The notes: generated from the letters alone by a model not told the origin. 46,057 nt of DNA from Candidatus Methanomethylophilaceae archaeon (GCA_017935945.1 JAGBGN010000046.1:1-46057), one strand, 5' to 3'. Shown: positions 1 through 46,057, counted from the first letter of the stretch. Numbers and translations are program-made.

Positions 1-2
1 AC

Positions 3-194
3 ATATCATGGTATGAGCAGAAGGCAGTACTCGTCCTCCTGTCCCTGCTGAAGCTCGGCGTCAAGGACATCATGCTGGGACCGCGCCTGCCCGTGTTCCT
101 CAGCCCCGGGATCACCAACGTCCTGGTGGAGACCTTCGGCATAAAGCTGAACGGCGATGTCCGTGGAGACATGCGCATACTGAACATCGAGTAA
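3..194 (+). CDS. hcp: Hybrid-cluster protein (hydroxylamine reductase), C-terminal fragment
   Basis: This is the last 63 codons of a gene that begins before the window, read in frame 3 to a TAA. The peptide starts ISWYEQKAV and continues through a [12 protein letters not shown] segment and an FLSPGIT segment. This is the conserved C-terminal pattern of the hybrid-cluster protein, in which the SWYEQKA region lies close to the [Fe-S-O] cluster. The family reduces NO or hydroxylamine and is common in anaerobes under nitrosative stress. It was identified from the remembered family pattern only; the cysteine ligands lie upstream and cannot be checked. The next gene on the strand has its own promoter, so the two are probably separate units. 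Confidence 0.85.
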
Positions 195-263
195 TCCACA
201 ACCCGATAAACCACTTCCAGATGAAAGGGGTGGAGGACCGCATCGTCCGAAACCCCCTCAGTC

Positions 264-273
264 ACAGTTATCT
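264..273 (+). promoter_or_regulatory. TATA-like box for the M50 protease gene
   Basis: An AGTTATCTA-type element is centred about 27 bases before the ATG at 297. In archaea transcription starts about 25 bases after the TATA centre, so the transcript would be essentially leaderless. This agrees with the lack of an SD motif before that ATG. Confidence 0.4.
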
Positions 274-296
274 ACCACCGCAATGGTTCATCGGAC

Positions 297-980
297 ATGG
301 ATGGAGAATACGAGATCCGTGTGAACACCGGGTATCGGAAACCAAGGTTCGGACCGGTTGAGTTGCGGGACATTGTCATCTCGATGGTCGTGTTGGCACT
401 GGCCTTCACGATCATGTACCGCAACACCCCGTTCGTCATGAATTATCTGGAATATGCATTGGGATCGTCGGCCGTGATAGGACTCTTCGGCATATCTCTG
501 GCACTGGTCGTGGTGAGCGTACTGTTCCATGAATTCGGTCACAAGTTCACCGCCCAGAAGGCAGGGCTCTGGTCCGAGTTCAGGATGTATCCCATGGGTC
601 TTGTGGTGACACTCGTGATGTCGTTCTTCGGATTCCTGTTCGCAGCCCCGGGTGCCGTGTACATAATGGGGAATATGGACTCACGCACGAACGGAAAGGT
701 CAGCATAGCCGGGCCGGCCATAAACATAGTGCTGGCGGCGATAGGGTTCATCGGATGCTTCGCATTCAATGGTAACCCCGTGGTCATATTCTTCTACATG
801 CTCGCCAGCCTGAACTCGTTCCTGGCACTGTTCAACCTCCTGCCCGTCCCACCTTTGGATGGGTCTAAGGTTCTGGCATGGAACAAGGGGATATGGGTCG
901 TGGCCATCGCCATATCAATCGCTGAATTGGTGATGCTCTATTACGGAATATCCGAGATAGGATTGTACTGGAGTATCTGA
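297..980 (+). CDS. Membrane zinc metalloprotease, M50 (site-2 protease) family
   Basis: A 227-residue polytopic membrane protein with the M50 zinc motif HEFGH at residues 78-82 inside a hydrophobic helix. The second metal-binding motif, PPLDG, is at 185-189, where Asp188 is the expected third ligand. There are about five hydrophobic segments (roughly 25-41, 59-77, 101-122, 139-176 and 198-216). Family members cut substrates within the membrane; short archaeal forms like this lack PDZ or CBS domains and their substrates are mostly unknown. The start at 297 is supported by a TATA-like element about 27 bases upstream and the absence of an SD motif. No neighbour suggests a substrate. The family call is firm and the function open. 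Confidence 0.9.
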   Translation: MDGEYEIRVNTGYRKPRFGPVELRDIVISMVVLALAFTIMYRNTPFVMNYLEYALGSSAVIGLFGISLALVVVSVLFHEFGHKFTAQKAGLWSEFRMYPMGLVVTLVMSFFGFLFAAPGAVYIMGNMDSRTNGKVSIAGPAINIVLAAIGFIGCFAFNGNPVVIFFYMLASLNSFLALFNLLPVPPLDGSKVLAWNKGIWVVAIAISIAELVMLYYGISEIGLYWSI

Positions 981-1021
981 TCGAAAGATGAAGGGTACTG
1001 ACCCCTTAGAAATCAAATAAT

Positions 1022-1045
1022 GAAAATGGGTGGGGTTACCCACCC
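1022..1045 (-). terminator. Hairpin terminator of the GlcD-type gene
   Basis: A perfect 7-bp stem (GGGTGGG 1028-1034, CCCACCC 1039-1045) has the loop GTTA. Read on the minus strand it is followed by a T-rich tail (ATTTTCATTATTT). It lies 17 bases past the TGA of the gene at 1063. Confidence 0.65.
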
Positions 1046-1062
1046 GTTTGACCTTCGCCGGC

Positions 1063-2505
1063 TCACATGCAGCCGTCGCAGGGGTATCTGAGGTTCCTGA
1101 GTATGGAACCTTCCCACTGCTCGAGCTTTCCGGGATTGAGGATGTTCTCGGGATCCATGGCCTTCTTTATGGCCCTGATGGATGAAAGCTCCGATGCCCT
1201 CTCCTTCATGTAGTTGGGGGCCTTGGAGATTCCGACGCCGTGCTCACCGGTCACGGTTCCGCCGAGTTCGATACAGACATCGAAGATCTCGTTGACAGCC
1301 TTTATGCCTCTCTCCCACTCATCCTTGTCCGTAGGGTCGATGACCATCTTCGTGTGGAGGTTACCATCGGATGCATGACCATAGGTCGCGATGGTCACAT
1401 TGTACTTGTCTGCAATCTGCTGGAACGCTGTGACGGCCTTGGGCACCTGCGAGACGGGAACTCCCATGTCATCTGCGAGAGACACTGAGGAGCATCCGGG
1501 CTTGAGTGCGGAAAGGGATGTCATGACGGACTTACGGGCATCGGTCCACTGTGCGATGAGCTTGTTGTCCTTGGTGGGGATGACTGCTGTGGCGCCGATC
1601 TCGTTGGCGACCTCATTGACGATGGCAAGGTCGCGATCGATGACCTCATCGGTCTCACCGTCCACTTCGACGATACAGAGTGCTCCGCAATCCGGAAGGG
1701 GATTTCCACGAGCCTTGTTGACGGCGTTGATACTGACACTGTCCATGAGTTCGCAGGAAGCGGGTATCAGGGGCTTCGCTATGATTGCCGAGATGCACTT
1801 GCCGGCATCCTCCACGGTCTTGAAACAGCAGAGGCATGAAGCGGACTTCTTGGGCTTGGTGGTCAACTTGAGCGTGACTTCCGTGATGATACCGAGGGTT
1901 CCCTCGGATCCACAGAGGAGACGGGCCAGCTGGTATCCCGAGGAGTCCTTGATAGTCCTGGTTCCACAACGGACGATCTCACCGTCGGACTTCACGAACG
2001 TGAGTCCCAATACGAAATCCCTGGTGGCACCATACTTGACGGCACGCATTCCGGAAGCGTTGGTTGCGACCATTCCTCCGATCTGACATGCCTCTGCGGA
2101 ACCGGGGGACGGAGGGAAGAAGAATCCGTACTTTGACAGTTCCGCGTTGAGGTCGTTGTAAACGCAACCGGCCTCGACATCGACCCAAAGGTCCGCGACA
2201 CTGATGTTGGTGATCTTGTTCATCCTCTGCATGGCCATGACGATACCGCCCTTTATGGGCACTGCGGATCCACAGAGTCCTGTTCCGGAACCCCTGGGAG
2301 TCACAGGGATCTTGTTGGCGAATGCAATCTTCATGATCTCGGAGACCTGCTCGGTCGTCCTGGGCTGAACCACCATGTCCGGCGTGTTGTGGAAGATCGA
2401 TGCGTCGAAACCATACGTGTAGAGAACCGCAGGCTCCACGGAGTAGCCTTCCTTTCCTACTACCGCCTCGATCTGGTCAATGATACTCTGTTCCAAAATG
2501 AACAC
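1063..2505 (-). CDS. FAD-linked oxidase, glycolate oxidase GlcD / D-lactate dehydrogenase type
   Basis: A 480-residue soluble flavoprotein. The N-terminal FAD_binding_4 domain carries PRGSGTGLCGSAVP at 70-83 and a glycine-rich NASGMRAVKYG segment near 149-159. The C-terminal FAD-oxidase domain carries GHASDGNLH and GEHGVGISK, typical of 2-hydroxyacid dehydrogenases (D-lactate, glycolate). The protein ends in YPCDGCM. No FeS partner subunit (GlcF type) is adjacent, so the electron acceptor is unknown. The frame opens with GTG at 2505, but a TTG at 2496 has AGGTG six bases upstream and may be the real start. The gene is divergent from adk with a TATA-like element between them and ends in a hairpin at 1045. 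Confidence 0.88.
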   Translation of the reverse strand: MFILEQSIIDQIEAVVGKEGYSVEPAVLYTYGFDASIFHNTPDMVVQPRTTEQVSEIMKIAFANKIPVTPRGSGTGLCGSAVPIKGGIVMAMQRMNKITNISVADLWVDVEAGCVYNDLNAELSKYGFFFPPSPGSAEACQIGGMVATNASGMRAVKYGATRDFVLGLTFVKSDGEIVRCGTRTIKDSSGYQLARLLCGSEGTLGIITEVTLKLTTKPKKSASCLCCFKTVEDAGKCISAIIAKPLIPASCELMDSVSINAVNKARGNPLPDCGALCIVEVDGETDEVIDRDLAIVNEVANEIGATAVIPTKDNKLIAQWTDARKSVMTSLSALKPGCSSVSLADDMGVPVSQVPKAVTAFQQIADKYNVTIATYGHASDGNLHTKMVIDPTDKDEWERGIKAVNEIFDVCIELGGTVTGEHGVGISKAPNYMKERASELSSIRAIKKAMDPENILNPGKLEQWEGSILRNLRYPCDGCM

Positions 2506-2529
2506 CTATTCGCGCGATTGGGATTCTTT

Positions 2530-2541
2530 CGATATATATGT
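2530..2541. promoter_or_regulatory. TATA-like element between glcD-type gene and adk
   Basis: The symmetrical A/T stretch GATATATATG could serve both directions. On the minus strand it would start transcripts near 2509, next to the flavoprotein start. On the plus strand it would start near 2561, giving adk a leader of about 50 bases with an SD motif. A CGCGCG run lies at 2511-2516. Confidence 0.4.
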
Positions 2542-2611
2542 TGAGTCTGAATTAGCGCATGTTAAGTCCAGTAAAGGAATTCGTACTGGCCTCTTTTTAT
2601 AGGAGGACACA

Positions 2612-3250
2612 ATGCGAATGCTCATGAAATCTACGATTGTACTTCTTGGACCTCCGGGATCAGGCAAAGGAACCCAGGGGGAGAAACTCAGTGAGGAACT
2701 TGGATACACCAGGCTCTCCACCGGAGACATGCTCCGCGAGGCTGTAAGGAACCAGACCGAGCTGGGTAAGAAGGCCAAGGAGTTCATGGATGCGGGAGCA
2801 CTCGTTCCCAACGACCTCATCATCGGCCTCATGAAGGAGAAGATCGCAGCATCCAACGGTGGAGTCATCCTCGACGGATTCCCCAGGACCGTGGAACAGG
2901 CCGATGCCCTCGCAGAGCAGCTCGATGTGGATCTCGCACTGAACCTGGATGTGGATGATGATGAGCTCATCACCAGGCTCACCAAGAGGCGCTCATGCCC
3001 CCAGTGCAACGCAGTCTACCACCTCGTCTACAACGCGCCCAAGACCGAGGGTGTCTGTGATAAATGCGGTTCCGAACTCTACCAGAGGGACGATGACAAG
3101 GAGGAGACTGTCAGCAACAGGCTCCACGTTTACCGCGAAAACACCATGCCCCTCATCGACTACTACGCGAAGAAGGGAACACTCGTGACGATCAAAGGTG
3201 TCGGATCCATCGACGACATCTTCGAAGAAGTCAAGAAAGCAGTTCAGTGA
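2612..3250 (+). CDS. adk: Adenylate kinase with zinc-ribbon LID domain
   Basis: This 212-residue enzyme catalyses ATP + AMP = 2 ADP. The P-loop GPPGSGKGT spans residues 13-21, the AMP-binding motif STGDMLR follows near 36-42, and GFPRT is near 89-93. The LID carries four cysteines (129, 132, 149, 152) in two CxxC pairs, as in zinc-binding forms. It is therefore the bacterial-type Adk, not the archaeal-specific type. An SD motif (AGGAGG, 2601-2606) lies five bases before the ATG. In many archaea adk lies next to secY in the ribosomal cluster; here it is a single gene 17 kb away, followed at once by a hairpin terminator. Confidence 0.97.
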   Translation: MRMLMKSTIVLLGPPGSGKGTQGEKLSEELGYTRLSTGDMLREAVRNQTELGKKAKEFMDAGALVPNDLIIGLMKEKIAASNGGVILDGFPRTVEQADALAEQLDVDLALNLDVDDDELITRLTKRRSCPQCNAVYHLVYNAPKTEGVCDKCGSELYQRDDDKEETVSNRLHVYRENTMPLIDYYAKKGTLVTIKGVGSIDDIFEEVKKAVQ

Positions 3251-3275
3251 TGGGGGCACAAGCCCCCAAACCCTT
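3251..3275 (+). terminator. Hairpin terminator of adk
   Basis: A 7-bp stem (TGGGGGC 3251-3257, GCCCCCA 3262-3268) with loop ACAA starts on the base after the adk stop codon. It is followed by AAACCCTTTT. Confidence 0.65.
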
Positions 3276-3395
3276 TTCCAAACCCCGAAACATCAGACCT
3301 TGTTCTTCCGTCGCATACGATTATCTGGCCATAGGGCACATGAAGATGCATACCAGCACCTGTTCCGACAAGGTCCGCGATTCCTCTGACCCAAA

Positions 3396-3405
3396 GTTTT
3401 ATTAA
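3396..3405 (+). promoter_or_regulatory. TATA box of tRNA-Gln
   Basis: GTTTTATTAA is centred about 30 bases before the mature 5' end of the tRNA at 3431, the expected place for an archaeal tRNA promoter. The stretch 3269-3395 before it holds no convincing gene; a long-range stem there is listed under findings. Confidence 0.5.
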
Positions 3406-3430
3406 CAATCAGGAAATCAGGAGTTTTGAT

Positions 3431-3506
3431 AGCCTCGTAGTGTAGTGGTCAATCATGCGGGACTCTGGATCCTGCGACCGCAGTTCGAATCTGCGCGAGG
3501 CTACCA
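3431..3506 (+). tRNA. tRNA-Gln (anticodon CTG), CCA encoded
   Basis: A complete cloverleaf. The acceptor arms AGCCTCG and CGAGGCT pair perfectly, the anticodon stem CGGGA/TCCTG closes the loop CTCTGGA with anticodon CTG, and the T-loop is TTCGAAT. The discriminator base is A at 3503 and CCA is encoded at 3504-3506. It reads CAG codons. In archaea Gln-tRNA is usually made by charging with Glu and amidation by GatDE, which is not in this window. Confidence 0.95.
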
Positions 3507-3564
3507 CTTCTTCCACTTACTACCGTTGTTTTGCATGTGTCATTCCATCTTGCGTTCGCATCCC

Positions 3565-3595
3565 ACGCGCGCGTATGAAAAAAGGTTATTAATCA
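3565..3595 (+). promoter_or_regulatory. purP promoter with a CG-alternating palindrome
   Basis: The perfect palindrome ACGCGCGCGT (3565-3574) stands ten bases before a TATA-like GGTTATTAATC (3584-3594). This predicts a start near 3616, ten bases before the purP ATG. AAGGA at 3617-3621 would be the SD motif. Similar GC-alternating boxes precede the TATA elements at 34484 and 40087. Confidence 0.4.
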
Positions 3596-3625
3596 GGGTC
3601 GGGGTTAACCGCTACAAGGATTAAT

Positions 3626-4783
3626 ATGATCAGCAGAGACGAGGTTTTGGGCAACCTTGAGAAATACAACCTCAAGGATGCGAAAATCGGAGTCGTTGCT
3701 TCCCATTCCGCGCTTGACACATGTGACGGTGCCATTTCCGAAGGCTTCAAAACCGTCGCCATCTGCCAGCAGGGCAGGGATGCCACATTCTCCAGATACT
3801 TCAAGGCACAGAGGGATGCACAGGGCAACATCATCAGGGGTGTTGTCGATGAACCCGTCATACTCGACAAGTTCAACAGCATCCTCAAACCCGAGGTACA
3901 GCAGAGCCTGATGGACAAGAACGTTCTCTTCGTCCCCAACAGGTCGTTCGTCTCCTACTGCGGAATCGATGCAGTCGAGAACGACTTCAAGATGCCCATC
4001 GTCGGAAGCAGGAACCTCCTGAGGTCCGAGGAGAGGGGTGACGAGAGGGACTACTACTGGATCCTCGAGCAGGCCGGCATGCCCTTCCCCAAGAAGGTCG
4101 AGAAGCCCGAGGACATCGACGGACTCACCATCGTGAAGGTCCACCACAAGGTCAAGAAGCTCGAGAGGGGATTCTTCACCGCAAAGGATTACGACCAGTT
4201 CGTCGAGAAATCCACCGAGCTCATCAAGCAAGGTGTCATCGAGGAGGACTTCCTCGCACACGCCCGCATGGAGCAGTACATCATCGGACCCGTATTCAAC
4301 CTCGACTTCTTCTACTCCCCTCTGGAGGAGAAGGGCGAGAGGCTCGAGCTCCTCGGAGTCGACTGGAGGTTCGAGAGCTCCCTCGACGGATACTGCAGGC
4401 TTCCCGGAAAGCAGCAGGTCGAGCTGGAGAACGATGGAATCATCCCCGAATACACCGTCTGCGGTCACAACTCCGCAACACTCAGGGAATCCCTCCTCGA
4501 CAAGGCATTCGAGATGGCCGAGAAGTACATCGCCGCGTCCAAGAAGTTCTACGACCCCGGAATCATCGGACCCTTCTGTCTGCAGACCTGTGTCGACAAG
4601 GATCTCAACTTCTACATCTACGATGTCGCACCCCGTATCGGTGGCGGAACCAACGTCCACATGTCCGTCGGACACCCCTATGGAAACACCCTCTGGAGGA
4701 GGGAGATGTCCTCCGGTAGGAGACTGTCCATGGAGGTCAGGAAGGCCATCGAGCAGGAGAGGATCGAGGAGATCATCACCTGA
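3626..4783 (+). CDS. purP: PurP, formate-dependent FAICAR synthetase
   Basis: This 385-residue enzyme ligates formate to AICAR using ATP to give FAICAR, the ninth step of archaeal purine synthesis; bacteria use PurH for this step. The N-terminal preATP-grasp region has the family pattern VVASHSALDTCDGAISEGF near residues 25-43. The ATP-grasp part ends with VAPRIGGGTNVHMSVGHPYG near 332-351. The length is typical of PurP (about 360 residues). AAGGA lies five bases before the ATG. A secreted membrane protein follows nine bases after the stop, so the two are probably co-transcribed. A long open frame on the other strand (3605-5026) is only a compositional shadow. Confidence 0.96.
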   Translation: MISRDEVLGNLEKYNLKDAKIGVVASHSALDTCDGAISEGFKTVAICQQGRDATFSRYFKAQRDAQGNIIRGVVDEPVILDKFNSILKPEVQQSLMDKNVLFVPNRSFVSYCGIDAVENDFKMPIVGSRNLLRSEERGDERDYYWILEQAGMPFPKKVEKPEDIDGLTIVKVHHKVKKLERGFFTAKDYDQFVEKSTELIKQGVIEEDFLAHARMEQYIIGPVFNLDFFYSPLEEKGERLELLGVDWRFESSLDGYCRLPGKQQVELENDGIIPEYTVCGHNSATLRESLLDKAFEMAEKYIAASKKFYDPGIIGPFCLQTCVDKDLNFYIYDVAPRIGGGTNVHMSVGHPYGNTLWRREMSSGRRLSMEVRKAIEQERIEEIIT

Positions 4784-4792
4784 GGAATCCTC

Positions 4793-5395
4793 ATGAAGGC
4801 CCTCAAGACACTGATGGTGTTGGCCGTTGCTCTGATGGCGGCATTCTGCATCGTACCCTCCGAGGTCGATGCAGAGGTGTTCGTCAACAGTCCGAACGAC
4901 ACCATCCACTTCAACACGATGAACGGCGGATCCATCAGCCTGGATGTCCAGAATGATGGAAGTGCCGTGGATGCCACCGTCAGGATCGTCGAGTCCGATG
5001 GAGATGAGATCTACAACAAGAACCACCTCATCCCCACCGGCGAAAGCACCCTGAAACTCAACCTGTACGACTACAAGTCAGAGGGAACACACAGCCTGAC
5101 GATCTACTTCGAGCCTGCTGACAAGTTTGCTATGGACAGCATGAACCTGGAGATCGTTGTCGACAAGCACATCCTGTCCAACTGGACAACCTATGTCGTC
5201 ATCATCTTCGTCGTGATCGTCATCGCGATCCTCGTCTACATGAAGATCCGCGACAGCCCCTCCAAGAGCAAGAACACCATGACCTTCGAGGAACTCGAGG
5301 CCCTGGAGAAGGCTGAGAAGAACGAGAGGAAGTCCAAGAGGGCTCCCGAAGTGGCACCCTCCACCGAGAGGAAGAAGTACACCGGTAAGAAATGA
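4793..5395 (+). CDS. Secreted, membrane-anchored protein with a beta-rich ectodomain
   Basis: A 200-residue protein I cannot assign to a family. Residues 1-27 are a signal peptide (hydrophobic LMVLAVALMAAFCIV, likely cut after VDA). Residues 28-125 are hydrophilic with alternating beta-strand patterns, resembling an Ig-like or CARDB-type fold. A single membrane helix (about 132-150, WTTYVVIIFVVIVIAILVYM) is followed by a charged Lys/Glu-rich tail of about 50 residues. The layout is outside domain, helix, cytoplasmic tail. It lies nine bases after purP, but nothing links it to purine synthesis. A strong hairpin follows the stop, ending the unit. Confidence 0.8.
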   Translation: MKALKTLMVLAVALMAAFCIVPSEVDAEVFVNSPNDTIHFNTMNGGSISLDVQNDGSAVDATVRIVESDGDEIYNKNHLIPTGESTLKLNLYDYKSEGTHSLTIYFEPADKFAMDSMNLEIVVDKHILSNWTTYVVIIFVVIVIAILVYMKIRDSPSKSKNTMTFEELEALEKAEKNERKSKRAPEVAPSTERKKYTGKK

Positions 5396-5398
5396 AAC

Positions 5399-5424
5399 GG
5401 GAGGGGGCCAACCCCTCCTCTCTT
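5399..5424 (+). terminator. Hairpin terminator after the purP unit
   Basis: GGAGGGG (5400-5406) pairs with CCCCTCC (5412-5418) and is followed by a pyrimidine-rich TCTCTT. It begins four bases after the stop of the membrane protein gene. Confidence 0.6.
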
Positions 5425-5493
5425 AACATCAAGATCGTCAATCGCCATTCATGGATAAGCATTCTTGTGAATCACGATACATGTCGTAGAAAC

Positions 5494-5661
5494 TTATTCG
5501 AACATTTCCAAAATCTTCGATGCACTTCTATCCGGATCTGTGGTGAAAAGATCATCTCCTGTATCGATCAGCATATATTTCGATGCCAGGTGTGGAGCAT
5601 CACGAGGATCCAACACATACCCATTCACCTTCAAAGTACGGCGAATCCCCGATAACATCAT
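5494..5661 (-). CDS. Doubtful small ORF, 55 residues
   Basis: Found by reading the minus strand of a 546-base stretch between the purP unit and the GNAT gene. It starts at tandem ATGs and ends in TAA. The C-terminal half looks protein-like: KVNGYVLDPRDAPHLA, then a YMLIDTGDD segment, then an acidic amphipathic end ILEMFE. Codon choice resembles the neighbouring genes. I recognise no family. It could be a small gene or the remnant of a larger one. An in-frame TAG (5674-5676) lies four codons before the first ATG. Because UAG may be a sense codon here, the frame might extend further upstream. Confidence 0.35.
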   Translation of the reverse strand: MMLSGIRRTLKVNGYVLDPRDAPHLASKYMLIDTGDDLFTTDPDRSASKILEMFE

Positions 5662-5694
5662 TGCTGAGATTACCTAAACCATCCTATCAAACAT

Positions 5695-5841
5695 ATGCCC
5701 AACATAGAGACGATATTCGACAGCAATATGCTCACAGACGACTATCAACCTCTGCTGTCCACCGCCACATACATGATGGGGCTGTACGGAATCATCACCA
5801 CCGCATTGTCATCGGTGCTGTTCCGCTATCGTCAGATATGA
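5695..5841 (+). CDS. Doubtful small ORF, 48 residues, one hydrophobic helix
   Basis: An ATG-to-TGA frame on the plus strand. It has an acidic N-terminus (MPNIETIFDSNMLTDDY) followed by a hydrophobic stretch of about 24 residues (LLSTATYMMGLYGIITT and on) and a basic end RYRQI. Third positions are G/C-rich like real genes here. It could encode a small single-helix membrane protein or be a gene remnant. There is no clear SD or TATA element. The rest of 5425-5941 shows nothing else I can support. Confidence 0.3.
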   Translation: MPNIETIFDSNMLTDDYQPLLSTATYMMGLYGIITTALSSVLFRYRQI

Positions 5842-5941
5842 TATAACCTGTAGAAGAAAACAGACACCCGCAGTCGTGGAAGTGAAGAACACTGAATTCC
5901 GATACGACTGGGGATGTCTTTCCGTTTGTAACCGACTGGGT

Positions 5942-6439
5942 TCAGAGCCTCAGATTCTCATCGCGAAGGTCCAACAAGGCGACCTCGCGACGGTCCATGA
6001 AGAATCCCAGCTTCTTATGGAGCATGATGGAGGGGACATTGTCCCCCTGGATCATGCTGTGTGCGACGGTGGCACCCATCTCACGGCCCTTGCGGACGCA
6101 CTCCCTCAAGAGCTTGTATGCGATGGCGTTGCGCCTGAAGTACGGATGCACACCCATGTTCTCTATCCAGAGGAGGTTCTCCTCATCACAGATGTTGTGG
6201 AGCATCTGTGCGAAGATGAATCCGACGACCTCGTCATCCTCGACTGCCACGAAACTCAGTCCGCTGTCCAGGTAAGCCTTGAAGTGCTTCCTGCTGCTGG
6301 CGCCGAGACCATCCTTCCAATCCTCCGGAAGTTCCTCCCATTTGTTCTCGAGAACCTCCCCGAAGTACTCGCGTATGCAGGAGACCTCGAGGTTGCGAAC
6401 ACCCTCGATGTCCCTCACCTTCAGGGGACGGATCTCCAT
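5942..6439 (-). CDS. GNAT-family N-acetyltransferase
   Basis: A 165-residue acetyltransferase of the RimI-like GNAT fold. The N-terminus IRPLKVRDIEGVRNLE matches the usual first strand and helix. Motif A (acetyl-CoA binding) is around WIENMGVHPYFRRNAIAYKLL near 90-110. The C-terminal motif B is around HKKLGFF near 145-151. The substrate is unknown; N-terminal protein acetylation is one possibility. The ATG at 6439 shares a base with the argS stop (TGATG) and has GGAGGAG upstream. The frame could open with a GTG at 6442, but SD spacing favours the ATG. It is the last gene of the aRF1-argS-GNAT unit. Confidence 0.88.
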   Translation of the reverse strand: MEIRPLKVRDIEGVRNLEVSCIREYFGEVLENKWEELPEDWKDGLGASSRKHFKAYLDSGLSFVAVEDDEVVGFIFAQMLHNICDEENLLWIENMGVHPYFRRNAIAYKLLRECVRKGREMGATVAHSMIQGDNVPSIMLHKKLGFFMDRREVALLDLRDENLRL

Positions 6440-8199
6440 CACATCTCCTCCGGGGAACCCATTCCAAGACAGTGGAGAACGTCGGCCAGTACCACTCTGG
6501 TACAGTCCACGAGCGTGAGCCTTGCATCCTTCCTTGAACCTGCATCCAGAACGGAAACCGCCGCATAGAACTGGTTGAACGCCGCAGCGAGCTCATGGGC
6601 GTATGCGGGCAGGACATGAACACGCTTCTCGTCACCTGCCGCCTTCAGCACGGAACCGTACCTGGACAGGACCTTGATGAGCTTGAGCTCATACGGGTCG
6701 GTGAGTTTGGAGGCATCGGTGTCAACAGTGAAGTCACCGGCCTTGCGGAGCATGCTGCATGCCCTTGCATGGACATACTGGACATAGGGTCCGGAGTTAC
6801 CATCGAAGTTGAGGGCCTCCTCCCACTTGAATATGAACTGCTTCTCGGGCTGGACTCTGACGATGTTGTACCTGACGGCTCCGACACCGACGATGCGGGC
6901 AATCTCCCTCATCTTGTCCTCGGGCATGTCGGAACGCCTGGATTTGATCTCCTCGTATGCGCGTGCGACAGCCTCATCCACGAGGTCGTCGAGATAGACG
7001 ACGACACCCTTCCTGGTGGACATCTTACCCTCGGGCAGTGAGACGAATGCATAGAACATGGGTTCGGGCATCCTGTCGTTGCCGAGAATCTCCAACGCGG
7101 AGCAGAGCTGCTTGGAACCGAGCTTCTGGTCCTCGCCGAGGACGTCGATCAACCTGTCAGCCCTGGTGAACTTGTCGAGATGGTATGCAAGGTCACGGGT
7201 GGTGTAGAGGGTGGTACCATCGGACCTGGTGAAAGTGAACTTGGTGTTCTTACCCTGAATCCCGAAATCCTTCAGATCGACGAACCATGCACCGTCATCG
7301 GTCTGTCCGGCGTAATCGGACTTCTTGAGCCTCTCCACGACATCCCTTGCGGAACCGTCTGCGATGTATCCGGACTCCCAGGTGTACCTGTCGAGTGCGA
7401 CGTTGATGCTGGACAGGGTCTCCCTGAGACCGTCAAGCATGATCTCGGCGGTGTGACGAACGGTGTCGATTATCTCCGCGTCACCATCCTCGAACCTCCT
7501 GAGCATGTCGGAGATGCATTCCTTGACAGCGGGGTCGGACTCCATCCTCTTGTTGGCCACACGGTAGTTGGCGACGAGCCTGTGATCGGTCTTGTCGCGC
7601 TCCTTCTCGTTCTGACCGATGGACTTTGCATGTTCCTCCGCCTCCTGGGCCGCCTCCTCATCGGAGACGTTGTTGACTCCCCATGTGAGGACGACGACCT
7701 GCTTACCGACATCGTTGACGTAGTACTCCGTGACGACCTCGTGTCCGCATTTCTTGAGACATCTGGCCAGGGTGTCCCCGATGATGGGGTTGCGTGCACG
7801 ACCCACGTGTATGGGTCCGGTGGGGTTGGTGGAAGTGTGCTCGACATTGACGGTCAGGCCGGATGCGGGCATGGAACCGTAATCCGATCCCCTGGCGACG
7901 ATGTCGTCGAGAACCCCTTTGACCAGAACGGCAGGGTCGATGTTGAAGTTCAGGTATCCGTTCACGGACGAGACCGAATGGATGGCACCTGCGGCAGGGA
8001 TGAGTCCTGCAAGCTCATCTGCGATAGCCTGAGGGGCCTTCCTGAGCGCCTTGGACATGGTGAAGCACGGCACCGACAGATCCACACCATCGACCGATGA
8101 TTCCTCCACGACGAAGGTCACATCGGTGGCACCGATGGATGCGAGTGCTTCGGATACCTTCTCACGGACCTCTTTCTCGAAATCTACCATTACGGACAT
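6439..8199 (-). CDS. argS: Arginyl-tRNA synthetase
   Basis: A 586-residue class I synthetase that charges tRNA-Arg. The N-terminal Add-1 domain is followed by NVEHTSTNPTGPIHVGRARN, containing the HIGH-type motif HVGRARN (131-137). The KMSKS-type motif KMSTRKG is at 392-398. The all-alpha anticodon-binding domain ends with LHCLGMGSPEEM, the usual ArgS ending. AGGTGA lies about six bases before the ATG at 8199 and overlaps the stop of the aRF1 gene, supporting this start over the later ATG in MSVMVD. The gene is coupled on both sides: one base after the aRF1 stop and one base overlapping the GNAT start. Confidence 0.97.
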   Translation of the reverse strand: MSVMVDFEKEVREKVSEALASIGATDVTFVVEESSVDGVDLSVPCFTMSKALRKAPQAIADELAGLIPAAGAIHSVSSVNGYLNFNIDPAVLVKGVLDDIVARGSDYGSMPASGLTVNVEHTSTNPTGPIHVGRARNPIIGDTLARCLKKCGHEVVTEYYVNDVGKQVVVLTWGVNNVSDEEAAQEAEEHAKSIGQNEKERDKTDHRLVANYRVANKRMESDPAVKECISDMLRRFEDGDAEIIDTVRHTAEIMLDGLRETLSSINVALDRYTWESGYIADGSARDVVERLKKSDYAGQTDDGAWFVDLKDFGIQGKNTKFTFTRSDGTTLYTTRDLAYHLDKFTRADRLIDVLGEDQKLGSKQLCSALEILGNDRMPEPMFYAFVSLPEGKMSTRKGVVVYLDDLVDEAVARAYEEIKSRRSDMPEDKMREIARIVGVGAVRYNIVRVQPEKQFIFKWEEALNFDGNSGPYVQYVHARACSMLRKAGDFTVDTDASKLTDPYELKLIKVLSRYGSVLKAAGDEKRVHVLPAYAHELAAAFNQFYAAVSVLDAGSRKDARLTLVDCTRVVLADVLHCLGMGSPEEM

Positions 8200-8200
8200 C

Positions 8201-9442
8201 TCAATTCACCTTGTACCTGAGGATAGCTGCAATTCCTCCGAATGCCTTGAGGAGCATGTCACCCTCCTCGGAATCGGGGGAGATGATCTGGACACGGGTG
8301 TTGAACGCGTCAGCCCTGAGGAAGAAGTCATCGATGAGGTCCTCCTCCTTAATCACCGAGGCATTGGAACCACATGTGGGGCATGCGATCCTCTCATCCG
8401 CGTTCTTGACGGTGAGTTCATGTGTATGTCCGGCGGGACACTCCACGACGACGCGCTTCTTGGAAAGCGACTCGGACAGGAGGAGCAGATCCGCGGCACC
8501 CATGTCGGTTGCGTTCCTGACCTCTTCCTCACCATAGCAGGACAAACCACCGTCTGCCTTCCTGATCTCGGAGAACAGTCTCTGCATGTACTGCTTCTCG
8601 ACGGTCAGCTGCATATCGACGATGATGTCCTTGGCGTTCTCGACGAGCTCCCTCAATCCGGACTCATCGGTGTAGCCGGTATCCACGAGGGGGGAGACAA
8701 CCTTCTTCCTGAGTTCATGGTGAAGGTACTCCTCCTTGACGAAGAAATCCTTGGTACCACCGGGTCCGCCGATGAGGATTCCCAGCATGTCTGTCTTGGG
8801 AAGGAAGACCTCGTTGGCGTTGTCCGCCACTTTCTTGAAGAACTCATGTGCGGCGATCTCGATCAACCTCTCGAAACGAACGGATGACTGACCTCCCTGG
8901 TGGTGTTTACTTGGAACCAGTGAATCGAAGTGCTTGAGCACCTGGATCCTACTGCCGCTGAGCAGTCCGATCGTTGCCTCGGACCTGTCTATGGTGATGA
9001 GACCATAGCATTTCTTGTCGAGGAGCATCGCCTCGAGGGGTTCAGTGAAGAACTGTGAATCGCATCTGTACAGGAAAGCCGTGATGGGTTCCGGCGGATT
9101 GATTACGTACTGCACCATCTTGGTCTGGTCACCTGCACGGGGGACCTCTCCGCAGAAGATGACGACACCGTTCTCCGGAGGTGCCTTGTACGTTTTAAGT
9201 CGAGCTGCAATGGAATCGATAGCGCTGGTGACGTTCTTCATCGTGGTCTTGGACTTGATGTTGGACGCCTGAGACTGTTCGTTCCTCAAGTAGGCCATGA
9301 CGTCAGAGATCTGCTTGGAACCGGGCACGTAAACGGAGATGAGCTCTGTTCCCCTTCCCCTGTAGCCGGTGATCTCCTGCATGTCCTTCTTGAAATCATA
9401 TTTGGCTTTATCCATCGAATTGGTTTCTCCCATACGATTCAC
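8201..9442 (-). CDS. prf1: Peptide chain release factor aRF1
   Basis: A 413-residue aRF1/eRF1-family factor that reads all stop codons and triggers release. Domain 1 has the NIKS motif (61-64) and YRCDSQF (125-131), the YxCxxxF stop-recognition element. Domain 2 has GGQ (183-185), which enters the peptidyl transferase centre. Two cysteine pairs (CPAGH and CPTCG) sit in the C-terminal domain. Both decoding motifs are intact, although TAG is never used as a stop here. GGGTGA lies about five bases before the ATG at 9442. The gene heads an operon with argS and a GNAT gene and is divergent from pyrH. Confidence 0.97.
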   Translation of the reverse strand: MNRMGETNSMDKAKYDFKKDMQEITGYRGRGTELISVYVPGSKQISDVMAYLRNEQSQASNIKSKTTMKNVTSAIDSIAARLKTYKAPPENGVVIFCGEVPRAGDQTKMVQYVINPPEPITAFLYRCDSQFFTEPLEAMLLDKKCYGLITIDRSEATIGLLSGSRIQVLKHFDSLVPSKHHQGGQSSVRFERLIEIAAHEFFKKVADNANEVFLPKTDMLGILIGGPGGTKDFFVKEEYLHHELRKKVVSPLVDTGYTDESGLRELVENAKDIIVDMQLTVEKQYMQRLFSEIRKADGGLSCYGEEEVRNATDMGAADLLLLSESLSKKRVVVECPAGHTHELTVKNADERIACPTCGSNASVIKEEDLIDDFFLRADAFNTRVQIISPDSEEGDMLLKAFGGIAAILRYKVN

Positions 9443-9444
9443 CC

Positions 9445-9477
9445 AATATTTTTATGTCAAATGCGCCTGTATAATAA
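9445..9477. promoter_or_regulatory. Divergent promoter region of prf1 and pyrH
   Basis: Two A/T elements lie between the genes. AATATTTTTATG (9445-9456) would start pyrH transcripts near 9476. ATAATAAA (9471-9478), read the other way, would start prf1 transcripts near 9447. A pyrH transcript starting near 9476 excludes the longer reading frame from 9461 and supports the start at 9494. Confidence 0.4.
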
Positions 9478-9493
9478 ACATATTGGTGTCCCT

Positions 9494-10174
9494 ATGGAGA
9501 AGGTAGTAGTGTCCATCGGCGGGTCCATTCTCGTACCCGGAAACAACGATTCTGAATTCATTCTGAAACTATCTGAGATGCTGAGATCCATATGCGACAA
9601 GGTGCAGATCGCAGTGGTCTGCGGAGGCGGCAAGACTGCCAGGTATTATGCCGAGACCGGAAGGGCCCTCGGCGGGAACACCTATGAACTGGACATCCTG
9701 GGTATCGGAGCCACCAGACTCAACGCCCAGCTCCTGTCCCTGGCAATGGGGGACATGCCAGACAAGGTCCCCGAGACGACGAAGGAACTGGCCGAATCAT
9801 CGGCACCTGGAAAGGTAGTCATCATGGGTGGAACCGTCCCCGGACACACGACCGATGCCGTTGCCACCATGGTCGCGAAGGACATGGGTGCCGACAGGAT
9901 TGTGAACGCCACATCCGTAGATGCCGTCTACACAGATGACCCTCGCACCAACAAGGATGCGGAGAGGATCTCCAGGATGACCATCAGGGAACTGAAGGAC
10001 ATCGTCTACTCGGAGCATGGTGCATCCAAATCCAGTGTCTTCGACCCACTTGGCGTCAAGATCGCCATGGAGGAGAAGATAGACATCCTCGTTGTGGATG
10101 GACGCGATGTGGATGAACTCCGCAATGCCATCCTCGGCAACGAGATCAATGGAACATTCATAGATTCACATTGA
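9494..10174 (+). CDS. pyrH: UMP kinase (uridylate kinase), archaeal type
   Basis: This 226-residue kinase of the amino-acid kinase fold converts UMP to UDP. VVSIGGSILVP at the N-terminus is the phosphate-binding loop. AVVCGGGKTARYY carries the second glycine loop, and the NATSVDAVYTDDPR segment is the nucleotide-binding region. The short loop after GGS is typical of the archaeal group. I chose the ATG at 9494 (MEKVVVSIGG) over the frame's first ATG at 9461 because the predicted start site lies between them and a GGTG stands five bases upstream. The 3' end overlaps the end of the opposing dtdA gene by 17 bases. Confidence 0.95.
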   Translation: MEKVVVSIGGSILVPGNNDSEFILKLSEMLRSICDKVQIAVVCGGGKTARYYAETGRALGGNTYELDILGIGATRLNAQLLSLAMGDMPDKVPETTKELAESSAPGKVVIMGGTVPGHTTDAVATMVAKDMGADRIVNATSVDAVYTDDPRTNKDAERISRMTIRELKDIVYSEHGASKSSVFDPLGVKIAMEEKIDILVVDGRDVDELRNAILGNEINGTFIDSH

Positions 10175-11006
10175 GTGGTTCCAACTCCGATGAGGATGAG
10201 AGCACCTCCAGACCTGCCGACGTCATCAACTCGGTGAGGTGCCTCTCCTCCGCTTTCTTCATGGATTTCTTGTGCAGGTACACCTGATCCGTTTCCGTTG
10301 CCCTGCATGCATCCGTTATCATCCTTATGATGTCCTCATCATCGTTCCCCTGGATCTGGTAGTTGGGGACCATGTGACCGAAACTGACCCTGCACTTACC
10401 GGCCACCTCTGTGAAACGTGGTGCGTAATGACCCCCTCCTACCCCCACGACACGAGGAGCATCGTGATCGGGCTCCAGATCGGAAAGGACGCGTGCGAGT
10501 ATCTCCGCAGCATGCTCATTACCCCAATTGGACTCGTCACTGCCGATCTCTATGAAGAATGTCGGAACCTCCAGATACGGGCCGTGGTGTGTGACCTCGA
10601 AACAGGTCTGTGTGCCCTCCATATCGTTGTATGACAGTATGCGTCTGAGTGCATCGGTCATGGATGCAGGTGCTGCTGGCACAAGGGCCCGGGCCTTTCC
10701 TCCGAACTCGTTCTCATGGTAGTTCCCTATGGGATGGACGGTCAAAGCAGGAGTACCACTCTTGGCGGAGTGCTTCGACATGAATACGACCTCATCGGGA
10801 ACAATACCGAATTCACGGACGGTCCTATCCAGATCCTCATGACGGATGTGCATGTCCGGAATGGACACCATGACGGTGTCACCGCTGGAGATGTAGTTGT
10901 TGGGACCATCACTCCCAATATCCTCCCAATCATGCATGGAAAGGAGATGTTTGCGCATGTTCACAGACGGAAGGTCGGGTTCACTGCATACCAGGAGACG
11001 TGTCAT
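10158..11006 (-). CDS. dtdA: D-aminoacyl-tRNA deacylase, archaeal DtdA type
   Basis: A 282-residue enzyme that removes D-amino acids mischarged on tRNA. Family hallmarks are FMSKHSAKSGTPALTVHPIGN, EVTHHGPYLEVPTFFIEIGS and VGVGGGHYAPRFTEV; their histidines are likely metal or catalytic ligands. The frame is open 79 codons further upstream, but the protein family starts at MTRLLVC. A TATA-like GATATTTG is centred 26 bases before the ATG at 11006, so the mRNA is probably leaderless. The gene is divergent from a winged-helix regulator and convergent with pyrH. Confidence 0.93.
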   Translation of the reverse strand: MTRLLVCSEPDLPSVNMRKHLLSMHDWEDIGSDGPNNYISSGDTVMVSIPDMHIRHEDLDRTVREFGIVPDEVVFMSKHSAKSGTPALTVHPIGNYHENEFGGKARALVPAAPASMTDALRRILSYNDMEGTQTCFEVTHHGPYLEVPTFFIEIGSDESNWGNEHAAEILARVLSDLEPDHDAPRVVGVGGGHYAPRFTEVAGKCRVSFGHMVPNYQIQGNDDEDIIRMITDACRATETDQVYLHKKSMKKAEERHLTELMTSAGLEVLSSSSELEPLNVNL

Positions 11007-11025
11007 CGACCCTTGATGACCTGAC

Positions 11026-11036
11026 CGATATTTGAT
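11026..11036 (-). promoter_or_regulatory. TATA box of dtdA
   Basis: CAAATATCG on the minus strand is centred about 26 bases before the dtdA ATG at 11006. This predicts a leaderless transcript and sets the start. Confidence 0.45.
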
Positions 11037-11083
11037 GGTGGTCACCACTATTACCCCGTTAGACCTGAGATTCCGCATCCTGC

Positions 11084-11092
11084 CTTTTATCC
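11084..11092 (+). promoter_or_regulatory. TATA box of the winged-helix/TPR-like regulator
   Basis: CTTTTATCC is centred about 25 bases before the ATG at 11113, predicting a leaderless mRNA. It argues against the longer open frame that starts at 11032. Confidence 0.4.
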
Positions 11093-11112
11093 CGATAAAA
11101 CGAGACTCGATC

Positions 11113-12306
11113 ATGAATCGCATGACGCTGAGTTCGAGAGCCATCCTGCACCTGAGCAGATACATGCACATCCCGCCGGATGTGGAGTACTGTGCCCCTT
11201 TCGAGATCACGCAGGATGGTGTCGGAAGTGCCTTGGGGATCACTCGTGCCTATGCATCCGTTCTCCTCAACCGCATGGAATCCAGGGGGCTGGTGACACA
11301 TGGCATGTCCAAGATCAGGAACTCCAGCTCCCCTGTCAAACGCAAGGTGTATTTCCTCACGGAGAAAGGCAAGAAGGAATTCAAGGGGATCGAAGGTATG
11401 CTGAAGGAATCCGGCATGGATGTCGATGACCTGTATTTCATCAGCAACCTCAACAGGTGCTCGGCCGATGTCGTGGAATCGCTGAGTATCGAGGATCGTG
11501 ACCTCGTGGGTAGCCTCTGCCTCATTCGAGGAATCGTGCACAGGTCGGATGTTCCACGGGAGGTCCCCATCCTACAGTTCGATGTCCGTGGGAACCTCCT
11601 GATCAAGGATGAGGCGAGAAAGCGTTTCATCTCCCAGGCGGATGAACAGACCCTGGGCAAATGGCACAGCATAGCGGCCGACTGGTGGATGGACCATGAT
11701 AACAACATGGGTGAACGCCTGTATCATCTGCACAGTGCCGGAAGGATGCAGGAGTCCAGGAAACTGGTCATGAAGAACAAACACAGGTTGATGGATACGC
11801 CGGACATGGAGTCGTACGGCATAGTGACCGACCTGTCCAGGAAATTCGATGATGAGGAACTCCGCCTCATAGGTGCCACCATGGCCTTGAACCTCAGATT
11901 GTTGGACGATGCGGAAAACATCGCCTCCACTATCGAATGCGACAGCGTCCGCAACACGGTGCTCGCTGAAACGGATCTCATGCGCGGAAGAACCTCCAGT
12001 GCGCTCGACCTCGCCCTGAATGCATATGTCGGCGATGCCCTGACGGGGTTGGTCCTGGGAATGTGCATGGAGTCGGTGGAGAGGTACGGCGAGGCGATGA
12101 TATTTCTGGGCAAGAGCAAGGAATCGATGATGAGGGATAGGTGCCTCTTCCGTCTTGAAGACCTGCTGTGCTGTGAAGCCTCCTGTCACAAGGCGTTTGG
12201 AGACACACGCATGGCGGAACGTAAGATGGAACTGGCGATGAGACTGTGTGTGAGTGATTCCAAGAGGGACATGCTCAGGAGCAGATACGGGACGGCCGGT
12301 ACATGA
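11113..12306 (+). CDS. Winged-helix DNA-binding protein with a TPR-like C-terminal region
   Basis: A 397-residue protein. Residues about 5-95 form a MarR-like winged helix: EITQDGVGSALGITRAYASV is the recognition helix-turn-helix, and KRKVYFLTEKGKKEF is the wing. A middle region (about 110-190) is unassigned. The C-terminal half is all-helical, with repeated pairs such as ERYGEAMIFLGKSKESM and ACHKAFGDTRMAERKMELAM that resemble TPRs. The layout suggests a transcription factor whose helical part senses a partner or ligand; that is inference. The start at 11113 is set by the TATA spacing. A second ATG at 11122 is possible. It is divergent from dtdA, with both promoters within 110 bases, so it may regulate dtdA or itself. 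Confidence 0.75.
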   Translation: MNRMTLSSRAILHLSRYMHIPPDVEYCAPFEITQDGVGSALGITRAYASVLLNRMESRGLVTHGMSKIRNSSSPVKRKVYFLTEKGKKEFKGIEGMLKESGMDVDDLYFISNLNRCSADVVESLSIEDRDLVGSLCLIRGIVHRSDVPREVPILQFDVRGNLLIKDEARKRFISQADEQTLGKWHSIAADWWMDHDNNMGERLYHLHSAGRMQESRKLVMKNKHRLMDTPDMESYGIVTDLSRKFDDEELRLIGATMALNLRLLDDAENIASTIECDSVRNTVLAETDLMRGRTSSALDLALNAYVGDALTGLVLGMCMESVERYGEAMIFLGKSKESMMRDRCLFRLEDLLCCEASCHKAFGDTRMAERKMELAMRLCVSDSKRDMLRSRYGTAGT

Positions 12307-12381
12307 ACCACGCATCCGGACGGTTTCCCGACCGATCGACTGCGGGCCCCGGAATCGATCGCCACGATATGGAAAGGATCC

Positions 12382-12417
12382 ACGGGCCGCCAGCTCCGAG
12401 TGGCGCTTGCGACCCGT
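12382..12417 (-). terminator. Branched hairpin after pheS
   Basis: An outer stem ACGGG/CCCGT (12382-12386, 12413-12417) encloses an inner stem CGCCA/TGGCG, starting seven bases past the pheS stop. On the minus strand it runs into GGATCCTTTCC. A second inverted repeat, CGATCGA (12333-12339) with TCGATCG (12355-12361), lies further on. The 117-base gap between these convergent genes holds no ORF of note. Confidence 0.4.
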
Positions 12418-12423
12418 TGATGT

Positions 12424-13944
12424 TCAGAAGACGGTGTTCCCCTTGAGGTTGTCCAGATCGGATATGTAGAGATCCCTGATGTCCTTGATGTTCCACTTGA
12501 GCATCGCGAGCCTCTCGAAACCGAATCCCCATGCAAGGACAGGGTACTTCACACCGAACGGTGCCAGGACCTCGGGCCTGAATATACCGGCACCACCGAG
12601 CTCCATCCACTTGCCGTTGAAGAAGACCTCGAGCTCCAAAGATGGTTCCGTGTACGGGAAGTACGCGGGACGGATACGGATCTGATCGAATCCCATTCTG
12701 GCATAGAACTCCCTGATTATGGATATCAGCATGTTGAAATCGGCATTCTCATCGATGATGATGCCTTCGATCTGGGTGAATTCCGGGAGATGGGTGGCGT
12801 CGATGGATTCCTTCCTGAAGATCTTGGAGATGGAGAAAGCCTTCTGGGGAGCGTCCGGATGCTCGGCGATGTACTTTATGCTGCTGACAGTGCTGTGGGT
12901 CCTCAGGAGTGCTGCCTCTGCCTTTTCACGGGACCATTCGCCTCCCCAGCCAGTGGAACCGGTGTCACCACCGTTCTCATGGATGTTCTTGACCATCTCC
13001 ACGATGCACTCATCGTCAACCTTGATCTTGGAGGGGACTTCAAGGTAGAACGTATCCTGGAGGTCCCTGGCAGGATGGTCCTGCGGGGTATAGAGGACGT
13101 CGAGATTCCAGAACGCAGGCTGGACGTACTCGGAGGACATCTCCTTGAATCCCATGTCGGTGAACAACGCCCTGACCTGGGAACCCAACCTGGATAGGGG
13201 GTGCTTCTTGGCAGGGGTGATGGTGGGTGCGAAGGTCTGGATGTCGTACTTCCTGAACTCCGCATCCTTCCACTCTCCACTCTGGATCATACGGTCGGTG
13301 ATGTCTGTGATCTGGGGTTTGATCTCCATTCCGGACCTGGCGGCTTCGACACCCAGGTCAGTGAGCGAAACGGACCTGTGGGTGACGATCTTCTCACCGA
13401 TCATTCCCTGACGACCTTTGAGGTCCTTGATTATCGCGGGATCTGCATCACTGTCGAGGACGGGGGACTCCGACATCCTCTTGAGGAGTGCTTCATCTGC
13501 CATCTCCGTGGTCAGTGCCTCCCTTCCCTTGTCGGTGAGCACGAGGTACTTGGAATCACCATCCTTCTGGATATCGGCGAGACCTTTCCTCTTCAACCAT
13601 CCGACAGCAATCTTGTCAGCACCTCCGGGCATGGCGGATGCCAGTTCGGACATCTCCATACGACCTCCTGCTGAATCGATGGCGGTGATGGCGACCCTCT
13701 CGGGAAGCCCGGCACTGGTTATGGACTCGTCGGAGAGGATGTAGAATTTCTCGGATGACTCCTCCAAGATTGCGAGTCCCTTGGACTCGAGCCAGGAGGC
13801 GGCACCCATGATCTCAACCTCCAGATCGAACTTTCCCGCATCTATGAGCTGAACAGGGGATGCGCTACCGCCGACCTCGTCCAATGCCACGAGCAGCCTC
13901 TTCTCATTGTAACTGAGACCTTCCAGAATTGCTGAATCTACCAT
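12424..13944 (-). CDS. pheS: Phenylalanyl-tRNA synthetase alpha subunit
   Basis: A 506-residue class II catalytic subunit that activates Phe and pairs with PheT (not in the window). The N-terminal 200 residues are winged-helix DNA-binding-like domains typical of the archaeal/eukaryotic form. The catalytic core has motif 2 around SKIFRKESIDATHLPEFTQ, then IRPAYFPYTEPSLE, and motif 3 at AWGFGFERLAMLKW. I chose the ATG at 13944 because GGTGA, which includes the trpS stop, lies four bases upstream. The frame also has an ATG at 13968, which would overlap trpS by 20 bases and lacks an SD motif. The gene is translationally coupled to trpS. Confidence 0.96.
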   Translation of the reverse strand: MVDSAILEGLSYNEKRLLVALDEVGGSASPVQLIDAGKFDLEVEIMGAASWLESKGLAILEESSEKFYILSDESITSAGLPERVAITAIDSAGGRMEMSELASAMPGGADKIAVGWLKRKGLADIQKDGDSKYLVLTDKGREALTTEMADEALLKRMSESPVLDSDADPAIIKDLKGRQGMIGEKIVTHRSVSLTDLGVEAARSGMEIKPQITDITDRMIQSGEWKDAEFRKYDIQTFAPTITPAKKHPLSRLGSQVRALFTDMGFKEMSSEYVQPAFWNLDVLYTPQDHPARDLQDTFYLEVPSKIKVDDECIVEMVKNIHENGGDTGSTGWGGEWSREKAEAALLRTHSTVSSIKYIAEHPDAPQKAFSISKIFRKESIDATHLPEFTQIEGIIIDENADFNMLISIIREFYARMGFDQIRIRPAYFPYTEPSLELEVFFNGKWMELGGAGIFRPEVLAPFGVKYPVLAWGFGFERLAMLKWNIKDIRDLYISDLDNLKGNTVF

Positions 13945-13948
13945 CGTA

Positions 13949-15070
13949 TCACCACTTGAAACCGTCATAGGTCATGTCGTCTATGACGTCCTTCGCCTTC
14001 TCCCTGCGCTCCTGATGACCCTCCAGGAACACGTTTATCTTCTCTGTCAGGCACATCTTACACTCACCGCAGAGGATCTCACCGTTACGGCATTTCCTGG
14101 CGAGTTCGTTCAGTTTCTCATCATCCTCTTCGAAGAGGTAGTAGTTGTACTTGAATACGGCACAGACCTCGGGGTTTCCTCCCTTCTCCCTCTGCTCCTC
14201 GACGGAAACGCAACCACCGGTGAAGGCACGGCCCACCTTCTTCTTGACGGCCTTGGGCGAGTCCGTGGTGTATATGGTCGCGTTCTCATCGGATGACGAC
14301 ATCTTGTCGCCGCCGGAGAGTCCGGGGAACATCTTGCAGTACACAAGAGAGGGCTTGGGGTAATTGAGTCCGGGCGCGACATCACGGGTGACCCTGAAAT
14401 GGGGGTCCTGGTCTATTCCGCAGGGGATTAATACGGGGACCTGTTTGCCGGCCTCCTCTGTGGGAAGGAATGCGGGGACCGATTGCAATGTCGTGTAGAA
14501 TATGGATCCGATGTTGGTGGAGTTGTCGAAACCGAACACGGCCTTCGCAGTGGAGAATGTGACCTTCTTGGATATCCTGAGTGCTATCGGATACAGTGTA
14601 TCGATGTTCTTGGTGTTCAGGATTATACGGGTCTTCTTGGGATCGAATCCGAGTGCGATGAAATCCAGGGCGTTCTGATAGGCCATGGATGTGGTGTCAC
14701 CGAGGGTCATGTCCTTGAACAGGAACTTCTCATCATCGGTCATCTGGAACAGCATGTCCACTCCGAACGTGTCCTGCACCCACTTGTTGAAAATCCAGGG
14801 CATCAGATGTCCCAGATGAGTGTTACCGGATGGACCGCGACCGGTGTATAGTACGAACGGGTTGCCCTTGTCGTAATGGTCCAGAAGCGGTATGAGGTCC
14901 CTGTGGGAGTAGAATATGCCCCTTCTGATCATGGGGTGGATGTCCCCATACTTGGAGAGTCTCTCCTTCATGGCCTCATCTATCGGTGTGGTACCGAACC
15001 TTTCCTGAAGGAGGTCGTAGTCTATGTCCCCTGTGACCTCCCATGGCGTTACCTTGAAATCCTCCGGCAT
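13949..15070 (-). CDS. trpS: Tryptophanyl-tRNA synthetase
   Basis: A 373-residue class I synthetase. YTGRGPSGNTHLGHLMPW carries the HIGH-type motif (THLGH). FPGLSGGDKMSSS carries the KMSKS-type motif (KMSSS). IPCGIDQDPHFRVTRD is the archaeal/eukaryotic-type segment. Four cysteines near the C-terminus (GEILCGECKMC and CRNG) may bind a metal. I start at the ATG at 15070 (MPEDFKVTPW); the frame upstream (to 15142) does not look like protein. A TATA-like GGTTAAAG at 15101-15113 would place the transcript start about 12 bases before it. It is the first gene of a two-gene synthetase operon with pheS. Confidence 0.95.
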   Translation of the reverse strand: MPEDFKVTPWEVTGDIDYDLLQERFGTTPIDEAMKERLSKYGDIHPMIRRGIFYSHRDLIPLLDHYDKGNPFVLYTGRGPSGNTHLGHLMPWIFNKWVQDTFGVDMLFQMTDDEKFLFKDMTLGDTTSMAYQNALDFIALGFDPKKTRIILNTKNIDTLYPIALRISKKVTFSTAKAVFGFDNSTNIGSIFYTTLQSVPAFLPTEEAGKQVPVLIPCGIDQDPHFRVTRDVAPGLNYPKPSLVYCKMFPGLSGGDKMSSSDENATIYTTDSPKAVKKKVGRAFTGGCVSVEEQREKGGNPEVCAVFKYNYYLFEEDDEKLNELARKCRNGEILCGECKMCLTEKINVFLEGHQERREKAKDVIDDMTYDGFKW

Positions 15071-15336
15071 TGAAATTACCCGCTGTCTGTAAGGTGATGT
15101 TTTCTTTAACCTTTGCAGGGGGTCCGGAACCACACCCGGCATTCAGCGATACAAACTGACAATGGGGGGTACAGAACCAGTTTCCGACATACTGGGACAG
15201 TGAAGACAAGTGAACCGCCATCCAGACTTGGATACGATGCATACGCGAGGATACGGACCGTGCGTCCGGAATCTAATGTGTAGAACACGGGACACCTTAC
15301 AGAAGTTATTACTATCAATTATGAGAATCCGGAGGC
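15071..15336. other. Non-coding gap between trpS and a divergent small gene
   Basis: No convincing gene. It holds a TATA-like GGTTAAAG for trpS (15101-15113, minus strand) and an AGTTATTACT element (15304-15313, plus) for the gene at 15337. There are also short inverted repeats (CGGAC/GTCCG around 15255-15272, and AAACTG/CAGTTT in the region 15145-15190). No motif I know. Confidence 0.4.
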
Positions 15337-15768
15337 ATGTGGAAAATTCTTGGCAAGGATACGATGTACATCGATATCGCCAACACCTGGAAGTCCCGTA
15401 TGATGGAACTTGCAGGAGATGACGATAAATCCAAACTGTTCAAGGAGATAGTTGAATCCTCAGAGGTCACCTACATGATGAACGGTACCACCGAGGAGCA
15501 CACGTTCTTCATCAGACTCTCGGATGACAGGACCCCCGAGGAGATCCAGACCCTTGCAGACGTCTCCCTTGAGATCCTCAAGAACTCGGAATCCCCCTGT
15601 GTGTCGATCGAGGACACCGTCCAGAAGTACCAGGTCATCATCACAAACTGGCACGAGCCGGAGATCATTGGACTCAACAAGACCCCCGGAATGTCATCGG
15701 GACAGGTCTTCAAACCCATCATCGGAAGTCTTGACGCACCAGGTAAACCGAATTACAAATATCTCTGA
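15337..15768 (+). CDS. Unrecognised 143-residue soluble protein
   Basis: I do not recognise this protein. It is mixed alpha/beta and hydrophilic with no membrane segment or signal. An acidic helical N-terminal part (KSRMMELAGDDDKSKLFKEI) leads to a strand-rich middle, and the C-terminal third is basic and Gly/Pro-rich. The ATG at 15337 lies about 28 bases after a TATA-like AGTTATTACT, which suits a leaderless start. Its GGAGG is too close (one base) to act as an SD. An ATG at 15364 with AAGGA upstream is an alternative. The last 16 bases overlap the end of the opposing membrane protein gene. Normal codon use and clean ends support a real gene. Confidence 0.75.
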   Translation: MWKILGKDTMYIDIANTWKSRMMELAGDDDKSKLFKEIVESSEVTYMMNGTTEEHTFFIRLSDDRTPEEIQTLADVSLEILKNSESPCVSIEDTVQKYQVIITNWHEPEIIGLNKTPGMSSGQVFKPIIGSLDAPGKPNYKYL

Positions 15769-16745
15769 CGGCCACCGTTGTTCAGACCGTCATCCCTTGT
15801 CGGGGTCCCCGGCAGGTCGTCGTACCTGCTGGATGCCCCATCTTCGGTTCCGGCCGGGAATTCTTCGGAACCGGCGATCGTATCGATGAACGCCTGTGCG
15901 TAGTGATTGGAATGCAGGATAAGGCCAACTATCGCGATTGATGCCATTATTGCCGCCGCCACTGCCGAATCGAAGACGGAAACGCCGTTCTGGGACAGCA
16001 GGACCGATGCAAGGGTCAGTACCGCCAGGATCAATGCCGTGCGCTTCACCGTTCTAAGAACCCCTTCGGCCACATTTTGTATCCTGGGGCCATCGGAAAC
16101 ACCCATGCCGGATCTCGCCAACATGACATACACGAGACCGAACGGCAGGGAGTACAGGGCGATGCAGACCACAGCCCCTATGAATGACCCGGCTTCATTG
16201 AAGAGCGGATCACAGGATTCGATCAGAACCCAAAACGACATCAGGGGTATCGATACCGTCAACAGCATCTCCGGCATGGATTCGCGGACGGATCTCGTGA
16301 TGGGCCTGAATGATACCGTCGCATCCCTCCCCAGATGCTCGACACAGAGGATCCAACGGAACTTGCGACCCCACCGATCGGAGGACGGTCCACCGGATGA
16401 CCCGAGTATCGGGAACAGGACCATGACGATGAGATGAGATAGGTACGATACACCCTCCAACCCCATGGTGACGCCCAATATCGCTGGAACTGATTCGGGG
16501 AGAATTATCGCTGCTACGATGGCCACCGTTGCACAGACGGCCAACACCACCCATCTGCGATCCAAAACACAACCCAACACCCCCGAAATGGCGAGTGGAA
16601 GGATCGCGATGAACGTCGATAGGGTCGATACACCCTGATACAGGATTGTGGCGGATGCCACCAGGAGGAACGACACCGTGATGATTGTGATCATCAACAG
16701 CATGTTCCTATCGCCTGTATCCAAGGACACACGACCCACCGCCAT
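15753..16745 (-). CDS. Unrecognised polytopic membrane protein at the end of the ribosomal operon
   Basis: A 330-residue protein with about nine hydrophobic helices. Four crowd residues 14-105 (MLLMITIITVSFLLVASATI is the first), then come a loop rich in Arg/Gly/Ser and further helices to about 290. The tail is polar and Asp/Gly-rich. I see no transporter or enzyme motif and cannot name a family. The frame stays open to 17009, but that part is a shadow of the preceding gene. The ATG at 16745 has GGAGTGA five bases upstream, overlapping the stop of the 112-residue gene, so the pair is coupled. It ends in TAA and overlaps the convergent gene at 15768. Confidence 0.8.
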   Translation of the reverse strand: MAVGRVSLDTGDRNMLLMITIITVSFLLVASATILYQGVSTLSTFIAILPLAISGVLGCVLDRRWVVLAVCATVAIVAAIILPESVPAILGVTMGLEGVSYLSHLIVMVLFPILGSSGGPSSDRWGRKFRWILCVEHLGRDATVSFRPITRSVRESMPEMLLTVSIPLMSFWVLIESCDPLFNEAGSFIGAVVCIALYSLPFGLVYVMLARSGMGVSDGPRIQNVAEGVLRTVKRTALILAVLTLASVLLSQNGVSVFDSAVAAAIMASIAIVGLILHSNHYAQAFIDTIAGSEEFPAGTEDGASSRYDDLPGTPTRDDGLNNGGRQRYL

Positions 16746-16750
16746 CGGGA

Positions 16751-17089
16751 TCACTCCTTGTCTGTCCAGGCCTCGACGGTGACCTTCGCACGGTCGCCAC
16801 GGAAAACACCGATCAGGATGCCCATGCTGCGACTCTTCTCGGTTGGATACGGTCCGAGTTCCGCATCGGTGACCTGATCCTTGTGTCCTGCAGATGAATG
16901 GTCCTCCTTTGCGACCACGACATCGACGGGGAAGTCGGAACGGATCCTCACATGGAGGAACCTGTTGGGCTTCACATCCAGCGGTATGCTCAGAACATTG
17001 CGGTAGCAACCATCGACTGTGGGGTCGAACTCCCCGACGGTCATTTCCTCGGGACCGTATACCTGGACCCTCTTATCGAAGATAGACAT
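16751..17089 (-). CDS. Unrecognised 112-residue protein downstream of cbf5
   Basis: A small soluble protein with beta-strand patterns (FDKRVQVYGPEEMTVGEF at the start, RFLHVRIRSDFPVDVVVAKE in the middle, RAKVTVEAW at the end). It may be a small beta-sandwich like those of secreted or GOLD/emp24-like domains, but it has no signal peptide and I cannot assign it. I chose the ATG at 17089, with GGTG upstream, over the frame's earlier ATG at 17242, which lies inside cbf5. It stands 43 bases after cbf5, the widest gap in the 30-gene run, so an internal promoter is possible. It is tightly coupled to the membrane protein that follows. Confidence 0.75.
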   Translation of the reverse strand: MSIFDKRVQVYGPEEMTVGEFDPTVDGCYRNVLSIPLDVKPNRFLHVRIRSDFPVDVVVAKEDHSSAGHKDQVTDAELGPYPTEKSRSMGILIGVFRGDRAKVTVEAWTDKE

Positions 17090-17132
17090 TGGAACACCAT
17101 CCGTGCGGTAGGTGCTCTCGATAGATAACGGT

Positions 17133-18128
17133 TCACTCGACGAACGACGGAACTTCCGGGATGTCGAGATCAGTAGACTGTTTCCACATACGTGGGTAAT
17201 GACCGGGTTCCATGAACACCCTCTCGGTCCTGACAGCCACACCCTTCGATGTCGCCATGATCTTGGGTGTGGACATGGCCATATGGCCGAGGGCGATCAA
17301 CTCCCCGCGGATGGTCATCATGGCAACCAGCGCATTCTTGCGGATGTCTTCATCGAGCATGTGTATGCCACAGATGTTCAGGTCCGCACCGTGACAGACG
17401 GCATCGACGGCCGTGGCCTTGACTATCACCTTCGGCAGGGGTTCGACAAGAACCTCGCCTGGCAAGAGCATTCCCCTCAACCACTCCTCGCGACCGTTCT
17501 GCTGCCAGAAGACGTACGCATCACGTATGTCGTGGAGATTGGCTGCACGGGACTCATCCATCTTACCGGAACGGGAACGACGCAGCTCCAGCATGTTGGC
17601 GCCGCATCCCAGCACATCACCTATGTCCGTGCAGAGGGTGCGTGCATATGTGCCAGCATCACAATGTATCCTGAAGAGGACATCACGTCCACGGATATCC
17701 AGAATCTCCAACTCATGTATGGTGCGGATGCGAAGCTGCCTCTTGATGGCGGAACGGACAGGGGGCAGTTGATACACCTTGCCCTGGAAACGGGACATCA
17801 CGCTGCGTATCCTCTCTGGAGAACGGTCGGCATGCAACCTCATGAGGCATATGTACTCCTTATCGGAGGACAGGACCACATCCGTCAATCTGACCGCATC
17901 ACCCAGAGTGATAGGAAGGACCCCGCTGACGTACGGGTCGAGCGTTCCGCCGTGACCCACCTTCTCCAGCTTGAGCGCATCACGCACCCAAGCGGTAGCC
18001 TGATGGGATGTCGGACCGGAAGGCTTGTCCAGGATGAGCACTCCGAACCTCAGCAATTCGCCCACCGAACGGTCTGTGGGCCTCTTCCCCCACTTGTCGG
18101 GGATCGTCTGGGAATCTCTGACAATCAA
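17133..18128 (-). CDS. cbf5: Cbf5/TruB-type pseudouridine synthase of H/ACA RNPs
   Basis: A 331-residue protein. The synthase domain has GVLILDKPSGPTSHQ and GHGGTLDPYVSGVLP with the catalytic Asp64. The C-terminal part (about 235-315) is a PUA domain (PKVIVKATAVDAVCHGADL and on). In archaea Cbf5 works with Nop10, Gar1, L7Ae and guide RNAs on rRNA, and can make tRNA U55 modifications alone. The frame opens with TTG at 18128, overlapping the cmk stop (TTGA) and preceded by GGGTG seven bases upstream. The N-terminal DKWGKRPTDRSVGELL matches archaeal Cbf5, so no shorter start fits. Confidence 0.95.
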   Translation of the reverse strand: MIVRDSQTIPDKWGKRPTDRSVGELLRFGVLILDKPSGPTSHQATAWVRDALKLEKVGHGGTLDPYVSGVLPITLGDAVRLTDVVLSSDKEYICLMRLHADRSPERIRSVMSRFQGKVYQLPPVRSAIKRQLRIRTIHELEILDIRGRDVLFRIHCDAGTYARTLCTDIGDVLGCGANMLELRRSRSGKMDESRAANLHDIRDAYVFWQQNGREEWLRGMLLPGEVLVEPLPKVIVKATAVDAVCHGADLNICGIHMLDEDIRKNALVAMMTIRGELIALGHMAMSTPKIMATSKGVAVRTERVFMEPGHYPRMWKQSTDLDIPEVPSFVE

Positions 18129-18658
18129 TTCGAAACACCCAGGGCATCCAGGATCGTGGAGAGCACTTCCTCGGGAGTCAGGTCATCCGTGTTGACGACC
18201 AGGTCGTAGACACTGCGGTCGTTGATGTCGATGCCATAGTACATCATGTACCTCTTGGCCTCGGAGTTCTGACGTTCGACGGTCTTGGCATGAGCCTCCT
18301 CGAAGGTCTCACCCTCACGGAGACCGACCCTGGCCATACGCACATCGGGACTCGCATCGAGGTATATCCTGAATGCGGGAATCCCGTTACGGGTCAGCAT
18401 GTATGCGGAAAGACGGGACTCTAGAATTATATCCTCGTTCTCACGGGCGATCTCCAGTATCCTGGAATCGATCATCTCATCGATAGAGGGATCAGACTCG
18501 GCGATGGCGCCGAGCTGACCCAGAGTCAGGTTTTTTTCTGCAGCAAGCTCACGGAAGATCTTACCGAAGACCACGGCCTTCAGACCCAATACCTCCGAGA
18601 GGTTGCTGCAGGCGGTCGTTTTTCCAGAACCTGGCGGACCGCTTATGGTTATTCTCAT
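18125..18658 (-). CDS. cmk: Cytidylate kinase, archaeal type
   Basis: A 177-residue kinase for CMP and dCMP. The P-loop GPPGSGKT is at residues 7-14 and the SRLSAYML segment belongs to the NMP-binding part. Near the end there is KRYMMYYGIDINDRSVYDLVVNTD, a signature of archaeal Cmk. It overlaps the insertase gene by four bases (ATGA) and cbf5 by four. The order secY-insertase-cmk-cbf5 is the usual archaeal one, but eL34 and eL14, which often sit here, are missing. Confidence 0.95.
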   Translation of the reverse strand: MRITISGPPGSGKTTACSNLSEVLGLKAVVFGKIFRELAAEKNLTLGQLGAIAESDPSIDEMIDSRILEIARENEDIILESRLSAYMLTRNGIPAFRIYLDASPDVRMARVGLREGETFEEAHAKTVERQNSEAKRYMMYYGIDINDRSVYDLVVNTDDLTPEEVLSTILDALGVSN

Positions 18659-19371
18659 TCGATCTCAGCTCTCTTGACTTCTCTGTCAAGTTCCCCCAAG
18701 CGCTTCTTGAGGAAGATGAACCTGATCAGCCTGTTCTCGATCTGTCCTATCGGCATACTAACCATGGTGTAGATGATGATCCACATAGGGAAGAATCCCA
18801 TGAGCATGGAATTCAGATCCAGTTCCCCCCAGGGCATGTGGACGTAGAGCACTTCCAAGTGAGGGAAGTACGCTGCGCCGTCACCGGTCTTGAGGAAGTA
18901 GTAGACCCAGGCATACACAGGGATGATGAAGAGCATGGTTATGGGCATGACCTTCATCTGCTGTGTACTGGCCTCCATGGACTTTGCCATCATCGCGGGC
19001 TGCTGCTCCTGCAATTTCTTCAGTTTGAAGAGATTGTTCTCGATACGGGCCTGACGGAACTCCTTGTTGAAATCGCTCTGAATCTGCTGACTCCTAGCCA
19101 TCTCAATGGGGTTCGACATCAGGCTCCTGATGACTGTACTGAGTGTAATCATCACCAGACCGGCGATGATCAGGGTCAGCACAGGGTACTCGCCATCGAA
19201 GGCGATGTGCCTGAACACGAAATCCAGTCCCTCACCGATGGCATCCCTGAACATCATGACGACCATCATGATCAACAGAGTGAACATCATCCCGATCATT
19301 GTCTTGTTAGACATAGGAGGTGCCTGTTGCTGCACCTCCTGCATGCTCTGTGGGCTACCTGGATTAGGCAT
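18655..19371 (-). CDS. Archaeal Oxa1/YidC-like membrane insertase (DUF106, Ylp1)
   Basis: A 238-residue membrane protein. A Gln/Pro-rich N-terminus leads into helix 1 (about 24-40) and helix 2 (about 64-84). A positively charged cytoplasmic coiled-coil hairpin (FNKEFRQARIENNLFKLKKL) follows, then two or three helices from about 135 to 210. This is the layout of the archaeal DUF106 proteins shown to be Oxa1/YidC/EMC3 relatives. They insert membrane proteins alongside SecY. It starts four bases after the secY stop, which fits a joint role in membrane protein insertion. Confidence 0.9.
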   Translation of the reverse strand: MPNPGSPQSMQEVQQQAPPMSNKTMIGMMFTLLIMMVVMMFRDAIGEGLDFVFRHIAFDGEYPVLTLIIAGLVMITLSTVIRSLMSNPIEMARSQQIQSDFNKEFRQARIENNLFKLKKLQEQQPAMMAKSMEASTQQMKVMPITMLFIIPVYAWVYYFLKTGDGAAYFPHLEVLYVHMPWGELDLNSMLMGFFPMWIIIYTMVSMPIGQIENRLIRFIFLKKRLGELDREVKRAEIE

Positions 19372-19375
19372 TTAC

Positions 19376-20911
19376 TCACTCTCCACCGAAGAATCCCCTC
19401 ATTACGGGATTCATCTCCATCATCTGTTCGCGTCCGATTGCCTCGTAGAGGTTAATCAGGATACCGACAGTCAGCAGCACTCCGGTTCCAGTTGCGTTAC
19501 CGGTCGTTCCGACCATGTCTGCGAATGCCGCAAGTCCTCCGACGAGAGCTCCCGACATGATGGTGATCGTGGGGATGTACCTCTCGAGGACACGCTTCAG
19601 GACACGGGGGTCACGACGGAATCCGGGCATCTGCATTCCACTCCTCTGGATCTGGTTGGCGACGGACTCCGCTCCGAGGTTCGTGGTCTCAACCCAGAAC
19701 TTCGCGAACAGGATCGAACCCAACACCATCACACAGAAGTAGATGGCCATGTGAGCGATGTTCTGGATCGCGTTGTGACCATTACCGTATGCGACGGGGT
19801 CGAGGATCGGCATCAGCCAACTCGTCAATCCCTGGGGTGCGGACAGGTACCATGCCAATCCACCGGCTGCGTAAGTGGATCCCTCCTCGAAGTATCCCAG
19901 AGCCGCGTTTCCACCGATGAAAGGGATCTGGCTGAGGGTCTCGTTGCTGAAGAGCAGGAGGGTGGTCATACTCACGATGGCCAGCAGTGCGGACATCAGG
20001 ATGACGGGGATGTTGCTTGCGTACATCAGTTTGATGGGATAGCGTCCCCTTGCACCTCTGGCGTTACCATGGGAGAGCGGAAGCTCGATACGGGTCGATT
20101 CCAGATAGGCAACGATGGCGAAGATCACCAGCGTTCCGACCAGGGCGATCATCGGGTTCGGTGAACCCAGGAAGATCTGCTCGTATCCCACATTTGCCAT
20201 GTACTCGGGATCTGTGGCGAAGACGTAGTAGAGTGCCCTGGGTATGGTTCCTCCGGGAGGATTCTCCACACTGACGGGCATCGACATGTCCACAGGATTC
20301 CAGTTGAGGGCTCCTGTGAACAGTGCCTGCGCCACTCCTGCGGCGATGAACAAGGAGATACCGCTTCCGATACCCCACTTGGACACCACCTCATCCATCA
20401 GGAAGATGATGTAGGACCCTGCGAAGAGCTGAGCGATCAGCAGGATCTTCGCCCCTGCCGAACCGAGCACATCCTCGGCGCCGCTTGAAGGTACGAGGTA
20501 CCCGAACACCTGAGGGATGGACTCGAACAGGATCATGACGATGACCAGCAGCTTGAGTACCGACTGGTAACAAGCCTTGTCGTCGCGCTTCCCAAGGTCC
20601 AGTTTTATGATTTTTGCTCCGACGAACAGCTGCATTATGATCGAAGCTGTGACGATCGGTCCAATACCGAGTTGCAGTAGCGATCCGGAAGCTCCTGCCA
20701 TGATGGTCCTATACTGTGCGAACAGGTCGAGCGACTCGGCCTGATCCAAGCCATACAGGTACACGTTGGTCATCACGAAATAGACGACCAACGCGACTAT
20801 GACCCACATCAATTTCGTCCTGAAGTGCACATGGCCTTCAGGCCGTTTGACGGAGGGTAGCCTGTCGGACAGTGGCTTAATCTTGTACAACAGGCTTGGT
20901 GTATCTTCCAT
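19376..20911 (-). CDS. secY: Preprotein translocase subunit SecY
   Basis: A 511-residue, ten-helix channel subunit of the Sec translocon. The N-terminus (YKIKPLSDRLPSVKRPEGH) is the amphipathic lead-in. Helix 2 includes QLGIGPIVTASIIMQL with the plug region, and RIELPLSHGNARGARGRYPIKL is the basic loop 6/7 that contacts the ribosome. FWVETTNLGAESVANQIQRSGMQMPGFR is in the loop after helix 8. It is somewhat longer than usual (about 440-490), owing to longer loops between helices 5-6 and 7-8. The ATG at 20911 is 25 bases after the uL15 stop. Confidence 0.97.
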   Translation of the reverse strand: MEDTPSLLYKIKPLSDRLPSVKRPEGHVHFRTKLMWVIVALVVYFVMTNVYLYGLDQAESLDLFAQYRTIMAGASGSLLQLGIGPIVTASIIMQLFVGAKIIKLDLGKRDDKACYQSVLKLLVIVMILFESIPQVFGYLVPSSGAEDVLGSAGAKILLIAQLFAGSYIIFLMDEVVSKWGIGSGISLFIAAGVAQALFTGALNWNPVDMSMPVSVENPPGGTIPRALYYVFATDPEYMANVGYEQIFLGSPNPMIALVGTLVIFAIVAYLESTRIELPLSHGNARGARGRYPIKLMYASNIPVILMSALLAIVSMTTLLLFSNETLSQIPFIGGNAALGYFEEGSTYAAGGLAWYLSAPQGLTSWLMPILDPVAYGNGHNAIQNIAHMAIYFCVMVLGSILFAKFWVETTNLGAESVANQIQRSGMQMPGFRRDPRVLKRVLERYIPTITIMSGALVGGLAAFADMVGTTGNATGTGVLLTVGILINLYEAIGREQMMEMNPVMRGFFGGE

Positions 20912-20936
20912 CCCTATCTACCTCTCCCGATATTGT

Positions 20937-21359
20937 TTACTCGACGATAGATCCGCCGACGGCCTCGATCTTGGAACGGGCCTTCTCGGAGACCTCTGCA
21001 ACGGTCACGTTGACAGCGAAATCAACGTTTCCGTTTCCGAGGAGTTTGTCGATGCCTGCATCGGAGAGGTTGACATTGTATGCGTCTCCCTCTTTGGATG
21101 CGAATCCCATCGAAACGAACCTCTCGATCTGCTCGCAGAGTTCTCCGACATTGATGGTGCGGTTGGCCTCGACCATGCACTGGGGTCTCTTGAAGCCGTG
21201 GCGACCGAAGTGGTCCCTGTCGTACTTCAGCATACCGATCTTCCCAGTCTTTCCGAGTCCGGCCTGACCGTGTCCACCGATGATACCTGCTCCACGACCG
21301 GATTTCTTACCGCGGCCGTGGGTCCTGTATCCTCTAAATTTCTTTGTCCTGCTAGGCAT
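20937..21359 (-). CDS. rpl15: Ribosomal protein uL15
   Basis: A 140-residue large-subunit protein. The basic glycine-rich N-terminus (KKFRGYRTHGRGKKSGRGAG) threads into rRNA and is followed by HFGRHGFKRPQ, typical of archaeal/eukaryotic L15 (L27a). It ends in TAA, one of very few TAA stops in the run, just before the 25-base gap to secY. Confidence 0.97.
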   Translation of the reverse strand: MPSRTKKFRGYRTHGRGKKSGRGAGIIGGHGQAGLGKTGKIGMLKYDRDHFGRHGFKRPQCMVEANRTINVGELCEQIERFVSMGFASKEGDAYNVNLSDAGIDKLLGNGNVDFAVNVTVAEVSEKARSKIEAVGGSIVE

Positions 21360-21368
21360 GTCTACACC

Positions 21369-21833
21369 TCAGAGCATCCTGTTGATGAGGTCGTTGATAG
21401 CCTCGCCCCTGTATCCGAGAGCACCGCCGTTCTTGTAGGAGCGTTTGTTACCCTCGTATCCCTTGACGGGAGGGTGGAGACGGAAGACGGGTTTGACGCC
21501 CTCCACATCCCTCATCTTGTAGTCGTTCTCAATGATGGCCTTGGCCATGTCCTCGATGGTGGCGAACTCGGAGTTCTCCTTGAGGTAGTCATCGGTGATG
21601 TCCTTGTCTCCGACGAGTTTTCCGCGGCTGCGGATCATCGAAGCGAGGGTCTCCTGACTTACCTCTCCCCAGGTGCAGTAGTCCTTGACGACCTGGAGCA
21701 TTCCCTTTGTGGAGGGATTCTCGGGGACGATGACACAGTGGTTGACCCTGGTTACTCCCAGGAGCATCATGGTGTGCTCGATGTCGCGGTTGACATCGGG
21801 CTGTCCACGAACACGGATCAATGCGTATGCCAT
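21369..21833 (-). CDS. rpl30: Ribosomal protein uL30
   Basis: A 154-residue archaeal-length L30 (bacterial ones are about 60). The N-terminus AYALIRVRGQPDVNRDIEHT starts the ferredoxin-like fold. The C-terminal extension includes FRLHPPVKGYEGNKRSYKNG. The frame opens with a GTG at 21839 overlapping the uS5 stop, but GGAGG lies seven bases before the ATG at 21833, which is the better start. Confidence 0.97.
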   Translation of the reverse strand: MAYALIRVRGQPDVNRDIEHTMMLLGVTRVNHCVIVPENPSTKGMLQVVKDYCTWGEVSQETLASMIRSRGKLVGDKDITDDYLKENSEFATIEDMAKAIIENDYKMRDVEGVKPVFRLHPPVKGYEGNKRSYKNGGALGYRGEAINDLINRML

Positions 21834-21835
21834 TT

Positions 21836-22516
21836 TCACTCCTCCTGTGCGTCGACATCGGTCTCGGCATATGTGATGCCAGTGGGACCGGAGACGATGT
21901 TGAGGTTCTTCGCCTGCTCGTCGGTGACCCTCATGCGGGAGGTCATCTTCAGAGCCTCGTAGGTTGCCATAGCGTAGTTGACCTTGGTCTTGGTGTTACC
22001 CCTGGCGAATCCCCAGGAGTCGCGTACACCTGCAAGGGTCAGGAGACTCTTTGCGACATCTCCGACTGCAAGGGACACTCCGCGGGGTGCGGGCTTCAGG
22101 GTGACGGTAACGGAACCGGTGGATCCGGAGACCTCGAAGGGCAGACTGTGGGGCTGTCCGCATCCACACTGCCAGGAACCGCAACCCCTCTTGATCTCAA
22201 TCATGTTGAGCTTGGCGTTGTCGATTGCCTTCTTGATGGAGGGTCCGACCTCCTTTCCTTTTGCTCTTCCGATACCGATGAATCCATCGCCGTTTCCGAC
22301 GATGCATGTGACCGCGAACCTGACCCTCCTTCCGGAGTCGGTCATCCTCTGGACCATGTTGAGGTCGATGACCTCATCCTTAAGGTCGGGGAGGAGGATG
22401 TCCACGATCTCGGGCTCACGCAGGGGCAGTTTGGTCGCCAGTGCATCACTCATTGTGGTGATGTCACCGTTGAGGACCATCTGTCCGAGTCTTGTTTTGG
22501 GAACCCAGTCAGCCAT
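21836..22516 (-). CDS. rps5: Ribosomal protein uS5
   Basis: A 226-residue small-subunit protein. The double-stranded-RNA-binding-like N-domain has RMTDSGRRVRFAVTCIVGNG and GFIGIGRAKGKEVGP. The archaeal insert GCGSWQCGCGQPHSLPFEV holds three cysteines. It helps keep decoding accurate. The start is the ATG at 22516 (MADWVPKTRL), one base after the L18 stop; the longer frame to 22645 is a shadow of L18. Confidence 0.97.
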   Translation of the reverse strand: MADWVPKTRLGQMVLNGDITTMSDALATKLPLREPEIVDILLPDLKDEVIDLNMVQRMTDSGRRVRFAVTCIVGNGDGFIGIGRAKGKEVGPSIKKAIDNAKLNMIEIKRGCGSWQCGCGQPHSLPFEVSGSTGSVTVTLKPAPRGVSLAVGDVAKSLLTLAGVRDSWGFARGNTKTKVNYAMATYEALKMTSRMRVTDEQAKNLNIVSGPTGITYAETDVDAQEE

Positions 22517-22517
22517 T

Positions 22518-23018
22518 TTACTCAGCCTCCATCTTTTCCTTGAGGCTGTTGACTGCAGCCTCGATGCCCTCATCGATGTGCTTTCCGTAGAGCCTGTCCT
22601 CCTCGGGGAGGACTCCCTCGCCGTAGGGGACCTCGAGGCCTGCATCGGTCATTCCGGCCACAGTTGCGAAGAGGACTCCGCCGTGCTGGACCTTCTGCAT
22701 TCCGATGTCGAGGACTGCATACTCGATTCCTGCTTTGATTGCTTTCTTTCCTGCAAGGTATCCCGCGAGGTATGCTGCGGGGATGGATGAACAGGAGTAC
22801 TCCCAGCCCATCGCCTTCAGATCCCTGCTGCTGGCGGATGCGAGGATGAGGTCTCCTCCCATGTCGAACTCAGCGAACTGGATGGTGATGTTCTTGTTGG
22901 ATCTCCTGACCACTGCCCTTGCCTCTCTTCCGTTGAGGAGCTTGCGGCGGGCGTAGTAGTCTGTACGACCCTCCCTCCTCCTGCGGAATGCCACTTTGTA
23001 TCTAGGTCCTGTTGCCAT
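22518..23018 (-). CDS. rpl18: Ribosomal protein uL18
   Basis: A 166-residue 5S-rRNA-binding protein. The N-terminus YKVAFRRRREGRTDYYARRK is the archaeal/eukaryotic L5-like start, and AAYLAGYLAGKKAIKAG and the HIDEGIEAAV segment follow. Its ATG shares one base with the eL19 stop (TGATG), and it ends in TAA. Confidence 0.97.
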   Translation of the reverse strand: MATGPRYKVAFRRRREGRTDYYARRKLLNGREARAVVRRSNKNITIQFAEFDMGGDLILASASSRDLKAMGWEYSCSSIPAAYLAGYLAGKKAIKAGIEYAVLDIGMQKVQHGGVLFATVAGMTDAGLEVPYGEGVLPEEDRLYGKHIDEGIEAAVNSLKEKMEAE

Positions 23019-23479
23019 CAGATCTCCTCCTCTGTGAGGTGTCCGGCAGCGATCATGTGCTGCCTCAGGTGCCTGCGAGATTTGAAGAGACCTCCCTTGG
23101 CCTTCCTGTAGTAGAGTCTGTAGATGGAAGGTGTGATCTTGCCGTCGGCCCTGAGGGTCTTCAGCTCGTCACGGATGGGCCTGATGGTTGCCATCCAGCG
23201 CTCCTTGTCACGGACGCGGGCGTTGGCGGTTCCCTTCCTGGATCCGGGTCCCTTCCTCTTTCCGTTTGCCTTCTGCTCGGCTGCGTGCCTGATCCTTGCC
23301 TTGGAGGTTCCGTTCTTGGGCTTTGCCTTGATGAGACCGGAAGCCACTGCGGTACGGATGTCAGCACGGGTGATGCACTCGGCGACCTCTTCGAGCTTGT
23401 CGGGGTTCATCCAAACCCTGTTCTCTCCGCATTTCAGGACCTCTGCGGCCATTCTCCTCTGGTTCTTCAGATCGGACAT
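23018..23479 (-). CDS. rpl19e: Ribosomal protein eL19
   Basis: A 153-residue archaeal/eukaryotic protein with no bacterial counterpart. It has the typical SDLKNQRRMAAEVLKCG start, VWMNPDKLEEV, then the basic GKRKGPGSRKGTANAR linker and a long C-terminal helix (FKSRRHLRQHMIAAGHL). The frame opens with a GTG at 23485 overlapping the eL32 stop. I prefer the ATG at 23479, since all family members begin there. Confidence 0.97.
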   Translation of the reverse strand: MSDLKNQRRMAAEVLKCGENRVWMNPDKLEEVAECITRADIRTAVASGLIKAKPKNGTSKARIRHAAEQKANGKRKGPGSRKGTANARVRDKERWMATIRPIRDELKTLRADGKITPSIYRLYYRKAKGGLFKSRRHLRQHMIAAGHLTEEEI

Positions 23480-23481
23480 GT

Positions 23482-24147
23482 TCACACCATCCTGTTGAGG
23501 ACCCTGATACCGAGCTCATCGGCCCTGTCCTCGATCGCCATTCTCTTCTTGGTTCCGACGGTTCCACCGATGCGGACCGCCTGCTTCTTGGGGTCGATGC
23601 CCTCGAGGCCGTCCACGTTGTAGACCATGACTTCCTCGAATCCGGAGGGGTGCAGTGCCCTTGCAGCTGCGGGTCCACGGAATCCGATGTCCACCATGGG
23701 GGAGCGCCTCTTCATGTGCCTCCTCATCTTGGAGTGGATTCCCTTGGGCTTCCTCCACATCTCACCGAGCTTGGAGTATCTGAACCACTCCTGCCTCTTG
23801 AATGCAGGCCTCCTTCCGGAGATGACTGCCCTCTTTGCGAGTGCGTCTGCGGTTGCATCATCGAGCTCGGGTTTTGCTTTGACGACGTATACTGCCTCGG
23901 ACACCTCGACGACCTCGGATCCCTGTGCGGGTGCGGCGTCTGCGACGTCCTCGTCGGCGAACTGGGTCTTCCAGGTGTTGACGGTCTTGGGACCGACTCC
24001 GGAGAGGGCCTTGATGACCTCCTTCACCTTGGCATCATCATTGAGGGCCTCTGCGAGCTCGGAGACGGTGTTGATTCCGATTCCGGCGAGCTCCTCAACG
24101 TTCTGCTCCTTGAGACCTTTCAGGTCTGTGAATGCTTTCACGGTCAT
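23482..24147 (-). CDS. rpl32e: Ribosomal protein eL32 with N-terminal helix-hairpin-helix extension
   Basis: A 221-residue protein. The eL32 core lies from about residue 112 (RRPAFKRQEWFRYSKLG) to the end (GIRVLNRMV). Residues 1-62 form a helix-hairpin-helix-like unit (VEELAGIGINTVSELAEAL, then IKALSGVGPKTVNTWK). A Glu/Ala/Val-rich linker follows to about residue 100. Similar extensions are known in some archaea, such as halophiles, while others have only the core of about 130 residues. The extension may bind rRNA or stay flexible on the surface. It overlaps uL6 by four bases. Confidence 0.96.
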   Translation of the reverse strand: MTVKAFTDLKGLKEQNVEELAGIGINTVSELAEALNDDAKVKEVIKALSGVGPKTVNTWKTQFADEDVADAAPAQGSEVVEVSEAVYVVKAKPELDDATADALAKRAVISGRRPAFKRQEWFRYSKLGEMWRKPKGIHSKMRRHMKRRSPMVDIGFRGPAAARALHPSGFEEVMVYNVDGLEGIDPKKQAVRIGGTVGTKKRMAIEDRADELGIRVLNRMV

Positions 24148-24695
24148 TCTTTCACCTTGTGGGATTTCTGGACGATGTAAATACCGTCCTGGAAGGTCCT
24201 CTTGTCGAATCCGAGCCTGGAGGTTGCCTTCTCGAGGTTGGCTGCTGTCTGTCCGACGGCCTCGATGTCGTTACCCTCGACGGTGACATCGGTTCCGTTG
24301 ATCTTCACCGTGCATCCCTTGAGGATGTTGGCGTAACGGGGTGCGTGACCTCCCATGTAGTTGTTGATCTCGACGCGGTCGCCCTTCACGGCTACTTTCA
24401 TCGGGAAGTGGTTGAACACGATCTTGAGGGTGTAGACGTAACCGACGGTTACTCCCCTGATCATGTTCCTAACGTGTGCCAGGTAGGTACCTACCATGGC
24501 CTTGTCCCTAATCCTAGGGTACTCGCAGCTGACGCTGACAACTCCTTCTCCGACGGCAATATCTATGCCAGGGTGCGCGAAGTTTCTGCTTAATTCACCC
24601 CTAGGTCCTTTGACCTTCATGATACCTCCATCGAGTGTGACGGAGACCCCATCGGGGATAGCGATGGTGCTTTCGATTTTCCCTGCAATTGTCAT
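24144..24695 (-). CDS. rpl6: Ribosomal protein uL6
   Basis: A 183-residue protein with two repeated alpha/beta domains. VTLDGGIMKVKGPRGELSRN is the first, and GTYLAHVRNMIRGVTVGYVY is the conserved helix and strand. It lies near the GTPase-associated centre. The ATG is nine bases after the uS8 stop, and the end overlaps eL32 by four bases. Confidence 0.97.
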   Translation of the reverse strand: MTIAGKIESTIAIPDGVSVTLDGGIMKVKGPRGELSRNFAHPGIDIAVGEGVVSVSCEYPRIRDKAMVGTYLAHVRNMIRGVTVGYVYTLKIVFNHFPMKVAVKGDRVEINNYMGGHAPRYANILKGCTVKINGTDVTVEGNDIEAVGQTAANLEKATSRLGFDKRTFQDGIYIVQKSHKVKE

Positions 24696-24704
24696 CTTTA
24701 TTCC

Positions 24705-25094
24705 TCAGTAAACATATGCCAGCAGTTTTCCGCCGATTCCGAGCTCTTTGGCACGGTCCTGGGTGATAACCCCGGCTGTTGTGGTCATTATAAGGAGACC
24801 GAAGTCCTGGGCGGGGAGGAACCTTGCCTCGAACTTCTCGACATCCGCGACCTTGACGGAGTACCTGGGCTTGATGACACCACAGTCGTTGATTGCACCG
24901 TCAAGGGTGACACGGAATTTGCCTGCCTTTCCATCCTCTACGTACTCGAACTGACTGATGTATCCGCGGTCCTGCATAACTTTCAGCACACGGCCGATAA
25001 GTTTGGAGGAGGGCTGGATCATGCACTCGCTCTTTCCGTTGAGGGCTGCATTTTTGATGACGCACATGGCGTCGTTGAGTGGATCGCTCTGCAT
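24705..25094 (-). CDS. rps8: Ribosomal protein uS8
   Basis: A 129-residue protein that binds the central domain of 16S rRNA. The start MQSDPLNDAMCVIKNAALNG and the end MTTTAGVITQDRAKELGIGG with KLLAYVY are standard for archaeal S8. It starts ten bases after the uS14 stop. Confidence 0.97.
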   Translation of the reverse strand: MQSDPLNDAMCVIKNAALNGKSECMIQPSSKLIGRVLKVMQDRGYISQFEYVEDGKAGKFRVTLDGAINDCGVIKPRYSVKVADVEKFEARFLPAQDFGLLIMTTTAGVITQDRAKELGIGGKLLAYVY

Positions 25095-25104
25095 TTATGA
25101 CACC

Positions 25105-25251
25105 TCACGAATACTTCTTGAAACCGAGTTCGGGAGCCATATCCCTGAAGCACTGGCGGCACAGGTGCATCCCGTACCTCCTGATGATTCCTCTCCTGCG
25201 TCCGCAACGGGTGCAGCCGATTGACCTTCCATACTGCTTCTTGGGCTTCAC
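25105..25251 (-). CDS. rps14: Ribosomal protein uS14, zinc type
   Basis: A 48-residue protein found by reading the gap between uL5 and uS8. Two CxxC pairs (Cys13/16 and Cys31/34) form the zinc ribbon around the segment [20 protein letters not shown], and the end LGFKKYS is typical. The start codon is GTG, overlapping the uL5 stop (GTGA). GAGGTG lies five bases upstream, and there is no ATG to use instead. Confidence 0.97.
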
Positions 25252-25757
25252 TGGACCACCTCAACCTCAAATTTGTCTTTCATATACTGGATAGCCTCGT
25301 CGCGGTCAACGCGGTGGCTCTTGGGGATCCTCCTCTTGAGGAGTGCCCTCTGGGTGATCCTGTTTCCAGGCCTCCTGAGGACGACGTTGATGTCCATTCC
25401 GAAGATTCCGATCTCGGGGTCGTATTTCATTCCCTCGAAGTCGGTGTAATCGGAAATACCGAAGGACATGTTACCCTCTTTGTCGAAGGAGTACTCGGGG
25501 ACACGCATCTCCCTGATGGGGAGTGCCTTCCTGATGAAGTCCTCTGCGACCTCGCCCCTGAGTGTGACCTTGCATCCGAGGGGCATTCCCTGACGGATTC
25601 CGAGGTCCCTGTTGACGGTCTTGGAAATGGTCTCGACGGGCTTCTGTCCGGTGACCATCTCAAGGACCTTCTCTGCCTTGACGAGTCTCTCTCCGGCCTC
25701 ACCAACACCGATGTTGATGACGACCTTGTCGACGTACAAATCCCTCATTCCGCTCAT
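25248..25757 (-). CDS. rpl5: Ribosomal protein uL5
   Basis: A 169-residue 5S-rRNA-binding protein. [19 protein letters not shown] and [19 protein letters not shown] are the conserved N-terminal segments. [19 protein letters not shown] is the usual C-terminal loop region. It overlaps eS4 by four bases (ATGA). Confidence 0.97.
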
Positions 25758-26461
25758 TCAGATGCCTCCGGGAGCTTGAGTGCGGGCTTGTCGGATCCGA
25801 TGACGAAGCAGTTCCTCATGACGGTCTCGGTCCCATCGGTGAACAGGACGAGGTTGGGTGCTGCTCCACGGACGATCTCCACATCCTTGACAGTCTTGAT
25901 GTCTCCGGAGTGGGAACCCTCCTTGATCAGGACGGTGCTTCCGCCTGCGAGGGGGTAGTGATCGAGGATCTTCTGTCCGTCGAAGGAGACCTTGAGTGTG
26001 TCTCCGCACTTGTAATCGTTCTTGTCGAGGAGTATGTTCCTGCCGCCGCTGAGGTTCAGCTGGATCTTTCCGCCCTTGATGACGGTCTTGTCCTCGATCC
26101 TGCAGAGCTCCCAGGATGCCTCATCTGCATCGATCTCGACGAGGGTGAGTTTTCCCTTGTCGGTGATCAGCATGCGGTAGTTGAGGTTCATCTTGGGGAT
26201 GCTGATGACATCCATGAATCCGACGGGTGCCTTGGGGTTCTTGACGGGTTTCCCATCTACGATCATCTCACGGTTTCCGATGATCCTCTTGGCCTCCCTG
26301 GCGGTGTCACATGCCCCGACCATGTCCCTGAGGACGGTCACTGCAGACATAGAGTCCTCGATGGAGTGTGCTCCTGCGGACTGCTTTGTAACCCAGACGC
26401 TGACCTTCCTCTTGAGGGGCCAGGTCCTGGGTGCTGCCAATCTCTTCATGTGGTCGCTCAT
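25754..26461 (-). CDS. rps4e: Ribosomal protein eS4
   Basis: A 235-residue archaeal/eukaryotic protein. The basic start HMKRLAAPRTWPLKRKVSVW leads to an S4-type RNA-binding domain (IIGNREMIVDGKPVKNPKAP). A central domain (GRNILLDKNDYKCGDTLKVS) and a C-terminal KOW-like region follow. It overlaps uL24 and uL5 by four bases each. Confidence 0.97.
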   Translation of the reverse strand: MSDHMKRLAAPRTWPLKRKVSVWVTKQSAGAHSIEDSMSAVTVLRDMVGACDTAREAKRIIGNREMIVDGKPVKNPKAPVGFMDVISIPKMNLNYRMLITDKGKLTLVEIDADEASWELCRIEDKTVIKGGKIQLNLSGGRNILLDKNDYKCGDTLKVSFDGQKILDHYPLAGGSTVLIKEGSHSGDIKTVKDVEIVRGAAPNLVLFTDGTETVMRNCFVIGSDKPALKLPEASE

Positions 26462-26832
26462 TCTTTAGCCTCCTTGTTCTTAGACAGGGAATCCATCCTC
26501 CAGGGGTCCTCGGTGTTCAGTTTGACGATCACGAGGTTGGATGCGTGGATGGGGCGTTCGGTGGCTGAACCGTCCGCCTGGTTGATCGTGACACCCTCGA
26601 TGGAGACACGACCGGTCTTGGTGTAGACTTCGAGGACTTTTCCCTCGATGTTCTTGATGTCCTTGTTTCCGCGGACGACGATTACGGTATCTCCCTTGCA
26701 GACCCTTGCGGTGCGGGATCCGTACTTCTCGCGGAGCTCGTCGGAGAGGTGTGCGGAAAGCATCTTCCTCTTGACGTGGGCTGCCGCGTTCGCCTGATTC
26801 TTCCTCTGAACCCTTGCTTTGCTACTTACCAT
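26458..26832 (-). CDS. rpl24: Ribosomal protein uL24
   Basis: A 124-residue protein. The basic N-terminus (SSKARVQRKNQANAAAHVKR) precedes the KOW motif (VCKGDTVIVVRGNKDIKNIEG). It is one of the first proteins to bind 23S rRNA and lies by the exit tunnel. The ATG is ten bases after the uL14 stop. Confidence 0.97.
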   Translation of the reverse strand: MVSSKARVQRKNQANAAAHVKRKMLSAHLSDELREKYGSRTARVCKGDTVIVVRGNKDIKNIEGKVLEVYTKTGRVSIEGVTINQADGSATERPIHASNLVIVKLNTEDPWRMDSLSKNKEAKE

Positions 26833-26842
26833 GTCTCACACC

Positions 26843-27241
26843 TCACACGATTGTATTTGCGGTTGCGGACACACGGGGCCACCTCTCGGCTGCCTCCCTT
26901 GCGACGGGTCCCTTGATGTCAGTTCCCTTGGTCTCTCCAGTCTCAGTGGTGATGACCGCGGCGTTGTCCTCGAAGTAGACCATTGTTCCGTCGGGCCTCC
27001 TCATGGGGCGCCTCTGGCGGACGATGACTGCGAAGACGATCTGTCTCCTCATCTGGGGAGTTCCCTTCTTGACGGATGCGATGACGATGTCACCAACACC
27101 TGCGGAGGGGACCCTCCTTGCGGTTCCGTGGTAACCGGGAACGGTGATGATCTCGATCTCCTTGGCTCCAGTGTTGTCGATGACGGTGAGCCTGGATCCG
27201 TTCTGAAGTCCTCTTGTCTGGTTTCCAGCAATTCCCTTCAT
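26843..27241 (-). CDS. rpl14: Ribosomal protein uL14
   Basis: A 132-residue beta-barrel protein at the subunit interface. [20 protein letters not shown] and [20 protein letters not shown] are conserved. I start at the ATG at 27241 ([11 protein letters not shown]), five bases after the uS17 stop; the open frame to 27301 is not family-like. Confidence 0.97.
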
Positions 27242-27246
27242 TGAGA

Positions 27247-27579
27247 TCACTCCTTCTTCTCGATGACTACGAAGGACACGGTCTTGGAGAGGGGGCGGCA
27301 CTCTGCGATCTTGACCCTGTCGCCGACCTTCAGGCCGAGGCAGGGGGATGCGTGTGCGGAGTACCTGTTGCTCCTCTTCTCGTATCTCTCGTACTTCTGC
27401 TGATATTTGAGGTAGTTGCGCTCGACGACGACGGTCTTGTTCATCTTGACGGTGGCAACTACGCCCTCGATAGTCTGTCCCCTGACCGGGAGGCTGCCGT
27501 GGAACGGGCAGTTGGGGTCATTGCACTCCGAAGTGGGAGGGACGACGTCGATTCCGATGTCTCTGATATTTGCTGTCAT
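27247..27579 (-). CDS. rps17: Ribosomal protein uS17
   Basis: A 110-residue OB-fold protein. The archaeal N-terminal segment [17 protein letters not shown] carries two Cys and one His. [20 protein letters not shown] is the conserved core and [18 protein letters not shown] the C-terminal strand. It starts four bases after the Rpp29 stop. Confidence 0.97.
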
Positions 27580-27583
27580 TATT

Positions 27584-27838
27584 TCACCTAACCTTCTTGA
27601 TTCTGTCCTCTGGTCGGTGCAGTATCTCTGATCCGATGATGTCTATGGTTCTGCCTTCATATGCGAATCTGAACACATTGTTTGGTTTGGGTACCATTCT
27701 CTCAGTTCCGGCCGATTCGATGGTAAACGTGTTCTTCGTCTCGTCGACCACCTTACCGGATATGTCCGAGTATGGTGCTGACAGCACTTCCACGTCCAAG
27801 CCAATGAGTTCAGTTCTGATGAAGAGAGCGTCTTTCAT
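27584..27838 (-). CDS. rnp1: RNase P protein component 1 (Rpp29/Pop4)
   Basis: An 84-residue Sm-like barrel subunit of RNase P, which trims the 5' ends of tRNAs. [20 protein letters not shown] and NTFTIESAG are the conserved strands. It normally lies between L29/aIF1 and uS17 in archaea, as here. I start at the ATG at 27838, overlapping the aIF1 stop by four bases; the frame upstream is a shadow. Confidence 0.95.
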
Positions 27839-28134
27839 CTTACCTCTGTGCGGAATCCCATTTCCTCCAGGACTGCTTTCACTTTCTTCTTGTGATCTCC
27901 CTGGAGTTCGATGCGTCCGTCCTTGCATGTTCCGCCGGCGGCGCATTTGTTCTTCAGCTGCTTTCCGAGATCGTTGATGTCGATGTCGTTTTCATCGATC
28001 CCATCGATCACGGTTACGGTTTTTCCGTATCTGCGGCTATCAATCGAGATCCTCACGGTCTGCTGCTCACGTGCGATTTCCTCGCACATGCACAGTTCCT
28101 TGGGCAATCCACATACGGGGCAGATCTCAGCCAT
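27835..28134 (-). CDS. Translation initiation factor aIF1 (SUI1 family)
   Basis: A 99-residue factor that controls start-codon choice at the ribosomal P site. The N-terminus ICPVCGLPKELCMC is a cysteine knuckle seen in many archaeal aIF1 proteins. The SUI1 core has RRYGKTVTVIDGIDEND, then CAAGGTCKDGRIELQGDHKK. I start at the ATG at 28134, which shares a base with the uL29 stop; the longer frame is a shadow of uL29. Confidence 0.96.
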   Translation of the reverse strand: MAEICPVCGLPKELCMCEEIAREQQTVRISIDSRRYGKTVTVIDGIDENDIDINDLGKQLKNKCAAGGTCKDGRIELQGDHKKKVKAVLEEMGFRTEVR

Positions 28135-28337
28135 CAGATCTCTTCCTCCTCCTTCTGGACGGTCAGGATGCGTGCGATGTTCAGCCTGAGTGCACGGATG
28201 GCACCGGGGCTGGAGGGAGCGCCTCCCATTGCGGAGACTCCCCTCTCGTGCATCAGCTCGTCGCGGAGCTCTTTCAGTTTCTGGTTGCGCTCCTCGACGC
28301 TCATGTTCCTGATGTCTGCTGTTTTCAACGAAGCCAT
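28134..28337 (-). CDS. rpl29: Ribosomal protein uL29
   Basis: A 67-residue two-helix protein by the exit tunnel. MSVEERNQKLKELRDELMHE and IRALRLNIARILTV are its helices. The frame opens with a GTG at 28340, but the ATG at 28337 has GGAGG seven bases upstream and overlaps the uS3 stop by one base. Confidence 0.96.
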   Translation of the reverse strand: MASLKTADIRNMSVEERNQKLKELRDELMHERGVSAMGGAPSSPGAIRALRLNIARILTVQKEEEEI

Positions 28338-29023
28338 CACTGTCCCTCCTCGATAACAACCTCATCCTCGACGGGTGCCTCGGGTGCGGGTGCTGCGAAC
28401 AGGTCGGGGACGACTGCCGCTGCCTCGGTCTTGTTGAGGACCTTGATGTCTGCGGGCATCACTGCGTCCTTGGCCATGATCTCGACGGTGACTCCGATGA
28501 CTCCCATCTTGAGCTTGGCGACTGCGTAACCGTGGTCAATGAAGTTGGCCTTGGTCTCTCCGCAGAACTTGATGTTACCCTCTTTGAACTTCTCGGTCCT
28601 GTGCCTCTGACCGGTGAGTTTACCGGCCACGATGATGTGGCATCCGCGGGCGCCTGCATCCATAATCCTGCGGACTGTGGAGTGTCCTGCCCTGCGGAAG
28701 TGCCAGCCCCTCTCGAGGGAGAAGGCCAGCTTCTCTGCCATGATCTGTGCGTTGAGGCTCGCGTTCTCGACTTCCTGAACCTCGATCTGGGGGTTCTCGA
28801 ATCCGAAGCGGTCCTCGATAACTGCGGTCAGGTTTTTGATGGTCTGACCACGCCTTCCGATAACGAGTCCGGGCCTCTCGGTCGTGAGGATGACACGGGT
28901 TCCCATGGGTGTCCTCTGGACGTCGAGTCCTCCGAATCCTGCGCGGCTGACCTCTTTCATGAGGTACTCCTTGAGGAGGACCCTGCGGACGTTCTCGGCA
29001 ACGAATTTTCTCTCTGATGCCAT
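28337..29023 (-). CDS. rps3: Ribosomal protein uS3 with acidic Ala/Pro-rich tail
   Basis: A 228-residue protein at the mRNA entry site. The KH domain has GRRG at residues 56-59 (PGLVIGRRGQTIKNL). The C-terminal domain follows (DHGYAVAKLKMGVIGVTVEI). The last 25 residues form an Ala/Pro/Glu-rich tail (FAAPAPEAPVEDEVVIEEGQ). The frame opens with a TTG at 29032, but GAGGAGG lies well placed before the ATG at 29023. Confidence 0.97.
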   Translation of the reverse strand: MASERKFVAENVRRVLLKEYLMKEVSRAGFGGLDVQRTPMGTRVILTTERPGLVIGRRGQTIKNLTAVIEDRFGFENPQIEVQEVENASLNAQIMAEKLAFSLERGWHFRRAGHSTVRRIMDAGARGCHIIVAGKLTGQRHRTEKFKEGNIKFCGETKANFIDHGYAVAKLKMGVIGVTVEIMAKDAVMPADIKVLNKTEAAAVVPDLFAAPAPEAPVEDEVVIEEGQ

Positions 29024-29024
29024 T

Positions 29025-29474
29025 TCACTCAACCTCCTCGATGATGACCTCTACGTTGACGGTCTCCTGGTTCCACTGGGTTGCACGTCCGTGTGCCCTG
29101 GGCATGTGTCCAGGGATGACGCGTCCCCTTGCAACGGAGATCGTGGAGATAGCCATGTTGGAAACGTCGAGTCCCTTGTACTCGGCGTTGGCTGCTGCAC
29201 TGTTGAGGACTCCCAGGATGGCCTTTGCTGCCTTCACGGGGTATCTTCCGGGTCCGACTCCGGCCTTGTGGGAGACACGCTTGTTGTATCTCTTGAGGGG
29301 AACGGGCCTGGTCTTGGCGATGACGTCCTCGAGTGCCTTCTGTGCGGTCTCGACCTTCATTCCGCGGATCATACCGGCGACCTCGCGTGCGAACTTGGGG
29401 GAAACGGGCATCTCCCTTCCAAGTGCCTTTGCGGAGGTGTCGGGGTCTGCTACTGCTGTATATCCTGAAACCAT
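29025..29474 (-). CDS. rpl22: Ribosomal protein uL22
   Basis: A 149-residue protein whose beta hairpin lines the exit tunnel. REVAGMIRGMKVETAQKALE and NSAAANAEYKGLDVSNM are typical archaeal/eukaryotic segments. The ATG at 29474 has GAGGTGT five bases upstream; a GTG at 29483 is less likely. Confidence 0.97.
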   Translation of the reverse strand: MVSGYTAVADPDTSAKALGREMPVSPKFAREVAGMIRGMKVETAQKALEDVIAKTRPVPLKRYNKRVSHKAGVGPGRYPVKAAKAILGVLNSAAANAEYKGLDVSNMAISTISVARGRVIPGHMPRAHGRATQWNQETVNVEVIIEEVE

Positions 29475-29484
29475 GTCTAACACC

Positions 29485-29946
29485 TCACTTCAGCGGCATG
29501 AACTTCGAGGATCTGGTAGCACCGACTCCAGGTCCGGAGTGCTGAGGTGCCTTCCTGGTGGGAGCGAACTCTCCGAGGAAGCAACCGATCATCTCGGGCT
29601 TGATCTCTACGTCTTTGAACTCGCGACCGTTGTAGATACTGACGGTCTTCCCCACGAACTGGGGGATGATGGGCAGGTCCCTGCGGTGGGTCCTAACGGG
29701 TGCCTCGGCATCCTTGAGCTTGTCGAACAGGAGCTGCTGCTCGTAGTTCAGACCGCGAAGGTATGTCCTCCTTGCCCTTGCGGGAAGGAGACCGAGAATC
29801 TCGTCGAAAGGCATGGCGAGGAGCTCCTCGAGCGTGAATCCACGGTAGAGGAACTCCTTCTTCCTCCTTGCCTGGATTGCCGACGCCTTCTTCCTGGACT
29901 TCCTCCTCGAGGCTTTTGCCGATCCTGCAATAATCTTCTTTGCCAT
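29485..29946 (-). CDS. rps19: Ribosomal protein uS19
   Basis: A 153-residue protein of the small-subunit head. The basic N-terminus (KASRRKSRKKASAIQARRKK) leads into FLYRGFTLEELLAMPFDEI. The conserved C-terminus has KPEMIGCFLGEFAPTRK and GPGVGATRSSKFMPLK. I start at the ATG at 29946; a GTG at 29955 overlaps the uL2 stop but is less likely. Confidence 0.97.
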   Translation of the reverse strand: MAKKIIAGSAKASRRKSRKKASAIQARRKKEFLYRGFTLEELLAMPFDEILGLLPARARRTYLRGLNYEQQLLFDKLKDAEAPVRTHRRDLPIIPQFVGKTVSIYNGREFKDVEIKPEMIGCFLGEFAPTRKAPQHSGPGVGATRSSKFMPLK

Positions 29947-29951
29947 TGCAA

Positions 29952-30647
29952 TCACTTCTTAACTTTCTTCTTAGGAGGCAGGAATCCTACCTTCTGACCG
30001 GGCGATGCGGTCCTCTTCTGACAGTTGGGTCCTCCGACGTGCGCGTGGCTTCCACCTCCGTGGGGGTGGTCGACGGGGTTCATTGCAACTCCCTTTGTCT
30101 TGAAGGGTGCAGTGGACCTGGACCTAAGGGTAAGAACATTCTTACCCGCCTTTGCGAGGGGCTTGTCTCCCCTTCCACCACCTGCAACGACACCGATGAC
30201 GGCGCGGCAGTTGGGGTTGAACTCCTTGATTTCTCCGGAGGGCATGAGAACCATGACCTTGTCTCCCCTGGAGACGATGGTTCCGGATGCTCCGGCGACC
30301 TTCACGAACTTTCCTCCGTCTCCGGGCCTTGCCTCGACGTTGTGGACGAGGGTTCCCTCGGGGATCTTGGAGAGTGTGGTGATGTTACCTGCTGCGACGA
30401 CGGTTCCACCGATGACAATGGTCTGTCCGACCTTGGTTCCCTCGACGGCGAGCTGGTAGTCGGTCTTTCCGTTGATGTCGACGACTGCAAGGGGGCAGGT
30501 CCTTCCGGGTGCCTGAATCAGATCCTTGATGACAGCGGTTCCCTCGGAAAGTGCGGGGAGCCTGACGTCATCGACGTGCCTGTGGCTGGGGGAGCGGTAT
30601 GTGGGTGTTCCGCGGCCCCTCCTCTGTGTGATCAATCTTTTTCCCAT
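29952..30647 (-). CDS. rpl2: Ribosomal protein uL2
   Basis: A 231-residue protein near the peptidyl transferase centre and needed for subunit joining. The start GKRLITQRRGRGTPTYRSPS and the highly conserved NPVDHPHGGGSHAHVGGPN near the end, with the functional His, are clear. The ATG at 30647 has GGTGA six bases upstream. A GTG at 30653 is possible but unlikely. Confidence 0.98.
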   Translation of the reverse strand: MGKRLITQRRGRGTPTYRSPSHRHVDDVRLPALSEGTAVIKDLIQAPGRTCPLAVVDINGKTDYQLAVEGTKVGQTIVIGGTVVAAGNITTLSKIPEGTLVHNVEARPGDGGKFVKVAGASGTIVSRGDKVMVLMPSGEIKEFNPNCRAVIGVVAGGGRGDKPLAKAGKNVLTLRSRSTAPFKTKGVAMNPVDHPHGGGSHAHVGGPNCQKRTASPGQKVGFLPPKKKVKK

Positions 30648-30659
30648 GTTCACTCACCT

Positions 30660-30941
30660 TCAGAAGACTCCGACTCTCATACCCACATCCTCTGCAGAGT
30701 ATCCCTCTGCCAGCTTGATGATGGCGTGCTTTCCGTCTTTCTGGATCCTTACCCAGACCTTCTCGACCTTGACCTCGAAGCGCTCCTCGAAGACGGTCTT
30801 GATCATCTGCTTGTCGGCGTTCCTGTGAACGAGGAACTCGATCCTGTTTCCGTCCTTGAACTTCTGGGTGGGGGTTCCAGCCATGTGGTTCATGGACTTC
30901 TCTGTAACATAGGGTCTGATGAGAACATCACTCTGCTTCAT
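30660..30941 (-). CDS. rpl23: Ribosomal protein uL23
   Basis: A 93-residue protein by the tunnel exit, a docking site for SRP and translocon. The start DVLIRPYVTEKSMNHM and the segment IEFLVHRNADKQMIKTVFEE are standard. It overlaps uL4 by four bases. Confidence 0.97.
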   Translation of the reverse strand: MKQSDVLIRPYVTEKSMNHMAGTPTQKFKDGNRIEFLVHRNADKQMIKTVFEERFEVKVEKVWVRIQKDGKHAIIKLAEGYSAEDVGMRVGVF

Positions 30942-31714
30942 TGGGTCCAGCCTCCTATTGCATCGATGGCGGACTTGGTGTAGACTGTGAGCCTTCCTGC
31001 ATCTCCACCGGGGGCGAGGATGCTGGTGTTGAGGGTCTTGACCTCTTCCACGGTGACTCCGGGGAGGTTGGATGCGCTCTTGAAGATGGGTGCTGCCCTC
31101 TCGTCATCCTTGACGACGATGAGTACGGACACAGGTGTGCGGTACTTCCTGTTCCTCATGGTTCCCTTTCCGGCGCGGATCTTGCGGCCCTCTTTGGCGC
31201 GCTCGATGTCGTATGCGATTCCGATCTTCTCGAAGACCTCGGAAACCTCTGCGGTTGCCTTGATGTCCTGGAATGCGTCCTCCACGACGATGGGGAACGA
31301 AACGGAGTCGTCGAACTGGTGTCCACGTGCCTTCACGCACTCTGCGCAAGCGGTTGCGGCGAGAGCGGACTGGCGTGCGATCTTGAGTTCCTTCTTGTTG
31401 ACCTTCTGAGCCCAAATCCTCTCGGGGCGCGGGGGGTGTGCCCTCCTTCCGGAGACGTTGTTGGGAGACTCGGTGGCCTTCCTTCCATCGTGAACCCTCT
31501 GGACACGGGCTGTTCCGCGTCCCTTTCCCCAGGTGCTGACGGAGTGCCTCATTCCGGAGCCCTCTGCGGGTCCGTAGGGCTGCCTCTTGTTGGCAGCAGC
31601 TGCGAGAACGGCCTTCTTGATTATGTCGGGCCTGTAGGGGGTTGCGAATGCTGCGGGGACATCGACGGTTCCGGCGACTCCACCGCTGACTGCGTAAACA
31701 TTTGTCTGTGCCAT
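30938..31714 (-). CDS. rpl4: Ribosomal protein uL4
   Basis: A 258-residue protein whose loop reaches into the exit tunnel. RQPYGPAEGSGMRHSVSTWG and GRGTARVQRVHDGRKA are the loop motifs, and RRAHPPRPERIWAQKVNKKE follows. This is the archaeal/eukaryotic form. It starts four bases after the uL3 stop. Confidence 0.97.
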   Translation of the reverse strand: MAQTNVYAVSGGVAGTVDVPAAFATPYRPDIIKKAVLAAAANKRQPYGPAEGSGMRHSVSTWGKGRGTARVQRVHDGRKATESPNNVSGRRAHPPRPERIWAQKVNKKELKIARQSALAATACAECVKARGHQFDDSVSFPIVVEDAFQDIKATAEVSEVFEKIGIAYDIERAKEGRKIRAGKGTMRNRKYRTPVSVLIVVKDDERAAPIFKSASNLPGVTVEEVKTLNTSILAPGGDAGRLTVYTKSAIDAIGGWTQ

Positions 31715-31718
31715 TTAC

Positions 31719-32717
31719 TCATGCCCCCTGCTTGGACTCGGTCGAAACGTATGTAACGTCGACTGCCTCGGTGTCCACGTTCTTGTGGAGCCTGGTTGCA
31801 TCTCTGAACCTGATGAGCCTCTTGGTAGGTCCGGGAACGGATCCGTGGACGAGGACGTAGGTGTTCCTGACCTCTCCGTAGTTGAGGAATCCACCCTTGG
31901 GTGTGATCTCAGCACCCTCGGTTCCGACCTTGATGACTCTCTTGTTGAACTCAGTCCTCTGGTGGTATCCCATCTGTCCGGATCCAGGAACGGTGGACCT
32001 GACGTATCCGGGTCTCTTGGGTCCGAGGTTACCGATTCCGCGGCGGTGCTTGCTGTTCCTGTGGGACAGGAGCTTGACACCCCAGCGCTTGGTAACACCC
32101 TGGAATCCCTTTCCTTTGGTGACTGCGATAACATCAATCATGGTTCCCTCGGCGACGAAGTCTGTGAAGTTGACCTCGGTTCCGAGAATCTGTTTAGCGT
32201 ATGCCACCCTCTCATCGATGGTGCCTCCGCCGATCCTGAGCTCCATGAGGTCGGGGACCTTCTTGGGGACTCCAGAAACCAGCTTGGGCTGGGTGTACAC
32301 CAGAACGCGAACATCCTCGATGTCCAGACCGTCGTACCTGGCGAACGATGCCTCATCGTGGTTCTTGGGAACGCTGAGGCGCTTGTCGAGAAGGGGGTCG
32401 AGGTCCTTTGCCCAGACCTCTCCTGCTGTCTTCAGTCCGACGATGCTGCTCTCGTAGAACCTGACCGCTGCGACCTTCATCGGGGGAACCTCGACGACGG
32501 TCACGGGCATCTGAACCTCCATTCCGGAGGTGGTGCTCTTTGCACGCTTGTCAACGACAAATGCGTGGGTCATTCCTGCCTTGTATCCAGCGAATCCCTG
32601 AATCTTGGGTGCTCCGCTGATCTCGGGCCACGAGTCGAGCCTAGGCGTCTGCGACTGTGCTCTCTTCCTAGGGCCGTATGCCCTAGATCCTCTCTTGGGA
32701 CGTCTTCTTTGCGGCAT
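31719..32717 (-). CDS. rpl3: Ribosomal protein uL3, first gene of the 30-gene run
   Basis: A 332-residue protein needed early in 50S assembly. The basic N-terminus (PQRRRPKRGSRAYGPRKRAQ) is followed by the barrel (KIQGFAGYKAGMTHAFVVD). GFQGVTKRWGVKLLSHRNSK and HRRGIGNLGPKRPGYVRSTV reach the peptidyl transferase centre. AGGT lies 11 bases before the ATG. A TATA element on the minus strand at 32757-32767 predicts a leader of about 19 bases. Confidence 0.98.
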   Translation of the reverse strand: MPQRRRPKRGSRAYGPRKRAQSQTPRLDSWPEISGAPKIQGFAGYKAGMTHAFVVDKRAKSTTSGMEVQMPVTVVEVPPMKVAAVRFYESSIVGLKTAGEVWAKDLDPLLDKRLSVPKNHDEASFARYDGLDIEDVRVLVYTQPKLVSGVPKKVPDLMELRIGGGTIDERVAYAKQILGTEVNFTDFVAEGTMIDVIAVTKGKGFQGVTKRWGVKLLSHRNSKHRRGIGNLGPKRPGYVRSTVPGSGQMGYHQRTEFNKRVIKVGTEGAEITPKGGFLNYGEVRNTYVLVHGSVPGPTKRLIRFRDATRLHKNVDTEAVDVTYVSTESKQGA

Positions 32718-32756
32718 ATTTTACACATACCTGCGAGGGTCTCTTCGCTAACCTCG

Positions 32757-32767
32757 CGATTTATCAG
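32757..32767 (-). promoter_or_regulatory. Probable main promoter of the ribosomal operon
   Basis: On the minus strand TGATAAATC is centred about 46 bases before the rpl3 ATG, giving a start near 32736 and a short leader with AGGT. Just upstream is the inverted repeat AGACG-AA-CGTCT (32766-32777), a possible operator touching the TATA and BRE region. Confidence 0.5.
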
Positions 32768-32777
32768 ACGAACGTCT

Positions 32778-32963
32778 TAATGTTCCGACCGTGACGCCAT
32801 AATCGTCTCAAGAATCGAATGAAACGAGACTGACACTGGGGTGCCGTTTGCATTGCCCGATGCGTCTGGTCAGACACTATTATGTCCAATCTAAACCGTC
32901 GTATACAGGTTTACTATTTAAATCTATGCCTCGCGCCTTATAATAAGAAGTACTGGCGCGAGG
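32778..32963. other. Intergenic region upstream of the ribosomal operon with several inverted repeats
   Basis: No gene. On the minus strand a second TATA-like element (GATTTAAATAG, 32913-32923) could start a longer leader near 32891. That leader would hold a hairpin GTCTG-AC-CAGAC (32864-32875) and a stem pairing GAAACGA (32821-32827) with TCGTCTC (32803-32809). A perfect 9-bp inverted repeat (CCTCGCGCC 32929-32937, GGCGCGAGG 32955-32963) surrounds the A/T-rich TTATAATAAG. It could end the upstream gene or mark a binding site. Confidence 0.4.
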
Positions 32964-32982
32964 GAATTGGTTTGGGCGGGTC

Positions 32983-33001
32983 GGCAAGCTCAGAGCTTGC
33001 C
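32983..33001 (-). other. Hairpin straddling the stop codon of the 107-residue gene
   Basis: A perfect 8-bp stem (GGCAAGCT 32983-32990, AGCTTGCC 32994-33001) with a three-base loop CAG surrounds the TGA at 32990-32992. It has no T-rich tail, so a role in termination or stability is uncertain. Confidence 0.45.
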
Positions 33002-33313
33002 TTCCTTGGCCTTCTTCTGGGCCCTCTTCATACGGGCCTTGGCATCGAAACCGGTCGCCTTCTCGGCGAACACATTCAGCCTCCTTTTGCTGTCGAGGAT
33101 GTCATCGTCGGATACGGGACCATCCTTGTTGACGGTGACGATCGTCATCTTGTCCTTGGCGAGAACCTGGACCTCAATACGGTCCATGACGCCGTATGAA
33201 GACACGAGCGTCTCCCCCTCGGAAGTGACATTTCCGAAAACCTCTTCCATCAACTGTGCCAGCAGGTCTCCTTCGATGTTCTTGAACCAGCCCTTCTTAA
33301 TGTCGTAATCCAT
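32990..33313 (-). CDS. Small conserved archaeal protein, possibly DUF5611
   Basis: A 107-residue soluble protein. The N-terminal YDIKKGWFKNIEGDLLAQLM and the strand-rich middle (MDRIEVQVLAKDKMTIVTVN) resemble the DUF5611 family of Thermoplasmata as I remember it; this match was not tested. The C-terminal 30 residues are a basic helix rich in Lys, Arg and Ala (KARMKRAQKKAKEGKL) that could bind RNA or DNA. It begins four bases after the RaSEA stop, so the two are probably co-transcribed, and a link to tRNA modification is possible but unproven. Confidence 0.8.
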   Translation of the reverse strand: MDYDIKKGWFKNIEGDLLAQLMEEVFGNVTSEGETLVSSYGVMDRIEVQVLAKDKMTIVTVNKDGPVSDDDILDSKRRLNVFAEKATGFDAKARMKRAQKKAKEGKL

Positions 33314-33317
33314 CCGA

Positions 33318-34322
33318 TCACATCCTCAAAACTAACTCGTTTGTGAAATCGCGTTCCAGGTCTGCTGGTGATCCGAGCATGTCCTCGGAACGCATGTAGG
33401 CCCTCCACTTGTCCTGACATTGGCAACCAACGTCGAGATCCGAAAGGTCCTGGGTGAAACTGAACTTCTCTATCGCATCCAATGCCTTGCGGTCACAGTC
33501 TCCGCAGTTGTGAACCCCCCTCATCGCCCCACCGCCAGATGGCGAGGACATCAAACGAGAATTAACAGTGCCAGACAGTTGTCTGAACACATCGATGAGG
33601 GACCATATCCAGGGTGATCTGAACTCACCGCGCTTCCAGAGACGCTCCACGTACGTGGCACGCTGAACGTTCAGGGGATTAATCGAGATCTCGTCCGAGA
33701 ACGGGTCGGCAAACCTGGCGGAACTGACGGCATCGGCGATGGCCATGGACTCGGTCATGAACGGTGGCTTCAACAAGAGGTATGTCCTGATCCCCAACCC
33801 ATGGTCCTTGACCAATGTACCTGCACGCTCGATATCCTCGGGGGTGAATCCCTTGTGGACCGAAGTCCTCAATACCTCGGGATTGGAACTCTCCAGTCCA
33901 AGGGCTATGGTTACGTTGGATGGTAACGATGCGACCGCATCTTCTGTGATAAACTCGGGACGACTCTCGAACAGGATGCGCTTACAGTCCTTGAAAGCGT
34001 CGAAATACATGTCCCTGACGGCCGGAGTGACCTCGTTGTCGTCCAGGAAGCTTCCCGAGGTGTATATCTTCACAAAAGGTTCCCCCTTGTAACGAGACAA
34101 TGCCTGTTCCAACTGCTTGGTCAGGTCTTCCTCGGTGACCTTTGCGAGCGAGGCTTCCCTGTAGCCACACATGGTGCAACCTCCACTCTTCACCCAACAG
34201 CATCCGTTGGTGCGCTTGATCACGACCATAGCATCCACGATTTCTCCGGATGCCATGTCCTTCTCCTTCCAGAGTGTTTCCAATTGGGACGGGGACCTTT
34301 TCTCTCTCATTCTGGATACCAT
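33318..34322 (-). CDS. Archaeosine biosynthesis radical SAM protein RaSEA
   Basis: A 334-residue radical SAM enzyme related to Elp3. The FeS motif is spread as in Elp3-like proteins, with Cys41 or Cys42 and Cys49/Cys52 in GCCWVKSGGCTMCGYREA. FVKIYTSGSFLDDNEV and RILFESRPEFIT fit the barrel. Further cysteines (NCGDCD, VGCQCQ) lie near the C-terminus. In archaea RaSEA works with ArcS to turn lysine-adducted preQ0-tRNA into archaeosine at position 15. ArcS is not adjacent here. A TATA-like GGTTAAATC is centred 29 bases before the ATG, suggesting a leaderless start. Confidence 0.85.
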   Translation of the reverse strand: MVSRMREKRSPSQLETLWKEKDMASGEIVDAMVVIKRTNGCCWVKSGGCTMCGYREASLAKVTEEDLTKQLEQALSRYKGEPFVKIYTSGSFLDDNEVTPAVRDMYFDAFKDCKRILFESRPEFITEDAVASLPSNVTIALGLESSNPEVLRTSVHKGFTPEDIERAGTLVKDHGLGIRTYLLLKPPFMTESMAIADAVSSARFADPFSDEISINPLNVQRATYVERLWKRGEFRSPWIWSLIDVFRQLSGTVNSRLMSSPSGGGAMRGVHNCGDCDRKALDAIEKFSFTQDLSDLDVGCQCQDKWRAYMRSEDMLGSPADLERDFTNELVLRM

Positions 34323-34346
34323 CCGTATGACGTTATTGAAGCGTTA

Positions 34347-34355
34347 GATTTAACC
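34347..34355 (-). promoter_or_regulatory. TATA box of the RaSEA gene
   Basis: GGTTAAATC on the minus strand is centred about 29 bases before the ATG at 34322. No SD motif precedes that ATG. Confidence 0.45.
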
Positions 34356-34391
34356 TCTCGCACGCCACCACCGACCCTTTTCATGACACGA

Positions 34392-34409
34392 CAAATGTGC
34401 CAGACACAC
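34392..34409. repeat. 18-bp repeat, copy 1 (RaSEA / flavoprotein intergenic region)
   Basis: CAAATGTGCCAGACACAC occurs here and, in the same orientation and without mismatch, at 39477-39494. Its core TGTG-CCAGA-CACA is a short dyad. Here it lies between two divergent promoters and is followed by an ACTATACTC that resembles a TATA box. Confidence 0.6.
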
Positions 34410-34456
34410 ACTATACTCCTGGAATGCAGGATAATGTGAAATCCCTGGTCGGCTTA

Positions 34457-34493
34457 ACACGTGCACACGCACGGGCCCATAGATTAATATTGA
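34457..34493 (+). promoter_or_regulatory. Promoter of the CoA-disulfide-reductase-like gene
   Basis: A purine-pyrimidine-alternating box ACACGTGCACACGCACG (34457-34473) is followed by a TATA-like ATTAATATT (34484-34492). This predicts a start near 34514, eight bases before the ATG at 34522. Confidence 0.4.
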
Positions 34494-34521
34494 AAAGCCT
34501 GTTGCACAGGCGGTAAGCTAA

Positions 34522-35874
34522 ATGGCCTTGGATATCGTTGTTATAGGCTCGGGCGCCGCAGGGATGACCGCGGCATCAACTGCTAAGGCAGAATGTCCCG
34601 ATGCGAATGTCATGGTCTTCACAGAAGATGAGGATGTTGCATACTCGCCCTGCGCCATCCCCTGGGGAATCGAGGGTAAGAGCGAATGGGAAGACATAGT
34701 CATGCACACCCCTGAGTTCTACGAAAAGGAACGTGGAATCAAAGTTTACACGAAGACCAGAGTGGATACAGTCGATGATGTCGCCAAGACAGTGACCGCC
34801 AACGGCCAGACCTTCAGCTACGACTCCCTCGTCATCGCCACCGGTGGAAGGGTCTTCGTACCTCCCATCGAGGGTGCCGATCTAAAGAACGTCTTCATAG
34901 TCAGGACCGTCAGAAACGGAAAAGACATCAAACAGGCACTCGAAACCGCAAAGAACGTTGTCATAGGTGGAGCCGGTGTCATCGGTCTCGAACTCGCAGA
35001 GTCCCTCAACAACATGGGGAAGGATGTCACAGTCATCGAGATGATGGACCAGGTGATCCCCCGCATCGCGGACAAGGACATGGCGGATGAGATACAGAGT
35101 CACCTCGAGGAACGCGGAATCAAGTTCGTGATGAAAGCCCCCATACAGTCCGTGAACGGCGATGGATCCGTTAGGAGCGTGACTGCCGCCGGCAACGAGT
35201 ACCCCTGCGACGTTATGATCTTCGCCACAGGCATCCGTGCAAACCTGGACATACCCAAGCAACTCGGTTTCGATGTGGGAATCCTCGGTGCCCTCGTGGT
35301 ATCGCCCACCCTCCAGCCGTATAAACGCGGACGTCTCGTCCAGGACATCTACGTTGCGGGAGACCTGGTTCAGTGCGAATCCGCCATAATGCCCGGAGCT
35401 ACCATGAGCCAACTGGGATCCACGGCCGTCAAACAAGGACGTGTCGCGGGAATGAATGCCGTTTCCGAGAAGAAACTCTTGTTCGGACCCGTCGCCAGCC
35501 CATGGGTCAGTGTCATCGGGGACAAACAAATCTCCGGTACCGGACTCTCACTTGGACTCGCATCCTGGTACGGCATAGATGTTGCCACTGGAAAGGCCAA
35601 AGGCCTCACGCGCGCCAGATACTATCCTGGAGGAAAGGAGCTTACCGTCAAGGTCCTGGCAGACAGGACCACCCACAGAATAATTGGTGCACAGATAATA
35701 GCAGGAGAGGAAGCGACCGGTCGCATCGATTGGCTTACCGCAGCAGCAATCAACGGTATGACTGCAGAGGATTTCCTGTTCCGCTCGGAGAACGCATACT
35801 GCCCTCCGACGTCCATGGTCAAGGACGTGGTCATCTCCGCTGTTGAGGACCTGTGCAAGAACCTCGGCCAGTGA
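34522..35874 (+). CDS. CoA-disulfide reductase / NADH oxidase-like flavoprotein
   Basis: A 450-residue member of the pyridine nucleotide-disulfide oxidoreductase family. FAD binds at VVIGSGAAGMTAA (residues 6-18) and NAD(P)H at NVVIGGAGVIGLELAE (145-160). YVAGDL is the second FAD motif, and a C-terminal dimerisation domain follows. The single active cysteine is Cys44 in AYSPCAIPW, the place of the redox Cys in CoA-disulfide reductases and NADH oxidases. Likely roles are reducing CoA disulfides, polysulfide or O2; sequence alone cannot choose. The next gene starts four bases after the stop. Confidence 0.88.
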   Translation: MALDIVVIGSGAAGMTAASTAKAECPDANVMVFTEDEDVAYSPCAIPWGIEGKSEWEDIVMHTPEFYEKERGIKVYTKTRVDTVDDVAKTVTANGQTFSYDSLVIATGGRVFVPPIEGADLKNVFIVRTVRNGKDIKQALETAKNVVIGGAGVIGLELAESLNNMGKDVTVIEMMDQVIPRIADKDMADEIQSHLEERGIKFVMKAPIQSVNGDGSVRSVTAAGNEYPCDVMIFATGIRANLDIPKQLGFDVGILGALVVSPTLQPYKRGRLVQDIYVAGDLVQCESAIMPGATMSQLGSTAVKQGRVAGMNAVSEKKLLFGPVASPWVSVIGDKQISGTGLSLGLASWYGIDVATGKAKGLTRARYYPGGKELTVKVLADRTTHRIIGAQIIAGEEATGRIDWLTAAAINGMTAEDFLFRSENAYCPPTSMVKDVVISAVEDLCKNLGQ

Positions 35875-35878
35875 TACG

Positions 35879-36652
35879 GTGAAATACGACGAGTACAAGG
35901 AACTTTACAACGCCCTGAAAGGGCCAGAGGATGTCGAGAGGCTCTCCAACACATATGATGATCGCCTCTTGGACACCCTCTTCACACAGAAAACAAGCAG
36001 AGAGGTGAAGAAACGCTTCTACGTGGTGAAGCAGAACTCCGCCCGTATGCTGAAGGAGTGGGCAAGAGGGAAGTCCATCATGGAGCTCTCCCAGAAATAC
36101 AGATTCCCGCCGATCCTCACAGCCATGTTCATCTTCCTGGAAGATGGTGCCAACAAGAAGGAATTCTGGGGATATGTCAACGACCCATCCACATTGAAGA
36201 ACAAGGAAACCGCTGAAGAGCTCCGTGAGGCGATAGAGAAGGACATCGTGTACGCCCCCGATGCAAACATCAGGCAGAGGGAGCGTGGACTCTGGGGAGA
36301 GGATCTCCTCCATCAATGGTTGGATGGTCAGGGTATAACATACCGTACCGAGAACGATCTCCGCGGAACGGAATTCACCAAAACCCCCGATGCGCTCCTC
36401 GACGAGCCTGTTATGTACAAAGGTCACAAGATATACTGGGTCGAGAGCAAAGCATCATTCGGAGACAACACGGAGTTCAGATTCAACTCCCGCAAACAGC
36501 TCGTACCCTACACCAAACTCTTCGGCCCCGGCCTTGTGGTCTACTGGGTCGGATGCCTGGATGACCTGGAGTGTCCAGAGGACGTGTACGTGTCGGACAT
36601 CTCCGTCATGAAGGTCGACTTGGAGAAAATCGATGGCGAAGGGCAGGAATGA
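35879..36652 (+). CDS. TPD-motif nuclease-like protein (CDIN1/C15orf41 relative)
   Basis: A 257-residue protein. The N-terminal helical part (about 1-95) contains helix-turn-helix-like units (WARGKSIMELSQKYRFPPIL). The C-terminal part is a PD-(D/E)xK-type nuclease fold. It includes RGLWGEDLLHQWLDGQGI, then KTPDALLDEP with the TPD motif at 169-171, then YWVESKASFGD with Glu189 and Lys191 as likely catalytic residues. Such proteins occur in archaea and animals (human CDIN1). The substrate is unknown. The GTG at 35879 follows the flavoprotein stop by four bases. A TTG at 35843 would overlap that gene. Confidence 0.8.
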   Translation: MKYDEYKELYNALKGPEDVERLSNTYDDRLLDTLFTQKTSREVKKRFYVVKQNSARMLKEWARGKSIMELSQKYRFPPILTAMFIFLEDGANKKEFWGYVNDPSTLKNKETAEELREAIEKDIVYAPDANIRQRERGLWGEDLLHQWLDGQGITYRTENDLRGTEFTKTPDALLDEPVMYKGHKIYWVESKASFGDNTEFRFNSRKQLVPYTKLFGPGLVVYWVGCLDDLECPEDVYVSDISVMKVDLEKIDGEGQE

Positions 36653-36660
36653 CCTGCCCT
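36640..36660 (+). terminator. Hairpin enclosing the TPD gene stop codon
   Basis: AGGGCAGG (36640-36647) pairs with CCTGCCCT (36653-36660). The loop AATGA contains the stop codon. A/T-rich sequence including GTTTTTATTG follows, inside the end of the convergent mptA gene. Confidence 0.55.
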
Positions 36661-36674
36661 TTCCATCCAATTAA

Positions 36675-37565
36675 TCAGTTTTTATTGTATTCGGAGCGAA
36701 GTTCACCGAGTGTGGACTCCCTCTCCGCGAATGCGTTGTGTTTATGGATGGACTCCTCGGACTCACTGACCACATCCACATACACATCATCGGAAAGATT
36801 CGTGTATTTCTTCACGAAACGATCCAGAACACCCCTGACCACATCCTCGACGAACTTGGTGTTGCGGTGAGCATTGATGACGACCTGACCCTCATCAGGC
36901 CTCTTCAGCAACTCGTAAGTAGGGGATGAGAATGAGTCCTGAACGAGATCGATGAGTTCGTCAGCCTCTATGGACTGGTCCTCGGGGAGAGTGACCATGA
37001 TTGTGCACACATTCCTCTGGTTGTGGGCCATGACGGGCATATCTCCCTCGAACTCGAGCATCTCCGTCACGGTCTGCTGTGCACAGGGGCATGCGGTCAT
37101 CCCTATGACCTGTACTCCAATCTTCTTGGTGAGGGGACCATCCCTCTCGATGTGACCTCCGGAGAGGAGCATGTACATCTCGTACGTATCCTTGCCCAGC
37201 GGGGTCTTGCTGCTGCGGAAATACTCTGCCCTGATGTTGACATCCGCGGTCTGCGCATACTCGTGGTGTACCAGGAGCTTCCTGCACATGTCTGCGGCCA
37301 TATCCTCGATAGCCGTTATGGGCTTGCGGACACTCTCTTCAACGACCTCGTTCAAAACCTCAACATTCCTGGACATGTGGGAACCTTTCTGGCTGGCAGG
37401 AAGGTCGACGAAGATGTCTATAGAACAGTGAAGGGAGTTGTTGAGCGTGCTGCTGATACCCTCCCTCTGGATGATTACAGGCTTGCGTACGCCCCTGACA
37501 CCCACGCGCGTTAGTTTGTAACTGGCCTCGCCCTTGCCATATTGAAGATCGCATTTCAATGTCAT
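36675..37565 (-). CDS. mptA: GTP cyclohydrolase MptA (FolE2/GCYH-IB family)
   Basis: A 296-residue enzyme of the FolE2-type GTP cyclohydrolase family. Archaeal MptA makes a dihydroneopterin cyclic phosphate for methanopterin; relatives feed folate and the preQ0/archaeosine route. LPASQKGSHMSRNVEVLNE, AEYFRSSKTPLGKDTYEMY and VIGMTACPCAQQTVTEMLE are family hallmarks, the last with metal-binding cysteines. A TATA-like GAATTTAAG centred about 29 bases before the ATG suggests a leaderless mRNA. It is divergent from rnhB, with a perfect 24-bp palindrome between them. RaSEA, an archaeosine enzyme, is encoded 2.4 kb away, so a link to archaeosine is possible. Confidence 0.94.
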   Translation of the reverse strand: MTLKCDLQYGKGEASYKLTRVGVRGVRKPVIIQREGISSTLNNSLHCSIDIFVDLPASQKGSHMSRNVEVLNEVVEESVRKPITAIEDMAADMCRKLLVHHEYAQTADVNIRAEYFRSSKTPLGKDTYEMYMLLSGGHIERDGPLTKKIGVQVIGMTACPCAQQTVTEMLEFEGDMPVMAHNQRNVCTIMVTLPEDQSIEADELIDLVQDSFSSPTYELLKRPDEGQVVINAHRNTKFVEDVVRGVLDRFVKKYTNLSDDVYVDVVSESEESIHKHNAFAERESTLGELRSEYNKN

Positions 37566-37587
37566 GATTGCAGGGGTATTGCAAAAG

Positions 37588-37600
37588 TAACTTAAATTCT
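37588..37600. promoter_or_regulatory. Shared TATA region of mptA and rnhB
   Basis: ACTTAAATTCT is centred about 29 bases before the mptA ATG (37565) on one strand. On the other it predicts rnhB transcripts starting near 37620. Confidence 0.45.
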
Positions 37601-37603
37601 ATA

Positions 37604-37627
37604 CACCTACCAATTTTTTGGTAGGTG
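37604..37627. promoter_or_regulatory. Perfect 24-bp palindrome between mptA and rnhB (operator candidate)
   Basis: The arms CACCTACCAA (37604-37613) and TTGGTAGGTG (37618-37627) are exact inverse complements around TTTT. It lies just downstream of the predicted rnhB-side TATA, over the predicted rnhB start site and just upstream of the mptA TATA, so a bound repressor could block both. The right arm also holds AGGTG, the likely rnhB SD motif, ten bases before its ATG. Confidence 0.6.
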
Positions 37628-37637
37628 CATTTCCATC

Positions 37638-38279
37638 ATGTTTTGTGGTGTCGATGAGGCTGGACGCGGCTCTGTTCTAGGGCCACTTGTCGTTGGGACA
37701 GTTTTCACAGACTCGGATGTCGGCCTTTCCGAAATCGGCGTGAAGGACTCGAAAAAACTCACTCCCAAAAAGAGGGAGAAGATCTATGATGAGATCACGT
37801 CCTCATGGACATGGCATGTGGAGATAACAACTGCGGAAGGTGTGGATGAACTGCGTAAGACCATGTCTCTCAATGAGGTCGAATTACGCATGTTCGCCAA
37901 CGCCGTGACATCACACCCTACAGAGTCGGTGTATGCCGATTGCCCGGATGTTAACGAAACATCGTTCACATCCAGACTGCAGAACCTGGTCGGCAACGGT
38001 GTGGAGGTCATAGCAAAACATAAGGCGGATGATACTTACCCCGTCGTGTCTGCCGCATCCATAGTGGCCAAGGTCACCAGAGACAGGATGATAGATGACA
38101 TACGCTCTGAGTTCGATGTGAACATAGGGAGCGGATATCCAAGTGATCACTACACGATGGATTTCATACGCTCATGGATAGAGGAAAACGGCCGTGCACC
38201 CGCTCATGTAAGGTGTTCCTGGGAACCGGTGAGACAGATGCTTTCCAAACGGGCGAACACTAAACTCACGGATTGGTGA
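37638..38279 (+). CDS. rnhB: Ribonuclease HII
   Basis: A 213-residue enzyme that cuts RNA in RNA/DNA hybrids and single ribonucleotides in DNA. The motif GVDEAGRGSVLGPLVVG has Asp6 and Glu7; Asp101 (YADCPD) and Asp131 (HKADDTYPVVSAASIVAKV) complete the metal site. GSGYPSDHYTMDFI is the typical C-terminal segment. AGGTG lies ten bases before the ATG. A small SCP2-like gene follows within about ten bases, so they are co-transcribed. Confidence 0.97.
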   Translation: MFCGVDEAGRGSVLGPLVVGTVFTDSDVGLSEIGVKDSKKLTPKKREKIYDEITSSWTWHVEITTAEGVDELRKTMSLNEVELRMFANAVTSHPTESVYADCPDVNETSFTSRLQNLVGNGVEVIAKHKADDTYPVVSAASIVAKVTRDRMIDDIRSEFDVNIGSGYPSDHYTMDFIRSWIEENGRAPAHVRCSWEPVRQMLSKRANTKLTDW

Positions 38280-38289
38280 TACTTTGACT

Positions 38290-38616
38290 ATGCAGGAAGA
38301 AATACAGGCACTCATCGACAAATTCCACAGGAAGATCGAGGCGGATGAGAATCTCAGGAAAGAGGTTGCTCCCCTCGTCAAGACATTCAACCTCGACCTT
38401 GGAGAGGAGGCATACTCCATCAAACTCAAGGATGCTAGGATCTATGACTTCGAACCCAAGCTCTTGGATGATGCGGACGTCACACTCATAACCTCCCCTG
38501 AGAATCTGAAAGGACTCATCGAAGGTACGCTCAGGCCCATGAAGGCTTATGTTCTCAAGAAAATCCAGATCAAGGGAAAGATTGACGACCTCATGTTCTT
38601 AAAAAAACTGTTCTGA
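38290..38616 (+). CDS. SCP2 sterol-carrier-like small protein
   Basis: A 108-residue protein resembling the SCP2 lipid-carrier fold: an N-terminal helix, a strand-rich middle (YSIKLKDARIYDFEPKLLDD), DVTLITSPENLKGLIEGTLR, and the end KKIQIKGKIDDLMFLKKLF. The G-x-I pattern near the end, with a hydrophobic helix, is characteristic of SCP2. The ligand is unknown in archaea, which lack sterols; an isoprenoid lipid is one guess. The frame can open with a TTG at 38284, which has GGTGA four bases upstream like other coupled genes here. I list the ATG at 38290 but am not sure. Confidence 0.8.
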   Translation: MQEEIQALIDKFHRKIEADENLRKEVAPLVKTFNLDLGEEAYSIKLKDARIYDFEPKLLDDADVTLITSPENLKGLIEGTLRPMKAYVLKKIQIKGKIDDLMFLKKLF

Positions 38617-38617
38617 A

Positions 38618-38638
38618 TAGGGCGGGAACCCCGCCCTA
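38618..38638 (+). terminator. Hairpin terminator after the rnhB unit
   Basis: A perfect 9-bp stem TAGGGCGGG/CCCGCCCTA (38618-38626, 38630-38638) with loop AAC starts one base after the stop codon. Confidence 0.6.
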
Positions 38639-38642
38639 CGAA

Positions 38643-38654
38643 GTTTTATATAAT
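38643..38654 (+). promoter_or_regulatory. TATA box of tRNA-Met
   Basis: GTTTTATATAAT is centred 28 bases before the mature tRNA 5' end at 38677. Confidence 0.55.
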
Positions 38655-38676
38655 AGTCCCTCTTTCCCAGTTTTAT

Positions 38677-38754
38677 AGCGAGGTGGGGTAGCCAGGATAT
38701 CCCGTCGGGCTCATAACCCGGAGACCGGTCGTTCAAATCGACCCCTCGCTACCA
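38677..38754 (+). tRNA. Initiator tRNA-Met (CAT), CCA encoded
   Basis: A full cloverleaf. The acceptor arms AGCGAGG and CCTCGCT pair perfectly with an A1-U72 end pair. The anticodon loop CTCATAA carries CAT, and the stem has three G-C pairs (GGG/CCC) next to the loop. The A1-U72 pair and three G-C pairs are hallmarks of archaeal initiator tRNA. The discriminator base is A at 38751, and CCA is encoded at 38752-38754. Confidence 0.93.
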
Positions 38755-38821
38755 TCTTTATTCTATCTCGATTGGTTCCTTCTTTACATCGACATGAATC
38801 GTCTGCAATGCACACATTCTG

Positions 38822-38850
38822 TAAAAAATAAAAGAAGAGCCCCGAAGGGC
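38822..38850 (-). terminator. Terminator with UUCG tetraloop after the TPR gene
   Basis: On the minus strand GCCC-TTCG-GGGC (38850-38839) forms a stem capped by a UUCG tetraloop. It is followed by TCTTCTTTTATTTTTTAC, a strong T-rich tail, 11 bases past the stop at 38862. Confidence 0.7.
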
Positions 38851-38861
38851 GTTTATGACAA

Positions 38862-39374
38862 TCAAAGGAGGGACTTCGCTTCCTCAACATCCATGTCGAT
38901 GGCTTTGAGGAGATATTCCAGAGCCTTCTTACCGTAAGGGGCACGTGCCTTGGGGTCTTCCATGATCTCCGCATAGGTCGCCATGACGTTGTTGTAGTAC
39001 TCGATGGCAAACTCGGAGTAAAGTGACGCTGTCATGGACTCATCGATCTCTGCTGCCTCGCGATAGGCCTTCTCGGCTTCCTCATACTTGTTGACCGAAA
39101 TGCAGAACAATCCATAGGACTGATAGTAATCGACACGGTCGCCATCGAGCTCGATGGCCTTCTTGTATGCGTCCATGATCTCCTGAACGTCCACCTTGGC
39201 ACCGAACATACCGGAAGCATAGTTACCGCACTCCGCCTTGTAGTACCAGCAATCGGGGTTGTCAGGGAAGTCGACGACGAGCTTCTTTAATGCGGTGTAA
39301 GCTTTCTTGAAATCTCCCTCATCCATCGCCTTCATTGCATTGGCGAGTTTCTTGTCGGGTGTTGCTTCCGCCAT
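38862..39374 (-). CDS. TPR-repeat protein
   Basis: A 170-residue helical protein built of tetratricopeptide-like repeats: AMDEGDFKKAYTALKKLV (about 16-33), a middle repeat around IMDAYKKAIELDGDRVDYY, and NKYEEAEKAYREAAEID. TPRs bind other proteins; the partner is unknown. It is probably cytoplasmic, with no signal or membrane segment. A TATA box CTTTATATTT is centred 26 bases before the ATG, so the mRNA should be leaderless. It stands alone and ends with a strong terminator. Confidence 0.88.
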   Translation of the reverse strand: MAEATPDKKLANAMKAMDEGDFKKAYTALKKLVVDFPDNPDCWYYKAECGNYASGMFGAKVDVQEIMDAYKKAIELDGDRVDYYQSYGLFCISVNKYEEAEKAYREAAEIDESMTASLYSEFAIEYYNNVMATYAEIMEDPKARAPYGKKALEYLLKAIDMDVEEAKSLL

Positions 39375-39393
39375 AAATCGTAGATGAACGGTT

Positions 39394-39404
39394 CAAATAT
39401 AAAG
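39394..39404 (-). promoter_or_regulatory. TATA box of the TPR gene
   Basis: CTTTATATTT on the minus strand is centred 26 bases before the ATG at 39374, a clear leaderless arrangement. Confidence 0.55.
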
Positions 39405-39476
39405 TTTAGCGGAAACGGATGCACAGAGTCGGGCGGTTGGGGCCGGGCGAAACACATAGTCGTGAAGAAGGTTTTC

Positions 39477-39494
39477 CAAATGTGCCAGACACAC
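39477..39494. repeat. 18-bp repeat, copy 2 (upstream of the DUF2284-like gene)
   Basis: Identical to 34392-34409 (CAAATGTGCCAGACACAC). Here it ends four bases before a clear TATA box, the place for a regulator that acts on the BRE/TATA region. Confidence 0.6.
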
Positions 39495-39497
39495 CAC

Positions 39498-39510
39498 GTT
39501 TTATATACTC
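39498..39510 (+). promoter_or_regulatory. TATA box of the DUF2284-like gene
   Basis: GTTTTATATACTC is centred 26 bases before the ATG at 39530. It predicts a leaderless mRNA and decides against the longer frame from 39419. Confidence 0.55.
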
Positions 39511-39529
39511 AATATCTGGATTTGAATAC

Positions 39530-40066
39530 ATGGAGACATGGGAATCCGCATTGTCCTTGAAGCAATTCGAAGACTACTACGTCAAGAAGTGCCCTGTACC
39601 TGTTCACAATCCCGAGGATCAGATTAAATGTCTGAACTATTGCAGGGAGAACGTCTGCGGACAGTATGACACCAATTGGGGATGTCCACCTGGCTTTTCC
39701 GCCCATGTTGAGGAATTCTATTCCGAATGCGATTACGTACTCCTCGTACGTAGGACGTTCTGCTTGGATGTGAAGGACGAGGAGGTCGTGAAGGCAACGA
39801 CCGCTGAGATGCAACGCATCACGAGGATGATGATGTTGGAACTCAGGGACAACGGCATACGTTGCAAGGCATTCGCAGATGGAGGCTGCAGATACTGTGG
39901 AGTGTGCTCCTATCCAGAACCGTGCAAGTTCCCCGAGATGTTCATGCCCTCTGTATCATCCCTGGGATTGAACATCGGCAACTACCTGGAATCATTGGGT
40001 GAGCCGTTCGCATTCTCCGATGACTGCGTTACCCTGTACGGCATGATATTCGTTGCCAAAGAATGA
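39530..40066 (+). CDS. Cys-rich metal-binding protein, DUF2284-like
   Basis: A 178-residue protein with many cysteines: KCPVPVH near 20-26, CLNYCRENVCGQY near 35-47, NWGCPPG, then GIRCKAFADGGCRYCGVCSY and EPCKF. The spacing resembles DUF2284 proteins of anaerobes, thought to bind metal or FeS clusters. The function is not known. The start at 39530 follows from the TATA box 26 bases upstream. An exact copy of the 18-bp box also found at 34392 precedes that TATA, which suggests shared control with the flavoprotein/TPD unit or RaSEA. Confidence 0.8.
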   Translation: METWESALSLKQFEDYYVKKCPVPVHNPEDQIKCLNYCRENVCGQYDTNWGCPPGFSAHVEEFYSECDYVLLVRRTFCLDVKDEEVVKATTAEMQRITRMMMLELRDNGIRCKAFADGGCRYCGVCSYPEPCKFPEMFMPSVSSLGLNIGNYLESLGEPFAFSDDCVTLYGMIFVAKE

Positions 40067-40096
40067 CACGTGCGCGCGTGCTATTGTTATTATATG
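40066..40096 (+). promoter_or_regulatory. gatCAB promoter with GC-alternating box
   Basis: ACACGTGCGCGCGTGC (40066-40081; dyad CACG/CGTG) precedes a TATA-like TTATTATATG (40087-40096). A start near 40118 is predicted, nine bases before the gatC ATG. Confidence 0.4.
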
Positions 40097-40126
40097 TCGA
40101 GGCAATAGCCGTGCGAAGGTCTGATT

Positions 40127-40399
40127 ATGGACAGGGAAACAGTCGAGAGAGTGGCCCGTACGGCCCACATCAAGCTCACGGAAGATGAGCTGGAGAGGTA
40201 CAGAAGCGACCTCGAGGAGATTCTCACATACTTCGAACTACTGGATGAGGCACCTGAATGCGACAACTATGGGGTTAATCCCATCGAGGTTGCCGACATA
40301 CTCAGGGATGATGAGCCCCGTATGGACATCGATCCCGCTTCCCTGCTGAAAGACATGAACACCTACGAAGGTTACGTCAGGGGGCCGAGGCTCTCATGA
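40127..40399 (+). CDS. gatC: Amidotransferase subunit GatC
   Basis: A 90-residue linker subunit that wraps GatA and GatB together. VERVARTAHIKLTEDELERY and LEEILTYFELLDEAPE are the family core. The C-terminal NTYEGYVRGPRLS is short. AAGGT lies six bases before the ATG. It overlaps gatA by four bases (ATGA). Confidence 0.94.
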   Translation: MDRETVERVARTAHIKLTEDELERYRSDLEEILTYFELLDEAPECDNYGVNPIEVADILRDDEPRMDIDPASLLKDMNTYEGYVRGPRLS

Positions 40400-41718
40400 T
40401 CGGACTCGACCTTTCCAAATTGAAGTCCGTCAACGACAAATACGGCATGTTCCACGCGATGACCGAGAAGGAATCCGTAGAGGGTTCGTTCCATTTCTCA
40501 GCCAAGGACAACCTCACCAGCAAGGACATGGAGACTTGTTCCGGCTCCAGGATCCTGGAAGGCTACAGACCTGCCTTCGATGCCACAGCTATAGCTAAGA
40601 TGAGAGCGGCCGGCGGAGAGCTTGTCGGTAAGACAAACATGGATGAATTCGGTTTCGGAACGTTCTCAGCCAACTCCGGATTCGAGGTTCCGAGGAACCC
40701 GTTCGACACCGAGAGGGCCTGCGGAGGTTCGTCGGGTGGTTCCGCCTGTGCAGCCGCGGTCTTCGAGGACCATGTATCCCTCGGAGTATCCACAGGAGGT
40801 TCGATCTGCTGTCCCGCATCATTCTGCGGCGTCTACGGTATCGCACCCACCTACGGTCGCGTATCCAGGTACGGCCTCATCGACTACGGCAACTCCCTGG
40901 ACAAGATCGGTATCCTCTCCTCCAAGGCAACAGACCTTAGGAAATACCTCGGCATCATAGCCGGAAAGGATGAGAAGGATCCCACATCCTGTGTACAGCC
41001 CGATTTCAACCCAGGATACAGGAAACTCAGCTCGGTTGCAGTCCCCAAGGAGGGGATGGAGGGCCTTTCCAAGGATGTTGAATCCGCATTCAGGAAATCC
41101 CTTGAGACCTTGGAATCCATGGGAACCGAGATTGAGTTCGTCGAGATGCCTTCACTGAAGTACGCGATGCCCGCGTACTATGTCCTCGCCACCTCCGAGG
41201 CATCCACCAACCTCGCAAGATATGTTGGAATGAGGTACGGACAACAGGAAGGGGATCTCTCGCTGAAGTTCGACGATTACTTCACATCCTTCCGTTCAGA
41301 ATACTTCGGAGACGAAGCCAAGAGGAGGATCCTCCTCGGAACATTCACGAGGATGGTTGGATTCAGGGACAGGTACTACGCCAAAGCACTCCAGGTCAGG
41401 AAGGTCGTCATAGATGACTACAAGAGGATCCTCGCAACCCATGATGCCGTCCTCGCCCCGACCATGCCGTTCACCGCCCCGAGATTCGATGACATCGCCA
41501 ACATGTCCGCGCTCGATGCGTACAAAGCAGATTACCTGACCATTCCCGCGAACATAGCTGGAACGCCCCATATGTCCGTACCCTGCGGATACGGATCGGA
41601 CGGCATGCCGATAGGTATGCAGTTCGTAGCAGATCACTGGGATGAGGAGATACTGCTGTCCGTGGCCGAAGATTGGGAAAAGGTGTTCGAATCCAAGAAA
41701 CCGGAGGTGACAATATGA
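40396..41718 (+). CDS. gatA: Amidotransferase subunit GatA (amidase)
   Basis: A 440-residue amidase that frees ammonia from Gln or Asn for GatB. The Ser-cisSer-Lys triad is visible: Lys37 (FHFSAKDNL), the cis-Ser in CGGSSGGSACA (109-119) and Ser136 in STGGSICCPASF. It is about 40 residues shorter than bacterial GatA at the N-terminus. In archaea GatCAB usually amidates Asp-tRNA-Asn, since Gln-tRNA is made by GatDE. It overlaps gatC and gatB. Confidence 0.95.
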   Translation: MIGLDLSKLKSVNDKYGMFHAMTEKESVEGSFHFSAKDNLTSKDMETCSGSRILEGYRPAFDATAIAKMRAAGGELVGKTNMDEFGFGTFSANSGFEVPRNPFDTERACGGSSGGSACAAAVFEDHVSLGVSTGGSICCPASFCGVYGIAPTYGRVSRYGLIDYGNSLDKIGILSSKATDLRKYLGIIAGKDEKDPTSCVQPDFNPGYRKLSSVAVPKEGMEGLSKDVESAFRKSLETLESMGTEIEFVEMPSLKYAMPAYYVLATSEASTNLARYVGMRYGQQEGDLSLKFDDYFTSFRSEYFGDEAKRRILLGTFTRMVGFRDRYYAKALQVRKVVIDDYKRILATHDAVLAPTMPFTAPRFDDIANMSALDAYKADYLTIPANIAGTPHMSVPCGYGSDGMPIGMQFVADHWDEEILLSVAEDWEKVFESKKPEVTI

Positions 41719-43046
41719 AGATAGGTCTGGAAATCCACGTCCAACTCCCCACCAAATCCAAGATGTTCTGCTCCTGCCCCACCACAGACGCAGAGGCCCC
41801 GAACACACATGTGTGCCCCACATGCCTGGGGATGCCGGGATCCAGACCGGTACTCAACCGCAAGGTCATGGAATACGGCATCATGCTCGCCAAGATGCTC
41901 GGTTGCAAGGTTGCGGACACCACCTGGTTCTCCAGGAAGACGTACTTCTATCCCGATATGACCAAGAGCGTCCAGATCACCCAGTACGACAATCCAGTCG
42001 GAGAGGGAGGCATATACTATCTGGGCGGAAAGAAGCCCATCAGGATCACACGTATCCACATCGAAGAGGACCCTGGAAAAACAAAGAGGGTCGGAGACCA
42101 GTCATCGCTCGTGGATTACAACAGATCCGGTATCCCCCTGGCCGAAATAGTTACTGAGCCCGATCTGTCCACCCCTGCCGAGGCAAGGGAGTTCCTCGGA
42201 CAGTTGATCCAGGACATCAGACACGTCATCGACCTTCCAGGAGACGGCGAGAGGAGCATCCGTTGCGATTGCAACATATCTGTTGGAAAGGAGAGGTGCG
42301 AGGTCAAGAACGTCACCGGACTCAAGAACGTGGAGCGTGCACTCACCTTTGAAGTGATAAGGCAGACCAAGATCCTGAAGGCTGGGGGAAAGATAGAACG
42401 TGAGACCCGTCGTTTCGATGAGGAGCGCGGAGTCACGATCTCCGTAAGGAAGAAGGAGTTCGAAGCAGACTACGGATACATAGACGAACCCGATCTCGGA
42501 GTATACCACATCAAGGAACTGGCCGAGTCCATCAAGATCAAAGAGAGTCCCCTCAAGATGACCCTCAGGCTTGCGGACCAATACGGAATCGATCAGAAGA
42601 TGGCCAAACAGCTTGTCACCACATCCGTCGGATTGGCCGAACTGTTCGAGACCGTTGCGAACAGAACAGATGTGCAAAACGCTGTCAAATGGGTCGTCGG
42701 ACCTGTCAGTGCGAACTGGAAATCCCTTGGAGACAAGGACCTTCAGCCCATTGTCGACACAATCTGCAGATTCTCTGCAGGAGGTATCACCGACACCGAA
42801 TGCGGAATCGAGATCAAATCCTACATGACAGGAGAGGATGCCAGCGCCGTGATGGGAGCGGCAGCGGACCTGGATGCACTCATTGTTAAATTCCTCGATG
42901 AGAACCCCGGCCTCATCGACGATTACCGCAAGAACGACAAGGCTGCCAACAAGGTCATTGGATTCGTCATGAAGAACTCCGGTGGACAGTATTCCTCGTC
43001 CGATGTCGTCGATGCCACCAAGAAACTCATCGAGTCCAGACTCTGA
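41715..43046 (+). CDS. gatB: Amidotransferase subunit GatB
   Basis: A 443-residue subunit that activates and amidates the misacylated tRNA. LEIHVQLPTKSKMFCSCPT and NTHVCPTCLGMPGSRPVLNR carry the zinc-site cysteines, and FYPDMTKSVQITQYDNPVG and KNVERALTFEVIRQ are conserved. The C-terminal YqeY-like tail (GFVMKNSGGQYSS) binds tRNA. I start at the ATG at 41715, overlapping the gatA stop with GGAGGTGA five bases upstream; the frame to 41673 lies inside gatA. A terminator follows. Confidence 0.97.
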   Translation: MKIGLEIHVQLPTKSKMFCSCPTTDAEAPNTHVCPTCLGMPGSRPVLNRKVMEYGIMLAKMLGCKVADTTWFSRKTYFYPDMTKSVQITQYDNPVGEGGIYYLGGKKPIRITRIHIEEDPGKTKRVGDQSSLVDYNRSGIPLAEIVTEPDLSTPAEAREFLGQLIQDIRHVIDLPGDGERSIRCDCNISVGKERCEVKNVTGLKNVERALTFEVIRQTKILKAGGKIERETRRFDEERGVTISVRKKEFEADYGYIDEPDLGVYHIKELAESIKIKESPLKMTLRLADQYGIDQKMAKQLVTTSVGLAELFETVANRTDVQNAVKWVVGPVSANWKSLGDKDLQPIVDTICRFSAGGITDTECGIEIKSYMTGEDASAVMGAAADLDALIVKFLDENPGLIDDYRKNDKAANKVIGFVMKNSGGQYSSSDVVDATKKLIESRL

Positions 43047-43054
43047 GCAAATAA

Positions 43055-43096
43055 TCGGCCCTGGGTGTCTGCCTTGGGCCGACCTTTCCTTTTCTT
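43055..43096 (+). terminator. Terminator of gatCAB
   Basis: TCGGCCC (43055-43061) pairs with GGGCCGA (43076-43082) around a 14-base loop. It is followed by CCTTTCCTTTTCTT. Confidence 0.65.
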
Positions 43097-43116
43097 GACT
43101 TCTGATTGACAATTAT

Positions 43117-43156
43117 GGATTAAATATTAAAATCACAATTGGAGATATTATCCAAT
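43117..43156 (+). promoter_or_regulatory. Promoter and palindrome of the ABC importer operon
   Basis: The TATA-like TTAAATATTAAAA (43120-43132) predicts a start near 43152. The inverted repeat ATTGGA-GATATTA-TCCAAT (43138-43143, 43151-43156) lies over that start, where a repressor would block transcription. Metal-responsive DtxR-type repressors bind sites of about this size, but no regulator is in the window. Confidence 0.45.
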
Positions 43157-43163
43157 ATACGGA

Positions 43164-44225
43164 ATGTACGGGAAGCCCATGATAACCACATATGAAGATA
43201 TCGAGGAATTCAGAAAGAAATCCAGAAGGAAATCGATACTTTCGATCTCCATGACATTGGTACTCCTTGTGATATCGTTCATGCTCTGCATGTGCATCGG
43301 TAACTACACCATATCTCCTCAGGAGGTCCTGGAAGCACTGATTGGAAAAGGTGATGCCGGAAGTTCGACCATCATCCTCGAAGTACGTCTTCCTAGGGTA
43401 CTGTGCGCCATGCTCGTAGGAGCCGCACTTTCCATAGCAGGACTCACGATGCAGAGCCTTTTCAAGAACCCCATGGCATCACCATCCGTTCTGGGAATTT
43501 CGTCTGGAGCATCCTTTGGGGCATCGTTGGCCATATCCTTCGGTCTTGGTTCCACAATCCTGGGATCCTATTCCACGCCGTTCATGGCATTCGTGATGTG
43601 CTTCATCACCATGGGATTGGTCTATCTGATAGCACGTACCCGCTACGGTATCGCAACCGTGACCCTCCTCCTGGCTGGTGTGGCGGTCGGAGCATTCTTT
43701 AACGGATTGGTATCGATGATGCAATACATCGCGGACGAAGACACTCTAGCTGCGATAGTCTATTGGACCATGGGCAGCTTCAACAAGTGCACGTTCGATT
43801 CGTTCTGGATATCCGTTGTCCCTATAGCCATAGGAATAGTATCCCTGTGCCTCATCCATCGCGAACTCAACATGATCTCAGCAGGCGAAGAGCAGGCCGC
43901 CAACATGGGAGTCAACGTGAAGACGGTTCGCATGATAGCGATAGTGGGCACATCACTCTGTGTCGCCGGTGCCACCGCCATTGCAGGTACCATCGGATTC
44001 GTCGGCCTGATTATCCCCCACGTATTCAGGATGATCATCGGACCCAATCACAAACTTCTGATTCCATTATGTGTGATGGGTGGTGCAGTATTCCTACTGT
44101 TGATGGACACCCTTGCAAAAGCTGCATTCTCCATGTCATTCCCCGTAGGGATATTCACAGCACTGCTCGGTGCACCGTTCTTCATATACATACTGAAGAC
44201 CCGCAAGAAGGAGATCTGGGAGTGA
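43164..44225 (+). CDS. FecCD-family ABC transporter permease (iron/cobalamin type)
   Basis: A 353-residue permease with about ten membrane helices after a basic N-terminus (EEFRKKSRRKSI). Family marks are ILEVRLPRVLCAMLVGAALS, LQSLFKNPMASPSVLGISSG-like text around residue 95-115, and IGFVGLIIPHVFRMIIGPNH, the ATPase-coupling region, near 275. BtuC/FhuB/FecCD transporters import cobalamin, siderophores or haem. The ATG at 43164 is listed; the ATG at 43179 is possible. It is the first gene of a permease-ATPase-binding protein set. Confidence 0.94.
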   Translation: MYGKPMITTYEDIEEFRKKSRRKSILSISMTLVLLVISFMLCMCIGNYTISPQEVLEALIGKGDAGSSTIILEVRLPRVLCAMLVGAALSIAGLTMQSLFKNPMASPSVLGISSGASFGASLAISFGLGSTILGSYSTPFMAFVMCFITMGLVYLIARTRYGIATVTLLLAGVAVGAFFNGLVSMMQYIADEDTLAAIVYWTMGSFNKCTFDSFWISVVPIAIGIVSLCLIHRELNMISAGEEQAANMGVNVKTVRMIAIVGTSLCVAGATAIAGTIGFVGLIIPHVFRMIIGPNHKLLIPLCVMGGAVFLLLMDTLAKAAFSMSFPVGIFTALLGAPFFIYILKTRKKEIWE

Positions 44226-44229
44226 TCAG

Positions 44230-45012
44230 ATGGAATTGAAAATTGATGATGTGTGTTTCTCCTATCCTTCGAAGGAAGTTCTGAAAAACATAACATTCGA
44301 AGCACATTCAGGAGAGATCCTCGGTATAATCGGTCAGAATGGTTGTGGAAAGACCACTCTCCTGAAATGTCTGAACACCACCCTTTCTGCAACAGATGGG
44401 TGCATAACCATCGATGGTCAGGATGTCTTATCCATGACCAAGAAAAAAATCGCCCAAGAGATGGGTTTCGTTACACAGACCACCAGCACAACGTTCCCAT
44501 TCACCGTATTCGAAACAGTCATGATGGGTAGGTATTCACGCAAACAAACTCTCGAAGGTGAATCATCCGATGATGTTAGGATCGTCTACGATGCTCTGAA
44601 GGATGCAGGGGCTTTGGAGTTCGCAGACAGAGATATCGATGAACTCAGCGGCGGTGAGAGGCGCAGGGTGATGATTGCTCGTGCACTCGTACAGGAACCT
44701 CGGATTCTACTACTGGACGAACCCACGTTACATCTGGACATCAATCACCAGTTCGATTTGATGGATTTGATATCTGACCTTGCCAAGAACAAATCACTCC
44801 TAATCGTACTCGTGACCCACGACCTCATCCTAGCAGCCAGATACTGCGACAGAGTAATAGCTGTCGAACATGGGGAGATAGTGGCCATGGGTGAGACAGG
44901 GGACACACTGACCCCGGACCTCATGAGACAGGTTTTCGATATCGACGCCGAGATATCGATTGATCCTCGTGTTGGATTAAATGTCACCATACTGGGTAAA
45001 CATAAACGATAA
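44230..45012 (+). CDS. ABC transporter ATP-binding protein (FecE/FepC/BtuD type)
   Basis: A 260-residue ATPase. Walker A is GQNGCGKTT (35-43), a Q-loop glutamine lies near VTQTT, the signature LSGGE is at 139-143, and Walker B ILLLDEP (159-165) is followed by the D-loop. The switch His is in VTHDLILAARYC. The start has GGAGTGA four bases upstream, overlapping the permease stop. It ends in TAA, 71 bases before the binding protein gene. Confidence 0.95.
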   Translation: MELKIDDVCFSYPSKEVLKNITFEAHSGEILGIIGQNGCGKTTLLKCLNTTLSATDGCITIDGQDVLSMTKKKIAQEMGFVTQTTSTTFPFTVFETVMMGRYSRKQTLEGESSDDVRIVYDALKDAGALEFADRDIDELSGGERRRVMIARALVQEPRILLLDEPTLHLDINHQFDLMDLISDLAKNKSLLIVLVTHDLILAARYCDRVIAVEHGEIVAMGETGDTLTPDLMRQVFDIDAEISIDPRVGLNVTILGKHKR

Positions 45013-45043
45013 GAATTATCCACTGTCCATCCATCCTACAGAT

Positions 45044-45085
45044 AGTTTATTACTTGTTCCTCGGTAATATACCCATAGGGGGTAT
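45044..45085 (+). promoter_or_regulatory. Possible separate promoter and palindrome of the binding protein gene
   Basis: A TATA-like AGTTTATTACTT (45044-45055) predicts a start near 45075. The inverted repeat ATACCC-ATAGG-GGGTAT (45069-45074, 45080-45085) covers that start and touches the ATG at 45084, so it could act on DNA or on translation. Confidence 0.4.
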
Positions 45086-46057
45086 GAGTATACCATTGAA
45101 TGCAAAACACATAGTGGCCATCGGCGTAGCAGCCATCTTGCTCATTGCAGGATTGTCGCTAACTTTCACAGGCAATGATAACACGGAAAAGAAAGGATTG
45201 TATGCGCTTGACGTAGAACCCACATACATAGAGAAGGGTGGGATCTCAGTCACACCCAGGCTGGTGGACAGTATTGAACACCTCTATGAATCCGTGTATG
45301 GAAGCATCAATGGTGAAGAACTTACACTCAACGATGCTAGAGATGACAAAGTTTTCTGGGATCAATATGCGGACTATAAACCATACATCCGTGAGAATGA
45401 CGATGGAACCATCACCTTCACATCGACAGGGACTGTTGTACCCAAATGCGACCGTCTGATTGCTACAGGAACCATGTATCCTGCGACACTGTATCACCTC
45501 ATATGTTTGAAACATGGTGAAACCCCCTATAGTGAGGATGCACTGAAGAATGAAGACCTGGTTTCCGAATTCCAATGGGTCATGGCCGGAGGAATGACAT
45601 TGGACTTCATCCACAACAACACAGATCTCGAGGATTACTATGATGAACTGAAGTATCTTGACCTTGGAGCGAATACCATCAGCAAGGTCGACCCTGAGAA
45701 GGTAGGGGAGTTGGTATCGATCCTTTCAGCAGATGGTTCCAAAGTTATCTTCATGGGAAGTGGAAGCACGGTCGCCTCGTCTGCAGACTATGATCTAATC
45801 AACAGGATATCTGTGAATACAGGCGGTGTTGGTGCGATTTTCCCCATATCGTCGACCATCCCCCAAGCACTTGCCGGAATCGAGATGATCGGAACATTGT
45901 TCGGATACGAAGACCAGATACAACCTCTGATTGAGGACATGCAGTTGAGGATGTACAAGGTATACTCCGCACTGAAGGATGTTGATACAGACAAGAAAGT
46001 GTACTGGGAGGGCGTTGAAGGCAAATCTTCAAAAATTACTAGCATGGGCAAACAAAT
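45084..46057 (+). CDS. ABC transporter substrate-binding protein, 3'-truncated by window end
   Basis: At least 324 residues, open to the end of the window. The N-terminus has a hydrophobic stretch (about 9-28, HIVAIGVAAILLIAGLSLTF) without a lipobox cysteine, so it is probably an uncleaved anchor or a signal peptide. The outer part is alpha/beta (FTSTGTVVPKCDRLIATGTM, YLDLGANTISKVDPEKVGEL) and ends within VYWEGVEGKSSKI. The position after a FecCD permease and ATPase indicates a binding protein for an iron complex or cobalamin-like ligand. The sequence does not match a subgroup I can name. Confidence 0.82.
   Translation, partial: MSIPLNAKHIVAIGVAAILLIAGLSLTFTGNDNTEKKGLYALDVEPTYIEKGGISVTPRLVDSIEHLYESVYGSINGEELTLNDARDDKVFWDQYADYKPYIRENDDGTITFTSTGTVVPKCDRLIATGTMYPATLYHLICLKHGETPYSEDALKNEDLVSEFQWVMAGGMTLDFIHNNTDLEDYYDELKYLDLGANTISKVDPEKVGELVSILSADGSKVIFMGSGSTVASSADYDLINRISVNTGGVGAIFPISSTIPQALAGIEMIGTLFGYEDQIQPLIEDMQLRMYKVYSALKDVDTDKKVYWEGVEGKSSKITSMGKQ

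Follow-up and report, generated by a model that had tools for sequence, protein, structure and literature searches.

The 46,057 nt archaeal sequence analysed here (the window) contains two copies of CAAATGTGCCAGACACAC, identical and on the same strand, in promoter regions about 5 kb apart, and the question that this locus raises is whether they mark a regulatory site and, if so, of which genes. The original prediction described an exact 18 bp repeat built around a dyad, TGTG-CCAGA-CACA, and read it as the sign of a redox or metal regulon. The repeat itself and its surroundings were confirmed as described (Table 1): both copies are intergenic, the first lying between divergent genes for the archaeosine biosynthesis protein RaSEA and a CoA-disulfide-reductase-like flavoprotein (293 bits on TIGR03385, under that model's cutoff), and the second stopping four bases before the TATA box TTTTATATA of a gene for a Cys-rich DUF2284 protein, whose TATA-to-ATG distance is compatible with a leaderless transcript.

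Table 1. Features discussed in the text; positions are those of the window except where a locus is named
Feature	Position	Strand	Remarks
Repeat copy 1 of CAAATGTGCCAGACACAC	34392-34409	+	conserved core ATGTGCCAGAC at 34395-34405
Repeat copy 2 of CAAATGTGCCAGACACAC	39477-39494	+	core at 39480-39490
19 bp motif site upstream of flavoprotein gene	34395-34413	+	PWM score 20.8
19 bp motif site abutting DUF2284 TATA box	39480-39498	+	PWM score 18.4
TATA-like box ATTAATAT, flavoprotein promoter	34483-34490	+	motif core centre 83 bp upstream
TATA-like box (TTTAAC on +), divergent RaSEA promoter	34349-34354	-	
TATA box TTTTATATA, DUF2284 promoter	39499-39507	+	
RaSEA, archaeosine biosynthesis radical SAM protein	33318-34322	-	TIGR01210, 332.5 bits vs cutoff 212
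CoA-disulfide-reductase-like flavoprotein	34522-35874	+	Pyr_redox_2, E 1.5e-55
DUF2284 predicted metal-binding Cys-rich protein	39530-40066	+	PF10050, E 1.7e-24; ATG at 39530
Beta-CASP RNase leader	L438 (own genome, G000:C59, upstream of gene 37588-38820); also L430-L455		
Membrane protein beside beta-CASP RNase gene	L363:1592-3001 and L368:1612-3000		no Pfam or NCBIfam match
Motif site sequence, suggested probe for putative binding protein			ATGTGCCAGACATCCGAAT

Taken on its own the 18-mer repeat is weak evidence, being only mildly unusual, and the chance estimate originally attached to it was too confident. In 60 simulations with Markov models of orders 1-5, direct 18-mer repeats occurred in none of the windows at order 1 or 3 and in 10% of those at order 5, and the window also holds other repeats of 17, 16, 16 and 15 bp. 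The proposed search of the organism's own genome added no further copies: at up to three mismatches there is no third match to CAAATGTGCCAGACACAC in the window or the 1.57 Mb genome, compared with three genomic matches for a reversed control pattern, and with only these two copies the full 18-mer is rejected as the mark of a large regulon. Perfect palindromes are also present in the window, one of 18 bp (GCCATCGAGCTCGATGGC, 39141-39158) and one of 16 bp (GAGGAGGATCCTCCTC, 41322-41337), both within coding sequence. As the repeat by itself is only mildly unusual, conservation had to decide the matter.

Comparison with relatives separates what is conserved in the repeat from what is not. Expectation-maximisation on intergenic sites yielded a 19 bp asymmetric motif, ATG(T/A)GCCAGAY-RTCYGAAt, in which GCCAGA is almost invariant and of which the window copies carry the 11 bp core. 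After this core both copies read ACACAC, where relatives have ACATCCGA or RTCYGAA; thus the TGTG..CACA dyad, although present in the letters, is not a conserved feature in its right half, and some of the 18 bp identity between the copies is probably coincidence. TGTG-N5-CACA is accordingly rejected as the recognised element.

Counts of the core TGTGCCAGAC against its reversed control were 25 versus 5 in genome G006, 28 versus 1 in G007, 34 versus 1 in G014 and 28 versus 0 in G020; several members of the window's genus are well above the control, and most other genera match it. The decamer TGTGCCAGAY gave 47 versus 5 in G014, 45 versus 3 in G020 and 38 versus 11 in G023, with weak enrichment (14 versus 7) in the window's own genome, and an extended 18-mer, ATGTGCCAGACATCCGAA, allowing up to three mismatches, gave 16 versus 1 (G006), 12 versus 0 (G023), 11 versus 0 (G014) and 10 versus 0 (G011). 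An exact consensus scan of GTDB genomes returned three Methanomethylophilaceae/Methanomassiliicoccaceae records and scattered bacteria that resemble chance. The motif occurs in either orientation, and in G006 its sites are scattered round the chromosome on both strands. Training of the position weight matrix (PWM) used intergenic sites, which makes the matrix's own preference for intergenic DNA circular, and we do not count it as evidence; the decamer test alone is free of this circularity. In that test, which used stretches around the sites with genes called by a simple codon model, 60 of 157 unique sites from six genomes (38%) are intergenic and 97 fall in coding DNA. The intergenic share is 14.5% for bases in general and 11% for the sites of 150 permuted decamers.

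Conservation in place was then assessed gene by gene. A site upstream of the flavoprotein gene, on the same strand and at about -89 to -127, is present in 14 of 23 orthologues within the genus and absent in the other nine, and was found in none of six orthologues checked outside the genus. Upstream of the L18Ae gene a site is found in 22 of 30 genus genomes, two of these scoring just under 10; a subclade of seven species has the RadA site at a constant -98 to -101; and eight species have a site before a beta-CASP RNase gene, where up to three sites keep a constant 22 and 42 bp spacing within diverged surrounding DNA. In promoter alignments of RadA, L18Ae and AKR/FolD the motif stands out, as do the TATA region and the leader. 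The DUF2284 upstream site, by contrast, occurs in the window species and was not seen before any of the other 20 genus orthologues examined, and in the orthologues of G020 and G007 a motif match lies inside the coding part. Conservation before the same genes in relatives therefore holds for one of the two window promoters and fails for the other, while the reading of the repeat as a regulator site gains support from the first copy, kept in position and orientation, and from the related sites before many genes. It is very probable that the first copy functions at the flavoprotein gene, and the second is plausibly a species-specific site. That the two copies are a chance repeat unrelated to any site would fit the order-5 simulations and the lack of a conserved counterpart for the second copy; it is contradicted for the first copy by conservation in place, orientation and phase, and is the least probable of the explanations considered here.

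The phase in question is that between the motif and the TATA box. Among promoters with a clear TATA box the distance to it varies, with a concentration near 35-47 bp upstream, and at RadA it is 38-39 bp. The gaps at the L18Ae promoter are 55 bp (one species), 63-64 (11), 74-75 (six), 86-87 (two) and 98 (the window species), the site in G010 having the opposite orientation; at the flavoprotein promoter, where several TATA boxes were chosen by eye, the distances from the core are 44, 48-50 (five species), 59-62 (five), 70 and, in the window species, 83 bp. Both series advance in steps of 11-11.5 bp, somewhat longer than the 10.5 bp per turn of relaxed DNA, and are consistent with spacing by whole helical turns. 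Class-level Rayleigh p values are 0.03 for L18Ae and 0.02 for the flavoprotein gene, the lower species-level values overstating the significance since the species of a genus are related and not independent. The 55 bp class of L18Ae is off phase, and the sites of RadA and the beta-CASP neighbour deviate from the common phase by no more than about 2.5 bp. On the RaSEA side, used as a control, the spacing is spread much more widely (26-114 bp) and has no periodicity (P=0.34), so that RaSEA is not supported as the phased target, though it may be co-regulated; the phased spacing makes the flavoprotein gene the likelier target of the first window site.

We consider it likely that both window copies hold the core of a cis-regulatory element found across the genus, bound by a putative sequence-specific protein that activates housekeeping promoters or sets their basal level. 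Such a protein would dock on ATG(T/A)GCCAGAY-RTCYGAAt, usually tens of base pairs (often about 40) upstream of the TATA box, and from one face of the DNA could contact the complex of TBP, TFB and RNA polymerase, a contact that would activate many housekeeping promoters or set their basal level. The analysis establishes the element itself, its preference for intergenic DNA, its conservation in place and, at two promoters, its stepwise distance to TATA; that a protein binds it, activates rather than represses and contacts the basal machinery is inference. Activation is favoured because most sites lie too far upstream to block TBP/TFB. If the protein were a repressor or dual regulator, with the site marking promoters that are shut down, the places where a site abuts the TATA box, namely the second window site and the third site in the beta-CASP region, would be readily explained by a bound protein blocking TBP/TFB; steric blocking is, however, improbable at most of the conserved sites (38-39 bp from TATA at RadA, 63-98 bp at L18Ae), the target genes are expected to be always on, and repression appears unlikely. 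Less likely again is an architectural, insulator-like or chromosome-organising element that keeps promoters open without contacting the basal machinery. Freedom of orientation, a diverse set of housekeeping targets without a common pathway, and the position of 12 of 84 intergenic sites between convergent genes would all suit such an element, but spacing to TATA by helical turns speaks in favour of contact with the promoter complex.

The identity of the targets bears directly on the redox or metal regulon that was first proposed. Sites cluster across several species at the flavoprotein/RaSEA pair (13 species with the cut-off applied), at L18Ae beside primase (eight in the first set), at RadA beside an aminotransferase, at the beta-CASP RNase gene beside a membrane protein gene, and at AKR/FolD, with RadA, the beta-CASP RNase and FolD marked in subclades. 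In one or two species only, sites precede genes for ferredoxin, L18e, TBP, an RPA-like OB-fold protein, S3Ae, PcrB, UbiA, a GGPP synthase-like protein, a GHMP kinase and MtmB/PylS-like proteins, among others; lipid-synthesis genes are represented among the single-species cases, and some single-species sites will be chance occurrences. Further site-bearing genes are presumably those for aIF1A, LSm and S15, recognised by eye from the sequence. The genes downstream of the motif are thus functionally diverse housekeeping genes, conserved as targets in the case of L18Ae, RadA and the beta-CASP RNase and otherwise marked in one species or a few. A redox- or metal-sensing regulon could point to both window neighbours and to the sites at an aldo-keto/Fe-S protein, ferredoxin and an FMN reductase; set against this, the targets conserved most widely, apart from the flavoprotein, are L18Ae, RadA and the beta-CASP RNase, and the site is not shared by the two candidate redox genes beyond the window species, as that of DUF2284 is without conservation. 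Judged by these annotations the conserved targets, FolD included, are mostly housekeeping rather than redox genes, and we regard a redox or metal regulon as very improbable. The 11-letter element kept before basic cell genes across this genus of gut methanogens is probably where a gene-switching protein docks, rather than a redox switch. In G015 and G027 a site separates mtmB from a short class II synthetase-like gene of 273 aa, which is probably PylS (L389:773-2585; L347).

A search for the protein among its own possible targets found no conserved autoregulated transcription factor in the 40 target proteins scanned or the small ones read by eye. Isolated HTH proteins encoded near sites are an IS630-like HTH protein (G020), a PF09824 ArsR protein (G017) and a wHTH-like protein (G014).

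Several characterized systems offer points of comparison. Archaeal Lrp-type activators such as Ptr2 of Methanocaldococcus jannaschii, LysM and Ss-LrpB bind upstream of BRE/TATA at a highly constrained position, adjacent sites being separated by two or three turns and lying on one face of the DNA (PMC2995911). The motif is likewise upstream of TATA at a constrained position, fixed at RadA and in steps of about 11 bp at L18Ae and the flavoprotein gene, and at one promoter only, that of the beta-CASP RNase, adjacent sites are 22 and 42 bp apart. Whereas the Lrp-type recognition sequence is dyad-symmetric, the motif is asymmetric over its 19 bp, with GCCAGA invariant at its centre and no dyad, its symmetry being limited to 4 bp ATGT..ACAT arms of which the right is weakly conserved, and many of its sites are 40-100 bp from TATA. 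Since the expected dyad is missing we have not classed it as an Lrp site; nor was an Lrp-family gene found among the site-bearing genes scanned. Sites of the TK0271-type activator of Thermococcus also lie upstream of BRE/TATA (PMC6737238), as the motif does in relation to TATA, but the TK0271 regulon is small and specific to a pathway (aromatic amino acids), in contrast to the broad housekeeping set here. A UV-responsive hexanucleotide promoter motif of Sulfolobus (PMC5817253) is similar in being a short promoter element common to several genes, some of them for DNA repair, in one archaeal lineage, and it differs in its length of six bp, in being damage-inducible and in belonging to a distant lineage. 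The open-licence full texts that were searched contained no described binding motif for this order, which is no proof of absence.

In yeast, general regulatory factors (Reb1, Abf1, Rap1) occupy a long specific site before many housekeeping and ribosomal genes, and the motif resembles these sites in its length, specificity and diversity of housekeeping targets, as a functional analogy only. It is tempting, if rather speculative, to suppose that a global activator specific to this lineage operates in a gut genus of the Methanomassiliicoccales type, its long asymmetric site being gained and lost before housekeeping promoters while selection holds it to one helix face relative to TATA; such an activator would be an archaeal analogue of the eukaryotic factors. 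Little is known of transcription control in host-associated methanogens, and the proposed scheme, if correct, would provide a concrete regulon and a site sequence with which to fish out the protein, and the natural spacing variants would inform the question whether an archaeal activator must keep a fixed rotational position with respect to TATA.

The beta-CASP RNase locus has two further features. Its leader, of about 110-130 nt, shows conservation within the genus and partly beyond it, in other genera of the family, and comprises two hairpins of changing sequence together with the fixed motifs UAUCAUCAUCACAGUCAAGG, CUUUCACAAAGUCCU and AUACGAAAAGGAG; it has no Rfam match at E 0.5 and may represent a leader of a structured or autoregulatory kind not yet described. 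Divergent from the gene lies one for a membrane protein that carries long repeats, either acidic or Lys/Glu/Pro-rich.
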